Assembly: GCA_020351995.1 (NCBI GenBank)
Contig: CP070674.1
Span: 257,261-321,260 of the forward strand
DNA from: Candidatus Zixiibacteriota bacterium
Lineage (GTDB): Bacteria; Zixibacteria; MSB-5A5; GN15; FEB-12
DNA: 64,000 nt
Direction: 5' to 3'
Position 1 is the first letter of the stretch; every line of letters begins with the position of its first letter. Shown here in pieces: positions 1 to 64,000 of the stretch. The position numbers and the translations under genes were made by a program. A model generated the notes under the pieces. It did not search any database and had not been told where the DNA came from. It saw only the letters and a program-made list of their open reading frames with translations.

Positions 1-588
1 ATCGCGGCCTGGCCGTGGGGGAAATACCTGGGTGAGGGCGCGCTTGAAAACGGTGTCTCGGTCTGCTTTTCATCGTGGAATCGCATTGCCCCGAATACCA
101 TGCCGGCGATGGCCAAGGCGGGAGGTAACTACATGAACAGCCAACTGGTGAAGATGGAAGCCGTGGCGCACGGATACGTGGAAGGTATCGCGCTCGATGT
201 TAACGGCAATGTTTCCGAAGGTTCGGCGGAGAACATCTTCCTGGTGCGCAAGGGTTCGCTGGTAACGCCAACTTTCGCGGCCTCGATTCTTCCCGGTATT
301 ACCCGCAGTTCCGTTATTAAACTGGCCGAGGATATGGGCATCAGAGTTATCGAACGGAATGTCCCGCGCGAGGCGGTTTACCTTTCTGATGAAGTATTCT
401 TTACGGGCTCCGCCGCGGAAATAACACCAATCTCCAAGGTTGACAATATTCAGATTGGTGAAGGTAAGCGCGGGCCGATCACCAAGGCCCTTCAGGATGC
501 TTTCTTTGGTGTTATCGATGGAAGCGCCGAAGACAAGTACGGCTGGCTTACCCCGGTACCCAAGTATAAAGGAGTAACAGTCGGTTGA
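1..588 (+). CDS. ilvE: Branched-chain amino acid aminotransferase, C-terminal part (5' end outside window)
   Basis: The frame is open from base 1, so the window starts inside the gene; about 195 residues are visible. IlvE is a fold-type IV PLP enzyme that moves the amino group between glutamate and the branched-chain 2-oxo acids in the last step of Ile, Leu and Val synthesis. Visible family marks are the [16 protein letters not shown] segment, the GNYMNSQL segment, the [13 protein letters not shown] loop that holds the PLP phosphate region, [10 protein letters not shown], and the [12 protein letters not shown] segment near the end. The catalytic lysine lies upstream of the window. The stop overlaps the start of the next gene by four bases (TTGA), so the two are probably translationally coupled. 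D-amino-acid or 4-amino-4-deoxychorismate lyase relatives share the fold, but the motifs fit IlvE best. Confidence 0.93.
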
Positions 589-1025
589 GAATAGCTCTGG
601 GATGCGATCATGCCGGGCTGGAGTGGAAAGAGAAGGTCAAGTCGATTCTGCTCGGGCTCGGCCATGAGGTTCTCGATTTCGGCACCGATTCCAAGGAGTC
701 GGTTGATTACCCGGATTTCGGTCTGAAAGTGGCGCGGGCGGTAGCCGACGGCGAAGTGGATTACGGCATGACCGTTTGCTGGACGGGCAACGGCATGAAT
801 ATCGCGGCCAACAAAGTCAAAGGCATCCGGGCCGGTATGGCGGTTAATCCGGAGATGGCTCACTTGACGCGACTTCACAACAACGCCAACATGCTTACGT
901 TATCGCAGAAGTACACGCCCGAGGATCAGCTTGAGGGGATCATCAAGCAGTTTCTTACCACACCCTTCGAAGGCGGGCGCCACATCCCGCGTTTGGAGAA
1001 AATCCGCGAGGCTGAAGAAGGGTAG
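585..1025 (+). CDS. rpiB: Ribose-5-phosphate isomerase B family (RpiB/LacAB) sugar-phosphate isomerase
   Basis: 146 residues, the usual length for RpiB. The family interconverts ribose 5-phosphate and ribulose 5-phosphate; close relatives (LacAB) act on galactose 6-phosphate. The N-terminal GCDHAG loop, the catalytic-type Cys65, the [17 protein letters not shown] segment and the [11 protein letters not shown] phosphate-binding region are all present. The usual CGTGIG around the catalytic cysteine reads CWTGNG here, so substrate preference may differ from classical RpiB. The start is TTG at 585, overlapping the ilvE stop; the DHAG motif at residues 8-11 shows that little or nothing is missing at the N terminus. 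A hairpin terminator follows at 1072. The assignment to the family is secure, the exact sugar is not. Confidence 0.88.
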
Positions 1026-1071
1026 GGCGGTAATCAGGTCGCGTATAATTTTCCGCGCAGATATTCTTTCC

Positions 1072-1101
1072 GCCCCGTCCTTGACCGGTCGGGGCTTTTT
1101 T
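1072..1101 (+). terminator. Rho-independent terminator after rpiB
   Basis: GCCCCGTCC (1072-1080) pairs with GGTCGGGGC (1087-1095), with one T-T mismatch, followed by six T. It ends the ilvE-rpiB unit before the protease gene. Confidence 0.75.
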
Positions 1102-1197
1102 CATACCTTTGCGGGAGCTGTCATTTTAGGTAATAGTAGCCGCACTACATGCAGACATTCAAGATTTTTACGGCAACACGGAATAAGGGGTTCCTCC

Positions 1198-4100
1198 ATG
1201 AAAAGATTCGCCGTTCTTATGACAACGGTGGTGGTGGTCGCGCTTGCGGCCGCAGCACCACTGTACGCTGGTAACGAATTCAACGCCCTGATTGAGGGGC
1301 AGCAGATCGCCGACTTCAAACTAAAAACCATCTACGAGAACGAAACCGGGGACGCCGTCGGTGTGCAGTTTCGCCACGTGCCGTCGGGATTCGTGCTTGA
1401 TATCCTTCGCATTCAATCAATCCCGCAGGGTTTTATCTGGGTGAACACACCGCCGCCGACGGACATGGGCGAGCCCCACACGCTGGAGCACCTCGTGCTC
1501 GGAAAGGGTCCCAAGGCGCAGTGGGTAGCCTCGTTCGAAGATATGTCACTCAGCAGCAGTTCAGCCGGCACAGGTCAGCTCACTACCGGTTACCACTACC
1601 ATACCGCCGCCGGTACGGAAGTCTTCTTCAAGCTGATGGAAGTCAAGCTAGACGCCTTGCTTCACCCGGATTACACCGATGAGGAAATCCGGCGCGAGAT
1701 GTGTAACCTCGGTTACAGCATTGACCCAAGCGACAGCTCCGTTGGGCTCGAAGAAAAAGGTTCGGTGTATACCGAGATGGTCAGTGCATACGAAGGGGCG
1801 TGGTCAAACCTCGCCCTGAAACTGGATGACATGATGTATGGTTCGGATCACCCGCTTTCCAACTCCTCGGGAGGATATCCACCGGCCATTAGAGAGGCCA
1901 CCGCTGAGGACCTCAAGAAGTTCCATGGTGAGCATTACCATCTTAATAACATGGGGATGATCCTCTCTATCGGTGACGAAATAGGCCTTGGGGAGTGTCT
2001 TACCCGTACCAGCGAGATTTTCGCACGCCTCGAACCGGACGCCCGGCCGGGCCAGGACCCGACCAAGGCACGTGAGAACTTTACGGCTCCCGACATGGCG
2101 CCCTTTGGCACTGTGGCTATTGCCGACTTTCCACATAACAACGAAAAAGAACCAGGCCTGATGATAATGGCGTGGCCTCCAGTGCTGGAATACGACTGGT
2201 ACGAAGCCTTCCTGCGTGAACGGTTTATGGCAAGCCTGGCCAGCGGCGAAAGTGCAAACCTGTATAAGAGATTCATTGATTCGCAGACGCGGTTGCTGGA
2301 TATAGGAGCCAGCGCGGTGTATGGATGGAGCAGTGATGACCAGGGTTGCCCGTTCTACGTGGGATTTTTCAATATCAGCCAGGATGCCGTGAACGCAGAA
2401 ATGCTTGACTCCGTGCGGGGGCTGGTGATGGCGGAAATCGAGGCCGTGGCTAACTATGCCGACGACTCCGACGAGTTGAAAGAGTTCAATGAGCGCGTAA
2501 CCAACAGTATCGTACGGATGCGACGACAGTTGCGGGCCAACCTGAATAAACCGCCAGGCTTCGGGTATCGCGGAGCGAGCTGGTGGTGGCCGGGTCACCT
2601 TCAGGCGTTGTACCGCATTGACGATTTCCGCAAAAACCTTACCATTCCCGGCCGGTTGGAGTTCGTCGAAAAGCTGCTGGCATCAGGCAAAAATTTCTGG
2701 AAAGAATACATCGAAAAGTGGAGAGTGCTGGAGAATGAGCCCTACGTTGTGGCGGCCCGTCCCAATCCGAAAATGATCAGCCGGATGGAACAGGATAGAA
2801 ACACGCGTATTGAAGGATACACCGCCGAGCTGAAGAAAAAATACGGCGTCAGAAGTGAAGAGGTGGCTATCGAGAAGTTCGTCGCGGAATATGACGAGAA
2901 AACCGCGGAAATAGACGCCAGGGCGGCTTCGATTGAAACTCCGAGTTTTATCGATAATCCCCCGTTGAGTCTCGACCCGCTTCTTGACTACCGCGTGGAG
3001 ACACTCCCCGGCGGTGGGGATAACGTAGTGGGTACATTCGACAATATCACCAGCGCCGAGATCGCGCTGTACCTTGACATGACCGTGGTGCCGGAATCAC
3101 TGCTGGTATATGTATCGGCTCTGCCGACGATGCTGACGGAGGTCGGTGTTATCAGGGACGGCCAACCGCTGGCGTACGACGAGACCAAGGAGATGATTCG
3201 CAAGGAGATCCTTGGCGTCGGTGCTTCCTACGACATAAACTACGCTACCGAACGGGTGGAATTGCGTCTGAAGGGATCGGGAAGCACCCTCGAAGAATCT
3301 CTGAAAGCGATGGAGTGGCTGGCCACGTTTCTGTATGACGCTGACTGGCGTGAGGAAAACCTTCCCCGGATGAGAGATGCCATTGATATTAGTCTCATGG
3401 CCGCCCGCAACGGGATGAAAGGCTCCGAAGAGTCGTGGGTCCAGAGACCAGCTAACGCCTATTGGAAGCAGACTAACCCGCTGGTGATGTCGGCGGGATG
3501 TTTCCTGGCCAAACAGCACAGCCTGTTGCGGGTAAAGTGGCTGCTAAAGAAAACCATTGACCCGGGAGTTCAAACTGAGTTTGACGCTTTCATGACACGG
3601 TTGGCGGACTACGGGACGCAAGCTGACCGAGCGCAGCTTGAGGCCCTGGCCGGGCGCATTTCATCCGGTCAGTCAATAGAAGGTGAGAGTCAACCCGATC
3701 AGAGCCTCGTCGAGGCGTTTGAAGCATTGTCTGAGCCGGCGAACGAACTGGCAAAAGTAGCTTCCCGTGACCTGCTTCAGTGTCTGAGTAGTCTGCCGGA
3801 CGGCAGCCTTGCGGAAGATTGGAAATATCTATGTCAGACCATGAGCGCGGACCTTGCCACACCGCCAACTCTGGCTCTGGATAACTTCATTTATCTGATG
3901 GAGCTGATGCGTAAACAGGACAACGTGCGGGGTTACATGGTCGGCAGTCAGGCCAGCCAGGAAGCCCTGCTTCCGCTCCAGAAAGAACTTGTAGAGAAGT
4001 TCTCCGATGAGCCTTCCGCGAAACAGTCGTATTCGAGTACGCCTATTGTCTACAGTCGGCTTCGCGCTCGGACCTCGGCGGATATCACTCCGCTCTATGT

Positions 4101-4779
4101 TGGTCTGATCAACGAAAGCACGCGCAATGGCGTGTTTATAAACACGGCTCCCTGTGCCAGCTTTGCCGATACGGATTCTGAACAGCTGCTTGATTTCCTC
4201 GCGGCCCGTCTGTATGGCGGCGGTGGTGCACACTCGATGTTCATGAAGACCTGGGCGGCGGGTTTGGCATATTCAAATGGTTTGAGAAGCAATCAGTTCA
4301 GTGGTCGCCTGATGTACTACGCGGAGCGCTGCCCCAGCCTGGTGCAAACCATGCAGTTTGTAATAAACGAACTAAAGAGCGCCGAACCGGATAGCTCCCT
4401 GACCGACTACGCGGTGGCGCAGGCGTTCGGCTCCGGACGTGGGGGCTCTAGTTACGAAAACCGCACCGAGAGCATGGCAGATAATCTTGCCGATGGTTTG
4501 CCACCGGAAAAGGTTGGGACATTCAGAAAAGCCGTTCTGGAACTCCGTCAAAGGCCGGACCTCTATGACGAGCTGACTTCGCGCATGCTCAAGGTCTACG
4601 GGGCTGTTCTTCCCGGCCTAGAGCCGTCGGGCCGTGGGGTGGAAGGGGCCAACTACTTCATGATCGGCCCGGAGATGCAGTTTGAGTCGTTTGAGCAGTA
4701 TCTCAAGACGGTTGAGGGGGACGATATCGTGCTGTATCGTTTGTATCCACGAGATTTTTGGGTTACGGCCAGCAATTAA
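1198..4779 (+). CDS. Exported M16C-type zinc metallopeptidase, first tandem copy
   Basis: 1,193 residues from the ATG at 1198; an open frame extends further upstream, but this ATG has an AGGGG ribosome site seven bases ahead and starts a clean signal peptide (residues 1 to about 24, ending APLYAG). The inverted zinc motif HTLEH is at residues 94-98, and a third ligand Glu193 in YTEM lies 95 residues later, the spacing seen in presequence-protease (PreP/Cym1, family M16C). The C-terminal half carries the Arg-Tyr type segment RLYGGGGAHSMF, expected in the inactive half that closes the chamber. M16C enzymes degrade peptides inside a closed clamshell, so a periplasmic or surface oligopeptidase is the best inference. 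It is longer than PreP (about 1,000 residues). A paralogue of almost identical length follows directly. The natural substrate is unknown. Confidence 0.85.
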   Translation: MKRFAVLMTTVVVVALAAAAPLYAGNEFNALIEGQQIADFKLKTIYENETGDAVGVQFRHVPSGFVLDILRIQSIPQGFIWVNTPPPTDMGEPHTLEHLVLGKGPKAQWVASFEDMSLSSSSAGTGQLTTGYHYHTAAGTEVFFKLMEVKLDALLHPDYTDEEIRREMCNLGYSIDPSDSSVGLEEKGSVYTEMVSAYEGAWSNLALKLDDMMYGSDHPLSNSSGGYPPAIREATAEDLKKFHGEHYHLNNMGMILSIGDEIGLGECLTRTSEIFARLEPDARPGQDPTKARENFTAPDMAPFGTVAIADFPHNNEKEPGLMIMAWPPVLEYDWYEAFLRERFMASLASGESANLYKRFIDSQTRLLDIGASAVYGWSSDDQGCPFYVGFFNISQDAVNAEMLDSVRGLVMAEIEAVANYADDSDELKEFNERVTNSIVRMRRQLRANLNKPPGFGYRGASWWWPGHLQALYRIDDFRKNLTIPGRLEFVEKLLASGKNFWKEYIEKWRVLENEPYVVAARPNPKMISRMEQDRNTRIEGYTAELKKKYGVRSEEVAIEKFVAEYDEKTAEIDARAASIETPSFIDNPPLSLDPLLDYRVETLPGGGDNVVGTFDNITSAEIALYLDMTVVPESLLVYVSALPTMLTEVGVIRDGQPLAYDETKEMIRKEILGVGASYDINYATERVELRLKGSGSTLEESLKAMEWLATFLYDADWREENLPRMRDAIDISLMAARNGMKGSEESWVQRPANAYWKQTNPLVMSAGCFLAKQHSLLRVKWLLKKTIDPGVQTEFDAFMTRLADYGTQADRAQLEALAGRISSGQSIEGESQPDQSLVEAFEALSEPANELAKVASRDLLQCLSSLPDGSLAEDWKYLCQTMSADLATPPTLALDNFIYLMELMRKQDNVRGYMVGSQASQEALLPLQKELVEKFSDEPSAKQSYSSTPIVYSRLRARTSADITPLYVGLINESTRNGVFINTAPCASFADTDSEQLLDFLAARLYGGGGAHSMFMKTWAAGLAYSNGLRSNQFSGRLMYYAERCPSLVQTMQFVINELKSAEPDSSLTDYAVAQAFGSGRGGSSYENRTESMADNLADGLPPEKVGTFRKAVLELRQRPDLYDELTSRMLKVYGAVLPGLEPSGRGVEGANYFMIGPEMQFESFEQYLKTVEGDDIVLYRLYPRDFWVTASN

Positions 4780-4802
4780 AGTAATACTTGAAGTATGATC
4801 TC

Positions 4803-4838
4803 GCGGCGGTCGCCAGTCTTGTGGTGGCCGCCGCTTTT
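4803..4838 (+). terminator. Terminator after first M16C gene
   Basis: A 13-pair stem with two G-U pairs: GCGGCGGTCGCCA with TGGTGGCCGCCGC, short loop, then TTTT. Confidence 0.8.
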
Positions 4839-4870
4839 GTAAGGGGAGAGTCATTCCGGTTGCGCACGCC

Positions 4871-4899
4871 TTGCCTCAGACCGGGTTAGACACTATATT
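4871..4899 (+). promoter_or_regulatory. Candidate housekeeping promoter for second M16C gene
   Basis: TTGCCT (4871-4876), 17 bases, TATATT (4894-4899), about 90 bases before the ATG at 4990. It fits with the terminator upstream, so the two proteases probably have separate transcripts. Confidence 0.5.
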
Positions 4900-4989
4900 G
4901 GCGCGAAACATTCACGTTAATGTGTGCGTATGTAAGTTCATATGTCACTTAACCTAATCTTCCGGCTCGAGAAAAAAAGGAAAGCTCCA

Positions 4990-7900
4990 ATGAAGAAATC
5001 AATGCTGTGGGTCGCATTCTCGCTATTGCTGGCGGCAGTGATCTGGCCGTCGGTCAGCGCTAACGAATTCGCGTCCCTAAATGAAAATCAGCAAATAGCT
5101 GACTTCCGGCTTACGACCATTTACGAAAACGAGTACGGTGACCCGGTGGGAGCGGAGTTCAGGCACGTCCCGTCCGGTTTCATTCTCGACGTACTCAGGA
5201 TACAATCTATTCCTCAGGCCTTTGCGTGGGTTAATACTCCGTGCACCAGTGATAAGGGACAGCCGCACACGCTGGAACACCTTGTTCTCGGTAAAGGGAC
5301 CAAGGGACAGTGGGTCAAATCGTTCGAGGATATGTCAATTAGCAATAGTTCGGCGCACACCGGGCAGTTGCGCACGGTGTATCATTTTCACAGCGCGGCC
5401 GGTAAGGAAATCTTCTACAAGTATATGGAGGCGAAGATTGACGCCCTGATTAACCCGGACTATTCTGACGAAGAAATTCGTCGCGAGATGTGTGACCTCG
5501 GTTATTCGATCAATCCTGAAGACAGCTCTGTTCAGTTAGAAGAGAAAGGTACGATCTATACCGAGATGATCACCTATTTTGAAGGTGACTGGGTTAGTCT
5601 CTGGTTCAAGATGCTGGAAATGTTGTACGGAGAGGAGCACCCGTTGTCGTATTCCGCCGGTGGTTATCCGCGCGCTATAAGGGAGGCGACGGTAAAAGAT
5701 CTGCGCGATTTTCATGAGGCTACCTATCATCTGAACAATATGGGGATGGTTGTTTCCATTGGTGACGAGTTTGAGCTGCAGGAGTTCCTGGAGCGCACGA
5801 GCGAGATTTTCGCGAGGATCGAGCCCGATGCCGAGGCAGGAGAGGACCCGGCCAGTCTCGAGAAACGTCTTCCGCCCCCACAGATGGCGCCCTTTGGACA
5901 AATCGCCTACGCGGAGTATCCGCATCAGAACCCCGATGAACCGGCATCGCTGGCCTTTGTCTGGCCGGCTGTTCTGGAATATGAACCGAACGAGGCTTTC
6001 CTGAGGGAGTGTCTTGTTGACAACCTTCAGAGCGGAGAGAGCTCGAATCTGTATAAGAAGTTCATCGATTCGCAGACGCGCTTAATGGATATCGGCGCGA
6101 GCAATCTATTCGGCTGGTCGAGTGACAATCCCGGATGTCCGGTTACCATCGGATTCTCCAATGTGAGGCAGGAGTTTCTGACTGAGACCATGATCGACTC
6201 TATACGAAGCCTGGTGATGGATGAAATCAAGAAAGTGGCGGCGTACGCGGATGGTTCAGAAGAACTCAAGGAGTTCAACCAGCGAGTTGCCAACCGGGTA
6301 ATCCAGGTTCGGCGAGGTCTTCGCGACAATCTCAACAAGCCGCCGCGGTTTGGATATCGCGGAACGGGGGATTTTTGGAAAGATCATCTTAACTCCCTGA
6401 GGCGAACGGAGGGGTTCCGCAAGACGCTGACGGAGAACAACAAGCTGGAGTTCGTTGAAGGCCTGCTGGCCTCAGACAACAACTTCTGGAAAAAGTATAT
6501 CGACCAATGGAAGTTGCTGGCCAATCTGCCGTACGCAGTGGCAACTAGACCCAATCCTGACGCGACCAGTGCATTTGAAGCCGCCCGTCAGGAGCGAATC
6601 AAGGCCTACCTTGGCGACTTGAAAAGAAGGTACGGGGTGGAGGATGGCGCCTCGGCTCTGGCTAAATTCGTTGCCGATTATGGCGCCAAGACCGACGTCA
6701 TCGAAGCAAAGTCGGCATCAGTAGAAATGCCGGGCTTCATCGACAACCCGCCACTGGTGCTGGATGAACAGCTTGATTACCGGGTGGAGAAGTTTCCCGG
6801 TGGCGGTGACAATGTTATTTCGACCTTCGGGAATGTTACCAACGCCCAGTTCGGGCTTTACCTTGATATGAACGTGGTTCCTGAGTCGCTTTTGGTCTAC
6901 ACCTCAGCCCTGCCGACACTGCTGTCCGATGTCGGTGTTATAAAAGACGGCAAACCCATCCCATCGGATGAGATGTTCGAGCGACTGCGCCAGGAAATCT
7001 TAAATCTCTTTGTACATTATGACATCAACCACCGGACGGAGAGAGTGGAACTGGCTTTTGTAGCGGCGGGTAGTATTCTGGATGAATCGGTTACTGCGGT
7101 TGACTGGCTGTCGAGTGTGCTGTACAATCCTGACTGGCGTGAAGAGAATCTGCCGAGAATACGTGATGCCATTGATGCCTCGCTGACAGGGGCTCGTAAC
7201 GGTATGAGGAGCTGGGAAGAATACTGGATAGACAATCCTACGTCGGCATACTGGCGGCAAACCAATCCGCTTATTCTGTCAGCTAACTCGTTTCTGACCC
7301 AACAGCATTCGTTGTGGCGAATCAAGTGGATGCTTAAGGAAGCGGAATCATCTGAATCGCAACAGGAATTCGAATCCTATATGACGGTACTCGCCGGGCT
7401 GGGTTTGACATCGGATCGCGACAAGCTCAGGGCGACGGCCACGAGACTGGCTACGGGCACGGAGTCGGAGAGCGATTCACTTGTCGACGCAGATATGCTG
7501 GTTGCTTATGATAAGCTGCCTGAATCAGCAGCCGCTTTGGTCAAAGCCGCAGCGGGCGATCTTACACAGATGATCTCCGGACTTCCGGATAACAGTCTTA
7601 TAGCGGACTGGCAATATCTCTGTCATCAGATGCCCAAAGATTTAGCCGTGAAACCGGGGACGGTGCTCGATGGGTTCCGAGCCATTATGGAAGCCGTTCG
7701 CAAGAAGGACAATGTTCGAGGCTATATGGTGGGAAGTCCGTCGAGTCAGGAGAAATTGATACCTCTTCTTAACGGTGTGGTGGCTGTGCTGAGTGATACT
7801 CCGCGTACGCCTCAGACATATAGCGACGCGCCGATAGTGCATAACCGGATCGAGGCGAGGTATGCTGTCCCGATCAACCCGATCTACGCCGGTCTCATTA

Positions 7901-8568
7901 ATGAAAATACTCGCAACGGTCTGGTTAATTTCACCGCGCCGATAGTGAGCTATTACGAAGCAGATAACGAAGCCCTTCTGGACTACCTGGCGTCGCGCCT
8001 GTATGGCGGCGGTGGCCCCCATGGTCTGTTTATGAAGACGTGGCAAGCGGGTATGGCATACTCCAATGGTCCGGGTGTGAATCTCAGTAGCGGGCGATTC
8101 CGCTACTATGCCGAGAGGTGCCCCAGCATAGTGCAGACGGTCCAGTTTGTGATAAATGAATTAAACAAAGCCGAGCCAGATGAGAATCTGATTGACTATG
8201 CTATCGCTCAGGCATTTAGCTCCGGTCGAGCCGGTTCCACGTATGAGGACAGGGCCAGTTCTATGGCCTCCGATCTGGCCGACGGACTCACACCTGACAA
8301 AGTCAAGAAATTCAGACAAGCACTTATTGAGCTTAAGAGCGATCCGAATCTCTTCGAAAAGCTGAAAACAAGGATGCTTCGTGTTTACGGCACCGTTCTG
8401 CCGGGCCTTAACCCAAAAGGCAGCGAGGTGGCAGGAAGCAGCTACCTGGCGGTCGGTCCAGAGACACAGCTGGCGCCTTTCGACGAGTATCTCAAGTCGG
8501 TTGAAAGTGACGACATTACGCTGTACCGTGTGTATCCGCGCGATTTCTGGATAGTGACAAGTAACTAA
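4990..8568 (+). CDS. Exported M16C-type zinc metallopeptidase, second tandem copy
   Basis: 1,192 residues from the ATG at 4990, which begins a signal peptide (residues 1 to about 24, ending SVSA); the frame is open 48 bases further upstream but that would spoil the signal. The zinc site is complete: HTLEH at residues 93-97 and Glu192 in YTEM. It aligns with the preceding gene along its whole length without visible gaps, e.g. both have an identical HTLEHLVLGKG, RLYGGGG and LYRxYPRDFW near the C terminus. This points to an old duplication kept with both active sites intact, so the copies probably differ in peptide preference or expression. The family degrades unfolded peptides of limited length in an enclosed chamber. 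Cell location should be beyond the inner membrane. Confidence 0.85.
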   Translation: MKKSMLWVAFSLLLAAVIWPSVSANEFASLNENQQIADFRLTTIYENEYGDPVGAEFRHVPSGFILDVLRIQSIPQAFAWVNTPCTSDKGQPHTLEHLVLGKGTKGQWVKSFEDMSISNSSAHTGQLRTVYHFHSAAGKEIFYKYMEAKIDALINPDYSDEEIRREMCDLGYSINPEDSSVQLEEKGTIYTEMITYFEGDWVSLWFKMLEMLYGEEHPLSYSAGGYPRAIREATVKDLRDFHEATYHLNNMGMVVSIGDEFELQEFLERTSEIFARIEPDAEAGEDPASLEKRLPPPQMAPFGQIAYAEYPHQNPDEPASLAFVWPAVLEYEPNEAFLRECLVDNLQSGESSNLYKKFIDSQTRLMDIGASNLFGWSSDNPGCPVTIGFSNVRQEFLTETMIDSIRSLVMDEIKKVAAYADGSEELKEFNQRVANRVIQVRRGLRDNLNKPPRFGYRGTGDFWKDHLNSLRRTEGFRKTLTENNKLEFVEGLLASDNNFWKKYIDQWKLLANLPYAVATRPNPDATSAFEAARQERIKAYLGDLKRRYGVEDGASALAKFVADYGAKTDVIEAKSASVEMPGFIDNPPLVLDEQLDYRVEKFPGGGDNVISTFGNVTNAQFGLYLDMNVVPESLLVYTSALPTLLSDVGVIKDGKPIPSDEMFERLRQEILNLFVHYDINHRTERVELAFVAAGSILDESVTAVDWLSSVLYNPDWREENLPRIRDAIDASLTGARNGMRSWEEYWIDNPTSAYWRQTNPLILSANSFLTQQHSLWRIKWMLKEAESSESQQEFESYMTVLAGLGLTSDRDKLRATATRLATGTESESDSLVDADMLVAYDKLPESAAALVKAAAGDLTQMISGLPDNSLIADWQYLCHQMPKDLAVKPGTVLDGFRAIMEAVRKKDNVRGYMVGSPSSQEKLIPLLNGVVAVLSDTPRTPQTYSDAPIVHNRIEARYAVPINPIYAGLINENTRNGLVNFTAPIVSYYEADNEALLDYLASRLYGGGGPHGLFMKTWQAGMAYSNGPGVNLSSGRFRYYAERCPSIVQTVQFVINELNKAEPDENLIDYAIAQAFSSGRAGSTYEDRASSMASDLADGLTPDKVKKFRQALIELKSDPNLFEKLKTRMLRVYGTVLPGLNPKGSEVAGSSYLAVGPETQLAPFDEYLKSVESDDITLYRVYPRDFWIVTSN

Positions 8569-8597
8569 GCGCAGCTGGCGTATCCGCAGCATTGGAG

Positions 8598-8624
8598 CGG
8601 CGGCCTCTTCGGAGGTCGCCGTTT
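8598..8624 (+). terminator. Terminator after second M16C gene
   Basis: CGGCGGCCTC (8598-8607), a TTCG tetraloop, GAGGTCGCCG (8612-8621), then TTT. One G-U pair. Confidence 0.75.
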
Positions 8625-8728
8625 CTGTATGGTCGCAACCTTGCCGGCGGAGCTCCGTATATAACGATATCAATAGATGAGTTATCAGTGGGTTTTATCC
8701 GCAATTGATGTAGAATGGGAGATCATAC

Positions 8729-9580
8729 ATGACGAGTTTATGGAGGCTTTCCAATGTGGCCGGACTGCTGATTCTTCTGGCCACCAGCACCTTCGCGCAC
8801 CGGGGCGGCGTGATTACTGAGACGTTTGACGCCAAGGACAAGATCACAATCTCGACCACCAGCGGCGATTGCACCATCAAAAAATCCGATAACGGGAAAA
8901 TCGAGGTGCGGGTTGATGTTGATGCCGACCCGGAAGACGCCATCGACGCGATAATACGCGAACGCACCAAATCCCTGAGATTACAGGAGAAAATTTTTGG
9001 TTCCTGTCGCGGCGGTTCATTCTGGGAGATTTCTGTTCCTGACGGCACCCGTATCCAGTTCAGTTCGGCTTCAGGGGAGTTCCTTGCCGAAAACGTTTCC
9101 GGTGAATTTGAGGTCAACACGGCCTCGGGTGATATCGAGTTTATCGACTGCAAAGGTGAATTCGATTTGAACTCCGCTTCCGGCACTGTTTCGGCGGAGA
9201 ATTGCAGCGGGTACTTTCATATGTCAACCGCGTCCGGTTATGTTGAGGCGTCCGGTGTCAAGTTAGATTTCGCCAGTGAATTCTCAACAGCTTCCGGGCG
9301 GGTCAGGGTCATCCTCGCCGAGAGCCCGACCGTTGACCTCGATGTATCCACAGCTTCCGGCCGGGCGGTTCTCGACTATGACGGCAATCCTCTGTCCGGT
9401 AATTTCGAATTTGTATGTAGAGAAAGGAAGGGGAGAATGTCCTCCCCCGTGGATTTTGAAACCGAAGAAAAGTTTCGTCGGCATGGTGAGAGATATATAG
9501 CCCGAACCTTCACCAAAGGCTCCGATACACCACAAATATCGCTGGGAACGGCGACCGGGAGCGTCACGCTCAAAGACTAG
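8729..9580 (+). CDS. Exported DUF4097-like beta-repeat protein
   Basis: 283 residues with a signal peptide (1 to about 23, LLATSTFA). The body is built of repeats of roughly 18-20 residues, each with an SASG or TASG core (seven or more copies: SSASGEF, NTASGDI, NSASGTV, STASGYV, STASGRV, STASGRA, GTATGSV). This pattern is typical of the DUF4097 putative-adhesin fold, a right-handed beta structure found in secreted or envelope proteins. No catalytic motif is visible and no function is established for most members. It stands alone between two terminators, with no evident functional neighbour. Family-level call is good; any role in adhesion is inference only. Confidence 0.75.
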   Translation: MTSLWRLSNVAGLLILLATSTFAHRGGVITETFDAKDKITISTTSGDCTIKKSDNGKIEVRVDVDADPEDAIDAIIRERTKSLRLQEKIFGSCRGGSFWEISVPDGTRIQFSSASGEFLAENVSGEFEVNTASGDIEFIDCKGEFDLNSASGTVSAENCSGYFHMSTASGYVEASGVKLDFASEFSTASGRVRVILAESPTVDLDVSTASGRAVLDYDGNPLSGNFEFVCRERKGRMSSPVDFETEEKFRRHGERYIARTFTKGSDTPQISLGTATGSVTLKD

Positions 9581-9613
9581 TAACTGTCCAATCGCAGCAG
9601 GTCTTTATTCTCG

Positions 9614-9643
9614 AAGGCGGATCCACATCGGGTCCGCCTTTCT
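9614..9643 (+). terminator. Terminator after DUF4097-like gene
   Basis: AAGGCGGATCC (9614-9624) pairs with GGGTCCGCCTT (9630-9640) across a five-base loop; the tail is TCTC, so the T tract is poor. Confidence 0.65.
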
Positions 9644-9695
9644 CAATAAGGCTGGGCAGGTCAGTCAGGTGCCGGAGAAAAGACTCTAAACGCCG

Positions 9696-9724
9696 TTGAC
9701 CGCACAGGCTATTTTGCTTACATT
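9696..9724 (+). promoter_or_regulatory. Housekeeping promoter for glyA
   Basis: TTGACC (9696-9701), 17 bases, TACATT (9719-9724). The expected start of transcription near 9731 leaves a short leader before the ATG at 9757. Confidence 0.6.
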
Positions 9725-9756
9725 CTGTGAAAATCTTGAATAGTTGGAGATGTGAT

Positions 9757-11019
9757 ATGTCCAGTCTTAAGCATGTTGATCCGGAAATATTTGACGCGAT
9801 AATGGGTGAAACCAATCGTCAGCAATCGAAGCTTGAACTGATCGCATCGGAGAATTTCGTTTCCGAGGCTGTTTTAGAGGCCGCCGGCGGCGTGATGACC
9901 AACAAGTACGCCGAAGGCTATCCGGGCAAGAGATATTATGGCGGGTGCGAGTTCGTCGACGTCGCCGAAGACCTCGCCCGTCAAAGACTGAAAGCGCTCT
10001 TTAATTGCGAGCACGCCAATGTTCAGCCGCATTCCGGCTCACAAGCCAACATGGCGGTATATTTCACGGTTTTGAAACCCGGTGATAAGGTTATGGGGCT
10101 GGACCTGTCCCATGGCGGGCATCTGACCCACGGCCATCCCATCAATTTCTCGGGCTTTCTTTATGATTTCGAAGGCTACCAGGTTGATAGGGAGACTGAA
10201 GTTATCGACTACGATAGGCTGATCGATCGGGCCAGAGAGGTTAAGCCGAAGATGATTGTGGCCGGAGCTTCGGCCTATCCCAGGTTCTGGGATTTCGAGA
10301 AGATTCGTGCGGCCTGCGACGCCTGCGGGGCTTATATGATGGTCGATATCGCCCACATCGCCGGTCTGATCTCAGCCGGTCTTCATCCGTCACCGATACC
10401 GACCGCGGATTTTGTGACTTCCACGACCCACAAAACGCTGCGCGGTCCTCGAGGTGGAGTGGTTATGTGCAAGGAACAGTATGCCGCGGATCTTGACCGG
10501 ATGGTCATGCCGGGTATTCAGGGTGGGCCGTTGATGCATATTATAGCAGCCAAGGCCGTCGCATTTAAAGAGGCCGCCACCGATGAGTTCAAGGCCTATC
10601 AGAAACGCATTATCGAGAATGCCGTTACTTTAGCCGAATGTCTCAAGGAAAAAGGACACCGGCTGGTCGCCGGCGGTACCGATACCCATCTTATGCTGGT
10701 ATCTTTCATCGATGTTCCCAAGGTGACGGGCAAGAAAGTTGAAAACGCTCTTGATAAGGCCGGTATAACAGTGAATAAGAACACGGTTCCGTTCGATCCG
10801 GAGAAACCGTTTGTTACGTCGGGTATCAGAATCGGCACGCCCGCCGTGACCACGCGCGGTATGGGAATCGAAGAAATGAAGCAGATAGCCGACTTTATCG
10901 ATCGCGGGATTAAAAATCGTCGCAAGGACGAGGTTCTGGAGGAGATCTCAAAAGAGGTGGCGGTGTTCTGCGAGAAGTTCCCGCTTTACCGTGAAAGATC
11001 CGAACCCACGACGGCATAA
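9757..11019 (+). CDS. glyA: Serine hydroxymethyltransferase
   Basis: 420 residues, normal length. The enzyme converts serine and tetrahydrofolate to glycine and methylene-tetrahydrofolate, the main one-carbon source. Family marks: [15 protein letters not shown] near the N terminus, [28 protein letters not shown], the PLP aspartate in [10 protein letters not shown] (Asp197), and the Schiff-base lysine in [14 protein letters not shown] (Lys226). The ATG at 9757 is preferred over a GTG 30 bases upstream because TTGGAGA ends seven bases before it and homologues begin near this point. folD at the window's right edge works in the same one-carbon pathway. Confidence is very high. Confidence 0.97.
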
Positions 11020-11028
11020 TACAAGCTT

Positions 11029-12711
11029 ATGACCAAAGCACCGAAAAGCCGCGGAGCCAACTCGGTACTGGATACCGTGTGGCCCTATGCGGCTTTTCTA
11101 TTACTGGTCGCGTTGTATAGCTTGCTTACGCTGGCGCATGGATTTAACGCCACCGATGAAGGGTACTTGTTGAGTATCGGTGCCCGGATTGCCGAAGGTG
11201 AAGCACCATATACCGATTTCTACTTTTTTCGTACACCGTTATCCATCTATATACAGGCCGCTTTGATAAGCGTCCTCGGCGACAGCTACACCGTGCTTGT
11301 TTCCCGGTGGGTGTGGACTCTTCAGATGTGCCTGGTGGCGGTCTTGATTTCGCTTTTATATCGGCGCTTTGTCCGGCCGTGGGAATTGTTGCTGCTTCTG
11401 GTGACGACTTTTACAGTGTCATCGTTGCTGCTGATTTTCCCCTGGTATAGCTATGATGCACTTCTGTTCGCGGTCCTGATGGCTGTTTTCGTTCATTTCA
11501 GACAATACGAATTGTCCGGCGTGGCGGCGTTCCTTGCGTTCATGTGCAAGCAGAACTACGGCATATTAATTCCAGGCTTTCTCGTAGCGGCTCTGATTAT
11601 TCAGCGTATCTGGCCACAGCTCAGGGTGCTCACGCTGAAACAGGGAATACGCATGCTTATCGGGGCCGTGGTGCCGCTTGGGGCCTATCTGATATATTTG
11701 TATTTCAACGATACCCTGGGGGCTTTCTGGGACAATGTCTTTGTTTATCCACGTATGGCCAGCCAGGTGTCAGTGTGGTTCGTTCTATTTCAGAATCATC
11801 ATGAGGTCATATACCTTGGTCTCCCGGCCATGATGGCAGCAGTGTTCGGTTTTTATCTTAGACCCGGTCGTACCGTCATTGTTGCGGTTGCGGCGCTGGC
11901 CACACTGGTGTCGCTGGTGCTCATATTCAAGATTCACCATAATTATATCTATTCGCTGGTCTATGTGAATCTTGCGCTTTCGTTTGCGATTGTGGTTCGC
12001 CTGATCAAGAGTAAGCAGGCTCGTGAAAGCGATGTGGGAGCAAGGCTACTACCGGCGCTGATCATTGGCGTGATAATCCAGTATGCGGCGGGCTTCAATT
12101 ATACGGGCGTAGTGTTGTCCTACATGGGCAGCGGTCTATTGCTGGGCATATTATATGTGATGTACCGCGAATTGAGTCAGGCGCGGCGCAGGCGCTACAT
12201 CGCGTTAGGCCTGGTTGTGGTATTACTGGCAGGTGGACTGTATCACAAGTACACTTATGTGTATCGTGATGTAGCCCGGGGAGAAAAAACGAGCGAGTTT
12301 AGAACCGCCAAGCTCGCCGGGATAAGGTCAGGTCAGCGAAATGTTCGGCAGATAGAAAGCCTGATCGAAGCGATTGACCAGCGCAGCGAGCGCGCAGATT
12401 ACATCTTCATGTTCCCCGATATGCCGATAATGTATTATCTGGCTGATCGCAGGAACCCCACTCCGGTGGGATGGTATGTTCAACTCGAATACGGTAACTG
12501 GCTTATGGACGAGATATTGGCATCGCTGGAGGCAAACCGACCGAAAGTCGTATTCGCTCAACGCTATTTTGAGGTGGATTTTGAACGGGCCGGAGCTTTG
12601 GTTGATTATCGAGGTATCCCGCGCTATATTCCGATTGCCAACTTCATTAACGCCAATTATAATCCTCAGGGGATGGTTGGTGACGTATTTATGTTCCTGC
12701 CCAAAGAGTAG
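11029..12711 (+). CDS. Multi-pass membrane protein, GT-C (family 39/83-like) glycosyltransferase candidate
   Basis: 560 residues with roughly ten or more hydrophobic segments between residues 15 and 405, then a soluble C-terminal domain of about 150 residues. The first outward loop holds ATDEGYLLSIGARI, which resembles the acidic first-loop motif of lipid-linked sugar transferases of the GT-C type (ArnT, PMT), followed by an FFRTPLSIYIQ segment. Such enzymes move a sugar from a polyprenyl carrier to lipid or protein on the outer face of the inner membrane. It starts ten bases after glyA and probably shares its transcript, but the link looks incidental. No close family was recognised, so the activity remains an inference from topology and one motif. 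Confidence 0.55.
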   Translation: MTKAPKSRGANSVLDTVWPYAAFLLLVALYSLLTLAHGFNATDEGYLLSIGARIAEGEAPYTDFYFFRTPLSIYIQAALISVLGDSYTVLVSRWVWTLQMCLVAVLISLLYRRFVRPWELLLLLVTTFTVSSLLLIFPWYSYDALLFAVLMAVFVHFRQYELSGVAAFLAFMCKQNYGILIPGFLVAALIIQRIWPQLRVLTLKQGIRMLIGAVVPLGAYLIYLYFNDTLGAFWDNVFVYPRMASQVSVWFVLFQNHHEVIYLGLPAMMAAVFGFYLRPGRTVIVAVAALATLVSLVLIFKIHHNYIYSLVYVNLALSFAIVVRLIKSKQARESDVGARLLPALIIGVIIQYAAGFNYTGVVLSYMGSGLLLGILYVMYRELSQARRRRYIALGLVVVLLAGGLYHKYTYVYRDVARGEKTSEFRTAKLAGIRSGQRNVRQIESLIEAIDQRSERADYIFMFPDMPIMYYLADRRNPTPVGWYVQLEYGNWLMDEILASLEANRPKVVFAQRYFEVDFERAGALVDYRGIPRYIPIANFINANYNPQGMVGDVFMFLPKE

Positions 12712-12741
12712 GCGGGCAGGCTCAAAGCCGGAGGTGTTTCA

Positions 12742-13053
12742 ATGCTGTTTCAGTTGACCATGTTTCCGACCGATCGACGCTCGGCATCGATAAGTAAAGA
12801 TGTGGCGAAAGTTATCGATATTATTGATAAGTCGGGATTTCCCTATAAATTGACAGCTATGAGCACGATCATTGAAGGGGAGTGGGAACCGGTGATGAAA
12901 CTGATTAACAAGGGCCGGATGGCTTTACGGCGTGCCGGGCATGACCGAATCTACATCGCCATCACCGTTGACGACCGCAAGCAGGCCAGAAAGCGGCTTA
13001 CGGGAAAAGTAAATTCGATAGAGAAACGCTTACGCAGGGAGATAAGGAAGTAA
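12742..13053 (+). CDS. MTH1187/COG0011-type thiamine-binding protein
   Basis: 103 residues, a normal size. The pattern MLFQLTMFPT...SISKDVAKVIDIIDKSGFPYKLTAMSTIIEGE is that of the MTH1187/YkoF-like family, a ferredoxin-like alpha/beta fold whose better-studied members bind thiamine or its precursors. GGAGG lies a few bases before the ATG. The stop overlaps the cutA start (TAATG), so the two small alpha/beta proteins are coupled. Exact ligand here is not demonstrated. Confidence 0.8.
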   Translation: MLFQLTMFPTDRRSASISKDVAKVIDIIDKSGFPYKLTAMSTIIEGEWEPVMKLINKGRMALRRAGHDRIYIAITVDDRKQARKRLTGKVNSIEKRLRREIRK

Positions 13054-13376
13054 TGGAACATGTACGCATCGCTATGGTAACCATCCCGCGGGATGAAGCA
13101 ACGAGTCTGGCCAAAGGACTGGTGGAAGCGCGCCTGGCGGCGTGTGTCAATATGGTGCCGAAAGTCGAGTCGATCTTCTGGTGGGACGACAAGATTCAGC
13201 ATGACGAGGAGTCTTTGCTGATTATCAAGACGACCCAGTTGAAGGTTGAGGCGATGATAAAATTCGTGCAGGAACACCATCCTTACGACGTTCCGGAGAT
13301 TATCACACTCAGCCTGGCCGAAGGCCTGCCGGACTATCTCAACTGGGTCATTGACGAGATGGCCAAGCAGTCATAA
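13053..13376 (+). CDS. cutA: CutA1 divalent-cation tolerance protein
   Basis: 107 residues. CutA1 forms very stable trimers and has been linked to copper and other divalent metal tolerance, though its molecular job is unclear. Family marks are the N-terminal VTIPRDEATSLAKGLVEARLAACVN segment (split here: VEARLAACVN is the strongest), FWWDDKIQHDEESLLIIKT, and the HPYDVPEIITL segment close to the C terminus. The start ATG overlaps the preceding stop. It is followed by nrdR after 30 bases. Confidence 0.93.
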   Translation: MEHVRIAMVTIPRDEATSLAKGLVEARLAACVNMVPKVESIFWWDDKIQHDEESLLIIKTTQLKVEAMIKFVQEHHPYDVPEIITLSLAEGLPDYLNWVIDEMAKQS

Positions 13377-13406
13377 GGTTACCGTCGACAATATGTCGCC
13401 CGAGCC

Positions 13407-13856
13407 ATGAAATGCCCTGCCTGTGGACATGAGGAAGATAAGGTGGTTGACAGCCGGCCGTCGCAGGATGGTCGCGCCGTGCGCCGTCGCCGCGAGTGTA
13501 TGCAATGCCACGAGCGGTTTACCACCTACGAGTATGTTGAGCAGGGAACGCTGACGGTGGTCAAGTCGGACGGCAGGCGGGAACCCTATGACCGCTACAA
13601 GCTGCTATACGGCATTAAGCTCGCCTGCAACAAACGCCCGGTAACCTCCAAAGAAATAGAAGCCATAGTGGATGACCTGGAAAATCAGATAAAAGGCAAG
13701 TTCAAGACCGAGGTTTCCAGCCAGGAAGTAGGGGAGATGGTCATGGAAAAGCTGCGCGCGACTGATGAAATCGCCTATGTCCGTTTCGCCTCGGTTTACC
13801 GCAAATTCAAAGATAAGGCCGAGTTTCTCGAGGAGATGAAGAAACTATTGGAATAG
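13407..13856 (+). CDS. nrdR: Transcriptional repressor NrdR
   Basis: 149 residues, the family's normal length. NrdR senses ATP/dATP and represses ribonucleotide reductase genes. The N-terminal zinc ribbon has Cys3, Cys6, Cys31 and Cys34 (KCPACG and CMQCHERF), followed by the conserved RRRREC stretch. An ATP-cone domain fills residues about 48-138 with the typical VVKSDGRREPYDRYKL start. No nrd genes are in the window, so its target operators lie elsewhere. Confidence is very high. Confidence 0.96.
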   Translation: MKCPACGHEEDKVVDSRPSQDGRAVRRRRECMQCHERFTTYEYVEQGTLTVVKSDGRREPYDRYKLLYGIKLACNKRPVTSKEIEAIVDDLENQIKGKFKTEVSSQEVGEMVMEKLRATDEIAYVRFASVYRKFKDKAEFLEEMKKLLE

Positions 13857-13935
13857 CCTGTGTGTCCACCCGAGCCCGGCAAGCCCGAGATTATAAAAAT
13901 TTGACAAAACAGCCGTTTTTTGACAATTTCCCGCT

Positions 13936-14703
13936 ATGACCGACGAACCTATTGAAACCCAGGAACAGGAAGTAGGCGGCTCGATGCCGTTTCTGCAGCA
14001 TCTGGAAGAACTCCGGTGGCGGTTGTTCAAATCACTGATCGCCATCGTGGTGATGTCGCTGGTGGCGTTCTATTTTGCCGAACACCTGATTGGCTTCATC
14101 AAAATCCCTTTCGGAGATACCAACAAGCTCTATAATATTCAAGTCACCGGCACCTTCTACGCCTATCTCAAAGTGTCTCTATTCGCCGGAATTATCGCGG
14201 CTCTGCCTATAGTTTTCTATCAACTCTGGGCATTCATATCGCCCGGCCTATACAAACGGGAGAAGGCGGTAATCCTGCCGATGGTGGCAATTTCTACCAT
14301 CCTGTTTCTTGTCGGGGCCGGTTTCTGTTTTAAGGTGGTTCTGCCCATTTCGTTCAGGTTTCTGATGGGTTTCGCCGGTGAGTACATTGAGAATATCATT
14401 ACTATCGGAAGTTACATTGACTTCGTCGGCTTACTGATGCTGGCATTTGGCGCGGGTTTCCAGATGCCAGTCATAGCCTACTTCCTCGGGAAGCTGGGCA
14501 TTATTACGCCTTCGTTTCTGGGGAAAGGCCGCCGATACGCCATTCCTATCCTGCTGATTGTGGGAGCAATTATCACCCCCCCGGACATATTCACGCAGGT
14601 CCTGTTGGCCGCGCCGCTTTATTTGCTCTACGAGATTTCAATCATTGTGGTGAGAGTTACGCAGCGCAAGAAGGCTGAGGAAGCGGCATCGGGGGCCGAT
14701 TAA
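13936..14703 (+). CDS. tatC: Sec-independent protein translocase TatC
   Basis: 255 residues with six hydrophobic segments. TatC binds twin-arginine signal peptides and is the core of the Tat pore in the inner membrane. The N terminus carries MPFLQHLEELRWRLFKS, the hallmark of the family; later marks are SPGLYKREK, AFGAGFQMPVI and the ITPPDIFTQ loop before the last helices. An acidic/charged tail ends the protein. No tatA or tatB neighbour is present, so the partners are elsewhere. No good ribosome site precedes the ATG, but the HLEELR motif at about residues 18-30 supports this start. Confidence 0.95.
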   Translation: MTDEPIETQEQEVGGSMPFLQHLEELRWRLFKSLIAIVVMSLVAFYFAEHLIGFIKIPFGDTNKLYNIQVTGTFYAYLKVSLFAGIIAALPIVFYQLWAFISPGLYKREKAVILPMVAISTILFLVGAGFCFKVVLPISFRFLMGFAGEYIENIITIGSYIDFVGLLMLAFGAGFQMPVIAYFLGKLGIITPSFLGKGRRYAIPILLIVGAIITPPDIFTQVLLAAPLYLLYEISIIVVRVTQRKKAEEAASGAD

Positions 14704-14746
14704 TTCGCCCCGCAGCAGCGGCCGACTACCCACCTTTAAAGTCCCG

Positions 14747-14775
14747 TTGACAAGCCAAACACCGTAACGTAAATT
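14747..14775 (+). promoter_or_regulatory. Promoter of tRNA-Gly
   Basis: TTGACA (14747-14752), 17 bases, TAAATT (14770-14775), 13 bases before the tRNA; near-consensus housekeeping promoter. Confidence 0.8.
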
Positions 14776-14788
14776 TAACCACAGTTAA

Positions 14789-14860
14789 GCGGGCGTAATT
14801 CAGTGGTAGAATGCAAGCTTCCCAAGCTTGACGTCGTGGGTTCGAGCCCCATCGCCCGCT
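14789..14860 (+). tRNA. tRNA-Gly, anticodon CCC
   Basis: Complete cloverleaf: acceptor GCGGGCG/CGCCCGC, anticodon stem CAAGC/GCTTG with loop TTCCCAA giving anticodon CCC, and T arm GTGGG-TTCGAGC-CCCAT. The 3' CCA is not encoded, unlike tRNA-Val later in the window. A run of six T follows directly, just before the next gene's ATG. Confidence 0.95.
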
Positions 14861-14867
14861 CTTTTTT

Positions 14868-16160
14868 ATGGGTAAAAATATGCGCGTCAAATCGGTCGAC
14901 CCCCAATCACCCCTATTCGGATATATCCGCCCCGGCTATACGGTGAAATCCATCAACGGCCAGTCGGTATTAGATGCCATCGATTTTCAATTCCGAACGG
15001 CCGGTGAAGAGGTGGCTATTGTCTTTGTCGGGCCGCGAGGTAAGGAGACAAGCTTCACCCTCGACACCGACGCCGGTGACCCAGGGCTTACGTTTGAAGA
15101 TGATCGCGTGCTGGTCTGTCGCAACAAGTGTATTTTCTGTTTTGTACATCAACAACCCAACAGCATGAGACGAGCTCTGTACGTTAAGGATGAGGACTAC
15201 CGGTTATCGTTCACGCATGGTAATTTCGTTACTCTGTCCCATATAGGGGAAAGCGAGATTAAGCGAATCATATCGCAGCGATTGTCACCGCTTTACGTAT
15301 CTGTGCATGCTACGGATGACCAGCTCCGCGGGCGGATGCTTGGCAGCCGTAGCGCAAGGGCGATTTTGCCGCTGCTCAGGCGTCTGGTCGAGGGAGGCAT
15401 TAACATTCACACTCAGGTCGTATTGTGTCCGGGAATCAACGACGGCGATCATCTTCGGCAGACAATCGACGCTCTGGCAGAGTTGTATCCGGGAGTGGGT
15501 AGCCTGGCGGTGGTGCCGGTGGGTCTGACGAAATACCGCAAGAATTTGCCCAAGCTTCGAAAGTATAAACCATCCGAGACGCTGGCAATTTTAGTTGAGC
15601 TCAAGGGACACCAGCGCAAGTTTCTTAAACAACTCGGCAGCCGCTTTATCTGGCCTGCGGATGAGTTCTATGTTGAGACTAACCGACCGTTTCCTACCAA
15701 GGGTTCTTATGAGGATATGCCGCAATTCGAGAACGGAGTGGGTATGGCCCGGGAGTTTATAACGACTTTCAATCGGCGACGCAGCTCTCTGCGTGGTCTG
15801 AAGTCCGGGCGCCGGGTTCTTTTCCTTACCGGTCGAGCAGCCTATCCGTTCTTAAAGTCCGAGATTTTTCCTTATGTCAGGCAGACCCTGGGACTTAAAT
15901 TGGATTTACAAGCGGTTGACAACCGGTTCTGGGGAGCCATGGTAACTGTTTCGGGGCTGTTGACGGGGAAAGACCTGTTGCGAGAGGCCCGATATCACGG
16001 CAATCATTTCCATTTCGTGGTACTTCCCCCGAACTGTCTTAATCAAGATGGGCTGTTTCTTGACGATATGTCGATTGACGAGTTTCGTCGCCGGTTGCCA
16101 AAGCCGGTGGTAGTTGGCAAGTACGACCTTGCCGAAACGCTGAAAGAAGTGTTTGTATGA
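14868..16160 (+). CDS. PDZ / radical SAM / DUF512 protein
   Basis: 430 residues. Residues 1-60 resemble a PDZ-like domain (SPLFGYIRPGYTVKSINGQ). A radical-SAM-like CxxxCxxC cluster, CRNKCIFCFVHQ, lies near residues 85-96 and the C-terminal half matches the DUF512 family. This combination is the TIGR03279-type radical SAM family, widespread in Firmicutes, cyanobacteria and others, with no established reaction. It abuts der (stop and start overlap as ATGA), an arrangement often seen for this family, which may hint at a role in ribosome or translation biology, but that is inference. Start ATG at 14868; a second ATG four codons on is possible. Confidence 0.82.
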   Translation: MGKNMRVKSVDPQSPLFGYIRPGYTVKSINGQSVLDAIDFQFRTAGEEVAIVFVGPRGKETSFTLDTDAGDPGLTFEDDRVLVCRNKCIFCFVHQQPNSMRRALYVKDEDYRLSFTHGNFVTLSHIGESEIKRIISQRLSPLYVSVHATDDQLRGRMLGSRSARAILPLLRRLVEGGINIHTQVVLCPGINDGDHLRQTIDALAELYPGVGSLAVVPVGLTKYRKNLPKLRKYKPSETLAILVELKGHQRKFLKQLGSRFIWPADEFYVETNRPFPTKGSYEDMPQFENGVGMAREFITTFNRRRSSLRGLKSGRRVLFLTGRAAYPFLKSEIFPYVRQTLGLKLDLQAVDNRFWGAMVTVSGLLTGKDLLREARYHGNHFHFVVLPPNCLNQDGLFLDDMSIDEFRRRLPKPVVVGKYDLAETLKEVFV

Positions 16161-17470
16161 GACTTCCGACGGTTGCCATAGTGGGTCGCCCGAACGTGGG
16201 GAAGTCCTCGCTGTTCAATCGTTTCTTGCGAAAGAATCTGGCTGTTGTCGATGAACAGCCGGGAGTGACCCGGGATCGCAACTATGCCGTGTGCGAGTGG
16301 AGCGGGGCATCGTTCTATCTGATTGATACCGGGGGAATCGTCCCGAATGCCAGCGATCTGATGGAAAAGGCGATAACAGACCAGACAGATTTTGCGATCC
16401 ATGAATCTGATCTGGTCATTTTCGTGGTTGATGCCCGGGTTGGGGCCGACGAGGTGGATTTACGGGTCGCTCGCAGCTTAAATCGCAGCGGTAAACCGTG
16501 TCTGCTGGTAGCCAACAAGTCTGACAACGAACAGATTGAAATGGAGATCTATGACTTTCTAAAGCTCGGTCTGGGCGATCCGATACCGGTTGCCGCTACG
16601 GTAGGCCGCAATATAGGCGAACTTCTGGACAAGATAGTCAGTATGTTGCCGGAACCGGAGGCTGTGGATGTCGCATCCGAAGGCTCGATACGGGTGGCCC
16701 TGGTGGGCAGGCCTAACGTTGGTAAATCGTCGTTTATAAATAAGCTCGTCGGCAGTGAGAGACTTCTGGTTACTCCCATTGCGGGCACCACCCGGGATGC
16801 GGTAGATACGCCGTTTGAGTTTGAGGGCCAGCATTTCGTCCTGATCGATACCGCAGGTCTGAGGAGAAAGTATAAAGTGCATGAAAATATCGAATTCTAT
16901 ACCAATCTCAGGGCCGACCGGGCCATTGAGAGTTGCGATGTGGCGGTCGTGTTAATAGACGCAACGGAGGGTGTCTCGGTTCAGGATCAGCGGATAATGG
17001 CAAAAGTCATTTCAGTTCGCCGGCCCGCAGTGCTGGCTGTCAATAAGTGGGATCTCGTCGAAAAGGACCAGAAGGCGGTTGAGGAGTTCGGCCGATCACT
17101 GAAGGAGTTACTCAAGCGATTTGCGCGCATGCCGGTGGTCTACGTTTCGGCTCTCACAGGGAAGGGAGTTACGAAAGTGTTGCCTGTCGTCAGGAAAGTG
17201 TACGCTGAGAACCGGCGCCGTGTCGCGACCACGGATCTGAATGATTTTCTTCAAGCTGCCGTGGCGCGCAAGCACCCGCCAGCCAGACAAGGGAAATTCA
17301 TCAAGCTTTATTATCTTACCCAATCCGAGATTGCCCCGCCGACTTTCGTGTTCTTCTGTAATTATCCTGATTTAATAGACAAGACCTACATCACTTACCT
17401 CAACAATCAATTGAGAGCCAGTTTCGGTTTTGACGGGGTGCCTATCCGGTTGAAATTCAAAAAGAAGTGA
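16157..17470 (+). CDS. der: Ribosome-assembly GTPase Der (EngA)
   Basis: 437 residues, normal length. Der has two G domains in tandem and is needed for 50S subunit maturation. Both P loops read GRPNVGKSS (about residues 8-16 and 184-192), both have DTxG switch motifs (LIDTGGI and LIDTAGLRRK), and both NKxD motifs are present (VANKSDN, AVNKWDL). The C-terminal KH-like domain includes the KLYYLTQSEIAPPTFVFF segment. The start overlaps the previous stop. Confidence 0.97.
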   Translation: MRLPTVAIVGRPNVGKSSLFNRFLRKNLAVVDEQPGVTRDRNYAVCEWSGASFYLIDTGGIVPNASDLMEKAITDQTDFAIHESDLVIFVVDARVGADEVDLRVARSLNRSGKPCLLVANKSDNEQIEMEIYDFLKLGLGDPIPVAATVGRNIGELLDKIVSMLPEPEAVDVASEGSIRVALVGRPNVGKSSFINKLVGSERLLVTPIAGTTRDAVDTPFEFEGQHFVLIDTAGLRRKYKVHENIEFYTNLRADRAIESCDVAVVLIDATEGVSVQDQRIMAKVISVRRPAVLAVNKWDLVEKDQKAVEEFGRSLKELLKRFARMPVVYVSALTGKGVTKVLPVVRKVYAENRRRVATTDLNDFLQAAVARKHPPARQGKFIKLYYLTQSEIAPPTFVFFCNYPDLIDKTYITYLNNQLRASFGFDGVPIRLKFKKK

Positions 17471-17595
17471 TTATTTGCGGGGCAGGTTTCTTTAGCCGCC
17501 GAAAATCAGCCGACCAAGCGCTAAGTACCAATAAAATCAGGCAGTTTGGGGCAGCACTCTCAGATTTCCTCAGCAGTTGCCGATATTGAGGGAAT

Positions 17596-18894
17596 ATGGT
17601 GCCGGTCGCGAAGATAAAAGACCATATTGATGAGTTGGAAGCCCGGCTGGAGGCCAAGCGGGCTGATCTGAAGGACCTGGCCACCATGGGGGCGGTGGTG
17701 ACTTCTATTCACGAAATCAACGCTGTTCTCTCGGTGGCGATGGACATGGCTCTCCGTCTGGTTAACGGTGAGGTAGGCACGATTTTGCTTGAGAGCGAGG
17801 GGACCCTCAAAAGAAAAATATCCTGGGGGGTTGAAGAAGAGTTCGCGGTGGCTCTGACCTTCCATGATGACCAGAATCTGCCCGCCTATGTTTACCAGAA
17901 GCGGGAGCCGGTCGTGTTAACAGATCTGGGCATGGTCACCGAGGAGGGAATTCACATCAAGTCTCTGATGTGTTTACCGGTACATACGGCCCAGAAGTGT
18001 TTTGGCGTGCTGCTGGTGTTCAATAAGACCGATGACAGCAACTACGGTCCCGAAGACCGTGAGATGCTGGAAATGTTAATGAGTTTTGTGGCCGTGGCTA
18101 TCGATAACTCGTTGCTTGTAAAGGACAAATTGAAGCGTCAGAAGGTCGAACAGGAGATGGCTATTGCGCGCCAGGTCCAGGAGACGATTCTTCCCCAGGA
18201 TATCGACAATATCGAAGGGGTCGAGATAGGCGCCGTGTATTTTCCAGCGCTGGATGTTGGCGGTGATTTCTATGACATCATCAGAATCAACGAAGAACAA
18301 TTCCTGGTGGTACTCGGTGACGTATCCAACAAAGGAGTCGCGGCGGCGCTGGTGATGTCGGCGGCAGCCGGCATAATCAAGTCGGCTATAAACGCGCAAC
18401 CGGATATTACCGTGTCGGAACTGGCGGCGAAAACCAACGACCTGCTGGCCAGCGGAATTATCAAACATCGCGATATGTTTGTAACCCTATTCTTCTGCAA
18501 GTACGATCTGCGAGAGCGCACTCTGACGTACTGTAACGCCGGCCATGTCCCGGGTCTTTTCTGGGATGAGAAGTCGAAGACCATTGAGGAGCTGTCCGAA
18601 GGCGGACCGATTGTGGGGCAATTTCCCGGCACAGTCTATAAGGAGGGTAGTAGGTCTCTAGGAAAGGGCGACCGGTTGTTTCTGTTCACCGACGGTCTTA
18701 CCGAAGCCGCCGATCGAAGCGGACAGCTTTTCGGCCGGGAACGGGTGGAACAGGTCTTCACGGTAGAAAGGGAAGAACCCCCCAAAGATTTCTGTCTGAA
18801 GGTGAAAGCGTGTATAGACCGTTTTACCGAGGGATGCAGTGAGGAAAGTGTTGACGACTTCACCATTTTGCAGGTGAGGGTCGAGTGGCCATGA
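17596..18894 (+). CDS. GAF-domain PP2C-type serine phosphatase, RsbU/SpoIIE-like
   Basis: 432 residues, no membrane segment. A short coiled coil (residues 1-35) leads to a GAF-type sensor domain (about 40-180), then a SpoIIE/RsbU phosphatase domain (about 195-430). The manganese-site aspartates are in VGGDFYDI and VLGDVSNKG, and later in LFLFTDGLTEA and DDFTILQV. Such enzymes dephosphorylate STAS anti-sigma antagonists and thereby start partner switching. The kinase and STAS partners follow immediately, the kinase overlapping this gene by four bases. The input signal and final target are not visible. Confidence 0.87.
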   Translation: MVPVAKIKDHIDELEARLEAKRADLKDLATMGAVVTSIHEINAVLSVAMDMALRLVNGEVGTILLESEGTLKRKISWGVEEEFAVALTFHDDQNLPAYVYQKREPVVLTDLGMVTEEGIHIKSLMCLPVHTAQKCFGVLLVFNKTDDSNYGPEDREMLEMLMSFVAVAIDNSLLVKDKLKRQKVEQEMAIARQVQETILPQDIDNIEGVEIGAVYFPALDVGGDFYDIIRINEEQFLVVLGDVSNKGVAAALVMSAAAGIIKSAINAQPDITVSELAAKTNDLLASGIIKHRDMFVTLFFCKYDLRERTLTYCNAGHVPGLFWDEKSKTIEELSEGGPIVGQFPGTVYKEGSRSLGKGDRLFLFTDGLTEAADRSGQLFGRERVEQVFTVEREEPPKDFCLKVKACIDRFTEGCSEESVDDFTILQVRVEWP

Positions 18895-19319
18895 CGCATT
18901 ACGAATTTACATATCCTTCTGTTCTGAACTCGGAATGCAGTATGCTCAGGGATCTGGTCGGGGTTCTCGATGAGCATTCGGTGACCGGATTCCCAAAACA
19001 CAGCATCCTGGTAGTCATATCCGAGGCCTTTACGAACGCACTCCTGCACGGGAATCGGTTGGACCCCAACAAGAAGATAAAAATTGTTATCGAAATAAAC
19101 AAAAGTGAAATGATTGCCGATATTATTGATGAAGGACAAGGCGGTTTACGAAAGATAAGAAAAAGACCACCATCCCATCAGTGGGCGGAAGGCGGTCGCG
19201 GAATCGGGATAATCGGACATTATGCCAGTTCCGTGGATTTCGCGCAGACTGAAAGGGGGGGGCTCAGAGTAACGATCAAATTCGCCCGCCGTGATAAAAG
19301 AGAGTATAAGAAAGCTTAA
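18891..19319 (+). CDS. RsbW/SpoIIAB-like serine kinase (anti-sigma factor type)
   Basis: 142 residues from the ATG at 18891, which overlaps the phosphatase stop as ATGA; a GTG two codons earlier is also possible. It is a lone HATPase domain: the N box ISEAFTNALLHGNR, the G1 box IDEGQGG and the GGRGIGII lid are all recognisable. In partner switching such kinases phosphorylate a STAS protein and, when free, bind a sigma factor or another output protein. No sigma factor gene is adjacent, so the output partner is unknown. An acidic to basic C-terminal tail is short. Confidence 0.85.
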   Translation: MTHYEFTYPSVLNSECSMLRDLVGVLDEHSVTGFPKHSILVVISEAFTNALLHGNRLDPNKKIKIVIEINKSEMIADIIDEGQGGLRKIRKRPPSHQWAEGGRGIGIIGHYASSVDFAQTERGGLRVTIKFARRDKREYKKA

Positions 19320-19338
19320 GTAGTGTTGCGGAGGAAAT

Positions 19339-19689
19339 ATGGAAATTGTGATGAGGGAAGAAGGAGCAGCGACGATCCTTAATCTGAAAGGGCGTTTGGA
19401 CCTCGCCAGCGGCTCCGGTCTCAAGGATGAAGTCAAGGCGTTGCTGAGCAAGGAAAGAACTCTGCTTCATTTGAATCTGGGCGAGGTTGACTTCATCAAC
19501 AGTTCCGGGCTCGGCGTTCTGGTCTCGATAATGAAGGAAGTCAGGCTCCACAAGGGGCGTCTTACCCTATCGAATCTAGCGACGTATGTAGAAGAGATCT
19601 TCGAGATAACCCAGTTATCCCACATCTTTGAGATTTATAAGACCGAGGCGGAGGCGTTGGACTCGTATGAATCGGTCAAGGCAGAATAA
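19339..19689 (+). CDS. STAS-domain anti-sigma factor antagonist, RsbV/SpoIIAA-like
   Basis: 116 residues, a single STAS domain. The phosphorylation motif DFINSSGLGVLV is intact (Ser55-Ser56), so it should be a substrate for the RsbW-like kinase and RsbU-like phosphatase encoded just upstream. GGAGG precedes the ATG. Together the three genes form a complete switch module. Its place directly before receiver genes and the flagellar region suggests, but does not prove, a link to motility control. Confidence 0.88.
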   Translation: MEIVMREEGAATILNLKGRLDLASGSGLKDEVKALLSKERTLLHLNLGEVDFINSSGLGVLVSIMKEVRLHKGRLTLSNLATYVEEIFEITQLSHIFEIYKTEAEALDSYESVKAE

Positions 19690-19802
19690 AGAAGTAAGGG
19701 AACATAGTTCTAACCGAGGATTGTCTCTGTGTTGGTTTTTGGAGGTTACTGACAGCCATTGGGCCCGCTTCCGAAAACTGAAATGCGAACAGGAAACATG
19801 AA

Positions 19803-20177
19803 ATGAATCAGCATTCAATCTTAGTGGTAGACGACGAGCTGTTGATTCGCGATTTGCTCTACGATTTCTTCACCGAACAGGGCTGGGATATCTCTGTGGC
19901 CGAAAGCGGAGAGAAAGCCCTTCAGATTCTTCGTTCCCGCAAGTTCGATCTGGTGCTGACGGATCTGAAAATGCCTGTTATGGACGGACTCGCTCTTACC
20001 TCTCAGGTCAAAGAAGAATACCCCGGGCTTCCCGTGGTCATCATGACCGGATACCCATCCGTAGATTCTGCCGTGTCGGCGCTCCGCCAAAAAGTGGCAG
20101 ACTATATCATAAAGCCGTTCAATATAAACCAACTGTACAAGGTCGTCGAAGAAAAGATAAACGAACATCAGGACTGA
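19803..20177 (+). CDS. Stand-alone response regulator receiver (CheY-like fold)
   Basis: 124 residues, one receiver domain and nothing else. The acidic pair is in VVDDE (Asp10-Asp11), the phospho-acceptor is Asp54 in LTDLKMP, the switch Thr is in IMTGYP, and the Lys is in YIIKPFN. It lacks an output domain, so it must act by protein contact, as CheY or Spo0F do. The PVMDGLAL and receiver sequence is closer to NtrC-type receivers than to chemotaxis CheY, so it may be a phosphorelay part. Seven bases separate it from the next receiver gene. Confidence 0.85.
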   Translation: MNQHSILVVDDELLIRDLLYDFFTEQGWDISVAESGEKALQILRSRKFDLVLTDLKMPVMDGLALTSQVKEEYPGLPVVIMTGYPSVDSAVSALRQKVADYIIKPFNINQLYKVVEEKINEHQD

Positions 20178-20184
20178 TACGAAT

Positions 20185-20673
20185 ATGACGCGGGCTGGAG
20201 AACGAAAACGGATTCTCATTGCCGAGCCCGACCCCAGCATTTCCGAAGCTCTTCGGGAGTTCCTCGAGCATGTCGGATACGATGCCGAGGTGGCCGACAA
20301 TCAAGAGGACATTGTTGCCGTAATAAAAAAGGGTGGTACCGGTGTTGTCATTATCGATTTTCTTCTTAATGCCACGGGTGACGGCGACCTGCTCGGGAAT
20401 ATTCATGCCATAGATCCGACGGTTTGTGCGGTTATGCTCCTGAGTTTCCCGCTGGCTGAATATGTTGTCAGCGCTTTTCGCAAGGGGGCTTTTGACGTGG
20501 TCATCAAGCCGGTGGACCTGTTCGAGCTGGATGAGATCGCTAAAAGGGCTTTCAAGCGCTATGAATTGAACAAAGCCTACCATTTTGTTTCGCAGAATCT
20601 CGAAAAAATCAATGAGCTTGCTCGGAGGGGCGTGCTGGTCACGCAAGAGCTTCTATCGGACCCCGTTTCCTGA
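20185..20673 (+). CDS. Divergent receiver-domain protein with C-terminal helical tail
   Basis: 162 residues. Residues 9-125 form a receiver-like domain with a probable phospho-acceptor Asp58 in VVIIDFLL, a single changed acidic cluster (AEPDPS instead of a DD pair), a Ser in LLSFPL and Lys in VIKPVDLFEL. About 35 residues of helical tail follow. The phosphorylation pocket is complete enough that I cannot call it a dead receiver. It shares a unit with the previous receiver and ends before a terminator at 20700. Role unknown. Confidence 0.7.
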   Translation: MTRAGERKRILIAEPDPSISEALREFLEHVGYDAEVADNQEDIVAVIKKGGTGVVIIDFLLNATGDGDLLGNIHAIDPTVCAVMLLSFPLAEYVVSAFRKGAFDVVIKPVDLFELDEIAKRAFKRYELNKAYHFVSQNLEKINELARRGVLVTQELLSDPVS

Positions 20674-20699
20674 CCCCGGTCATAACGTTTTATCTGCGT

Positions 20700-20724
20700 A
20701 AAAGCCGGGTTCCGCGGCTTTTTT
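20700..20724 (+). terminator. Terminator after receiver pair
   Basis: AAAAGCCG (20700-20707) pairs with CGGCTTTT (20715-20722) across a seven-base loop, with the T run continuing. It separates the signalling block from the flagellar regulators. Confidence 0.75.
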
Positions 20725-20754
20725 CACAAAGTTTTTGTTGAAAAGGGGGGTCAC

Positions 20755-22140
20755 GTGGCCTTACATGCTTTAATTGGAGGATTGTATCAGGGCATGGATG
20801 ACAAATCCAAAACGGGCGTTGACACTATTGAAGGTAAAGAAGACGCGCAGGACATTTCCCGTTTTGCCGATTCTTATGCCTCTTTCAGCCGTATCATAAA
20901 TTCCCTGCAGCGGAAGTATATCGAGCTGAAAGATGAATTTAGCGCTCAGAACGCGGAGTTGTCGGAGGCTAATCGAAAGCTTGTCGACCTGAGCAGGAAG
21001 AATATCACCGCCACGGAATTCCTCAACGGCATCCTCAATTCAATCTCGGCCGGAGTTGTCGCTATTGACCTCAACGGTTGTATTACCCATTTCAATCCAG
21101 CGGCCTCGGTCATCCTGGGGATTCCGGTCAGGGAGCCGCTGGGTAAAGCGTATCGTGATGTCATTCCACCGGGGACCCCGGTTGGTGCCAACGCTTTGAG
21201 AACTGCCGAGTCCGGTCGCGAGGTGGATTCGGTGGAGAAGCGAATTGAGCTGGGTGACGGCACGCGGCTTCAACTGTCCGTTTCTACCGCTGTCCTCAGG
21301 GACGACGCCGGGGGTGTTGTCGGGGCCGTGGAGGTATTTCAGGATCTGACCAAATTCAGAAAAATGGAGCGCGAAATAGCCCGGCTTAACACGCTGGCGG
21401 CGCTGGGGGAGATGGCAGCTACGGTGGCTCATGAGGTGCGAAATCCGCTGGCCGGTATCGGAGGCTTCGCCGGGCTGCTCGAACGTGATCTGGAAGATGG
21501 AGATTCCCGCAAGGAATTGGTCAGGAAGATAATCCGAGGTGTTAGCAGCCTCAACGAAACGGTAGAAACACTGCTGAATTATACGCGCTTTGAGGAAGTC
21601 AATCGCGTTGAGGTCGACTACGAGGACTTCCTGAAAACCACCATTGAACAATTTATGACCGACAACCAACCGAAACTCGATGATATCATCATTGAATACG
21701 TTGCAGTCGGGTCGCAGGTGAGAGAGGCGGTGTCGGTTTGCCTGGACAAGATGCTCTTTCGTCAGATTCTGTTTAACATCCTGTGTAACTCGGTGGAGGC
21801 CTGCCGCGGCGAAGGGATCATCACTGTTAGTATGCAGAAGCTACCTCGCCAGACAGCGTTGTCACGTTATTCAGATCGCCTGATGCTGGCGATAAACGAG
21901 ACTGTTGTGGAGACTGCCGTGACCGATGACGGTTGCGGAATCGAGCAGGAACACATAGACCGTCTTTTCGCTCCTTTTTTCACGACCAAGAGCGAAGGGA
22001 ACGGCCTGGGTCTGGCTGTAGCGTGGAAAATTATGAAAGCTCACGGAGGCGAGATTTTCGTTGAAAACAATAAGGATAGTAAGGGAGCAACTTTCTACCT
22101 GTTGATGCCGGTTCCGATCAACGGTGGGTGTATGGAGTAA
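20755..22140 (+). CDS. Soluble PAS histidine kinase, flagellar FlrB/FlgS-type candidate
   Basis: 461 residues from the GTG at 20755, preceded by a G-rich ribosome site; the ATG at 20794 is an alternative start. Order: N-terminal coiled coil (about 45-85), a PAS domain (about 88-200), the phospho-acceptor box AHEVRNPLAG (His226), and an HATPase domain with ILCNSVEACRGEG, VTDDGCGIE, FAPFFTTKSEGNGLGLAV. No membrane segment is present, so it reads a cytoplasmic signal, as FlrB, FleS and FlgS do. It is directly followed by a sigma-54 activator and then motAB and the flg/fli genes, which makes control of flagellar promoters its most likely job. Confidence 0.82.
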   Translation: MALHALIGGLYQGMDDKSKTGVDTIEGKEDAQDISRFADSYASFSRIINSLQRKYIELKDEFSAQNAELSEANRKLVDLSRKNITATEFLNGILNSISAGVVAIDLNGCITHFNPAASVILGIPVREPLGKAYRDVIPPGTPVGANALRTAESGREVDSVEKRIELGDGTRLQLSVSTAVLRDDAGGVVGAVEVFQDLTKFRKMEREIARLNTLAALGEMAATVAHEVRNPLAGIGGFAGLLERDLEDGDSRKELVRKIIRGVSSLNETVETLLNYTRFEEVNRVEVDYEDFLKTTIEQFMTDNQPKLDDIIIEYVAVGSQVREAVSVCLDKMLFRQILFNILCNSVEACRGEGIITVSMQKLPRQTALSRYSDRLMLAINETVVETAVTDDGCGIEQEHIDRLFAPFFTTKSEGNGLGLAVAWKIMKAHGGEIFVENNKDSKGATFYLLMPVPINGGCME

Positions 22141-22145
22141 CAGAC

Positions 22146-23492
22146 ATGAACTATACCGTGCTTGTAGTTGATGATGATAAGCTCGTCAATGAATTCCTCG
22201 TCGAAACGCTTCAACGCTGCGGCTACGATTGTTGCGCGGTCTATTCCGGAGAAGAGGCTCTGACCCTGCTCAAGAAGCGTCAATTCGACATTATCCTGGC
22301 CGATCTGAAAATGAAAGAGATTGACGGCATTACCCTTCTGAAGCATGCCAGAGAGCTATATCCCGATGTGGTTTACATCATCATGACGGCTTACGGTACC
22401 GTCGAGACGGCGGTAAAGGCCATAAAACTGGGGGCCTATGATTTTCTGCTCAAACCGGTTCTTCCCGAAACCATAGAGCATATCCTCAACCGGGTCACGG
22501 AAATGCTGAAGCTGAGATCCGACAACGAGATTATGCGCAAGGACCTGGCGGATCGCTTTCATAACCTGATCGGTAAATCCAAGGCGATGAAGGAAGTCTT
22601 CGATCTGATAACTTCGGTGGCGGACGCCCGGTCAACGGTGATGATTACGGGGGCTTCGGGTACCGGTAAAGAACTGGTCGCCCGTGCCATACATTATGCC
22701 TCCAACCGGAAAGATCAGCCCTTTATCAAGCTGAACTGCGCCGCCCTGCCCGAGAATCTGGTCGAGGCGGAACTTTTCGGGTACGAAAAAGGCGCTTTCA
22801 CCGATGCCAAGAAAACCAATCGCGGGCGTTTCGAACTAGCTGATGGCGGTACCCTGCTGTTGGATGAAATTTCGGAAATGCCCATGAATCTTCAGTCGAA
22901 GCTGCTGCGAGTAATTCAGGAACGGGAATTCGAGCGGATCGGGTCAAGCACGACTATCGCAGTAGACGTGAGGATTATCGCGACCTCCAACCGGAACCTC
23001 AAGGAATATATTTCGGCCGGTAATTTCCGTGAGGATCTGTTCTATCGGCTCAATGTGATTCCGATTCATCTGTGTCCTCTGCAGGAGAAGAAAGAAGATA
23101 TCCCGCTGTTGGTTCAGCACTTCATCAAGAGGTTCAACGAGGACAATAATCGCGATGTTGAGAGAATCAGCAACGATGTGCTTAACCTGTTTATGAATTA
23201 CCACTGGCCCGGAAATGTTCGCGAGCTGGAGAACCTGATTGAACGCGCGGTGGTGACCTCGAAGAACAAGGTCCTGACTGAAGACGATTTTCCGACCGAT
23301 CTGATATTGGGCCCGGTAGGCGACGAGCTTCCCAGCCTGAAAGTGCCGATGAAACTCGAGGAAGGAAGTAAGTATCTTATCCTGAAGACACTCGAGAAAT
23401 ACAACGGCAATAAGACAAAAGCCGCGGAGGCTCTGGGAATAACCACCCGGACGATACGCAACAAGCTGGCTGAGTACAAAATGCAGGACTAG
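22146..23492 (+). CDS. NtrC-family sigma-54-dependent response regulator, flagellar FlrC/FlgR-type candidate
   Basis: 448 residues from the ATG at 22146 (GGAG seven bases upstream; a GTG 18 bases earlier is in frame). Order: receiver (1-120; Asp53 in LADLKM), AAA+ domain (about 140-375) with Walker A GASGTGKE at 169-176, the sigma-54 contact loop GAFTDA at 216-221 (GAFTGA in most relatives), Walker B LLLDEI at 237-242, and a Fis-type helix-turn-helix at the end (NKTKAAEALGITTRTIR). It should be phosphorylated by the upstream kinase and drive the sigma-54 promoters seen before flgB and flgF. The pairing is inferred from position and from those promoters. Confidence 0.9.
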   Translation: MNYTVLVVDDDKLVNEFLVETLQRCGYDCCAVYSGEEALTLLKKRQFDIILADLKMKEIDGITLLKHARELYPDVVYIIMTAYGTVETAVKAIKLGAYDFLLKPVLPETIEHILNRVTEMLKLRSDNEIMRKDLADRFHNLIGKSKAMKEVFDLITSVADARSTVMITGASGTGKELVARAIHYASNRKDQPFIKLNCAALPENLVEAELFGYEKGAFTDAKKTNRGRFELADGGTLLLDEISEMPMNLQSKLLRVIQEREFERIGSSTTIAVDVRIIATSNRNLKEYISAGNFREDLFYRLNVIPIHLCPLQEKKEDIPLLVQHFIKRFNEDNNRDVERISNDVLNLFMNYHWPGNVRELENLIERAVVTSKNKVLTEDDFPTDLILGPVGDELPSLKVPMKLEEGSKYLILKTLEKYNGNKTKAAEALGITTRTIRNKLAEYKMQD

Positions 23493-23549
23493 CCCGGCTT
23501 CCGACCGCCAAATCAGCCATTCTTTAGGGCATTACAGCCCGATTTGCCC

Positions 23550-23576
23550 TTTAATAAACCGGTTTTGTGCCGATAA
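23550..23576 (+). promoter_or_regulatory. Possible sigma-28 promoter before motA (weak -35)
   Basis: GCCGATAA at 23569-23576 is an exact match to the sigma-28 -10 element, 75 bases before the motA ATG. The -35 at the usual 15-base spacing reads only TTTA; a TAAA lies closer (23555-23558). Late-class control of motAB is common, so the site is plausible. Confidence 0.4.
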
Positions 23577-23651
23577 TCCCACAGAAGAGGTAGAAACATA
23601 CCTGAGCGCAGAAATGCGCGATAAAAAGGCATTTTTTGCTGATCGTATAAT

Positions 23652-24416
23652 ATGGATTTTGCCACAATACTCGGCTTACTCGTGGCGTTGGGCGCTATTG
23701 GCGGCTCATTTGTTCTCGAAGGCGGGCATGTGAGTTCCATCTTTCTGATGGCCCCGATGCTCATCGTAATCGGCGGCACTCTTGGCGCGACGACCATCAC
23801 TACTTCGATGGAGACGGTGCTAAAGGTACCAACCTTCTTGCGGCTTGCTTTCTCCGGAAAGTCGTATCATTTCAACGATACCATTGAGCAAATAGTGAGG
23901 TTATCGGAAAAGGCCCGCCGGGAAGGTATACTTGGTTTGGAGACTAATCTGGCCCGGATAAACAGCCCGTTTTTCCGTAAAGCCATCCAGCTGGTTATTG
24001 ACGGCACCGAGGTTACGGCTCTAAGAGAAATCTTGGAGACGGAAATCGCCTATGTCGAAGAGAGACACAAAAAGGGAATAACCTTCTTCCAGAAGGCGGG
24101 GGGGTTTTCGCCAACTATGGGCATACTGGGAACAGTATTGGGCTTGATACATACACTCAGCAATACCTCTGATGCGTCCCGCATGGCCGCCGCTATCGCG
24201 GCAGCCTTCATCGCCACTTTGTGGGGTGTCGGTCTGGCCAATCTTTTCTTCCTGCCGGTATCCGACAAACTTCGCATGCGTCACGAGGAAGAGATTGCTC
24301 ACCTGGAACTGATAATGGAAGGTGTCCTGTGGCTGCAGTCCGGTGAAAATCCGCGCAATATCCGCACCCGCCTGCTGGCCTTTATAGCTCCCAGGCACCG
24401 CAAACACGAGTTATAA
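23652..24416 (+). CDS. motA: Flagellar motor stator protein MotA
   Basis: 254 residues with four membrane segments (about 2-22, 32-50, 150-170, 180-200). MotA and MotB form the ion-driven stator that turns the rotor via FliG. Family marks: GGTLGATTITTSM after the second helix, the cytoplasmic loop with RREGILGLE, and GGFSPTMGILGTVLGLIHTL with the conserved prolines. Three bases separate its stop from motB. Whether protons or sodium ions drive it cannot be read safely from the sequence. Confidence 0.95.
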   Translation: MDFATILGLLVALGAIGGSFVLEGGHVSSIFLMAPMLIVIGGTLGATTITTSMETVLKVPTFLRLAFSGKSYHFNDTIEQIVRLSEKARREGILGLETNLARINSPFFRKAIQLVIDGTEVTALREILETEIAYVEERHKKGITFFQKAGGFSPTMGILGTVLGLIHTLSNTSDASRMAAAIAAAFIATLWGVGLANLFFLPVSDKLRMRHEEEIAHLELIMEGVLWLQSGENPRNIRTRLLAFIAPRHRKHEL

Positions 24417-24419
24417 ACC

Positions 24420-25166
24420 TTGCGTCGCAAAAGAAAAAAAGATGACGGCCACGAGAATCTGGAGCGATGGCTACTCACTTACGCTGACCTTATCACGCTC
24501 CTTCTGGCATTCTTCATCGTGATGTACTCGATGTCTCGGATCGACGCCAAGCGGTTCGGCAAAATGGCGGAAGCTCTCAATGGTGTTCTGAAAGGTGGCA
24601 CAACCGTATTCAAGCACCTCAACGATGAAGATGTCCTCAAGGGTCACGGTCTTCTGAAGCTCGGTGATCTGCAGATGATTCAAAAGCAAATCGAGGAACG
24701 ATTCGAGAACCTGCAGCGGCCGGAGGAAGTGCGGACCGAAATTACCGAGCGCGGTTTGGTCGTTCACATTATGGAATCGGCCCTGTTCAGGGAAGGGTCG
24801 GCGCATCTTGAACCGCGGGCGATGGACATTATGGATGTTGTTTACGAGAAAATCGCCGGCCTGCCCAATCATATCCGGGTTGAAGGACACACCGACGACC
24901 GTCCCATTAATACGCCGGTGTACCCGTCGAATTGGGAGTTGTCGACCGCCCGGGCGACCCAGGTGGTCCGCTATTTTATTGAGAATTACGGGATGGCTCC
25001 TGATCGAGTTTCGGCCCTCGGTTACGGTGAGTATCGCCCGGTGCTTCCAAACAACTCTATTGAAAACCGGGCCCAGAATCGCCGGGTAGATATTGTGATC
25101 CTGACCATGGAACTGTCGATGAAGGAACCCTCCTCGCAACTGTACTATATTGCCGACAGCAAGTAA
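24420..25166 (+). CDS. motB: Flagellar motor stator protein MotB
   Basis: 248 residues from a TTG start at 24420. The single membrane helix begins WLLTYADLITLLLAFFIVM and holds the ion-carrying Asp23. A plug/linker region follows, then an OmpA-like peptidoglycan-binding domain (about 115-235) with VEGHTDDRPI, WELSTARA and NRRVDI. It anchors the stator to the cell wall. It closes the motAB pair; the flgB sigma-54 promoter lies downstream. Confidence 0.95.
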   Translation: MRRKRKKDDGHENLERWLLTYADLITLLLAFFIVMYSMSRIDAKRFGKMAEALNGVLKGGTTVFKHLNDEDVLKGHGLLKLGDLQMIQKQIEERFENLQRPEEVRTEITERGLVVHIMESALFREGSAHLEPRAMDIMDVVYEKIAGLPNHIRVEGHTDDRPINTPVYPSNWELSTARATQVVRYFIENYGMAPDRVSALGYGEYRPVLPNNSIENRAQNRRVDIVILTMELSMKEPSSQLYYIADSK

Positions 25167-25284
25167 TTTCTTCATCCGGCCCGGGAAAATATTTCCCCAA
25201 GAAGCCTGGCAAAAATAGTCCCGGGATACAGCCCTACTCACTTAATCTGTTATATATCAATGTCTTAGTCGGCCGATGTGATGG

Positions 25285-25301
25285 TTGGCACTGCCCTTGC
25301 T
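25285..25301 (+). promoter_or_regulatory. Sigma-54 promoter before flgB
   Basis: TTGGCAC-tgccc-TTGCT matches the sigma-54 -24/-12 consensus at every fixed position, with the required ten bases between GG and GC. It lies 38 bases before the flgB ATG and should serve flgBC-fliEFGHIJ. Confidence 0.88.
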
Positions 25302-25338
25302 TTGCCGGAAGGTGAGAACGTCTAATTTTTCGGAGATT

Positions 25339-25752
25339 ATGGAAAACAAGATCGCCCAGTTTCTATTTAATCGATCCGGAGTTCCTAATTTCAAGAAGTA
25401 CCTGGATCTTTCTTCCTTTCGGCACAAGCTGATCGGGGGGAATATCGCAAATGTGTCAACTCCCGGCTTCAAGAGTCAGGATGTCAATTTTCATCAGGAA
25501 TTCAATCGTATCACAAAGAACTCCAATCGATTAGAGGGAACTACCACCCATACGGCGCATATTCCCACCGGTAATTCTGAGGCGCGGGCACCTCGCCCGG
25601 CGGAGGAAAAGGTTGAGGGAGATGAGCTTAACTCGGTTGATATCGATAAAGAGGTGTCAAATCTGGCCCAGAACGAGCTTTTGTTTACGGTGGGTGCGAC
25701 GCTCCTTCAGCGCAAGTTTGAAGGAATCCGGAAGGCGATTCAGAGCAAATAG
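25339..25752 (+). CDS. flgB: Flagellar proximal rod protein FlgB
   Basis: 137 residues from the ATG at 25339; an upstream in-frame TTG overlaps the sigma-54 promoter and is rejected. FlgB is the innermost part of the rod next to the MS ring and FliE. Marks: RHKLIGGNIANVSTPGFKSQD near residue 30 and the C-terminal VDIDKEVSNLAQNELLF helix typical of rod proteins. First gene of the sigma-54-driven unit. Confidence 0.93.
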   Translation: MENKIAQFLFNRSGVPNFKKYLDLSSFRHKLIGGNIANVSTPGFKSQDVNFHQEFNRITKNSNRLEGTTTHTAHIPTGNSEARAPRPAEEKVEGDELNSVDIDKEVSNLAQNELLFTVGATLLQRKFEGIRKAIQSK

Positions 25753-25763
25753 GAGTTTAAGTC

Positions 25764-26258
25764 ATGGCAGGCATTCTTAACGCTATCGAGATTTCTTCAC
25801 AAGGTCTTTCGATCCAGCGGGCAAAGATGAATACGGTTGCTAAGAATATCGCCAACGCCGAGACTACTCGAACGGAAGAGGGCGGTCCTTACCGCCGTGA
25901 GCGGGTAGTGGTCAGTGAAGACAAAGTAAAAGGCAACTTCAGCTCCCATCTCAAGCGAGCCGGATTGGAACTCAGCCGTACTCATGACGGTCATATCCCG
26001 GCCAAGGCCAGGACCCTCAAGGGTGATGCCGAGTTTGCCAGCGTCGACGGTGATGTGGTTACGGATAAGGAATCGGGTTATAAGCTGGTTCACGATCCCA
26101 ACCATCCCGATGCTGACGAAGAAGGATATGTCAAGTACCCGGATATTGAAATCGTCAACGAAATGGTAGATATGATGGCCGCCGCCCGGGCCTACGAGGC
26201 CAATACCGTGGCCATATCGACGGCCAAGAAGATGGCCGAGGAATCACTGGACATTTAA
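25764..26258 (+). CDS. flgC: Flagellar rod protein FlgC
   Basis: 164 residues. N-terminal helix with the rod motif NTVAKNIANAETTRTEEGGPY, and the conserved end EMVDMMAAARAYEANT. FlgC stacks on FlgB in the proximal rod. The middle is slightly longer than in enteric FlgC (134 residues), with a basic segment around residues 50-95. GGAG precedes the ATG. Confidence 0.94.
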   Translation: MAGILNAIEISSQGLSIQRAKMNTVAKNIANAETTRTEEGGPYRRERVVVSEDKVKGNFSSHLKRAGLELSRTHDGHIPAKARTLKGDAEFASVDGDVVTDKESGYKLVHDPNHPDADEEGYVKYPDIEIVNEMVDMMAAARAYEANTVAISTAKKMAEESLDI

Positions 26259-26279
26259 TAGGATAACAGGGAATAAACA

Positions 26280-26612
26280 ATGAAGATCAACCCAATAGCA
26301 ATTCAGTCGTACCAGCAGGCCGTCAGGCGGGACGAAAAGCCGGCGCTTCAGACGCAAAACAACGATCAGGCTGCTACAGCCCCGGCGAAGGTGAAGATTG
26401 CCCCGCAGAATGAAGGGGCCGAGTCGAGAGTCGCGGTGCGGGCCCATGTAGGAAACTACGCGGACATTCTGACCCCTGAAGAGAAGAATGCCCTTGACCT
26501 TCTCTTCAGTAAGTTTCGTGATGCCGAGCGCTTCGGTCCCGGATACCGCGTTGGTGACATCGTGGAGGACGACGATAGTCTGCTGGGTGGGATAATCGAC
26601 CTGAAGGTGTAA
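26280..26612 (+). CDS. Uncharacterised small flagellar-operon protein between flgC and fliE
   Basis: 110 residues, not recognised. It starts MKINPIAIQSY, faintly like the N terminus of FlgM, followed by a low-complexity polar region (about 15-50) and a compact C-terminal segment (LTPEEKNALDLLFSKF...GPGYRVGD). No signal peptide or membrane helix. It lies 21 bases after flgC and two bases before the fliE start, so it is tightly embedded in the rod operon and likely acts in rod or MS-ring assembly or its control. FlgM is a weaker call here because a better candidate lies at 52220. Confidence 0.6.
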   Translation: MKINPIAIQSYQQAVRRDEKPALQTQNNDQAATAPAKVKIAPQNEGAESRVAVRAHVGNYADILTPEEKNALDLLFSKFRDAERFGPGYRVGDIVEDDDSLLGGIIDLKV

Positions 26613-26614
26613 TC

Positions 26615-26935
26615 ATGAGTGAAGGTATCGGCAACGTAAACCGCCTTGTCCCGGGACTGATCGAGCGTGTAGATGTCAGTTCCCCGGAAAAAGGAGCTCC
26701 CGATAAGAAGGCGGAGGGAAGTTTTACGGAAGTGTTCTCCAACATGATTAATCAGGTTAATGAGCTTCAAAAAGAAGCCGCTCAGATTCAGGAGGCTTTC
26801 ATGTCAGGTGAACCGGTTGAGCTTCATCAGGTGATGATCAAAGCTCAGGAGGCTGGGATTGCCATGGATTTGCTCCTGGAAGTCAGAAACAAGCTGGTCG
26901 ATGCCTATAATGAGTTAATGCGTATGCCACTTTAA
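26615..26935 (+). CDS. fliE: MS ring-rod adapter FliE
   Basis: 106 residues, normal size. FliE joins the MS ring to the rod and is exported early. Marks: SFTEVFSNMINQVNELQKEA and the near-invariant PVELHQVMIKAQEAGIAMDLLLEVRNKLVDAY (split: VELHQVMIKAQEAGIAM). The C terminus NELMRMPL fits. Confidence 0.93.
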   Translation: MSEGIGNVNRLVPGLIERVDVSSPEKGAPDKKAEGSFTEVFSNMINQVNELQKEAAQIQEAFMSGEPVELHQVMIKAQEAGIAMDLLLEVRNKLVDAYNELMRMPL

Positions 26936-26998
26936 CAATACAACCATAGTGATGCCAGCCATGGACGGCTGTGTAGACACCCTTAAATAGGATTTACA

Positions 26999-28579
26999 AT
27001 GGGAAGGATTGGAGCATATTTTAAGAATTTAATGGGATATGTCGGCCAGATGACACCGAGTCAGGTGATGATGCTGCTGGGTGTCGTGGCCGGATCAATC
27101 GTAGGTATTGTGCTGGTCGTGAGCTGGCTCAGCAGTGTTACCTACTCCAGGCTTTATTCCAACCTGGACGAGGCGGAAGCCGGCGAGGTTGCCGCCTACC
27201 TCAACGACAACAAAATTCCTTACCAGCTGGCCGATGGCGGTTCGACGATAGAGGTACCATCGGGGGACGTCTACAAGACCCGCATCGCCCTGGCCAGCGA
27301 GGGTCTTCCCAGATCGGGCAACATGGGTTATTCGATCTTCGATGAGAATAACCTGGGTATGACCGACTTTTTGCAGAACCTCAATTTCCGGAGAGCTCTT
27401 GAGGGCGAGTTAACCCGGACGATTATGCAGCTGAACGAAGTTCAAGCCGCCCGTGTTCATATCGTTATGCCCAAAGAAAGGCTGTTTGCCCGGGATCAGA
27501 AGGAAGCCACGGCATCGGTGGTGGTCAAGCTAAAGGGGAATACCGAGCTTACCTCGAGGCAGATGAAGGGCATCACCCATCTGGTAGCCTCCTCCGTGGA
27601 AGGCCTCAAGCCGAGCAACATTTCCATTGTTGATTATAACGGTAACCTGTTGTCATCGAACAGCGAGATCGACCCGCTTGCCGGGCTGTCGTCGTCGCAA
27701 CTGGAGGTCCGTAAGCAAGTGGAGAATTACTTGGAGGACAAGGCCCAGTCGATGATGGATGACGTTCTGGGACCGAAGGAATCGGTAATCCGGGTCACGG
27801 CGGATTTGAATTTCCAGCAAATTGAGAGAACCTCGGAGACATTCGATCCCAATGCCCCATCGGTGCGAAGTGAAGAGAGGGTGAAGACCACGCTTTCGTC
27901 CAGCGACAAGGCGGCCGAGACTTCGGAAACCAAGCAGGATGACAACAGCGAAACGACCATCACCAACTACGAGCTGAATAAGACAGTTGAACACATTATA
28001 AATGCCGTCGGTACGATTGACCGACTGTCGGTGGCGGTTCTGGTCGATGGCGTATATGCTCCGATTGAAGGCGGTGAAGGCGGTTCAGAGATGATTTATC
28101 AGCCTCGTCCGCAGGAGGAACTGGATCGTCTGGCCGCAATCGTCAAGAACGCGGTCGGTTTCGACCCGCAGAGAAACGATCAGATTGAGATGGTCAATAT
28201 CGCTTTTGACCGGCAGAACCTCGAACAGGACCAGCAGGCGCTGGACCAGATGTATATGCGGGATTTCTATATGGATATTGCTCGTAAGGTGGGGTTAGTA
28301 CTCCTGGCAGTCTTCCTGTTCTGGTGGGGTCGAAAAAGGGCGTCCAAACTTTTTGCGGCTCTGGGTCGTCTGGCTCCACCTTCGACAAGGTCGTCGGTAG
28401 CGAGTTCGCCCCGATCCCCGCAGACGGCGCCGGGTGAATTCAGTCCCTTAGAGCAACCCGAACCGGAGCCGGTCTTGCCGGAAATACGACAACCCAAGTT
28501 GGTTGATAAGATGCAGAGAACAGCCAAAGAACAGCCGGAAGAAATAGCCAAAGTCATTAAAACCATGATGGTCGAGTAG
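26999..28579 (+). CDS. fliF: Flagellar MS-ring protein FliF
   Basis: 526 residues. FliF forms the inner-membrane ring that carries the switch and the export gate. Two membrane helices flank the periplasmic part (about 22-45 and 425-445). Marks: YSRLYSNLDEAEAGEV, the EGELTRTIMQL ring-building segment, VHIVMPKERLFARDQ and the C-terminal FliG-binding tail. The tail (about 450-526) is proline-rich and a little variable in length. Good ribosome spacing; fliG follows after seven bases. Confidence 0.96.
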   Translation: MGRIGAYFKNLMGYVGQMTPSQVMMLLGVVAGSIVGIVLVVSWLSSVTYSRLYSNLDEAEAGEVAAYLNDNKIPYQLADGGSTIEVPSGDVYKTRIALASEGLPRSGNMGYSIFDENNLGMTDFLQNLNFRRALEGELTRTIMQLNEVQAARVHIVMPKERLFARDQKEATASVVVKLKGNTELTSRQMKGITHLVASSVEGLKPSNISIVDYNGNLLSSNSEIDPLAGLSSSQLEVRKQVENYLEDKAQSMMDDVLGPKESVIRVTADLNFQQIERTSETFDPNAPSVRSEERVKTTLSSSDKAAETSETKQDDNSETTITNYELNKTVEHIINAVGTIDRLSVAVLVDGVYAPIEGGEGGSEMIYQPRPQEELDRLAAIVKNAVGFDPQRNDQIEMVNIAFDRQNLEQDQQALDQMYMRDFYMDIARKVGLVLLAVFLFWWGRKRASKLFAALGRLAPPSTRSSVASSPRSPQTAPGEFSPLEQPEPEPVLPEIRQPKLVDKMQRTAKEQPEEIAKVIKTMMVE

Positions 28580-28586
28580 ATTACCT

Positions 28587-29597
28587 ATGAGATTCGAAGA
28601 AATGACCCCGATGCAGAAAGCCGCCGTGGCTCTGGTAGCCTTCGGCTCTGAGGTTTCGGCTCTTGTGCTCAAGGGAATGAGTGAGCAAGACCTGGAAAGT
28701 GTCACGGTCGAGATTGCCAATCTTCGCGATGTTCCTCCGGAAATCGAGGAGAAAGTTATCGAAGAATGCCACCAGGTATTCATGGCGAGACAGTATATAT
28801 CGCAGGGCGGGATTGATTTCGCGCAGCAGATTCTGGAGAAAGCGGTGGGTGCCAAGAAAGCCAGAGAGATTATGCACCGCCTGGAGTCATCGATTCACTC
28901 CAAAGGTTTCTCTCTTTTGAAGGATATCGACCCTAAACAGTTGACCAGCTTTCTCCAGAATGAGCACCCGCAGACAATCTCTCTTATCCTGACCCAGCTC
29001 AATCCGCAGCACGCCGCATCGGTTCTGTCAGAGCTGACGCCGGAACTTCAGGGAGAGGTCGCGCTGCGCATCGCCACCATGGAGAAAATCGCTCCCGAGA
29101 TTCTACAGGAAATCGAGCAGACGCTGGAAGGTCATTTTGAGCGAACAGCGGGTGGGGAGATGTCGTCATCGGGCGGAGCCAAGGCTATTGCTGAAGTCCT
29201 CAACCTGATAGATACGACCGCCGAAAAGAATATTCTGCAGTCACTTGAAGCCGAAGACGCTGATCTGGCCGCTGAGATAAAGAATATGATGTTTGTCTTT
29301 GACGATCTGGTTCTGCTGGATGACCGCTCGATCCAGCGCCTGCTAAAGGAGATCGAGACCAAGGATATCGCTGTTGCTTTGAAGGCAACGTCGGACGAGG
29401 TCAAAAAGAAAATATTCGCGAATGTCTCCGAGCGTGTGGCCGTGATGATCCAGGAAGAAATGGAGTTTATGGGGCCGACCCGCCTATCGGATGTGGAAGC
29501 CGCCCAGACCCGCATTGTCGAGGCGGTCCGTCGTCTTGAGGAGGAAGGTCAGGTTATCATCTCCGGCCGAGGCGGGAAAGAGGAAATCATTGTCTAA
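28587..29597 (+). CDS. fliG: Flagellar switch protein FliG
   Basis: 336 residues, normal length. FliG sits on FliF and takes torque from MotA. The middle domain has the EHPQ motif (EHPQTISLILTQL), and the C-terminal domain has the charged ridge FVFDDLVLLDDRSIQRLLKEI. The last codons overlap the start of fliH by eight bases, so translation is coupled. The C-ring partners fliM and fliN are not in the window. Confidence 0.97.
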   Translation: MRFEEMTPMQKAAVALVAFGSEVSALVLKGMSEQDLESVTVEIANLRDVPPEIEEKVIEECHQVFMARQYISQGGIDFAQQILEKAVGAKKAREIMHRLESSIHSKGFSLLKDIDPKQLTSFLQNEHPQTISLILTQLNPQHAASVLSELTPELQGEVALRIATMEKIAPEILQEIEQTLEGHFERTAGGEMSSSGGAKAIAEVLNLIDTTAEKNILQSLEAEDADLAAEIKNMMFVFDDLVLLDDRSIQRLLKEIETKDIAVALKATSDEVKKKIFANVSERVAVMIQEEMEFMGPTRLSDVEAAQTRIVEAVRRLEEEGQVIISGRGGKEEIIV

Positions 29598-30291
29598 GGT
29601 AATTCGAACTACGGTTCAAGCTCCAGCCGTCTTCATCGGTGAAAGACATCTCGACTTCGAACTCGAGTCAAAGGCTGAAGAGAAGCTCAGCCGGATATTT
29701 CCGGTTGTGTCGGTAATTACCGATGCCGATGGCGCCAAGTTAATTCCCATACAGGAAGTTTTCAAGATCGAGAGTACTCTCGCTGAGGAGTTGCACAAAG
29801 CCCATGATAAGGGCTATGAATCGGGTTATAAGGCCGGGCTGGATAAAGGTCTTGAGGAAGCGACCAAAGTCCTGAAAGAGTTTGATGGTGCCATCAAGGA
29901 GGCAGTAACCCAGCGCGAAACGCTGCTGGATGAGGCTCGTGAGAAAATCCTGGAGCTGGTGGTCGAGATAAGTCGTAAGGTTACTTTCGACGCAATCGAG
30001 GCCGACCCGGAACGAACCCTGGACATGATAAACGGTGTTATCAATACCCTGATTGACCGGTCCCGGCTCAAGATAAAAGTCAATCCGAATCATCATCCGA
30101 TTATCGAGCAAAACATCGATCGTTTTCTGACCGGTTCGACCACGATCAAGGAAATCGCCATTGAGCCGGATCCCAGAGTGCGATACGGTGGCTGTTTCAT
30201 TGAAACCCCCAGTGGCGATATCGATGCCCGTCTGGAGTCACAGTTCGAGGTCATCAAGGAAGTTCTTGTCGCGGGGGACGAGGAACAGTGA
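29590..30291 (+). CDS. fliH: Flagellar export stalk protein FliH
   Basis: 233 residues from a TTG at 29590 that overlaps the fliG stop; the frame stays open upstream inside fliG but without a family match. FliH links the ATPase FliI to the C ring and controls its activity. Marks: a glycine-spaced helix (GYESGYKAGLDKGLEEA, the GxxxG pattern typical of FliH) and a C-terminal domain with PDPRVRYGGCFIET. It overlaps fliI by four bases. Confidence 0.9.
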   Translation: MSKVIRTTVQAPAVFIGERHLDFELESKAEEKLSRIFPVVSVITDADGAKLIPIQEVFKIESTLAEELHKAHDKGYESGYKAGLDKGLEEATKVLKEFDGAIKEAVTQRETLLDEAREKILELVVEISRKVTFDAIEADPERTLDMINGVINTLIDRSRLKIKVNPNHHPIIEQNIDRFLTGSTTIKEIAIEPDPRVRYGGCFIETPSGDIDARLESQFEVIKEVLVAGDEEQ

Positions 30292-31604
30292 TAACGATTC
30301 CCTATGACACGTATGCCGAGCGCATCAGCAGCGCCCGAACCGTCAAGCATTTCGGCAAGGTAACCCAGGTTGTTGGTCTGGTCATAGAATCGATGGGTCC
30401 GGCCATCTCCATCGGAAAAATCTGCAACATCGAGAATATTGATGACGGGCGCCGGGTTAAGGCGGAAGTGGTCGGGTTTCGTGATGACCGGATTTTGCTG
30501 ATGCCGCTCGGGCCCATAACGGGAATAACGCCCGGGGCAATAGTGACGTCGACATCAGAGCAGTTGCGAGTGCCGGTGGGTCCGGAGTTAATTGGCCGGG
30601 TAGTCGGGGGGCTAGGTCAGCCAATCGACGGTAAGGGCATGCTGGTTACAACTAGCACGAGGTCAATCAACGCGAATCCCATTCCCGCCTTAAGTCGCAA
30701 ACGAATCAGGAACAGGTTGATGACAGGTATAAAAGCCATTGACCTGACAGCCACTGTCGGCAAGGGGCAGAGGATGGGTATCTTTGCCGGTTCGGGCGTT
30801 GGTAAGTCGATCATGCTGGGTATGATGGCGCGTGGTTCTTCGGCCGACGTGAATGTGGTGGCCCTGGTCGGCGAGCGCGGCAGAGAAGTGCGCGAGTTTA
30901 TCGAAAAAGACCTCGGGCCGGAGGGAATGCGAAATACGATTGTGGTGGCGGTGACTTCCGATCAACCAGCCTTGATACGAATCAAGGGGGCCCTCGTGGC
31001 CACGACTATTGCTGAGTATTTCCGGGATCAGGGCAAAGATGTCATGTTGCTGATGGATTCCCTTACCCGGATTGCCATGGCTCAGCGAGAGATCGGCATT
31101 GCCGTCGGTGAACCGCCGACAAGCAAGGGTTATACCCCTTCGGTGTTCGCTCTGCTGCCCAAGATTCTCGAACGCGCCGGCAACAAAGAGGAGGGTTCCA
31201 TAACGGGACTGTATGCGGTGTTGGTCGAGGGGGACGATATGAATGAACCTGTCAGTGATGCTGTCAGGTCGATTCTGGACGGCCACGTGTCACTTTCGCG
31301 GCGGCTGGCGGCCATGAACCTTTATCCGGCGGTGGATGTGCTGGATTCGATTAGCCGGCTGATGATCGAGGTGGTGTCGGAAGAAGCTATCAACGCGGCG
31401 GCAAAGGTGCGGGAGATTGTCTCGGTTTACCGTGAGGCGGAGGACCTGATTAATATCGGTGCCTATGTCAAAGGTTCGAATCAAAAGATCGACCACGCTA
31501 TTGAAAAAATCGATCAGATCAACAACTTCTTCCGCCAGGGCATTATGGAGAAGAGCGATTACGATGAGTCGCTTCAACAGCTGCGGGCGATTCTCGAAGG
31601 ATAG
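30288..31604 (+). CDS. fliI: Flagellum-specific ATPase FliI
   Basis: 438 residues from GTG at 30288. FliI is the type III export ATPase, related to F1-beta. Walker A is GSGVGKS at residues 168-174, Walker B lies in VMLLMDSLTRIAMAQREIG, and GERGREVREF and PSVFALLPKILERAG are family-typical. It forms a hexamer under the export gate. FliJ, its central-stalk partner, follows. Confidence 0.97.
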   Translation: MITIPYDTYAERISSARTVKHFGKVTQVVGLVIESMGPAISIGKICNIENIDDGRRVKAEVVGFRDDRILLMPLGPITGITPGAIVTSTSEQLRVPVGPELIGRVVGGLGQPIDGKGMLVTTSTRSINANPIPALSRKRIRNRLMTGIKAIDLTATVGKGQRMGIFAGSGVGKSIMLGMMARGSSADVNVVALVGERGREVREFIEKDLGPEGMRNTIVVAVTSDQPALIRIKGALVATTIAEYFRDQGKDVMLLMDSLTRIAMAQREIGIAVGEPPTSKGYTPSVFALLPKILERAGNKEEGSITGLYAVLVEGDDMNEPVSDAVRSILDGHVSLSRRLAAMNLYPAVDVLDSISRLMIEVVSEEAINAAAKVREIVSVYREAEDLINIGAYVKGSNQKIDHAIEKIDQINNFFRQGIMEKSDYDESLQQLRAILEG

Positions 31605-31615
31605 GGTCACTGGCC

Positions 31616-32086
31616 ATGAAAAGATTCCGATACCGTCTTCAAGCCTTGCTGAAAATGAAAGAGCATATTGAAAAGGAAAGACAGAAAGAACTGGCCGCCT
31701 CCAGCCAGCAAGTCCGCTCCAAGGAGGAAGAGTTGGACCTGGTGCAGAAAAACCGCGATCGCACTTTCGAATTTCAGCGCAACGAGATCCTACAATCCTT
31801 TACGGTGGCTGAGATGCTGGTCATATCGCGCTATCTTCACAAGCTGAAACGGGAGACGGTAGTGGGAAAAGAACTATTGAGAGTTCTCAAAGTCGAGGAA
31901 GAGAAAAGAAGACGGAAACTTCTGGATGCCTCACGCGAGCGTAAGAAGTATGAAAAACTCAAAGAAAAGCAGCAACAGAAGCACTACGATAATGCCCGGT
32001 CAGCCATTACGAAAGAGATGGACGAGACAGCCGTAAGTACTTATCGACAAAAGGCTAAAGGCCGCCGTTCAACTGTCGGCCCCTGA
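31616..32086 (+). CDS. fliJ: Flagellar export protein FliJ
   Basis: 156 residues, almost wholly charged helical coiled coil, starting KRFRYRLQALLKMKEHIEKE as is typical. FliJ enters the FliI hexamer like the gamma subunit of F1 and helps cargo chaperones cycle. Last gene of the flgB unit: a gap of about 150 bases with a sigma-54 promoter follows. Confidence 0.9.
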   Translation: MKRFRYRLQALLKMKEHIEKERQKELAASSQQVRSKEEELDLVQKNRDRTFEFQRNEILQSFTVAEMLVISRYLHKLKRETVVGKELLRVLKVEEEKRRRKLLDASRERKKYEKLKEKQQQKHYDNARSAITKEMDETAVSTYRQKAKGRRSTVGP

Positions 32087-32199
32087 GAAGAAAATTTTTC
32101 CCGTTTTTTCAAGTAATCAATTCCATTTCAGAACCTTCAGGCCAAACGACCCCTCGCATAACTTATTGATTTTTAAGCGAATAGAGGGGGGGCTGTGGG

Positions 32200-32216
32200 T
32201 TGGCACAGCCTATGCT
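32200..32216 (+). promoter_or_regulatory. Sigma-54 promoter before flgF
   Basis: TTGGCAC-agcct-ATGCT: GG and GC at the required ten-base spacing, one mismatch (A for T) in the -12 box. It lies just ahead of the flgF GTG start at 32239 and should drive flgFGAHIJ. Confidence 0.82.
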
Positions 32217-32238
32217 TCGTAAATCAGAGGAGGAAAAC

Positions 32239-32970
32239 GTGATAAAAGGAATATTTACGTCTGCTTCGGGGATGGTGCCCCGAATCAAGAAGCAGGAGCT
32301 AACCGCCAATAATCTGGCCAACGCTTCGACGCCCGGTTTCAAGAAGGACGCCATTTTCACGAAGGAGTTGACCAGAGCGCAGGAGAAGCTCCGACCGCGC
32401 AAGTCGGACTGGGAGCGCCCAATGGTCGACGAGATCTATACCAATTTCGCGCCGGGGGTATTCGACAAGACCGGCAATCCTCTTGACCTGGCCATCGATG
32501 GCGACGGGTTTTTTACTTTGGAACTGGCGGATGGTTCGCGCGCGCTTACACGAGCGGGAGCTTTTGAGGTCAACCGCGAAGGTTTAATAGCTTTCCCGGG
32601 TGGTGCTCTCCTGCTTGCCGAAGGTGGTCCCGTTGAGGTCGGCAGCGGTCAGGTCAGCGTTTCTCTTGCGGGAGATGTTCAGGTGGATGGTGCCACGGTG
32701 GGCAGAATAACACCCGTTACGGTGGCCAATCTGGAGGAACTTGATAAGATTGGAAGCGCGATGTTTTTCGTGCCGGAAGGCGTGGAACTTACGCCGGTCA
32801 GAACGTCAACCATACAACAGGGATTCCTCGAAACATCCAACGTGGATATAGTTCGCGAGATGATCGACATGATTATCTCTTTCAGGCAATATGAAGCCGA
32901 CTCCAAGGCGATCCAGGTACAGGACCAATCGCTGGATCATTTATTTAACCGGGTCGGCTCTAGAGGATAG
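32239..32970 (+). CDS. flgF: Flagellar basal-body rod protein FlgF
   Basis: 243 residues from GTG at 32239 (GAGGAGG five bases upstream); an upstream in-frame TTG falls in the sigma-54 promoter and is rejected. Marks: ELTANNLANASTPGFKKD near the N terminus, the GDGFFTLE segment, and the C-terminal LETSNVDIVREMIDMI helix. Paired with FlgG; of the two, this first and shorter protein is the proximal one, FlgF. Confusion with FlgG is the only real alternative. Confidence 0.9.
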   Translation: MIKGIFTSASGMVPRIKKQELTANNLANASTPGFKKDAIFTKELTRAQEKLRPRKSDWERPMVDEIYTNFAPGVFDKTGNPLDLAIDGDGFFTLELADGSRALTRAGAFEVNREGLIAFPGGALLLAEGGPVEVGSGQVSVSLAGDVQVDGATVGRITPVTVANLEELDKIGSAMFFVPEGVELTPVRTSTIQQGFLETSNVDIVREMIDMIISFRQYEADSKAIQVQDQSLDHLFNRVGSRG

Positions 32971-32997
32971 GAAGCTCGAGTTATATAGGAGGATATC

Positions 32998-33786
32998 ATG
33001 ATCAAAGCGATGAGAACTGCCGCGACAGGTATGATCGCGCAGCAGATGAATGTTGACAACATCGCTAATAACCTGGCTAACGTGAACACCACCGGCTTCA
33101 AAAAGAGTAAGGTGGAATTCCAGGATGTTCTGTACCAGAATATCCACAAAGCGGGAGGTGCGTCATCGACTACCACGCAACGACCAACCGGGCTATCGGT
33201 TGGGTACGGTACCAAGGCCGTGGCGACACACCGCCAGTTTACCGAGGGAGACCTCATGTTGACCGGCAACCCGCTGGATATGGCGATAGCGGGTGACGGG
33301 TTCTTCCAGGTGGGCTATCCCGATGGTTCGACCGTTTACACTCGTGACGGTGCCTTCAAGATGTCGGCTGACGGCAGAGTAGTAACCTCGGAGGGCTATC
33401 CGCTGTTGCCCGAGATCACCATCCCCGAAGACGCGACCTCGATATCAATCGGCGGTGACGGGACTGTTGAAGTGCTACAGTTTGGAGACGATACACCGGC
33501 CCAGATCGGGCAAATTGAGCTCGCCCGTTTCGTGAATCCGTCGGGTCTTTCGGCGATCGGACACAATCTCCTCGTCGAGACCGGGGCTTCAGGTGATCCT
33601 ATCACTGATGTCCCGACGCAGAACGGCCTGGGCCAGATTGACCAGGGCTATCTGGAAATGTCCAATGTCGCGGTGGTCGACGAGATGGTTAACATGATCG
33701 TCGCTCAGCGGGCTTACGAGATGAATTCAAAGGCCATTCAGACGGCCGATGATATGGCCCAGATTGCCAATAACCTTAAGAGATAA
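32998..33786 (+). CDS. flgG: Flagellar distal rod protein FlgG
   Basis: 262 residues, the standard FlgG length. N terminus MIKAMRTAATGMIAQQ with NVDNIANNLANVNTTGFKKS; DMAIAGDGFFQV in the middle; C terminus YLEMSNVAVVDEMVNMIVAQRAYEMNSK (in two parts). FlgG forms the distal rod that crosses the P and L rings. AGGAGG precedes the ATG. Confidence 0.96.
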   Translation: MIKAMRTAATGMIAQQMNVDNIANNLANVNTTGFKKSKVEFQDVLYQNIHKAGGASSTTTQRPTGLSVGYGTKAVATHRQFTEGDLMLTGNPLDMAIAGDGFFQVGYPDGSTVYTRDGAFKMSADGRVVTSEGYPLLPEITIPEDATSISIGGDGTVEVLQFGDDTPAQIGQIELARFVNPSGLSAIGHNLLVETGASGDPITDVPTQNGLGQIDQGYLEMSNVAVVDEMVNMIVAQRAYEMNSKAIQTADDMAQIANNLKR

Positions 33787-33795
33787 TCGAAGAAG

Positions 33796-34482
33796 ATGCT
33801 AAAGAAACTTCTGGCTATAATCGTTTTTCTTCTGCTGTCCACACCGGTCATGGCGGCGGAAGAGATAAGCAATGACATCATCATCCATGAGATGATGACG
33901 GTACTCGGGCTCGATGGCGAGACTCACAAGATCGAGGTTCTCTCCAACCACCTGGGCGACCAGAGAATTGACGACTGCAATCTGAACATACGTCCGCTGA
34001 CACAGAAGAAGCCAGTCGGTCTGTATTCGGTCCTGGTTACGGCAACGCGGGGAGAAGAAGTTGTCGCAACCGGACAGGTGCGGGTGAGGATACGTGTGTT
34101 TGCGGAAGTTGTGATCGCCAATGACCGGATAAATCGCAGCAGCTTGATGGATCCGTCAAGGTTCACAGTGGCGAGGATGGAGGTGACCAATCTCGTGGAA
34201 CAGCCTATCACCTCGCTCGACGACCTGGCCGGATTTCGTGCCAAGCGCAATCTGAAAAAGGGAACGATCGTTACAACGGGCGCCCTGGAACCTATTCCGG
34301 ATGTCGAACGTGGCCACGAGACCCTGATTGTATATAACGATGGGTTGTGTCGGGTGACCGCTCCGGGGCAGGCGCTTCAGTCCGGTTTGACAGGCGAATA
34401 TATAAAAGTGAAAAACAAGGCTACCAACAAAGTTATCGTCGCTCGCATTGTCGACGACAACGTGGTGGCAGTTGACCCATAG
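33796..34482 (+). CDS. flgA: P-ring assembly chaperone FlgA
   Basis: 228 residues with a signal peptide (1 to about 21, TPVMAAEE). FlgA helps FlgI assemble in the periplasm. The C-terminal SAF-like domain (about 105-225) includes VIANDRINRSSL, LKKGTIVTTGALEP and VKNKATNKVIVARIVDDNVV, which are typical. It stands before flgH and flgI as usual in diderm bacteria. Confidence 0.9.
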   Translation: MLKKLLAIIVFLLLSTPVMAAEEISNDIIIHEMMTVLGLDGETHKIEVLSNHLGDQRIDDCNLNIRPLTQKKPVGLYSVLVTATRGEEVVATGQVRVRIRVFAEVVIANDRINRSSLMDPSRFTVARMEVTNLVEQPITSLDDLAGFRAKRNLKKGTIVTTGALEPIPDVERGHETLIVYNDGLCRVTAPGQALQSGLTGEYIKVKNKATNKVIVARIVDDNVVAVDP

Positions 34483-34503
34483 GAATAATTGGAAGAGGGC
34501 AAC

Positions 34504-35091
34504 ATGAACGTGAAAAGGATTTTACTGATACTGGCGGTGCTGCTATTGCTGCCTTTCTCTTTGAAGGTCTGGGGCGGTGACTTCGGCCAGGCCAAATCGC
34601 TGTTCACCGATATCAAAGCCAACCGGGTGGGAGATATTTTAACCGTGCTCATTTATGAGCAGGCCCAGGCTTCGACCAAAGTGGAAGCCAAGACCGAAAA
34701 GTCCACGAAGGCTTCCGTGTCGGGGGGGCCCGGAATCGGATCGCTCGGCTTCATACCTCTTTTCGGTGCCGACGGCGAAAACAGCAACACTTTTGACGGT
34801 AAAGGCGAAAATAAGCGTGATGGTACCCTTCGAGCGAAGATGTCGGTGACCGTGATCGAGGTAAGAGACAACGGTGACCTCATTATTGAGGGATCGCGCA
34901 CTATCGGAATCTCCGGAGATCGGGAAACACTCACCCTCACCGGAGTCGTCCGTCAGAAAGACATATCACCGGATAACACCATCGATTCTTACCTGATTGC
35001 CGATGCAGAAATTCATTATACCGGCAAGGGAAATAACAACACGGCGTCGCGTCCAGGTTTTGTGACGCGGCTAATCAACTGGCTCTTTTAG
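34504..35091 (+). CDS. flgH: Flagellar L-ring protein FlgH, without lipobox cysteine
   Basis: 195 residues from the ATG at 34504; a TTG five codons upstream is in frame. FlgH forms the outer-membrane L ring. Marks: LFTDIKANRVGDILTVLIYE, RDGTLRAKMSVTVIEV, NGDLIIEGSRTIGISGDRE and DNTIDSYLIADAEIHYTGKG (last parts of the family). Unlike enteric FlgH, no cysteine follows the N-terminal hydrophobic segment (VWGGDFGQ), so it cannot be a lipoprotein in the usual way. Confidence 0.92.
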   Translation: MNVKRILLILAVLLLLPFSLKVWGGDFGQAKSLFTDIKANRVGDILTVLIYEQAQASTKVEAKTEKSTKASVSGGPGIGSLGFIPLFGADGENSNTFDGKGENKRDGTLRAKMSVTVIEVRDNGDLIIEGSRTIGISGDRETLTLTGVVRQKDISPDNTIDSYLIADAEIHYTGKGNNNTASRPGFVTRLINWLF

Positions 35092-35100
35092 GAGTTAATC

Positions 35101-36237
35101 ATGTTTACCGCACTTGTTAATAGACTGGCCACGCCAACGGGGGCGATACTCCTTCTGAGCCTTATCCTGATGTTGTACTCACCGGCCGAAGGTCAGAAAG
35201 TGAGAATCAAGGACATCTGCGAGTTTCAAGACAAGCAGGAGGTTGAGCTGATCGGGTACGGCTTGGTTATCGGGCTGGACGGAAGCGGGGACGGAAGCGG
35301 CACTCAGTTCACGATTCAATCCCTGTCGAACATGATGGAGCGCATGGGACTGACGGTAGATGCCGATAAAGTCAAAGTTAAAAACGTCGCGGCGGTGCTG
35401 GTGACGGCGAGAATCTCGAGTGTACTCAAAGAAGGTACATACTTTGACGTTACGGTGTCATCAATCGGTGATGCCAAATCGCTTCAGGGAGGGACTCTGC
35501 TCATGACACCGCTCTCCGACGGTGATGGGATTGTCCGCGCCGTGGCCCAGGGTCCGGTGTCAATCGGAGGTTTTAACGTTTCAGTGGACGACGGGAATCG
35601 CATCGTAAATAACTACACCCTTGTGGGCCGGGTCCCCGGAGGGGCCAAGATTACCAATGGCCTGGAGGATCCCGGTGAGGAAGAGAGAGAAGTGTACCTG
35701 GCACTCCGGGACCCTGACTTCACCACGGCTCATCGAATTGCCGAGAGAATAAACATAAAATATGGAATGACGGCTTATGCAATCAGCAGTGGCAGTGTAA
35801 GGGTGGTCATACCCGATTCCCTGATGCATCCGCTTGAGCGAACCGAGTTTATTTCGGACGTCAGTCAGCTTTCGGTAGTTCCGGATAACCCGGCCCGGGT
35901 AGTTATTAATGAGAAAACGGGAACAATCGTTGCGGGCGAACATGTGACGATCGAACCGGTAGCCATAGCTCACGGCACGATTACGGTCAATATTCAGTCA
36001 GTGCCGGTTATATCCCAGCCTCAGCCGTTCAGCACGGGCGAAACGATATATACACAGGAATCGCGCATAAATGTCGACGACGAATCAGCCAGGGTCGTAC
36101 ACCTGCAGCGCTCCGTATACCTGGCCGATATTGCCAATGCTCTCAACAAGATCGGCGCCACGCCGCGTGATATAATCGCCATCTTCCAGGCTCTTAAACA
36201 GGCCGGCGCGTTACGATCGGAACTCGTGATTCTATAA
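35101..36237 (+). CDS. flgI: Flagellar P-ring protein FlgI
   Basis: 378 residues with a hydrophobic signal segment (about 12-30). FlgI forms the periplasmic P ring around the rod. Marks: KVRIKDICEFQDKQEVELIGYGLVIGLDGSGDGS (in parts), KNVAAVLVTARI, GTIVAGEHVTIEPVAIAHG and the C-terminal IGATPRDIIAIFQALKQAGAL. The stop and the flgJ start overlap by one base (TAATG). Confidence 0.96.
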   Translation: MFTALVNRLATPTGAILLLSLILMLYSPAEGQKVRIKDICEFQDKQEVELIGYGLVIGLDGSGDGSGTQFTIQSLSNMMERMGLTVDADKVKVKNVAAVLVTARISSVLKEGTYFDVTVSSIGDAKSLQGGTLLMTPLSDGDGIVRAVAQGPVSIGGFNVSVDDGNRIVNNYTLVGRVPGGAKITNGLEDPGEEEREVYLALRDPDFTTAHRIAERINIKYGMTAYAISSGSVRVVIPDSLMHPLERTEFISDVSQLSVVPDNPARVVINEKTGTIVAGEHVTIEPVAIAHGTITVNIQSVPVISQPQPFSTGETIYTQESRINVDDESARVVHLQRSVYLADIANALNKIGATPRDIIAIFQALKQAGALRSELVIL

Positions 36238-37181
36238 TGTCGATTTCGGGCGCCAAAATCGCATCGATTTCCTTTCCGTCATCGGATATCGAAAGGCTCA
36301 AGGGGAAATCTGCTCCGAACCTCGAAGGCGAGAAAGCGAGGTTGAAGAAGGCTACCGAGGCCTTCGAGTCTTTCTTTATGTACCAGATACTTAAGACGAT
36401 GCGACAGACTATCCCGAAATCCAGTTTTAGCGAAGGCGGTCCGTTTTCGAGCAGCACCAGCAAAGACATCTTCACCGAGATATTTGACATGGAACTGGCC
36501 AATAAGATGGTCAATGGTGACCGGCGCTCGATTTCAGCGATCCTGTATGATTCGCTGGTCAAGCTTCTGGAAGCCAAGCACCAGGGGGATGGACAGGTTC
36601 TCGAGATTAAACCTCTGAAAACGGAAGAAACTAGTGGGATTCCTGTCGAACACAATGCGTTTGAGGAGATCCCCGCGACAGAGCCGGAGATGGAAATCGC
36701 GCCGCAGCGTGAGCCGTTCCTCCCGATGGCGATACGACCGAAAACAGTTAAGACCGACCCGATTCTTTCAAATTACGGCCGCTATATAGAAAGGGCGGCC
36801 AGACTTACAGACCTGGACCCGGCCCTTATAATCTCGGTCATAAAAGTTGAGTCTAACGGTAATCCCAGGGCGGTGTCTTCGGCCGGAGCCAAGGGACTGA
36901 TGCAGTTAATCGATTCTACGGCGGCCGACTACGGGGTGAGGGAAGTCTTTGACCCGGAACAGAATATCGAAGCCGGAAGTCGCTATTTGAAAGCCCAGCT
37001 CGAACGCTTTGGCTCATTGCGACTGGCCCTGGCGGCCTATAACGCCGGTCCGGAGAATGTGAAGAAACATGGCGGAGTTCCGCCGTTCAAGGAAACTCAG
37101 GCCTACGTGGAAAAGGTCATTGACACCCTGGGCATGGTCAGCCGTATTGGACCAAATGCGACCATTAAAGGCCTCAAGTGA
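36237..37181 (+). CDS. flgJ: FlgJ-type rod-binding protein fused to a lytic transglycosylase domain
   Basis: 314 residues. Residues 35-115 are the FlgJ rod-binding domain (FESFFMYQILKTMRQTIP, then IFDMELANKM). A proline/glutamate-rich linker (about 125-175) leads to an SLT-type lytic transglycosylase domain (about 183-300) with catalytic Glu205 in VIKVESNGNP, GAKGLMQL, and LAAYNAGPENV. The protein should cap the growing rod and open the peptidoglycan for it. In enteric bacteria the second domain is a different glucosaminidase; here it is GH23-like. No signal peptide is seen, as expected for export through the flagellar channel. Confidence 0.9.
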   Translation: MSISGAKIASISFPSSDIERLKGKSAPNLEGEKARLKKATEAFESFFMYQILKTMRQTIPKSSFSEGGPFSSSTSKDIFTEIFDMELANKMVNGDRRSISAILYDSLVKLLEAKHQGDGQVLEIKPLKTEETSGIPVEHNAFEEIPATEPEMEIAPQREPFLPMAIRPKTVKTDPILSNYGRYIERAARLTDLDPALIISVIKVESNGNPRAVSSAGAKGLMQLIDSTAADYGVREVFDPEQNIEAGSRYLKAQLERFGSLRLALAAYNAGPENVKKHGGVPPFKETQAYVEKVIDTLGMVSRIGPNATIKGLK

Positions 37182-37192
37182 AAAGTCGATAA
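37166..37192 (+). promoter_or_regulatory. Sigma-28 promoter before flgN-flgK
   Basis: TAAA (37166-37169), 15 bases, GTCGATAA (37185-37192), one mismatch to the TAAA-N15-GCCGATAA consensus. It overlaps the last codons of flgJ and lies 35 bases before flgN. Confidence 0.72.
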
Positions 37193-37226
37193 GATAAATG
37201 TAGGACAATCTAGGGAAATATAGGAC

Positions 37227-37712
37227 ATGATAAACAAGCTGATTGAGATAATTGGCAGGGAAGCCACCATCTTCGAAGCCTTCCTCGAATTACTCGAACA
37301 GCAGCAGAAGATGCTGGTCACGAACGATGTGGACGGGCTCAACCGTATCACCGATCTGCAGCGTGAGAAACTGGTCGAGAGTCAACTGCTCAACAAGAAA
37401 CGCCAGGAATTGATCCAGCAAATCAAAGTGGCCAACGACATCGAGGGTGATCTCAACGTGTCACGCCTGCTTGAAATCGTTGACGAAGGCCAGGCCGACA
37501 GGTTACAACGACTTCAAAGAGTCATCCTGAGTCTCAATGACAAGATTACCGAGACCCGTAACCAGAATGCCATGCTGCTGAATCGGTCACGTGAATACAT
37601 TCTCAAGACCATGGAAATGCTTTCAAAGATAAACAGTCCGGATTCGACCTATTCCGCGCCCGGAAAAAAGACCGCCAGGGAACTGAATGTGGCGGTGGAC
37701 AGGAGGGCATGA
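37227..37712 (+). CDS. flgN: FlgN-family export chaperone
   Basis: 161 residues, all helical. FlgN protects hook-filament junction proteins FlgK and FlgL before export. Typical features: NKLIEIIGREATIFEAFLELLEQQQKML (in two parts) and the NDVDGLNRITDLQREKLVE helix. It overlaps flgK by four bases, a normal arrangement for this chaperone and its client. Confidence 0.85.
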   Translation: MINKLIEIIGREATIFEAFLELLEQQQKMLVTNDVDGLNRITDLQREKLVESQLLNKKRQELIQQIKVANDIEGDLNVSRLLEIVDEGQADRLQRLQRVILSLNDKITETRNQNAMLLNRSREYILKTMEMLSKINSPDSTYSAPGKKTARELNVAVDRRA

Positions 37713-39097
37713 TGCCAGGATTGATTCAGGGATTGGAAATCGGACGACGGGCGCTGATGACACATCAGCTATCGCTGACCACTACCGGCCACAATATCGC
37801 CAATGTTGATACGCCGGGGTACACTCGTCAGCGGGTCATGGTTTCGGCGACAATGCCGGAGATCAATCCAATTGGCATGATAGGTACCGGAATACAGGTT
37901 GAAGACATCAAACATGTGAGAGACCTGTTTCTCGGACAGCAGTTTCGGCAGGAAAACAAGTCTCTCGGACAATGGTCATACCGGGAAAAGGTTCTGACTG
38001 AAATCGAAACCATGTTTAGCGAGCCCAATGAGAACACTCTATCCGACATTCTCAACGAATTCTGGGATTCGTGGTCGGCTCTTTCGACCTACGATGGGAC
38101 GCGCTCCAACGTTTTGGCTGTGGCCGATCATCTGGCCGCCAGTTTTCATCAGTTATCGGAGGAACTGACCCGTCTGAGACAGTCGATCGACGAGGACATT
38201 CAGAATGTGACCAAGGAAGTCAACCGACTCACAGCCGAAATCGCTCAAGTCAATCTGGAGGTTGTCTCCCAGGAAATAGGTGACACCAGCGCCAACGATC
38301 TCAGGGATAGACGCGATTACCTGGTCGATCAACTCTCAACCCTGATCGACGTCAATACCAGAGAACAGGAGAACGGCGAACTCACCGTGTACGTAGGGGC
38401 CCTGGCGATTGTCAATGGACCGGAGTCGATGGAAATCGATGTCCGGGAGACGAACGTCGACGGGCACCCGATTCATGACCTGGTATGGAAAGGAACGGCG
38501 ATAACCCTGACAAATCTCAACGGCCAATTGAAAGGTCTGACCGACGCCCGCGACAAGATAATTCCCAGATATCTGGATGAGCTCAATACTCTTGCGCGAA
38601 CACTGGTGGAACAGGTCAATGCCATTCATGTGACCGGCTACGGTCTGAACGGTAGTACCGGAGTATCGTTCTTCGATCCGTTCTGCCTGGAGGCTTCAAA
38701 CATAAGGGTCAACAGGGATTTAATGAACGATCCTTCGAAGATTGCCACATCGGCAGGCGGCGAGGTAGGCGATCAGGAGATAGCCGTCGCGATCAGCAAG
38801 CTCAGGGACGCACGTGTCTTAGACGGCGACTCATTAACGATAAACGATTATTACAACGCCCTTATAGGGACGATGGGTGTTGAGGCAAACGAAGCACGTT
38901 CCTTTACCAGTAACTTCGAGTTGCTGGTTCAACAAATAGATTACGCCCGGCAGTCGGTTCAGGGTGTTTCGCTGGACGAGGAGATGACCAACATGGTCAA
39001 GTTCCAGCAAGCCTACGATGCCGCTGCCCGGTTTATTACAGCAATGGATCAGGCGCTTGAAACGGTGATCTCTGACATGGGAATAGTCGGTCGTTAA
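37709..39097 (+). CDS. flgK: Flagellar hook-associated protein 1 FlgK
   Basis: 462 residues from ATG at 37709 (a second ATG follows directly). FlgK is the first hook-filament junction protein. Marks: N-terminal LSLTTTGHNIANVDTPGYTRQR, the ILNEFWDSWSALS segment, ANDLRDRRDYLVDQLS, and the C-terminal SLDEEMTNMVKFQQAYDAAARFI. Length is within the usual range. Confidence 0.95.
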   Translation: MMPGLIQGLEIGRRALMTHQLSLTTTGHNIANVDTPGYTRQRVMVSATMPEINPIGMIGTGIQVEDIKHVRDLFLGQQFRQENKSLGQWSYREKVLTEIETMFSEPNENTLSDILNEFWDSWSALSTYDGTRSNVLAVADHLAASFHQLSEELTRLRQSIDEDIQNVTKEVNRLTAEIAQVNLEVVSQEIGDTSANDLRDRRDYLVDQLSTLIDVNTREQENGELTVYVGALAIVNGPESMEIDVRETNVDGHPIHDLVWKGTAITLTNLNGQLKGLTDARDKIIPRYLDELNTLARTLVEQVNAIHVTGYGLNGSTGVSFFDPFCLEASNIRVNRDLMNDPSKIATSAGGEVGDQEIAVAISKLRDARVLDGDSLTINDYYNALIGTMGVEANEARSFTSNFELLVQQIDYARQSVQGVSLDEEMTNMVKFQQAYDAAARFITAMDQALETVISDMGIVGR

Positions 39098-39152
39098 CCG
39101 ACCGGCGCTGGTATGAAAATCGTTTCAGCCTGGCAACACCAAGGAGGGTTGC

Positions 39153-39482
39153 GTGCTGATTTTGACAAGGAAGTTGGGTGAATCCATAAATATCGGTGAG
39201 GATATCAGGATATCGGTATTAGGGATTCATGGCCGACAGGTCAGGATTGGGATCGATGCCCCGCTTGATGTAGTGGTGCACCGAGAAGAGATTTATGTCA
39301 AGATTCAAGAGGAGAACCGTAAAGCTCAGAAATCGATACCGACTGACTTGAAGGGCATGGTACGGCTGATCAAAGGGAAAATTAAAGGCGAAAAGAAATC
39401 AGAGACTTCGCCTCCCGCTATAGACTACAAGGATCAGCGCAAGAAAGGTAACGACTCTGAGACTCGCCGGCCACGGCGATGA
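39153..39482 (+). CDS. csrA: Carbon storage regulator CsrA with long C-terminal tail
   Basis: 109 residues from GTG at 39153 (AAGGAGGG upstream). Residues 1-60 are the full CsrA fold: [34 protein letters not shown]. CsrA dimers bind GGA motifs in mRNA and block or stabilise translation. Most CsrA proteins are 60-75 residues; this one has a further 45 or so residues rich in Lys, Arg, Ser and Glu. It lies between flgK and flgL, with its antagonist fliW two genes on, the arrangement known from Bacillus for flagellin control. Confidence 0.93.
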
Positions 39483-39512
39483 ATTAGGAGAGACTGGACC
39501 GAGGAATCACAT

Positions 39513-41438
39513 ATGCGGGTCACTAACAAGATGATGGCCGACCGCGTGTTATTCAACGCGCAGTCCGCCCTGAGAAGATTCATTGAGATGCAAACCCAGA
39601 TGTCATCGGGGCGAAGGATTAATAAACCTTCGGATGACCCTCTGGGGATACAACGTGATCTCGACTATCGGTCGGAACTTTCCAGAAATAGTCAGTTTCT
39701 GAAAAACGTGGATAGGGCGCAGGATTGGGCCGGTAACTACGACAGTCTTCTCTCAGAAACAGGCATACTACTAAGTTCAACCCGCGAGCTGGCTATCTTC
39801 ATGGCTAATGAAGTAGCGGATGACGACGGTACATCGCGCAAGGCTGCGGCCGTTGAGATTCAGCAAATGTTCGATCAGATAGTCCAGCTGGCCAATTCCA
39901 AGATCGAGGACAAGTACATATTCAGCGGCTTTCGTACCGATAACCAGGCTTTCATCGCCTCGGCAAATGGTGTTCGATATGACGGAGACAGCGGGCAAAT
40001 CAAGTTCCAGATCGACCCCTCTACCGACATGATGGTCAACCTGATTGGCTCTGATGTGTTTCTCGAACAGCTTTCAATTCTGGGCGAAAACGCCGATCTG
40101 AATGTTGCCGTAACGGCCGGTACTTTGCTCAGCAATCTTCACAACGGTGACGGGGTTAACCTGACACCCGGCACGATAACCATTACTGATCAGAATCTTG
40201 GCATTACGGTAAACGTTAACCTGAGCACCGCCACTACGGTGCAGGATGTCCTGCTGATGCTCAACATCGCTTTCTCCGGCGGCGGCATCACCAACCTGGT
40301 GGCGAAAATAGGGCATGAACAGAATAATATCCTCCTGGATGCAACCGAGAACGGCCTGATATCAGATGTTACCTCACTTGAGGTAATAAATGGTGGCAAC
40401 GGTGTGGACCTCTCGGTGGGGAAAATACGGCTTACCGACAACAGTACGATTGACATCCAGATTGATTTCAGTGGTTGCGAGACTATCGGTGATATCATAA
40501 CCGCCTTCAATACTCAGGTCGCCGGGGCAGGAATCGCAAATGTCAATATGGGGATCAACGCGGCCGGAACGGGTTTCGAAATAGTCGACAGTAACGGGGT
40601 CTCTCTCGGCCTGTCTATCGCCGAAATCGATGTTTTCAACACGGTGGCCTCCAGTCTCGGTATCGACGGGCAGATAAACCCGATCCTTGTAGGTGACGAT
40701 CTCAATCCGACAGTCAGTTTTCTGGTGGAGGATGTCGGTGGGACGACCGCAGCCGAACTGGGCATAGCCGGTGAATTCTTTGCGGATTTCCCGGGTTCAG
40801 ATCTGGATCCACTCCTTCTGCCGACTTCGCTTATCGCCGACCTCAATAACGGGATTGGTTATGAACTTGGCGAAATCCGGCTTTCACAGGGGGAACGCAC
40901 GCATATCATGAATCTGGGGAGTCCGACTCTGATCACGGTACAGGATATGCTGGATGCTTTCAACACCTGCGGCCTTGATATCACGGCCTCAATCAACCCG
41001 GACGGACGGGGAATACAAATTGAAAATAATGACCCCACGCGTTCTTTCACAATAGAGGACATCGGAGACGGCAGGACATCCAAATTGATGGATATCTTCG
41101 GGTCAAGCGACGTGTTAGGTTCTTATCTGGTACTCATAAGCGCCCTTCAGAGAGATGACCAGGAAGGGGTAGGTCTGCTCCTGGGTAATTTCGAGGAGGC
41201 TATATCGCGAATGCTGGATCATCGTTCGAGCGTTGGAGCCCGGGCTATCAGGCTCGAAGCGACTCAGAGCCGGCTGCTTGACCGCGAATTGTCATTCACC
41301 AAACGCCTTTCAGAGATTGAGGATGCAGATATTACGAAGTTGATTACGCAACTGTCAACTTTTGAGAATAACTATCAGGCGGCGCTGCTGGCCAGTGCCA
41401 AGATAATTCAACCCTCACTATTAGATTTCATGAGATAG
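39513..41438 (+). CDS. flgL: Flagellar hook-associated protein 3 FlgL, enlarged by flagellin-IN repeats
   Basis: 641 residues, about twice the usual FlgL. N terminus MRVTNKMMADRVLFNAQSAL and SGRRINKPSDDP, and the C-terminal SRLLDRELSFTKRLSEIEDADITKLITQLSTFE (in parts) are clear FlgL/flagellin D0-D1 helices. Between them at about 200-275, 288-365 and 438-510 are three flagellin hook IN-type modules (pattern: NLHNGDGVNLTPGTITITD..VNLSTATTVQDVLLMLN). They would project from the junction surface. It lies between csrA and fliW. Confidence 0.9.
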   Translation: MRVTNKMMADRVLFNAQSALRRFIEMQTQMSSGRRINKPSDDPLGIQRDLDYRSELSRNSQFLKNVDRAQDWAGNYDSLLSETGILLSSTRELAIFMANEVADDDGTSRKAAAVEIQQMFDQIVQLANSKIEDKYIFSGFRTDNQAFIASANGVRYDGDSGQIKFQIDPSTDMMVNLIGSDVFLEQLSILGENADLNVAVTAGTLLSNLHNGDGVNLTPGTITITDQNLGITVNVNLSTATTVQDVLLMLNIAFSGGGITNLVAKIGHEQNNILLDATENGLISDVTSLEVINGGNGVDLSVGKIRLTDNSTIDIQIDFSGCETIGDIITAFNTQVAGAGIANVNMGINAAGTGFEIVDSNGVSLGLSIAEIDVFNTVASSLGIDGQINPILVGDDLNPTVSFLVEDVGGTTAAELGIAGEFFADFPGSDLDPLLLPTSLIADLNNGIGYELGEIRLSQGERTHIMNLGSPTLITVQDMLDAFNTCGLDITASINPDGRGIQIENNDPTRSFTIEDIGDGRTSKLMDIFGSSDVLGSYLVLISALQRDDQEGVGLLLGNFEEAISRMLDHRSSVGARAIRLEATQSRLLDRELSFTKRLSEIEDADITKLITQLSTFENNYQAALLASAKIIQPSLLDFMR

Positions 41439-41457
41439 TCATAAAAGGATAGGACCT

Positions 41458-41937
41458 ATGATTGTAAGAAGCCTGCGACTGGGACAGCTTGAGATACCGG
41501 ACAATAAGATTATCAAGACGGAAAAACCGATCCTCGGTTTCGAGCATCTGTCGCGCTATTGCCTTATCGACGTCGATGAACTGCGGCCATTCCTGTGGAT
41601 GCAGTCCGCTGATGATCCGGCGGTAGCATTTCTTATTGTTAATCCCCGGGTGTTCTTCCCTGACTACAAGATCGAGGTTAATTCGAAAGAGATAGCCGAG
41701 CTCAAGGTCGACCGGGTGGAATCAGTAGAGACTTACGTAATCGTGACTCTGCCGGAAGACCCGAGTGAGATGTCGGTCAATCTTCAGGGGCCGATACTGA
41801 TCAATACCGAAAACAACAAGGCCAAACAGCTTATTCTGGTTAACTCGGATTATCGTATCGCTCATCGAATTCTCGACACCTTACCGGAGGAATCGGAAGA
41901 GACGGCTGCAAAGGAATTGGAATCGGTTACGGTGTGA
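41458..41937 (+). CDS. fliW: Flagellar assembly factor FliW
   Basis: 159 residues, normal size. FliW binds CsrA away from its RNA site and also binds flagellin; when flagellin is exported, FliW is freed to silence CsrA. Marks: EKPILGFEHLSRYCLID, PFLWMQSADDPAVAFLIVNP and LNxQGPILINTENNKAKQLIL (in parts). csrA and fliC are close by, so the whole control loop is in one region. Confidence 0.94.
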   Translation: MIVRSLRLGQLEIPDNKIIKTEKPILGFEHLSRYCLIDVDELRPFLWMQSADDPAVAFLIVNPRVFFPDYKIEVNSKEIAELKVDRVESVETYVIVTLPEDPSEMSVNLQGPILINTENNKAKQLILVNSDYRIAHRILDTLPEESEETAAKELESVTV

Positions 41938-42000
41938 GCCAACGACGGCCAGTCTTACTGGCAGTCATCAGCAGACACACCACCCAAATAGGAGTATGGG

Positions 42001-43638
42001 ATGGCACATCAGGATGTAGTTGAGCTTCGTGAAAATCTCGCCCGAGGTCAATTGACCGCAGAAGAAGTCACGAGTATCGCTAATGAATATCTCGATAAGA
42101 ACGAACTCGAAGAGGCCTATCCAATAATCTCGCTTCTTACGGAAGCCCCTGAAGCGTCGAATCATACCAGAATCACCGCCGGAATGCTGGCCCTCGCGCT
42201 ATCGAAACCTGATGACGCGGCCGCGTTTTTTGAGCAGGTACTTGAAAACGATACCGATCACTTTGACGCTAATTATAACTTGGTACTGCTCGACATGGAG
42301 CAGGGACGGCTTGAACGGGCCGCTGAGCGACTTGGCAAACTCGTAGCGGCCAACCCTGACAATGCTTCGCTGTTAAGCGATATGGCAGTGATCTGTCACG
42401 ACAGGGGAGACGTCAAAACGGCCATTGAGTACTGGCAAAAGGCTTTGACAATCGATCCCAACCTCGCTATTGCCCGCAACAACGCTATGGAAGTGTGCGT
42501 GGAGAAGAATCTGGTAACAGAAGGCAAACATCTATTAATGCTGAACGCCAAAACTCCCGGGGTTTCTTCCGGGTCAATACGAGAAATTCAGAGTTGGGCC
42601 GAGCGCCTCACGAATGTGTCCGGGCAACCATCGGCAACCGATGACGGGGTCCAGCATATCACGTCCGCGGAAAGCGGCATTCGCGGCAAGAAGATAGCCG
42701 TGTTCGCTGCATTCGATACATTTCTGAAAGATATCGTCGGTCACCTATCGAAGGGCAACGAAACCCGGACTTTTCGGAAGGGTACCGCAGACAGGATGCA
42801 ACTGCTTCTGGAATGGGCTGACATTGCCTGGTTCGAGTGGTGTGACAGTTATCTCGTGGAGGCTACCAAGCTTCCCAAGACCTGTCCGATAGTGTGCCGT
42901 CTGCACAGCTACGAAGCCTTTTCGGAATTGCCGTCTATGGTAGACTGGACCAAGGTTGACCTGTTGATATTAGTAAACGATTCCGTAAAGCAGGTGCTCG
43001 AAAACCGCATTGAAATTCCAACCCGGCAAATAGTGATCCACAACGCCGTCGACGGCTCACGGTTCACAATTCCGGACTCCAAGGTCTATGGAAAGAAGAT
43101 CGCCTCAGTGGGGTACATTAATTATCGTAAGAACCCTGGTTTACTTCTGTACTGCTTCAAGAAAATCCATCAGTACGACCCGGAATACAGTCTGCACATC
43201 GCCGGAGAACATCAAGGTCCCCGCCTCCAGTTGTATTTCGACCATTTCCTGAAAGAGAACCCGTTGCCGGTCTACTATGACGGCTGGGTCGATGATATGG
43301 CGGCATGGTACGCCGACAAGGATTACGTTATATCGACTTCATTGTTCGAGTCTTTCCACTATTCCATAGCCGAGGGGATGGCGTGTGGACTGATACCGCT
43401 AATTCATAATTGGTATGGTGCTGCCAATTTATACCCAAACGATTTTCTGTTCAATGACCCCGATGAATGCCTTGAAATTCTTAAGAGTATGGAAGGTCGT
43501 GACAGAGCCGGGTTGGGTCGGCAGAACCGACAGTTCATTCTGGATAGGTACAATCCTGACGATAAAATGGCGGCTATAAGCGCCGAACTTCAACGTCTGG
43601 TAGAGTCAACCGTAGCGGAAGGGCAAACGCCAGCATAG
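42001..43638 (+). CDS. TPR protein with GT-B (GT4/GT1-like) glycosyltransferase domain
   Basis: 545 residues. Residues 15-185 are tetratricopeptide repeats (e.g. DAAAFFEQVLENDTDHFDANYNL, in part); residues about 225-535 form a GT-B transferase with HIAGEHQGPRLQLYF, the sugar-nucleotide region SLFESFHYSIAEGMACGLIPL near residue 450, and RQNRQFILDRYN. The arrangement recalls O-GlcNAc transferases in using TPRs to hold a protein acceptor. It lies between fliW and fliC, so flagellin or the junction proteins are the likely acceptors. The sugar donor is unknown. GGAG precedes the ATG. Confidence 0.75.
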   Translation: MAHQDVVELRENLARGQLTAEEVTSIANEYLDKNELEEAYPIISLLTEAPEASNHTRITAGMLALALSKPDDAAAFFEQVLENDTDHFDANYNLVLLDMEQGRLERAAERLGKLVAANPDNASLLSDMAVICHDRGDVKTAIEYWQKALTIDPNLAIARNNAMEVCVEKNLVTEGKHLLMLNAKTPGVSSGSIREIQSWAERLTNVSGQPSATDDGVQHITSAESGIRGKKIAVFAAFDTFLKDIVGHLSKGNETRTFRKGTADRMQLLLEWADIAWFEWCDSYLVEATKLPKTCPIVCRLHSYEAFSELPSMVDWTKVDLLILVNDSVKQVLENRIEIPTRQIVIHNAVDGSRFTIPDSKVYGKKIASVGYINYRKNPGLLLYCFKKIHQYDPEYSLHIAGEHQGPRLQLYFDHFLKENPLPVYYDGWVDDMAAWYADKDYVISTSLFESFHYSIAEGMACGLIPLIHNWYGAANLYPNDFLFNDPDECLEILKSMEGRDRAGLGRQNRQFILDRYNPDDKMAAISAELQRLVESTVAEGQTPA

Positions 43639-43646
43639 AGTTCTAT

Positions 43647-46343
43647 ATGGCCAAGAAGAAACTTCGCAAGAAAAGCAGAGCTGAACGAGGAAGATACAGT
43701 TCGTCAACGAAAGCGGGGAAACCGGAGTTCTCGGTAGCCGGACTGCTGAAGCAGATCGAGTTAAATCCCCGCGAAGTTGCCTTGCGCCTGACGCTGGCCG
43801 AATACTATCTCCGGCACGGGAGCGAGGAAAAGATCCTCGACACTTTGTCACCTGTGAAAGATGATTATCCCTTCGATGACACCGTTAACAGCAGGTTGTA
43901 CAACCGTCTCCTGGCGTTTGGATACGCCAATCAAGACAAGCTGATCGAAGCGGACGGTATCTGCAATCGCGGTTTGGAGGAAGAACCGAACAGCCTGGAT
44001 TATCATTTTATCCAGTGCTTCATTGCTCTCAGGTTGCGCGAATACAAAGCCGCCATCGAGCATGGTCAGAAGTATCTTTCGCTGGCGAAAGAATCCTCAG
44101 GCGGGGATTTGCCAGCCCTTGATTTTTCAGCGACCGATTCACATTTGAGTATGCTTCACAACCTGGTGGGCGCAGCGCATTATGAGATGTCACAATGGAG
44201 CGAGGCCCAGGCGGCGTTTGAGGCGGCGCTGCAATTCGACCCGGGTAATTATTTGCCGTATATAAACTTAGCAAAGATAGCCCGTCACCAGAGAGACATT
44301 AAAAAGGCTCGCGCGATAATTGCCGAAGGACTCAGCAAATGTCGTGACATTCAGGAACTGCGACTTCTGGACCATTCTCTGGAACAGAGTGCTACCATAT
44401 CGGTCTGCATGATCGTCAAGAACGAGGAGAAACTTCTGCCGGGTTGTCTGGAATCCGTTCGAGACTGGGTTGATGAAATTGTTATCGTTGATACCGGCTC
44501 TACCGATCGCACCGTGGAGATAGCGGAATCATTCGGTGCCAGGATTTTTCACCAGCTGTGGGAAGGGAATTTTTCCAAACATCGCAACTACTCGCTTGAG
44601 CAGGCCACCTGCGACTGGGTCTTCATTATTGACGCGGACGAACGGTTCGTGCAGGAGGATATCGCGGAAATTCGGCGCCTGATTAATCAGGACGAGGTAG
44701 GAATAATATCGATCAATGTGTACAACGTCTATGGCACCAATGAGGAGCTTCAAACCTTTCTGCCGTCGGTAAGATTCTGGAGAAGGCACCTGGATCTACG
44801 TTATGAGGGTATCGTGCACAACCTGTTGGAGCTCGGCATGGAGCACCCCGTGACTCGCTCCCGGGCCAGAATTAAGCACCTCGGGTACGATCTGGACAAG
44901 CAGAAGATGTCGCAGAAATTTGAGCGAACGAAGACCCTTCTGGAGAAACAGCTCGAAGAAAATCCGGATAATTACTTTGCCCTTTTCAATTACGCGCAAC
45001 TGCTGAAGAGCGAAGGTGGCGTGTTTTCAGCGAAGAATGCGCCTAAGGTGCTCGAGTCCGCCAAACGAGCGATAGAATTGACCGATCCCGATGACCGGAG
45101 CCAGCGACATATTCACCTGATGTGTCTGGATCAGGTGGCCTCGGCCAGTTTCTATCTTGGGGACTGTGACACGGCCCTTGAGTACGCACAGCGGGCCCTT
45201 GAGCTAAAGCCAAACTATCTGGACTCGCTGATGGTGAAAGCGTACGTATACGCCCAACGGGAAGATTGGGAGCGTGCCCGCGAGGCCTACCAGGAATATC
45301 TTGACGTTCAGGAGCGCTACGATCCGTCGACCGAGAAGGATTGCCTGATTCTAAGTCACGTGAACAATCGCGCCAGCGCCCACTACGGCCTGGCCCTTAT
45401 AGCGGAAATTCAGGGCGACCTTGAAACAGCCCGACAGCAATTGGAGAAGACCCTTGAGGAACGGCCCACATATCTTGAAGCTAATCTGCGGTTAGGAAAC
45501 ATCTTCCTTAAGGAAGGCGACTGTGAGAAGGCTCGTGAGCTTTTCTGCCGACAGTTGAGCCTGCCTTCGGGCAGAATGGATGCCGCTCTTGGTATGGCTA
45601 TCGCCTTCGAGAGAGCCGGGGAATTGGATAAGTCGGAAGAATTTTATAGCAAGGCGGTGGAACTAAGTGACGGCAAACCGGAGGCTCATCTTAAGTATGG
45701 TGGTTTCTTGATTAATCAGGGTCGTAGCGATGAAGCCGCGGAGCAATTTGACAAGGCAGTAAGTCTCGGCGGGGATTCGCGGTCAGTTCGACAAAAGCTG
45801 GCGGACCTGTATTTTGACGCGAGACAGTATTCTAAAGCCTGCGAAACCTATCTCGCCATTCTAGACCACCACGGCGCGGATGCGGAGACTCTGAACAATT
45901 TAGGTAATTCTTACTTCAGCCTGGGCCAATTTGAGCGGGCGGAAGAATATTACGCCAAGGCCCTTGATGTCGAGAAACCGCTCAATCTGACCTATCGCAA
46001 TCTCGGTCTGGCCCAGGCCAGGCTCGAGAAATACGCCGAAGCTGTCTCGGCCCTTTCACAATATGCCGCCAACCTCGACCAGGAGCCTGAGATTGTCAAG
46101 GTTCTGGCAGAATTACACGCTAAGACCGGGGACTACCCGGCAGCTCTGAGCCATTATGAGCAGTTTTTGAGTCGCTGCCCCTCGGATGTAAACGCTCTTT
46201 TTGGCCTATCCGAATGCTATCTCCATATGGGACATAGGGATTCGGCCACGCTCGGGTACAAGCGGGTGCTTGAGCTTGATCCGGATTTTGCCCCCGCCCA
46301 GAGTCGTCTCCAGAGCCTGCTTGAGCCTGTCGGCAAGGCTTGA
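43647..46343 (+). CDS. Large TPR protein with embedded GT2 glycosyltransferase domain
   Basis: 898 residues. A Lys/Arg-rich N terminus (1-25) and TPRs (about 30-235) precede a GT2 domain (about 249-410): TISVCMIVKNEEKLLPGCLE, VDTGSTDRT, and the metal-binding DADER at 329-333. More than ten further TPRs fill residues 430-890 (e.g. AEEYYAKALDVEKP). Eight bases after the previous transferase, so the two are an operon and probably work on the same acceptor. TPR-flanked GT2 proteins occur near flagellin in several phyla and some glycosylate it; here this is inferred from position. Confidence 0.78.
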   Translation: MAKKKLRKKSRAERGRYSSSTKAGKPEFSVAGLLKQIELNPREVALRLTLAEYYLRHGSEEKILDTLSPVKDDYPFDDTVNSRLYNRLLAFGYANQDKLIEADGICNRGLEEEPNSLDYHFIQCFIALRLREYKAAIEHGQKYLSLAKESSGGDLPALDFSATDSHLSMLHNLVGAAHYEMSQWSEAQAAFEAALQFDPGNYLPYINLAKIARHQRDIKKARAIIAEGLSKCRDIQELRLLDHSLEQSATISVCMIVKNEEKLLPGCLESVRDWVDEIVIVDTGSTDRTVEIAESFGARIFHQLWEGNFSKHRNYSLEQATCDWVFIIDADERFVQEDIAEIRRLINQDEVGIISINVYNVYGTNEELQTFLPSVRFWRRHLDLRYEGIVHNLLELGMEHPVTRSRARIKHLGYDLDKQKMSQKFERTKTLLEKQLEENPDNYFALFNYAQLLKSEGGVFSAKNAPKVLESAKRAIELTDPDDRSQRHIHLMCLDQVASASFYLGDCDTALEYAQRALELKPNYLDSLMVKAYVYAQREDWERAREAYQEYLDVQERYDPSTEKDCLILSHVNNRASAHYGLALIAEIQGDLETARQQLEKTLEERPTYLEANLRLGNIFLKEGDCEKARELFCRQLSLPSGRMDAALGMAIAFERAGELDKSEEFYSKAVELSDGKPEAHLKYGGFLINQGRSDEAAEQFDKAVSLGGDSRSVRQKLADLYFDARQYSKACETYLAILDHHGADAETLNNLGNSYFSLGQFERAEEYYAKALDVEKPLNLTYRNLGLAQARLEKYAEAVSALSQYAANLDQEPEIVKVLAELHAKTGDYPAALSHYEQFLSRCPSDVNALFGLSECYLHMGHRDSATLGYKRVLELDPDFAPAQSRLQSLLEPVGKA

Positions 46344-46384
46344 TCCTGCCATTGATTTCCATCCTGCAAGGTCATGATTGGCAG

Positions 46385-46411
46385 TAAAGTTGTCACACTT
46401 TATGCCGATTT
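46385..46411 (+). promoter_or_regulatory. Sigma-28 promoter of fliC
   Basis: TAAAGTTG (46385-46392), 11 bases, GCCGATTT (46404-46411). This matches TAAAGTTT-N11-GCCGATAA with three mismatches in all. It lies about 215 bases before the fliC ATG, giving a long leader. Confidence 0.8.
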
Positions 46412-46419
46412 AAATGGTA

Positions 46420-46627
46420 AGGAAAAATAACAGCTAAGAAAGGAGCTAATCCAACGCAACACTGAGTAAGGAGGATTAAATAACCGCTTACTGGACAGAG
46501 GCATTGATTGCCGAGTCTGTCGTTAAGAAGTTCACATGGGAAGTGATTCATTGTGTCGAACAAAGAAAACCAATGAAATACAAAACGGGGAAAGGAAACC
46601 CCACAATCTTCAAGGAGGAGATGACAC
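46420..46627 (+). promoter_or_regulatory. Flagellin mRNA leader with multiple GGA motifs (CsrA target candidate)
   Basis: The leader holds GGA at 46421, 46442, 46470, 46473, 46493, 46539, 46594, 46614 and 46617. At 46587-46602, GGGG-AAAGGAAA-CCCC puts one GGA in a hairpin loop, the preferred CsrA site, and AGCT-AAGAAAGG-AGCT at 46432-46447 is a second, weaker hairpin. The last two GGA are in the ribosome site AAGGAGGAG (46612-46620). AAGGAGG at 46469-46474 is ribosome-site-like but no start follows it. csrA and fliW are nearby. Confidence 0.55.
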
Positions 46628-48709
46628 ATGTCACTTCGCATTAACCACAACCTCGCAGCGCTCAACGCGAATCGTAATTTAAACGAGACGAATAGTGCGC
46701 TGACGAAGTCGATGCAGAGGTTGTCATCCGGTTACCGGATCAACCAGGGTGCCGATGACCCTGCCGGTCTGGTTATTTCCGAGCAGTTCCGGGCTCAGAT
46801 TGCCGGTCTGAACCGCGCGATTGCCAACTCGGAAGGATCGATCTCCATGATCCAGACCGCTGAAGGGGCGATCACCGAAATCAACAACCTGTTGGTCTCG
46901 ATGAGAGAACTGGCCATCCATGCCGCCAACGAAGGCTTCAACGATGCCGATCAGCTGGCTGCCGACCAGGCAGAAATCGACAATGCGATTACCACTATTG
47001 ATCGTATTGCGAAGAATACCCAGTTCGGCAGAAAGCCGCTTCTGGACGGCTCCAAGGACAATATCGCCACCATTACGTCGGCTAACAGTTCCGGCGTGAC
47101 CATCAAGAGATCATACCTCAGCGACGGTCAGCATTCGATCACGGCCACCAAGACGGCCGATCCGAGTGCCAAGCTGAACACGACCTCGCTGGGTCTCTCG
47201 CTGGCCAATACCGATGGCGATCCCTACAACCTGTCGGAAGGCATTCACTCGATCAATGTCCTTCAGGCTTCAAATTCAGCGATGAAGACGTCCGACGCAG
47301 TCGCGATGTCGGATGCCTGGGGTAACGGTCTTGAGATTGCCGCAGCCGCTACGGTGGCCGTGGTATCCTCATCCGCTTTGGCTGCCGCTACGGCAACCAA
47401 CGTGGGAACCTACTCCATCATTCTGAACTATCAGGAAAACGGCGAGTCCCCGACTGGTGACCAGACCCTCACGGTTGCTGTAGAACTCGGTGACAACACC
47501 TCCGACGTAGCCGCAAAAGTTCAGGCTCAGATAAACCTGAATTCGGCGCTGGCCGGAAAGGTTGTCTGCTCTGGAACCGACGGTAGCTTTCTGAACTTCA
47601 AGACGGCTAATCAGGGTGCCCAGTACTCGATTCAGTCGAAGGCTTCGTCCACCACGGCGACTGATGCTCAGTTCACTGTTGGCGTTGCCAACGACCGCGG
47701 CGCCTCAGCCAACATTATTGAAATGACCGTAAATACGGCCACCAATAGCGCGGCTGCGCGGATAGTTACCATGAACGCTTCCGTGTACAGCAACCTGGCT
47801 GACCTGGTGACCCGTCTCGACGAGGCTCTGGACACCGCTTTCGGCAAGGTTCAGGGTGACGCTACGATATCCGACGTTGATGCCATGGTATGGAACGACA
47901 ACATGATTCGGATGTACACCAACGATGAAGGTTCAGCGTACTCGGTGCAGGTCACCGCTGGTGCCGCCGGAACCGGTAACGTTCTCAACGTTCTGAATCT
48001 GACCGTTGATACTCTGGCCAACACCGGAACCGACGCTTTGATCGCGTTCGACGGCTATACCAATACTGTCGATATGGTCAAGTACGGTTCGACTTCCGAT
48101 ATCAGCTTGATCAACGCTTCTGACGGTGAAGCGGGACAGGGCAGAGTGGAGCTGACGGTGGCTACCGCTCCTAACGGTATCAATCTCGGCAACCTGTTGC
48201 TCGACGTATCGGCGGCCCGGTTTGACGTCCGTCTGGACGGCGGCCCGGCTAACTCAGTGATTGCCGGTATCGAAAGCACGATCTACAATGCTGATCGTTC
48301 TGAGTCCCTCAGGTTGCTCTATGACCTGACCTCTCAGGGCGGCACTGAGACGATCTATAACGTCGACCAGTCACTGGTCTTCCAGATCGGCGCCAACGTC
48401 GGTCAGACGGCCAGCATCGGCCTGCGTAACATGTCAGCCTCATCGCTCGGTACGGGCCTGGCTGAGAACATGTTCCGCTCGCTGGCTGATATCGATGTTA
48501 CGACCGTTCAGGGCGCCCAGGATGCTCAGTCGGTTATCGACGCGGCTATTAATGAGGTATCCACCACTCGTGGTACTCTGGGAAGCTTCCAGAAGAATAC
48601 TCTGGAGTCCAACCTGAGAAACCTCAGGATCGCCGCTCAGAACCTGACGGCTTCCGAGTCGCAGATTCGTGACACTGATATGGCATGGGAGATGTCAGAA
48701 TTCAACTAG
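46628..48709 (+). CDS. fliC: Flagellin, ended by an in-frame TAG before its conserved C-terminal helix
   Basis: 693 residues to the first stop. The N terminus SLRINHNLAALNANRNL, SSGYRINQGADDPAGL and AEGAITEINNLLVSMRELA are classical D0/D1 flagellin. A large variable middle (about 145-600) forms the exposed domains. The C-terminal D1 helix (LESNLRNLRIAAQNLTASES, then QIRDTDMAWEMSEFN) is interrupted by TAG at 48707-48709, exactly where flagellins continue with K/R-NQILLQAG. The same frame goes on to TAA at 48790 (see next entry), for a total of 720 codons. A truncated protein would lack the D0 C-terminal helix needed to polymerise and to bind FliS. The ribosome site AAGGAGGAG is excellent. A strong sigma-28 promoter suggests the gene is meant to be highly expressed. 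Confidence 0.9.
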   Translation: MSLRINHNLAALNANRNLNETNSALTKSMQRLSSGYRINQGADDPAGLVISEQFRAQIAGLNRAIANSEGSISMIQTAEGAITEINNLLVSMRELAIHAANEGFNDADQLAADQAEIDNAITTIDRIAKNTQFGRKPLLDGSKDNIATITSANSSGVTIKRSYLSDGQHSITATKTADPSAKLNTTSLGLSLANTDGDPYNLSEGIHSINVLQASNSAMKTSDAVAMSDAWGNGLEIAAAATVAVVSSSALAAATATNVGTYSIILNYQENGESPTGDQTLTVAVELGDNTSDVAAKVQAQINLNSALAGKVVCSGTDGSFLNFKTANQGAQYSIQSKASSTTATDAQFTVGVANDRGASANIIEMTVNTATNSAAARIVTMNASVYSNLADLVTRLDEALDTAFGKVQGDATISDVDAMVWNDNMIRMYTNDEGSAYSVQVTAGAAGTGNVLNVLNLTVDTLANTGTDALIAFDGYTNTVDMVKYGSTSDISLINASDGEAGQGRVELTVATAPNGINLGNLLLDVSAARFDVRLDGGPANSVIAGIESTIYNADRSESLRLLYDLTSQGGTETIYNVDQSLVFQIGANVGQTASIGLRNMSASSLGTGLAENMFRSLADIDVTTVQGAQDAQSVIDAAINEVSTTRGTLGSFQKNTLESNLRNLRIAAQNLTASESQIRDTDMAWEMSEFN

Positions 48710-48790
48710 TACCAGATTCTGGTTCAGGCCGGCTCAGCTATGTTGGCCCTGTCCTATCAGGTCCCGCTGGTGGTTCTGTCACTCTTGTAA
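48707..48790 (+). other. In-frame TAG and 26-codon continuation of flagellin D0 helix
   Basis: TAG (48707-48709) is followed in frame by codons for YQILVQAGSAMLALSYQV and PLVVLSLL, then TAA (48788-48790). This matches the standard flagellin end (NQILLQAGTAMLAQANxxPQxVLxLL) in phase and length. Only the TAG codon is out of place; an AAG, CAG or similar sense codon is one change away. A strong hairpin follows 14 bases after the TAA, as expected at the true end of the gene. Readthrough, a nonsense allele and an assembly error remain open. Confidence 0.85.
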
Positions 48791-48803
48791 GTCGTGATAG
48801 ATA

Positions 48804-48833
48804 ATTCGGGGGAGGCGTCAGCCTCCCCCGAAT
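48804..48833 (+). terminator. Strong hairpin after flagellin gene
   Basis: A perfect 13-pair stem, ATTCGGGGGAGGC with GCCTCCCCCGAAT, loop GTCA. No T tract follows, so it may serve as an mRNA 3' stabiliser as much as a terminator. Confidence 0.7.
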
Positions 48834-48891
48834 ACGATAAACAGTTCGAGTAATGATTGGACATTGATGTCACCGTATACAGGAGTATTGA

Positions 48892-51231
48892 ATGCCAGCC
48901 GCTAACTCCATCACCGGGCTTAATTCCGGTATCGACTACACTCAAATCATAGATGCGACCATAGAGTTCGAACGCACGAACGCCGTTCTGCTTGAATTGG
49001 AGCAGGCCGAAAAGCAGTCGATTATAACGGCCTATCAAGCTTTGCAGGCTAAGTTCCTGGCTCTGAGCGCGGAACTAAAGAAGCTCGCCAGGGTGAGCAC
49101 GTTTGAGAAGGGTTCGGTAAACGTCTCAGACGAATCGGTTCTGAGCGCCACCTCCAGCGGAAGGCTTGGCGACGGATCATATAATGTACAAGTTTTATCG
49201 CTGGCCCGAAATCACCAGCTTGCCAGCCAGGGCTTTACGGATTCGGCGGTGTCTTCTTTCGGTACCGGTACTATCAGTATCCGGGTTGGCGATGGCTCGG
49301 TGCGGACAGTGACAATAGACTCGTCCAACAACTCACTGGTGGGAATCAAGAAGGCCATCAATGACGCCGAGGTGGGTGTAACAGCATCGATAATAAACGA
49401 TGGTTCCGAATCCAATCCCTATCGTCTGATAATTACCGGTGACAGCACTGGCGCGGCCAACCGGGTGACAATCGAAGCGGATCTTACAGGTGGTAGCAAT
49501 CTCGATTTCACAAATTCTCACTTCGACGTACCCGAGACCCTGATGATGAGTTCCGGTTCGACTTCTCAGGTCTCGCTCGGTTCGATGGCGGCATATACAG
49601 GCGCGGAAAACAAAATTTACACGTTTACGGTTGCCGGCACCGGGGCTCAGACAATCGGCACCGATAACATTACGATTGACTGGACCGACGGCACTAACTC
49701 AGGGTCGATTGTCGTTACGCAGGCGGATACGGAAGTCGAGCTTGTTGGCGACGGTGCTGATGGCCTCACCCTGTCATTTTCGGCGGGTGTACTGACAGCT
49801 GGTGATACTTTTCAGATAGGCACTTTTTCTCCGCTCTTACAGCAAGCCTCGGATGCCAAAATAACACTCGGCTCCACTGGTGGCACAGGTTCGCCGATAA
49901 CGGTCACCTCGGATACCAACAGCTTCGAAGACTTGATCGGCGGGATTTCCCTTAACGTTTTCAAGGAAACGGCCCCGGGAGAGAGCGTTACCATAAGTAC
50001 CGGTATCGATATCACCAGTATCAAGGCACAGATTCAGACCTTTATCGATCGTTATAACGACGTCACGGAATACATCGACAATCAGAACAAGTATGATCAG
50101 GATGCCAGCAATGCCGGCGTTTTGTTCGGAGACGCCACCGTCTGGAGTATGCAAAACTCGCTTCGTTACGCGGCGGGCTCGACGATACCGGGGATCAGCG
50201 GTCAGTTCAACCAGCTTTATTCAATCGGTATTCGCACAAATGCCAGTGGCAAGCTGGTTATAGCCGACCCATCTCGACTCGACAATGCGCTGGAGAATAA
50301 TCTTGATGATGTTATCAGCCTTTTTGCCAGCGACGGTAGTTCTACCAGCTCTTTTATTGAATTCATATCTTCCACCGAGAAGACAGTCACCGGCACGGGA
50401 TTTCAGGTCGACATAACGCAGGCGGCGAGTCATGGGGCCTTTCAGGGCGCGGGCATAACCGACCCGGCAACATCGCCCATAAACCTCACGACCACCAATA
50501 ACCGACTCCGGTTAACGGTCGACGGTCTGACCTCCGATGAGATCATTCTAAGCACCGGTACTTATAGCACCACCGAGACACTGATTCGGGAAATTCAGGC
50601 GCAAATAGACAATGATTCCAAGCTGGGCAATCGTGACGTGACAGTCGAGTGGGTGTCAACGGGAGCGGAAACCGGTTATATCAACATAGTAAGTTCGACC
50701 TACGGCTCAAGCTCAAAGGTGGAGTTGGTGACCGAACAAACCAACAACGCGTACGCCATACTGGGGCTCTCCGGCGGCTCGACGATTGAAGGTCTTGACG
50801 TAGCCGGAACCATCAACGGCGAGGAAGCCGAAGGCACCGGCCAGACGTTGACGGGTAAAGAGGGTAACGCCACTACCGACGGCCTGAAAATCCTGGTCAC
50901 GCTTGACGAGTCACAGGTTATCTCCGGTGTCGATGCCACCATTACTATCACAAAGGGCATCGCGGCCCGGATGGCCGAATATGTGGACAGCGTGACCATG
51001 ACCGGTGACGGTACCTTTGACCGCCGGATCAGGTCCTACCAGAACCAGATTGACGCCTTGACGGAACGAATTGCCGATATCGACGAACTACTCGAGCTGC
51101 GGCGCCAAGCCCTGTATGAGCAGTTTTACCAGATGGAGCTTATCCTGGGCGAACTGAACGCCCAGAGTCAGTATCTCACGACACAGTTAAATTCTTTGAA
51201 TATGAATTGGAAGTTCAACCAGAAGGACTAA
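48892..51231 (+). CDS. fliD: Flagellar filament capping protein FliD
   Basis: 779 residues, larger than enteric FliD (about 470). N terminus ITGLNSGIDYTQIIDATIEFE and the coiled D0 stretch up to about residue 65, then the D1 part (VSDESVLSATSSGRLGDGSY). The C-terminal conserved domain includes QIQTFIDRYNDVTEYID and GIAARMAEYVDSVTMTGDG, RRIRSYQNQIDALTERIADID, and LGELNAQSQYLTTQLNSLN. The middle (about 200-330 and 480-690) is an expanded surface region, in keeping with the large flagellin and FlgL. FliD caps the filament and folds new flagellin. fliS follows. Confidence 0.94.
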   Translation: MPAANSITGLNSGIDYTQIIDATIEFERTNAVLLELEQAEKQSIITAYQALQAKFLALSAELKKLARVSTFEKGSVNVSDESVLSATSSGRLGDGSYNVQVLSLARNHQLASQGFTDSAVSSFGTGTISIRVGDGSVRTVTIDSSNNSLVGIKKAINDAEVGVTASIINDGSESNPYRLIITGDSTGAANRVTIEADLTGGSNLDFTNSHFDVPETLMMSSGSTSQVSLGSMAAYTGAENKIYTFTVAGTGAQTIGTDNITIDWTDGTNSGSIVVTQADTEVELVGDGADGLTLSFSAGVLTAGDTFQIGTFSPLLQQASDAKITLGSTGGTGSPITVTSDTNSFEDLIGGISLNVFKETAPGESVTISTGIDITSIKAQIQTFIDRYNDVTEYIDNQNKYDQDASNAGVLFGDATVWSMQNSLRYAAGSTIPGISGQFNQLYSIGIRTNASGKLVIADPSRLDNALENNLDDVISLFASDGSSTSSFIEFISSTEKTVTGTGFQVDITQAASHGAFQGAGITDPATSPINLTTTNNRLRLTVDGLTSDEIILSTGTYSTTETLIREIQAQIDNDSKLGNRDVTVEWVSTGAETGYINIVSSTYGSSSKVELVTEQTNNAYAILGLSGGSTIEGLDVAGTINGEEAEGTGQTLTGKEGNATTDGLKILVTLDESQVISGVDATITITKGIAARMAEYVDSVTMTGDGTFDRRIRSYQNQIDALTERIADIDELLELRRQALYEQFYQMELILGELNAQSQYLTTQLNSLNMNWKFNQKD

Positions 51232-51249
51232 CCCGATATAGGAGATCGT

Positions 51250-51684
51250 ATGAAGGAAGGTTTAGCGGCTTACCAAGAGACCGACATGCTCGGGAAATCT
51301 CAGCTTGATCTGGTAATTAAAGTCTACGATGGGGCTATCGAGGCCTACCGGGCTGCCCGCAAGGCGTACGAAGAAGAGGATAATGACAGTGGCTATGAGC
51401 AGCTTCAGAGAGCCAAGAGGTTCATAACTCACCTGTATACTACTCTAAATATGGAAGAGGGTGGCGCTATAGCAGAGCAGCTTGGTCGCATATACGCGTT
51501 TGTGATAAACCAGACCAGCGTGATCGAGGCCACCAAAGATCTGAAACAGATTGACGATAACGTAAATATACTGAATAATCTCCGTCTGGGTTGGGTGGGG
51601 CTAAAGGAACAGGCGCAGAACAACCAGGATTCTCAGCGATCCGAGGCCGACGAGGTCAAAGAACCGCTGGCAACAACCGGATGA
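51250..51684 (+). CDS. fliS: Flagellin chaperone FliS
   Basis: 144 residues. FliS holds the flagellin C-terminal helix until export. Marks: AAYQETDMLGKSQLDLVIKVYDGAIEAYRAA (in parts) and LYTTLNMEEGGAIAEQLGRIY. Its target is precisely the D0 helix that lies behind the TAG in fliC. A polar tail of about 25 residues follows the family core. It overlaps the next gene by four bases. Confidence 0.93.
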   Translation: MKEGLAAYQETDMLGKSQLDLVIKVYDGAIEAYRAARKAYEEEDNDSGYEQLQRAKRFITHLYTTLNMEEGGAIAEQLGRIYAFVINQTSVIEATKDLKQIDDNVNILNNLRLGWVGLKEQAQNNQDSQRSEADEVKEPLATTG

Positions 51685-52148
51685 CCATGGAACCAACGAA
51701 CCAGAACGCTATCACACTGCTGGAAAAAGAACTCGTGGCAGTTCTCAAAGAGGAGTACTCCTTTTACCAGTCGCTGTATGTCTTGCTCGACAAACAGAGA
51801 GACCTGATTCGATACGAAAAAGACGATAAGCTGCTGGATCTATTCGCTGAGGTAGAGCGCTGTCATCTGCGCATCCGGCAATCCGAAGAAAAGATTCGGG
51901 CCCTGCAGCAAAAGCACCCGCGGCTTTTTAAGTTGGCGGCCGTATCGCCGGATATCAGAAAGATCGTCAACAGTATTGTCACGCTGGTCAAGAAGAGCGC
52001 GGCACTGGTTGCTGAGAATGAAGAGTATATGAGAAACCGGCACGACCGGATTAAGGTCGAGCTCGATGAACTCAAGAACAGCCATAAGATAATGCAATAC
52101 ATTCAGACCGGGACGCCGTCGGCTCAGTTTGTCGATGGCAAGAGATAG
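51681..52148 (+). CDS. Small helical protein, FliT/FlgN-like export chaperone candidate
   Basis: 155 residues from the ATG at 51681 (the frame is open upstream inside fliS). Wholly helical and charged, with EKELVAVLKEEYSFYQSLYVLLDKQRDLI, a pattern (E..L..LL..Q...L) found in FlgN and FliT-type chaperones. Its place after fliD-fliS matches fliT in other bacteria. FliT binds FliD, so this is the natural guess; the sequence alone does not separate FliT from a second FlgN. It ends 71 bases before the flgM-like gene. Confidence 0.6.
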   Translation: MTMEPTNQNAITLLEKELVAVLKEEYSFYQSLYVLLDKQRDLIRYEKDDKLLDLFAEVERCHLRIRQSEEKIRALQQKHPRLFKLAAVSPDIRKIVNSIVTLVKKSAALVAENEEYMRNRHDRIKVELDELKNSHKIMQYIQTGTPSAQFVDGKR

Positions 52149-52219
52149 GAGTAAAGAGAGGTTCAGGCAAGGTAAGAAATTGTTGGTTGGATAATATAGG
52201 AATTAAGGAAGGTGCAGTG

Positions 52220-52558
52220 ATGGAAATAGGACCTATCAACAATGCTAAAACGGCCGGTAGCAGGCCGGAAAGCCCGAAGGAAAAAGATAGACTAGCCAAA
52301 GCAGGAAATCAACCGGCGGATGACGTCAGGATCTCCACCGAGGCGCGGGAGCGCCTTCAGGACCAGAGAACGGACGAGAAATCTGCCCTGGAGCAAGAAA
52401 GACCTGTAAAAGATAGCGTCGAGTGCTGGCCCGATATGGTGGGGCTAATTCAAGAAAGGATCGATTCCGGTTTCTACGAAAGAGCTTCTGTTAAGAGCGT
52501 AACACTGGAAAAGATGATTGACGAAATGCTGGAAAATATAAACCAATTTTATAAATAG
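52220..52558 (+). CDS. flgM: FlgM-like anti-sigma-28 factor
   Basis: 112 residues from the ATG at 52220 (AAGGAAGG upstream; an in-frame TTG 33 bases earlier is rejected). The protein begins with a disordered, Pro/Lys-rich half (1-35). The FlgM-type core follows: DDVRISTEARERLQ at about 35-48, then VGLIQERIDSGFYERASVKSVTLEKMIDEML (in parts) toward the C terminus, equivalent to the helices that wrap the sigma factor. It fits the sigma-28 promoters seen before flgN and fliC. FlgM would be exported when the hook is done. Confidence 0.72.
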   Translation: MEIGPINNAKTAGSRPESPKEKDRLAKAGNQPADDVRISTEARERLQDQRTDEKSALEQERPVKDSVECWPDMVGLIQERIDSGFYERASVKSVTLEKMIDEMLENINQFYK

Positions 52559-52566
52559 TAAGTACC

Positions 52567-53451
52567 ATGATAACAGCGGAAATAGACAACAAGGTCAAGA
52601 GAGTAGTCTCTAACATTAGGAATCTCCCCACCCCTCCGATAGTCTTTCATCAGATTCAAAAGGTCATCAACGACCCGGACGTCAGTGCCGTGAAGGTTGC
52701 TTCAATCCTGTCCGAAGATCCGGCTATGTCGGCCAAGGTTCTCAGGCTAACAAACTCGGCCTTCTACGGACTTGCCAAGGAGATTGAGTCGGTAAGGCAG
52801 GCGGTGGTTATAATCGGCTTCGAAGCTGTCAAGAACCTGGTGCTGTCAGCCTCGGTCCTTGATATGTTCAAAGGGAAAAACCTGGATGAAGAATACCAGG
52901 AGAAATACTGGCGGCACTCCCTGTCGACGGCTTTTGCCTGTCGTTTGTTGGCAAGAAGGATTCGCTCCCGGGGCATCGTCGATCCGGATGCTGCGTTTTC
53001 CACGGGACTATTGCACGACGTCGGTAAAATGGTAATCTGTTGCTACCTGCCCGAAGAGCATAAGCAATTGATGGCGGAGCGAAGCCGGGACCAGGAATCG
53101 TCCGATTGTACCATTGAAGAACGCCTTTTCGGTTATGACCACACCCATATCGGGGCTTTTCTCGGAGAGCAATGGAAAATCCCTCATAAGCTGATACAGG
53201 GTATACAGTTTCATCACTCCCCGCAGGATGGCGAGGAGACTGATCCTATAGCCTATATTGTCTGCCTGGCTGACTACGTTGCCAAGAAAGCCTTCTACGA
53301 TGAAGAAGAGCAGCATCTGGTCGGTGATCTGAACGAAGCTGTGGCCGGTTATCTGGATGTTACCGAGGATGATATCGTGTCTTTCGGCGAGGACCTAAAG
53401 GAAGAGTACAATAAGGCCGAGACGTTTATGCAGATCGCCGGTATTTCCTGA
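52567..53451 (+). CDS. HDOD-domain signalling protein
   Basis: 294 residues; a full HDOD domain (about 15-215) and a C-terminal extension of about 75 residues. Marks: RNLPTPPIVFHQI, ILSEDPAMSAKVLRLTNSAFYG, IGFEAVKNLVLSASV, and GLLHDVGKMV, where the HD pair is still present. HDOD proteins are degenerate HD-hydrolase relatives that often regulate motility, stress or cyclic-di-GMP circuits. It starts eight bases after flgM, so it likely belongs to the flagellar transcript; its exact role is unknown. Confidence 0.85.
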   Translation: MITAEIDNKVKRVVSNIRNLPTPPIVFHQIQKVINDPDVSAVKVASILSEDPAMSAKVLRLTNSAFYGLAKEIESVRQAVVIIGFEAVKNLVLSASVLDMFKGKNLDEEYQEKYWRHSLSTAFACRLLARRIRSRGIVDPDAAFSTGLLHDVGKMVICCYLPEEHKQLMAERSRDQESSDCTIEERLFGYDHTHIGAFLGEQWKIPHKLIQGIQFHHSPQDGEETDPIAYIVCLADYVAKKAFYDEEEQHLVGDLNEAVAGYLDVTEDDIVSFGEDLKEEYNKAETFMQIAGIS

Positions 53452-53471
53452 GCGACTCAAACAGGGCGGGC

Positions 53472-53496
53472 ACACTATCTTTTGGCTTCATAGTGT
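53472..53496 (+). repeat. Inverted repeat at end of flagellar region
   Basis: ACACTAT (53472-53478) pairs with ATAGTGT (53490-53496) over an 11-base loop. No T tract, so it may be a weak terminator. The remaining gap to the tRNA promoter shows nothing else clear. Confidence 0.3.
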
Positions 53497-53553
53497 AAGC
53501 CGTAACTTATTGATACCCAATCAGGTTTATTTGCTGTCGGCAAATAATAAGTC

Positions 53554-53581
53554 TTGACTTTAAGATTACGTAATATATAAT
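53554..53581 (+). promoter_or_regulatory. Promoter of tRNA-Val
   Basis: TTGACT (53554-53559), 16 bases, TATAAT (53576-53581). Near-consensus housekeeping promoter about 50 bases before the tRNA. Confidence 0.82.
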
Positions 53582-53630
53582 AGGACACTGTGTTAGGCCG
53601 TTTGGCCTATGTATGCGTTTGTTTCTGGAT

Positions 53631-53707
53631 GGGCGATTAGCTCAGATGGTTAGAGTACTTGCTTGACATGCAAGGGGTCACTGGTTCGATTCCAGTATCG
53701 CCCACCA
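53631..53707 (+). tRNA. tRNA-Val, anticodon GAC
   Basis: Acceptor GGGCGAT/ATCGCCC, anticodon stem CTTGC/GCAAG with loop TTGACAT giving anticodon GAC, T arm CACTGG-TTCGATT-CCAGT. The 3' CCA is encoded. A terminator-like hairpin follows. Confidence 0.96.
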
Positions 53708-53726
53708 TGTAATTGCCGATTAAGCG

Positions 53727-53756
53727 GTGGGTTACAAACGACTGTAACCCGCTTTT
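53727..53756 (+). terminator. Terminator after tRNA-Val, before thrS
   Basis: GTGGGTTAC (53727-53735) pairs with GTAACCCGC (53744-53752), one G-U pair, then TTTT. It could also serve as an attenuator for thrS, but no T-box features are seen. Confidence 0.7.
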
Positions 53757-53778
53757 GGTATTAAAGTGCAGAATTGTT

Positions 53779-55707
53779 ATGGGACTGATTCAGGTAAATT
53801 TTCCGGACGGTTCGGTGCGCGATTTCAAGTCGGGAACAACCGGTTATGATATAGCTCAGGCGGTTTCCCCGCGTCTGGCCAAGGAGGCCATCGCCGTCAA
53901 GGTTAACGGGGTCGTGACTGATCTGAACGCGCCTATTGAGAGCGGAGCCCCGGTTGAGATTCTGACTTTTGACCACGCAGAGGGCCGGCAGGTATTCTGG
54001 CATTCCAGTTCGCACATAATGGCCCAGGCGGTTCTGGAGTTATTCCCGGGTGCCAAGCTTGCCATTGGTCCTCCGATCGATGAAGGCTGGTACTATGACT
54101 TTGAAGTCGAGACGCCGTTTTCCCCCGAGGATCTGGAGAAGATAGAGCTTAAGATGAAGGAGATCATAGATGAGGACGCCCCGTTTAGCCGTGAGGTAAA
54201 AACCCGTAAGGAAGCTATTGACTACTACCGTAGTAAGGGCGCAAACTACAAAGTCGAAATGCTCGAAGATATGGAGGGTGATGAGGTTACTTTCTATTAC
54301 CACTCGCGCTTTGAAGATTTGTGTCGTGGGCCACATATTCCGCGGACCGGGCTGATAAAGGCGTTTAAGCTAACCTCGACTTCGGGCGCGTACTGGCGAG
54401 GAGATGAAAAGCGCACCATGCTGCAGCGCATCTATGGTGTTTCCTATCCCAAAAAGTCGATGCTGGATGATTACCTCAAGCGCCTGGAGGAGGCCAAGAA
54501 GCGAGACCATCGGCTGCTAGGGAAACAGCTTGAGCTTTACACTTTTTCGGATATGGTTGGTCCCGGTCTGGTGCTGTGGCTGCCGCGAGGCGCCAGAATC
54601 AGAAATGAGATCGAGAATTTCTGGCGTGAGGAACATCTCCGGCACGGTTACGAGCTGGTTTTCACACCCCATATAGCCAATTTCGATTTATGGCGGCAGA
54701 GTGGTCACACCAGCTTCTACAAAGAGGATATGTTCGGAACCATCGAGGCCGAGGGACGCGACTACCAGATCAGGCCGATGAACTGCCCTTTCCACATAGC
54801 CATGTTCAAATCCAGGTTGTGGTCATATCGTGACTTGCCTCAGCGATGGGCTGAGTTAGGTACCGTTTACAGATATGAAAGGGGCGGTGTTCTGCACGGT
54901 CTTATGCGGGTTAGAGGGCTCACCCAGGATGATGCTCACCACTTTGTGGCACAGGAGAAGATGGAAGAGGAATTGGCGTGGTTGCTCGATTTTTGTTTGC
55001 ACATTCTGAGGTCATTCGGATTCAGCGAATTCGACACCTTTCTTTCGACTCGCCCGGAGAAGGCTATTGGCGAAGTTGCCGACTGGCGTCGTGCCGAAGA
55101 GGGGCTGCGCCAGGTTCTCGAGAATTCGGGACTGAATTATGATGTTGATGAGGGCGGAGGTGCTTTTTACGGACCGAAAATCGACATCAAAATCAAGGAT
55201 GCCCTGGGCCGCAGCTGGCAATGCTCGACCATCCAGTTCGATTTTTCCTTGCCCGAAAGGTTTGACCTCTATTATATTGACTCGGACGGGCAGCAGAAGC
55301 GCCCCTACATGATACACCGGGCGTTGTTAGGCGCTATCGAGCGGTTTTTCGGCGTGCTCATCGAGTTTTACGCCGGGGATTTTCCGCTGTGGTTGGCGCC
55401 TGTTCAAGCAAAAGTCTTGCCCATTACAGATAGCATCAACGACTACGCGCGACAGGTCGTTGAGAAGCTCCGGGAGCATCGTATCCGAGCCGAGCTTGAC
55501 GACCGGTCGGAAAAAGTGGGTGCTAAAATCAGGGACGCGGAACTACTCAAGGTGCCTTACATGTTTATTGTGGGTGCCAAGGAAGTGGATTCGCAAACCG
55601 TTTCGATTAGAAAACATGGGGCCGGTGATATCGGAAGCCAGTCAATAGACGGCGCCATCGGCCTGCTAAATGACGAAATTGAGTCAAAAGGTCTGACGAA
55701 AAGATAA
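53779..55707 (+). CDS. thrS: Threonyl-tRNA synthetase
   Basis: 642 residues, normal length, from ATG at 53779; the frame is open 66 bases further upstream through the terminator hairpin, so a later start is preferred. Domains: TGS (1-62), editing domain with HSSSHIMAQAVLELFP, DHRLLGKQLELYTF at the start of the class II core, catalytic zinc motif MNCPFHI, the EGGGAFYGPKIDIKIKDALG-type segment (partly DEGGGAFYGPKID), motif 3 HRALLGAIERFFGVLIE and an anticodon-binding C terminus. First gene of a translation block. Confidence 0.97.
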   Translation: MGLIQVNFPDGSVRDFKSGTTGYDIAQAVSPRLAKEAIAVKVNGVVTDLNAPIESGAPVEILTFDHAEGRQVFWHSSSHIMAQAVLELFPGAKLAIGPPIDEGWYYDFEVETPFSPEDLEKIELKMKEIIDEDAPFSREVKTRKEAIDYYRSKGANYKVEMLEDMEGDEVTFYYHSRFEDLCRGPHIPRTGLIKAFKLTSTSGAYWRGDEKRTMLQRIYGVSYPKKSMLDDYLKRLEEAKKRDHRLLGKQLELYTFSDMVGPGLVLWLPRGARIRNEIENFWREEHLRHGYELVFTPHIANFDLWRQSGHTSFYKEDMFGTIEAEGRDYQIRPMNCPFHIAMFKSRLWSYRDLPQRWAELGTVYRYERGGVLHGLMRVRGLTQDDAHHFVAQEKMEEELAWLLDFCLHILRSFGFSEFDTFLSTRPEKAIGEVADWRRAEEGLRQVLENSGLNYDVDEGGGAFYGPKIDIKIKDALGRSWQCSTIQFDFSLPERFDLYYIDSDGQQKRPYMIHRALLGAIERFFGVLIEFYAGDFPLWLAPVQAKVLPITDSINDYARQVVEKLREHRIRAELDDRSEKVGAKIRDAELLKVPYMFIVGAKEVDSQTVSIRKHGAGDIGSQSIDGAIGLLNDEIESKGLTKR

Positions 55708-55730
55708 AGACCCGAGCATAGGAGGAGTTC

Positions 55731-56387
55731 ATAGTAAGTAAGGACCTTCGGATCAATGGCCAGATCAGGATCTCGCCGGTACGCCTCATTGGCCCGGGCG
55801 GTGATCAACTGGGCATTGTTCCTACTGACCAGGCGCTCGAACGGGCCCGTGAATACGGGCTGGATTTGGTTGAGGTAGCGCCTAACAGTCGTCCCCCGGT
55901 GTGCCGCATCCTGGATTATGGCAAGTTCAAGTACGAGCTGGCCAAGAAGGATAAGCTGGCCAAGAAGAAGCAGCATTCTTTTCAGTTGAAAGAGATGCGG
56001 TACCGGCCGAAGATTGACCACCATGATTTTGAATTCAAGACCAAGCATGTGCGAGAGTTTCTGGAGGCTGGTGCCAAGGTCAAAGTATTCGTAATGTTCC
56101 GGGGGCGCGAGATGGCCCACACGGAATTCGGTCGGAAGATTCTCGACCGGGTGGCCGAGGAATTGAATGAGATTTCACAGATAGAAGTCGAGCCGAAGCT
56201 TGAGGGGCGCACGATGACAATGATACTGGGTCCCAGTCCCGAGCTTCTAAAGAAAATGCGGGACGCCAAACTGGCCAAGCTGGCTGAAGATAAACACAAG
56301 AAAGAACTGACAACACCGGACTCTCACGAGCCTGAAGAAGAACGCGAAGAAGGAACAACGACAGATGCCGAAGATGAAAACCAATAA
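55731..56387 (+). CDS. infC: Translation initiation factor IF-3 with an AUA start codon
   Basis: 218 residues. The family N-terminal domain ([18 protein letters not shown], then [26 protein letters not shown] in parts) is only complete if translation begins at ATA 55731, five bases after GGAGG (55721-55725). The first ATG in frame (55866) would remove the N-terminal domain. A rare AUA start fits the known habit of infC, where IF-3 itself rejects poor start codons and so limits its own synthesis. A basic linker ([10 protein letters not shown]) and the C-terminal domain follow, with an acidic tail of about 30 residues. The end overlaps rpmI by 23 bases. Confidence 0.93.
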
Positions 56388-56559
56388 GGGCGCCGCGAAA
56401 CGCTTCAGAAAGACGGCTACCGGCAAGATCAAACGGAATAAAGCCTTCAAAACACATATTCTGACAAAGATGAGCCCAAAGCGCAAGAGGCAGTTGAGAA
56501 AAGCTACTCTAGTTTCTGATGCTGACATTAAAAGAGTAAGACGAATGATTCCGTCGTAG
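56365..56559 (+). CDS. rpmI: Ribosomal protein bL35
   Basis: 64 residues, normal size, [20 protein letters not shown] at the N terminus. The start lies inside the last 23 bases of infC in another frame, so translation is coupled. Between infC and rplT as usual. Confidence 0.96.
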
Positions 56560-56592
56560 ACGGGTTTTGGAAGGTTAAGGAGAAATCGAAAA

Positions 56593-56943
56593 ATGCCACG
56601 CTCTAAAAATAATGTCGCCGCGCATAAGCGGCACAAGAAAGTTATGGATAGAGCCCGCGGTAATTATAACGCCAGGTCTAAACTCTACCGGACTGCCCTT
56701 GAAACGGTACACAAGGGCTTGAAATACGCTTATCGGGACCGGCGCAACAAGAAGCGCGTCTTTCGGTCTTTGTGGATAGTCCGTATCTCGGCTGCCGCGA
56801 GGATGAACGGCACTAATTATTCAACCTTTATGGCCGGGATCAAAAAGGCCGGAGTTAACCTCGATCGCAAAGTGCTGGCGGATATCGCGGCCAGAGACGA
56901 GGCAACATTCTCGAATCTGGTGAAGATGGCAACCGGAAACTAA
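56593..56943 (+). CDS. rplT: Ribosomal protein bL20
   Basis: 116 residues. bL20 is an early 23S-rRNA-binding protein and a known repressor of its own operon. Marks: [41 protein letters not shown] (in parts), and [11 protein letters not shown]. Ordered in the usual infC-rpmI-rplT unit. No leader structure was identified. Confidence 0.96.
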
Positions 56944-56960
56944 CGCCGAAGTGCCTCTTT

Positions 56961-57974
56961 ATGTCCCTTCTTGACGACGTCAATAGACTAAAACAGGAAG
57001 CGCTGCAACTAATCAGTAAGGCTGATTCGCTCGAGCGCCTCGGTGAAATTCATGTAAAATATCTCGGCCGCAAAGGGGCTATTACATCTATTCTCAAGGG
57101 GCTGAAAGATCTCTCCCTGGAGGCCAAGAAGTCGGTCGGGGCTGCGGCTAACACCGCCAGGGCCGAGCTGGAAGAAAACCTCGCAGCCGCCAAAGAAAGA
57201 TTCGGCAAAACAACAGCCACGGTCAGTTTCGATCCCACCCTGCCCGGTACCAGTTCTCGTATCGGCGTCATCCATCTGGCCAAGCAGGTCATTGAGGAGA
57301 TGTGCCAGATCTTTTATGGTATGGGCTTTGCTATTGCCCGTGGCCCGGATATTGAATCAGATTATTACAATTTCGAGGCGCTCAATTTCCCTCCCGACCA
57401 TCCCGCCCGAGACATGCAGGATACCTTTTTCGTGGAGGGTAACCGGGTTCTGAGAACGCACACTACACCGCTACAGGCCCGCGTCCTCGAGCAGCAGCAG
57501 CCCCCCATCAAGATTATCACGCCCGGCCTGTGTTTCCGCAACGAGGCCATCTCCTCGCGAGCCCACGTCGCTTTCCATCAGGTAGATGGCTTTCTCGTGG
57601 ACGAAGGGGTGTCAATGGCGGACCTTAAGGGCGCCCTGGTGGCTTTCTGCAAAGCATTTTATGGCGAAGCCGTGAAGCTTCGGTTCCGTCCGTCATTCTT
57701 TCCGTTCACGGAGCCGTCGGCAGAGGTTGATATCTCATGTCTTCTTTGCGGAGGGACCGGGTGTCAACTGTGTCAGCAGACAGGATGGTTGGAAATTCTC
57801 GGCTGTGGTATGATCGACCCGAACGTTCTGGATATGGCCGGCATTGATTCGGAGAAATACACGGGTTATGCGTTTGGGATCGGTGTCGAGCGCACCACTA
57901 TGCTGAAATACCGGATTAACGATATTCGCCTGTTCTTTAACAACGACATTCGTTTTCTGAGGCAGTTTAAGTAA
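56961..57974 (+). CDS. pheS: Phenylalanyl-tRNA synthetase alpha subunit
   Basis: 337 residues, normal length. N-terminal coiled coil (1-85), then the class II core: FALNFPPDHPARDMQDTFF (FEALNFPPDHPARDMQDTFF here), TPGLCFRNEA, FPFTEPSAEVD, and GIGVERTTMLKY. The metal-type pattern CLLCGGTGCQLCQQTGWLE in the 250s region is seen in many bacterial PheS proteins. It forms a heterotetramer with PheT, which follows after three bases. Confidence 0.97.
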   Translation: MSLLDDVNRLKQEALQLISKADSLERLGEIHVKYLGRKGAITSILKGLKDLSLEAKKSVGAAANTARAELEENLAAAKERFGKTTATVSFDPTLPGTSSRIGVIHLAKQVIEEMCQIFYGMGFAIARGPDIESDYYNFEALNFPPDHPARDMQDTFFVEGNRVLRTHTTPLQARVLEQQQPPIKIITPGLCFRNEAISSRAHVAFHQVDGFLVDEGVSMADLKGALVAFCKAFYGEAVKLRFRPSFFPFTEPSAEVDISCLLCGGTGCQLCQQTGWLEILGCGMIDPNVLDMAGIDSEKYTGYAFGIGVERTTMLKYRINDIRLFFNNDIRFLRQFK

Positions 57975-57977
57975 AAG

Positions 57978-60356
57978 ATGATAGTTTCATATAAATGGCT
58001 CAAAGAATTGACCGGTCTTGAATGGTCGGCACAGGAGATGGGAGAGCGGCTGACCATGTGTGGCACGGCTTGCGAAAAAATCGAAGCCGCCGACCGCTTC
58101 ATGGACCGAATCGTGATCGGCAAAGTAACCGACCTGAAAGCCGTTGAAGGCGCGACCAAAATTAAGCTTGCCTCGGTTAAACTGGGAAAAACCACCCAGG
58201 ATGTAATTTGTGGCGCTCCGAATGTCGCTGTCGGCCAGACAGTACCGGTGGCCCTGGAAGGTGCCCGCCTGGACGGCGACATCGTTATCAAGAAGGTTAA
58301 GATCCGGGGCGTGGAATCCTCGGCGATGATTTGTTCCGAGCGTGAACTGGGGATATCCGATGATCACAGCGGCATAATGGTGCTTGATGATGATCTTGAG
58401 CCGGGTGCGCCTTTTGCGAAGCAACTCGGTTTCGATGATTTCATACTGTCGTTCGAACTCACTCCCAACCGGGCCGATTCGATGTCGGCCATCGGGATAG
58501 CCAGGGATCTTGCCGCCCTCGCCGGTGTGAAGCTTAACAGACCGCCTGTCGAGTTGAGCGAGTCCGGCGAAGAGGCTTCCTCGGTGGCCGCAGTGGCCAT
58601 AGATGACCCTGTCGGCTGTCCGCGCTATGCCGCCCGCATAATCAAGAATGTCAAAATCGGCCCGTCTCCGTGGTGGCTGAAAAGAAGGCTCCTGATGTCC
58701 GGTGTGAGGCCCATCTCAAACATCGTGGACATCACCAATCTGGTCATGCTGGAGACGGGACACCCCCTCCATGCTTTCGACCTCGAACGATTCGGCTCAC
58801 GTGAGGTGGTGGTCAGGCGCGCCCGTAATAAAGAAAAATTCGTTACGCTTGACGGCAATGAACATGAGCTGAGTCCCGAAGTTCTGCTTATCACCAACGG
58901 CAAAACGGGTGTGGCCGCCGGCGGTATCATGGGCGGGCTGGATTCGGAAATAGAACATGATACGAGTAACATCCTTCTGGAGGCAGCTTATTTCAACCCT
59001 GCGGTTATTCGCCGGGGACGCAAGGAACTGGGGCTGGTCACAGAATCGTCGGCCCGATTTGAGAAGGGAGCTGATCCCAATGGTATCCCCTTCGCCATCG
59101 ACCGTGCCGCCGCCTTAATGCAGCAGTTAGCCGGGGGAGAGGTTCTCCGGGGAATAATCGACTGCTACCCCGAGCGTATAAAACCAAGGAAAGTGATTCT
59201 TCGCCCGGAACGCTGCCGCTACGTTCTTGGAGCGGATTTCTCTAACGATACGATGAAGGATGTTCTTACCGGGCTGGAGTTTGAGGTCAGTGGTGACGAC
59301 CCGCTGGAGGTACTGGTGCCAACCTTTCGACCGGATATTGAGCGCGAGATTGATCTGATTGAGGAGGTGGCCAGGATCGGCGGATACGACAAGATACCCG
59401 ACGCCACCGAGAACATCGGCCCGCTCTTGACGGCAGTACAGTATGAAGACCGGTTCAATCAGCAAGCCAAGCGCATTCTTACCGGAGCCGGTTTCGATGA
59501 AATGGTCCATCATGGTCTGGTCGACGGTCGTCTCACCAGTCGTTTGTATCCCGACTCGCCTCAGGTTAAGATCATCAACCCGGTGTCCGAAGACCTCAAT
59601 GCCATGCGTATATCACTTCTGCAGACGACAATGAATACAATCGGCCATAATATTGCTCATCGGAATCTGGACCTCTGCCTTTTCGAGATTGGCAAGGTTT
59701 ACCTGCCGGCGGGGGATGAGTGCGTTGAGGAACGGCGCCTTGGGCTGGCGGTGACTGGAGAGACCGTCCATACCTGGCGCGACCAGCCCCGCCCGTATGA
59801 CTTTTATGATATTGCCGGGGTTCTGACCGAGTTGAATGAGCATTTTCGCTGGGGAGCCGTCCAATACATTCCGGCGCCCCACCCTCTATTTGACGAGACA
59901 GTGTGCTTCGAGGTAGTTTGCGGAGGTCGCGCGGTCGGCTGGGCCGGGCGAATCAACGCGGCCGTTGCCAATCGATTCGACATCAAGCAGGACATTCATT
60001 ACGCCGAGATTAATTTGGAAGCCCTGATGGTTCCGGGGCAGAGCATGAGCGAGTTTCGCCCGCTGCCGGTCTACCCCGCCGCTCCGCGCGACATTGCCAT
60101 AGTGGTAGATGACGACGTTAAGGCGGGTGACCTTGTCGAAGCCGTGAAAGTAACAGCCGGAGAATTGGCCGAATCGGTACATATTTTTGACTTATATCGC
60201 GGTAAACAGATTGAGAGCGGCAGGAAATCAATTGCTATTTCGATAAATTACCGGTCGCGCGAAGGCAGCCTGTCAAGTGAACAGGTTGACCAGAAGCAGC
60301 AGGCAGTAGTTGAAGTACTTAAGCGAGATTTCAAGGCGCAAATCAGGGATAATTAA
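57978..60356 (+). CDS. pheT: Phenylalanyl-tRNA synthetase beta subunit
   Basis: 792 residues, normal length. Order: B1/OB-type tRNA-binding domain (about 40-150, VICGAPNVAVGQTVPVAL), B3/B4 editing domain (about 210-390, TGHPLHAFDLER), B5 (about 400-475), class II-like core and an anticodon-binding FDX-ACB domain at the C terminus (YPAAPRDIAIVVDDDV). The editing pocket hydrolyses Tyr-tRNAPhe. It ends two bases before a small coiled-coil gene. Confidence 0.96.
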   Translation: MIVSYKWLKELTGLEWSAQEMGERLTMCGTACEKIEAADRFMDRIVIGKVTDLKAVEGATKIKLASVKLGKTTQDVICGAPNVAVGQTVPVALEGARLDGDIVIKKVKIRGVESSAMICSERELGISDDHSGIMVLDDDLEPGAPFAKQLGFDDFILSFELTPNRADSMSAIGIARDLAALAGVKLNRPPVELSESGEEASSVAAVAIDDPVGCPRYAARIIKNVKIGPSPWWLKRRLLMSGVRPISNIVDITNLVMLETGHPLHAFDLERFGSREVVVRRARNKEKFVTLDGNEHELSPEVLLITNGKTGVAAGGIMGGLDSEIEHDTSNILLEAAYFNPAVIRRGRKELGLVTESSARFEKGADPNGIPFAIDRAAALMQQLAGGEVLRGIIDCYPERIKPRKVILRPERCRYVLGADFSNDTMKDVLTGLEFEVSGDDPLEVLVPTFRPDIEREIDLIEEVARIGGYDKIPDATENIGPLLTAVQYEDRFNQQAKRILTGAGFDEMVHHGLVDGRLTSRLYPDSPQVKIINPVSEDLNAMRISLLQTTMNTIGHNIAHRNLDLCLFEIGKVYLPAGDECVEERRLGLAVTGETVHTWRDQPRPYDFYDIAGVLTELNEHFRWGAVQYIPAPHPLFDETVCFEVVCGGRAVGWAGRINAAVANRFDIKQDIHYAEINLEALMVPGQSMSEFRPLPVYPAAPRDIAIVVDDDVKAGDLVEAVKVTAGELAESVHIFDLYRGKQIESGRKSIAISINYRSREGSLSSEQVDQKQQAVVEVLKRDFKAQIRDN

Positions 60357-60358
60357 AA

Positions 60359-60601
60359 ATGGCTAACAAACTCGACCTCCTTTCCAGTAAGGTTGACCTC
60401 GTGGTAAAGCGAATTGAGGCTTTGAGCGAGGAGAACAAATCCTTAAAGCAAGCCAACGTGGAACTTAGAAAGGAGCTGACAAAGCTCCGCAAAGAACACG
60501 ACAGGCTGAGGCTTAGCACGGCCGATAAGTCGGAAACGGCAAAGACCAAGCTTATCGGCATTCTGGACCGGCTTGATCAGCTTCAAAGCCTGGCTGAATG
60601 A
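60359..60601 (+). CDS. Small coiled-coil protein, ZapB-like
   Basis: 80 residues, one continuous charged coiled coil (heptad pattern from about residue 5 to 50). It starts two bases after pheT and lies before zapA, the usual site of cell-division accessory genes. ZapB binds ZapA at the division ring, so that is the natural guess, but coiled coils of this length have weak identity and the call rests mainly on position. Confidence 0.6.
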   Translation: MANKLDLLSSKVDLVVKRIEALSEENKSLKQANVELRKELTKLRKEHDRLRLSTADKSETAKTKLIGILDRLDQLQSLAE

Positions 60602-60609
60602 TTTTTTAC

Positions 60610-60637
60610 TTGACATTAACCGCCGTAACGCTATAAA
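60610..60637 (+). promoter_or_regulatory. Promoter of zapA
   Basis: TTGACA (60610-60615), 16 bases, TATAAA (60632-60637), just after the coiled-coil gene. The -35 is perfect and the -10 has one change. It should give a transcript from near 60644 for zapA and perhaps rny. Confidence 0.8.
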
Positions 60638-60689
60638 TTGTTGTAGGTTAGTAGGATAAGAAATAAGCGGATTTAGTATTTATAAACCA

Positions 60690-60986
60690 ATGGCAGATTC
60701 TTCAACTTCGAAAAAGGTGATGGTAAATATCTACGGTGAAGAGTATCCCATCACCGGTGGAGGCAATCCGGCGCATATATCGCGGATAGCTAAATACGTT
60801 GATGCCAAAATGAGAGAGGCAGCCAAGGACAGTCGTGTCGTAGCCCGTGATAAAGTGGCCATACTGGCAGCTATGTCTATTGCTTCCGAATTGCATGGGG
60901 AAAAAGAAACTCGGGAGCATTCGGGGGAGCAATATGACGCTCGGATAGATGATATCCTGGCGCGACTCGACAAGGCCCTTTTGTAG
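60690..60986 (+). CDS. zapA: Cell division protein ZapA
   Basis: 98 residues. ZapA cross-links FtsZ filaments at the division ring. Marks: VMVNIYGEEYPITGGG near the N terminus, the AKYVDAKMREAA segment, and RDKVAILAAMSIASEL, followed by a C-terminal coiled coil. No clear ribosome site precedes the ATG. The gap to rny is about 105 bases and too short to hold a 6S RNA, which follows zapA in many bacteria. Confidence 0.9.
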   Translation: MADSSTSKKVMVNIYGEEYPITGGGNPAHISRIAKYVDAKMREAAKDSRVVARDKVAILAAMSIASELHGEKETREHSGEQYDARIDDILARLDKALL

Positions 60987-61091
60987 GTGCCGTAGTCTCG
61001 ATAAACGAATACTTTCTTCAATCCGCTCGTTCTTCATCCGTCATTTTTAATAGATCGATCATTCGGTGTTGCCGCCGGATGGGAGGAGAAC

Positions 61092-62657
61092 ATGAACGAC
61101 GCTATCATTATCGTTGTCATAGGAATTGTCGTCGCGATTGCTTCTTATTTCCTTGCCAGTTTTCTGGCTCGCCGGGCCATACAGAAAGAGCGCGATCACG
61201 CCCGCGAGGAATCGAAAAAGATAATCGCCGAAGCAGAGAATGAAGCTAAGATAAAGAAGAAAGAAGCTGTTCTAGAAGCCCGCGAAGAATGGCTTAAGCT
61301 GAAAGGTGAATTTGAGCGGGAAGCCGAAAGCAAACGTCGCGAACTCGACAGCGCCGAGAAGAAACTGGAAAGTCAGCAGGCTTCGGTACAGAAGAAACTG
61401 GAGTTTCTCGAGGTTCGCGAGAGAGAGTTGTCCAACCGCGAAAAGAACCTTCAGGCCAGAGACAAAGGTATATCGCTAAGAGAGAAACAGCTCGATGACA
61501 TAATCAATGCTCAGAACGAAAAGTTGCAGAAAATTGCCCAAATGACTCCCGATGAGGCCAAGAAGCAACTGATGGACAATATGGTCAACGCGGCCAAGAT
61601 GGAAGCTGCCGCGCACATAAAAGAAATTAAGGAAAAGGCCGAGCAAGACGCCGAGAAAGAAGTCAAGGAGATTATCATATCATCCATTTACCGGTGCGCC
61701 GCTGATCACACCGTTGAATCGACCGTATCGGTCGTTAATCTTCCCAGCGATGAGATGAAGGGGCGCATCATAGGACGGGAGGGTCGTAATATACGCTCCT
61801 TCGAAACCGCCACGGGTATTGACGTTATAGTTGACGATACTCCGGAAGCTGTAATTCTCTCCGGATATGACCCGGTCAGGCGCGAAATAGCGCGGATGGC
61901 GCTTGAGAAGCTTATCTCTGACGGGCGGATACACCCTACCCGAATCGAGGAAGTCGTCGAAAGGGCCCAGAAGGAGATGGAAGTCATAGTGCGGGAGGCG
62001 GGAGAGCAGGCCTGTTTTGAGCTGGGTGTTCACGGCCTTCACCCGGATGTTGTGTATCAACTGGGCAAACTCAACTTCCGTACCTCCTACGGACAGAACG
62101 TCCTTTCGCACGCGAAAGAAGTCGCCGTGCTGGCCGGATTGATGGCGGCTGAGCTGGAGCTCGACGATGTTTTGGCCAAGAGATGTGGTTTACTGCACGA
62201 TATTGGAAAGGCCATTGACCGGGAGACGGAAGGTACCCATACCGCTATCGGTGCGGACTTCGTTCGCCGTTACAAGGAAAACGAAATCCTGGTGAATGCG
62301 ATCGAGTCTCATCATGGTGACGTGCCCATGAACAGTCCTTACCCGATCCTGGTCCAGGCGGCTGACGCCATTTCCGGGGCGCGCCCGGGTGCCCGCAGGG
62401 AACCGCTCGAGGCGTATATTAAACGACTGCAACAGCTGGAAGAGCTTGCCGACAGCTTCAAGGGCGTATCCAAGGCTTACGCTATTCAGGCCGGCCGGGA
62501 GGTCCGCGTAATTGTGGAGAATGAATCCCTTGACGATCTGGCCTGTTCGATTCTCGCCGGCGATCTGGCTGAGAAGATCGAGAAGGAAATGCAGTATCCG
62601 GGACAAATCAAAGTTACGGTTATAAGAGAGACGCGCGCCACCGAGTTCGCCAAATAA
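61092..62657 (+). CDS. rny: Ribonuclease Y
   Basis: 521 residues, normal length. RNase Y starts mRNA decay by endonucleolytic cuts. N-terminal membrane helix (about 3-24), long coiled coil (30-195), KH domain with [10 protein letters not shown] at 224-233, and HD domain with the metal-binding His369-Asp370 in [18 protein letters not shown] precedes the ATG. Its neighbour ymdB is a known partner gene. Confidence 0.97.
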
Positions 62658-62667
62658 TTGCTTGTAT

Positions 62668-62726
62668 CGGGTGTCCGCCACCCGTTATATACATAATGCC
62701 GGCTGATTGCGGCGGAGACAGCCGGC
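62668..62726 (+). repeat. Two hairpins between rny and ymdB
   Basis: CGGGTG/CACCCG (62668-62684) and GCCGGCTG/CAGCCGGC (62698-62726, 13-base loop). Neither is followed by a T tract, so they are more likely RNA processing or stability elements than terminators. Confidence 0.45.
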
Positions 62727-62761
62727 TCTTGCCCTCGCTCCGCCTTAGAAAGATTTACTTA

Positions 62762-63595
62762 ATGACGCCGTTTACGATTCTCTTTATCGCTGACATCTGC
62801 GGTAAAGCCGGACGTCAGGCTGCCGCGCATCTGACCAAACCGCTGCGCGAGAGATTCCAGGCCGACTATGTAATTGCCAATGTGGAAAACGCCGCCGGGG
62901 GATTCGGCATAACGACGGAAATGTCGCGCAAGATTTTCAGTTACGGGGTGGACGTACAAACCTCCGGAAACCATATCTGGGACAGGATGGATATCGTTAA
63001 GTACCTTGACACCCGGCCCCGTTTGCTGCGCCCGGCCAACTATCCACCCACAGCGCCGGGTATGGGCTCGTTTATCGACAGCGTCGATGATGTGAAAATC
63101 GGTATCCTCAACCTGATGGGCAGAACCTACATGAAAGATATCGACTGCCCCTTCAAGGTCGCTGATCGTGAACTGACTGCTATGCGTAAACATACCAACG
63201 TCATCTTCGTAGATTTCCATGCCGAGGCAACCTCCGAAAAGCAGGCCCTGACTTATTACCTCGATGGTTTGGTCTCGGCCATCATAGGCACTCACACTCA
63301 CGTTCAGACCGCCGATGAAAAGATAACGCGGCGGGGGACAGCCTATATCACAGACGCGGGTATGACTGGTCCTCACGAGTCGGTTATAGGTATGGAAGTC
63401 AAGCCGTCGGTGGAACGGTTTCTGACCGGAATGCCCATTCGCTTTTCTACGGCCAGTGAAGACGTCAAGATTTCCGGGGTAGTTGTCAAGATAGACCGCC
63501 AGACCGGGGAGGCGCTGTCGATCGAGAGATTCAAAGAGGACTTCGACCTCGAAGCCTTCCAGAATAAGAACCATAACGACGAACCAGAAGATTAA
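62762..63595 (+). CDS. ymdB: YmdB-family metallophosphoesterase
   Basis: 277 residues from ATG at 62762; the frame is open 66 bases further upstream, across the second hairpin. YmdB-type enzymes are binuclear metal phosphodiesterases that in Bacillus affect motility and biofilm choice. Marks: ILFIADICGKAGR (metal Asp), NVENAAGGFGITTE, TSGNHIWD, VDFHAEATSEK and GTHTHVQTADE. It follows rny, as in Bacillus, and precedes folD. Confidence 0.93.
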   Translation: MTPFTILFIADICGKAGRQAAAHLTKPLRERFQADYVIANVENAAGGFGITTEMSRKIFSYGVDVQTSGNHIWDRMDIVKYLDTRPRLLRPANYPPTAPGMGSFIDSVDDVKIGILNLMGRTYMKDIDCPFKVADRELTAMRKHTNVIFVDFHAEATSEKQALTYYLDGLVSAIIGTHTHVQTADEKITRRGTAYITDAGMTGPHESVIGMEVKPSVERFLTGMPIRFSTASEDVKISGVVVKIDRQTGEALSIERFKEDFDLEAFQNKNHNDEPED

Positions 63596-63613
63596 AGTAT
63601 AACATTAGATGTG

Positions 63614-64000
63614 ATGGCACAAATAATTGAAGGCAGGGAAGTTGCGAAAAAGATTAAGCGGGAACTAAAACCCCGTATCGCGGCTCTTAAAGATGCCGGC
63701 ACAACGCCGGGGTTGGCTACGGTGCTGGTCGGAGATGACCCGGCGTCAGAAACGTATGTCAATAGCAAGGCCCGTACGTGCGAGAAACTGGGCATGTACT
63801 CTCAGGTCATTCGCAGGGAAGCGGGTATCAGACAGGATGAACTGGAGGATATTGTTCGCTCGCTTAACGAGAACCCTGATATACACGGCATACTGGTTCA
63901 GTCCCCACTGCCGTCGCATATGGACGAATTAGCGGTCACACTGACGATCATTCCGGAGAAAGACGTTGATGGATTTCATCCTTACAACGTGGGTATGATG
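63614..64000 (+). CDS. folD: Methylene-tetrahydrofolate dehydrogenase/cyclohydrolase, N-terminal part
   Basis: 129 codons to the window edge, cut at the 3' end. FolD interconverts methylene-, methenyl- and formyl-tetrahydrofolate, in the same one-carbon pathway as GlyA. Marks: LATVLVGDDPASETYVNSKAR (in part), with the catalytic-type lysine in YVNSKARTCEKLG, then ILVQSPLPSHMDE and EKDVDGFHPYNVG. The ATG at 63614 gives the family's usual N terminus. Confidence 0.96.
   Translation, partial: MAQIIEGREVAKKIKRELKPRIAALKDAGTTPGLATVLVGDDPASETYVNSKARTCEKLGMYSQVIRREAGIRQDELEDIVRSLNENPDIHGILVQSPLPSHMDELAVTLTIIPEKDVDGFHPYNVGMM

Follow-up and report, generated by a model that had tools for sequence, protein, structure and literature searches.

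What do the two glycosyltransferase genes lying between fliW and fliC contribute to the flagellum of a Candidatus Zixiibacteriota bacterium? In the window, the stretch of 64,000 nucleotides analysed here, the genes follow the order flgK-csrA-flgL-fliW-gtA-gtB-fliC-fliD-fliS on the + strand, and the ORF reading places gtA (42001-43638) 8 bp ahead of gtB (43647-46343). The host genome measures 3.6 Mb and forms one contig. With a probability of roughly 0.78, we propose that O-glycosylation of flagellin begins in the cytoplasm with gtB and that gtA, where present, extends or diversifies the glycan. The features concerned are as follows.

39153-39482, + strand: csrA, 109 aa, extended C-terminus (NCBIfam CsrA, 1.8e-28)
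39513-41438, + strand: flgL, 641 aa, named by position and orthology
41458-41937, + strand: fliW (PF02623, 5e-39)
42001-43638, + strand: gtA, TPR and GT-B (GT4) glycosyltransferase, 545 aa (ORF, Pfam, AlphaFold model)
42058-42552, + strand: gtA TPR-type helical repeats, residues 20-184 (Pfam and model)
42685-43611, + strand: gtA GT-B domain, residues 229-537; best solved matches are the GT4 enzymes BshA/HepE
43348-43374, + strand: gtA EX7E motif, E450...E458, both Glu invariant in gtA alignments
43647-46343, + strand: gtB, TPR-GT2-TPR glycosyltransferase, 898 aa (ORF, Pfam, AlphaFold model)
43734-44384, + strand: gtB N-terminal helical/TPR wing, residues 30-246 (Pfam and model)
44394-44966, + strand: gtB GT2 domain, residues 250-440, related to GmaR and SunS (phmmer)
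44631-44642, + strand: gtB DADE (DxD) motif, residues 329-332; D329, D331 and E332 in 71/71 copies
44967-46322, + strand: gtB C-terminal TPR superhelix, residues 441-892 (Pfam, model, fold comparison)
46385-46411, + strand: sigma-28-like promoter TAAA-N15-GCCGATTT, from sequence, 216 bp before fliC
46628-48709, + strand: fliC, large flagellin and proposed substrate, 693 aa (Flagellin_N 5.1e-36, Flagellin_C 1.6e-10)
48892-51231, + strand: fliD, 779 aa (PF07195 1e-40, PF02465 1.7e-16)

The earlier note on this DNA described adjacent TPR proteins with different transferase folds between fliW and fliC, the second of 898 residues with TPR blocks on both sides of a GT2 domain, beside an enlarged flagellin, FlgL and FliD. 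ORF coordinates, Pfam and the AlphaFold models agree with this description: gtA carries a GT-B fold and gtB a GT2 fold, and FliC (693 aa), FlgL (641 aa) and FliD (779 aa) are all large, unlike FlgK (462 aa). The E. coli FliC, FlgL and FliD are shorter than the proteins at this locus. The two ORFs are not chance readings, since orthologues occupy the same place in many genomes.

In gtA, Pfam finds TPRs at about residues 60-160 and a group-1/GT4 GT-B domain (PF13692, 8.9e-12), and the AlphaFold model (pLDDT 88.5, pTM 0.57) shows helical repeats at 6-207 followed by GT-B at 229-537. This domain aligns with BshA over 304 residues (VIA Z 30.2, rmsd 2.3), and its E450...E458 pair forms an EX7E motif. 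Kinship with OGT/SPY was suggested by the top Foldseek rank and was set aside, since the whole-chain rmsd is 17-23 and the domain alignment favours GT4 enzymes; the 15 Pfam families matching gtA at E <= 0.001 do not include GT41 (PF13844). Proteins combining TPRs with a C-terminal domain (A5, families f15/f16) were also rejected as forms of gtA, their likeness being confined to the TPRs.

The GT2 domain of gtB (PF00535 at 252-369, 2.8e-23) has TPRs on either side, the Pfam matches reaching residue 890 of 898. The model (pLDDT 86.9, pTM 0.58) places helical repeats at 30-246, a GT-A fold at 250-440 and helical repeats again at 441-892; with pTM values of about 0.57-0.58, the placement of the domains is unsure in both proteins. 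In a phmmer search of the PDB with the GT2 domain, GmaR was closest (7.4e-30), followed by SunS (9.7e-19) and a ThuS-like entry. SunS and ThuS are peptide S-glycosyltransferases acting on bacteriocin peptides, and they resemble gtB in both GT2 sequence and fold (for SunS, Z 26.2 over 289 residues, rmsd 5.7). However, gtB scores far under the SunS equivalog cut-off (NCBIfam TIGR04195; 87.1 vs 350 bits). No Maf domain is among the Pfam families listed for gtA and gtB (for gtB, the best 25 of 34).

Across 71 copies of gtB, the mean share of the majority residue is 0.65 in the GT2 domain vs 0.37 in the N-terminal repeats. Besides D329, D331 and E332, D282, G284, S285, D287, W305, R313, N314, V390, H391, N392, H411, G413 and Y414 are identical in all 71, and G388 is found in 69. 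The TPRs of OGT carry a ladder of Asn residues. With the TPR register set by eye, no full OGT-like ladder was seen in the gtB sequences: the position-6 Asn residues are only N448 (71/71), N785 (65, with 6 gaps) and, in part, N751 (28/71).

Among 132 genomes of the phylum, 107 have flagellin, of which 94 scored positive for gtB, compared with 1 of the 25 that lack flagellin (Fisher p = 6e-16, kinship ignored). The single exception (G098) is 74% complete and carries gtB behind fliW; it is also the only one with gtB among 17 genomes that have FliW and lack flagellin. None of the five genomes with FlhA and without flagellin has gtB (G059, G073, G100, G101 and G102, the first two being incomplete). 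As for the 13 flagellin-positive genomes in which gtB was not scored, three are cut by contig ends (G008, G094, G097), G044 ends at a contig edge, and G006 has lost the GT2 domain, leaving eight others. Thus, gtB is a conserved core component, kept in most flagellin-bearing genomes of the phylum.

Its position is also nearly constant. For an order-level survey, 61 genomes were searched for gtA, FliW and flagellin and the loci were then fetched. Of 72 genomes with gtB in the fetched locus, a non-random sample since loci were picked around gtA, fliW or gtB hits, 64 carry fliW on the upstream side and 61 carry fliC on the downstream side, and in 53 of the latter fliC is the very next gene; fliW is directly upstream of gtB in 29 and separated from it only by gtA in 21. 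Every intact locus except that of G006 has gtB between fliW and fliC, either directly or with gtA intervening.

The distribution of gtA is different. A gtB tree with 71 rows shows 26 with a gtA that includes the GT-B domain, 27 lacking gtA, 4 in which only its TPR part is left, 9 with other content in its stead and 5 of unknown state; the presence of gtA changes 10 times, at least 7 of them on well-supported branches of what is a quick tree with some long branches, from which G005 and G033 were left out. Twenty-two of 26 gtA loci come from genomes named Candidatus Zixiibacteriota. Judged by the tree, gtA is an accessory gene, repeatedly gained or lost. The two-step flagellin glycosylation system suggested earlier is thus supported in its first element, flagellin glycosylation, and not as a fixed pair or general rule, because 27 of the 71 gtB loci have no gtA. 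A pair of this kind away from flagellar genes did not appear in the loci read.

Sugar-nucleotide genes also occur in the corresponding gap elsewhere. One gap (L144) holds an epimerase and a DegT aminotransferase, two others (L138, L134) an epimerase and another (L141) a methyltransferase. In L150, a stretch that does not include fliW, gtB is preceded by Polysacc_synt_2, DegT, epimerase, hexapeptide transferase, B12-radical SAM and TPR-GT genes. Other families of the phylum thus have glycosyltransferase and sugar-nucleotide genes between flagellar genes beside fliC, as in a flagellin glycosylation island. The gap in the window contains the two glycosyltransferases alone and no sugar-synthesis gene; a common donor would therefore be used, and the simplest guess is a housekeeping one (UDP-GlcNAc-like).

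The order of expression may be read from the promoters. In 24 of 61 loci, the 400 bp ahead of fliC contain a strict form of the sigma-28 consensus pattern, compared with 15 of 3050 mononucleotide shuffles; upstream of gtB, gtA and fliW it occurs in 1/72, 0/22 and 0/63. Since such a promoter tends to precede fliC only, gtA and gtB are probably made before flagellin.

Taken together, the GmaR-like GT2 domain, the near-constant linkage to fliC, the co-occurrence with flagellin and the sugar-nucleotide genes in the gap elsewhere make flagellin glycosylation by these genes well supported by inference. The analysis shows the arrangement of the genes, their domains, the constancy of the catalytic residues, the pattern of promoters and the joint occurrence with flagellin; flagellin as the substrate is inferred, and likewise the order of action, the sugar, the sites, TPR docking, the operon and the timing. 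In the proposed mechanism, gtA and gtB would be produced with fliW, before sigma-28-driven fliC, so that the enzymes await their substrate. The TPR arrays of gtB would bind newly made flagellin, and its GT2 domain would place the first sugar, drawn from a nucleotide donor, on Ser/Thr residues of flagellin before export. As a GT4 enzyme that resembles FlmG in layout and would be guided by its TPRs, gtA would add an optional second step, extending or diversifying the glycan.

The two enzymes could instead act on flagellin independently, adding different sugars at different sites and not building one chain. Both possess a TPR array of their own, gtA exists in GT-only (G009, G021) and TPR-only (G035, G036) forms, and in G005 and G033 gtB is doubled, with two intact GT2-TPR units in one ORF of 1464-1467 aa. 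All this is compatible with independent action, which we nevertheless regard as a tentative alternative and unlikely to be correct: flagellar-type gtA was not seen without gtB among the intact loci, so an extender fits better than an independent enzyme. The choice of FlgL and/or FliD, the hook-filament junction and cap proteins, as the true substrates is improbable. Both are enlarged and encoded nearby, but nothing beyond position singles out either of these candidates from the earlier note, gtB adjoins fliC in 53 of the 61 loci with fliC, and the known TPR glycosyltransferases GmaR and FlmG act on flagellin, as far as the excerpts of their descriptions go. Large flagellin, FlgL and FliD occur with or without gtA, and also in G006, which has lost the GT2 domain.

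Synthesis of a surface polysaccharide or lipid-linked glycan, with an incidental flagellar location, seems highly improbable to us. Such pathways often use GT2 and GT4 folds, and five genomes (G018, G023, G030, G032 and G060) carry weaker GT-B paralogues of gtA (31-39% identity) on stretches that lack flagellar genes; however, conservation beside fliC throughout the phylum, the lack of gtB in 24 of 25 flagellin-lacking genomes and the long TPR arrays argue against it. Glycosylation of flagellin by gtB, with gtA as an extender, remains our preferred reading. In G006, an in-frame deletion has removed the whole GT2 domain, and an intact 320-aa protein persists between fliW and fliC, its residues 2-255 corresponding to 1-252 of the G034 gtB (43%) and 229-320 to the last 92 (55%). 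The 726-aa flagellin is retained, so modification is not indispensable in G006. Because this genome keeps a GT2-less gtB (its two ends, about 250 and 92 residues long) and G035 and G036 keep TPR-only gtA, the TPR arms of gtB (and gtA) might in addition sense or chaperone flagellin, for example by linking glycosylation with the switch through which FliW and CsrA control flagellin translation, a role that we consider rather doubtful. GmaR is likewise tied to transcription.

From 34 flagellins passing a start-motif filter, the 26 with a gtA label were compared (15 vs 11), and Ser+Thr content of the variable region was not linked to gtA (means 0.231 and 0.230, p 0.82). The G006 flagellin has lost two conserved Ser/Thr columns, no more than several other flagellins.

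Both proteins have counterparts in characterized systems, described here as far as the excerpts of the cited papers extend. The TPR domain of FlmG binds flagellin (PMC7591256), and the GT domain of GmaR glycosylates it (PMC9638930). Like FlmG of Caulobacter (596 aa), gtA has N-terminal TPRs and a C-terminal GT-B domain; the two are likened by layout alone, the gtA GT-B scoring as GT4 and the gap being without pseudaminic-acid genes. GmaR, the flagellin O-GlcNAc transferase of Listeria, shares with gtB a GT2 domain followed by TPRs, whereas gtB adds an N-terminal repeat wing and its TPRs run to the C-terminus; GmaR has a C-terminal antirepressor role with MogR as partner, and gtB is compared with it in GT2 and TPR layout alone. 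The locus thus sets a FlmG layout (gtA) beside an extended GmaR layout (gtB). In Pseudomonas syringae, two genes for flagellin glycosyltransferases, Fgt1/Fgt2, also lie upstream of fliC (PMC3927599), a likeness drawn from description only; the glycan there has several sugars and is of the rhamnose-viosamine kind. The Clostridium flagellar locus has a hypervariable gap whose glycosylation genes include GT2+TPR proteins proposed as flagellin glycosyltransferases (PMC13317340), so the idea is not new. Those islands have other flanking genes, often with Maf and nonulosonic-acid genes, whereas gtB here is conserved, not variable; the gaps with added sugar genes (L134, L138, L141, L144, L150) resemble the islands described in Pseudomonas and Clostridium.

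A literature search on flagellar glycosylation in Zixibacteria returned no paper on that subject, as judged by title and abstract. New, within the literature searched, are the double-winged architecture of gtB, its retention across the phylum and its labile TPR-GT4 partner, which would bring an uncultured phylum into the range of cytoplasmic flagellin glycosylation guided by TPRs. The loci form a natural series, without gtA, with gtA, with gtA fused to more glycosyltransferases, with gtB doubled and with GT2 deleted, useful for studying how a TPR arm selects the protein to be modified and how glycans of the flagellum come to vary. The gtA fusions span 808-1243 aa, two of them (L138, L061) showing a further GT2 domain. 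Beyond the phylum, one locus, in a 'Proteobacteria' bin (L136), encodes a flagellin with a GT2-TPR-GT4 fusion and a protein of TPR-GT41 type nearby.

FliW is retained in 17 Zixibacteria genomes in which a search for both FliW and flagellin detected no flagellin. In the seven flagellin-negative loci that we read (L158–L164), csrA and fliW are both still present. In one of them, L161, they are accompanied by an ORF encoding a 474-aa FlgL-like protein, in which the Flagellin_N domain is absent, and the ThrRS/PheRS genes lie downstream, as they do in the window. Searches of three genomes, G100, G101 (contig C181, locus L160) and G102, found FlhA as well as FliW, and no flagellin.

The CsrA family model matches only the first 60 residues of the window's CsrA, the remainder forming a long C-terminal extension. 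The window's genome also encodes a second, small flagellin, distant from the flagellar cluster and found in many relatives too.

Window 39153–39482: csrA, 109-aa product
G000:C1:1649640–1650038 (window's genome): second, small flagellin, about 256–268 aa (loci L002 and L080)

FlhA is in two pieces in the window's genome (G000:C1:3013696 and 2741863). In genome G114, gtB is split between the fliW and fliC loci (G114:C1:2034923 and 3400864), and in G002 it occurs without fliC (G002:C1:421730). These three cases, all in single-contig genomes, represent either rearrangements or misassembly.

Another TPR-glycosyltransferase is encoded in genome G053; its C-terminus, read by eye, appears methyltransferase-like.

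L066:8489–10387: TPR-GT4 protein, 3' of fliS

The gtA relatives from outside the phylum (L135, L136) neighbour TPR-GT41 proteins, and in L136 a flagellin gene also adjoins this group.
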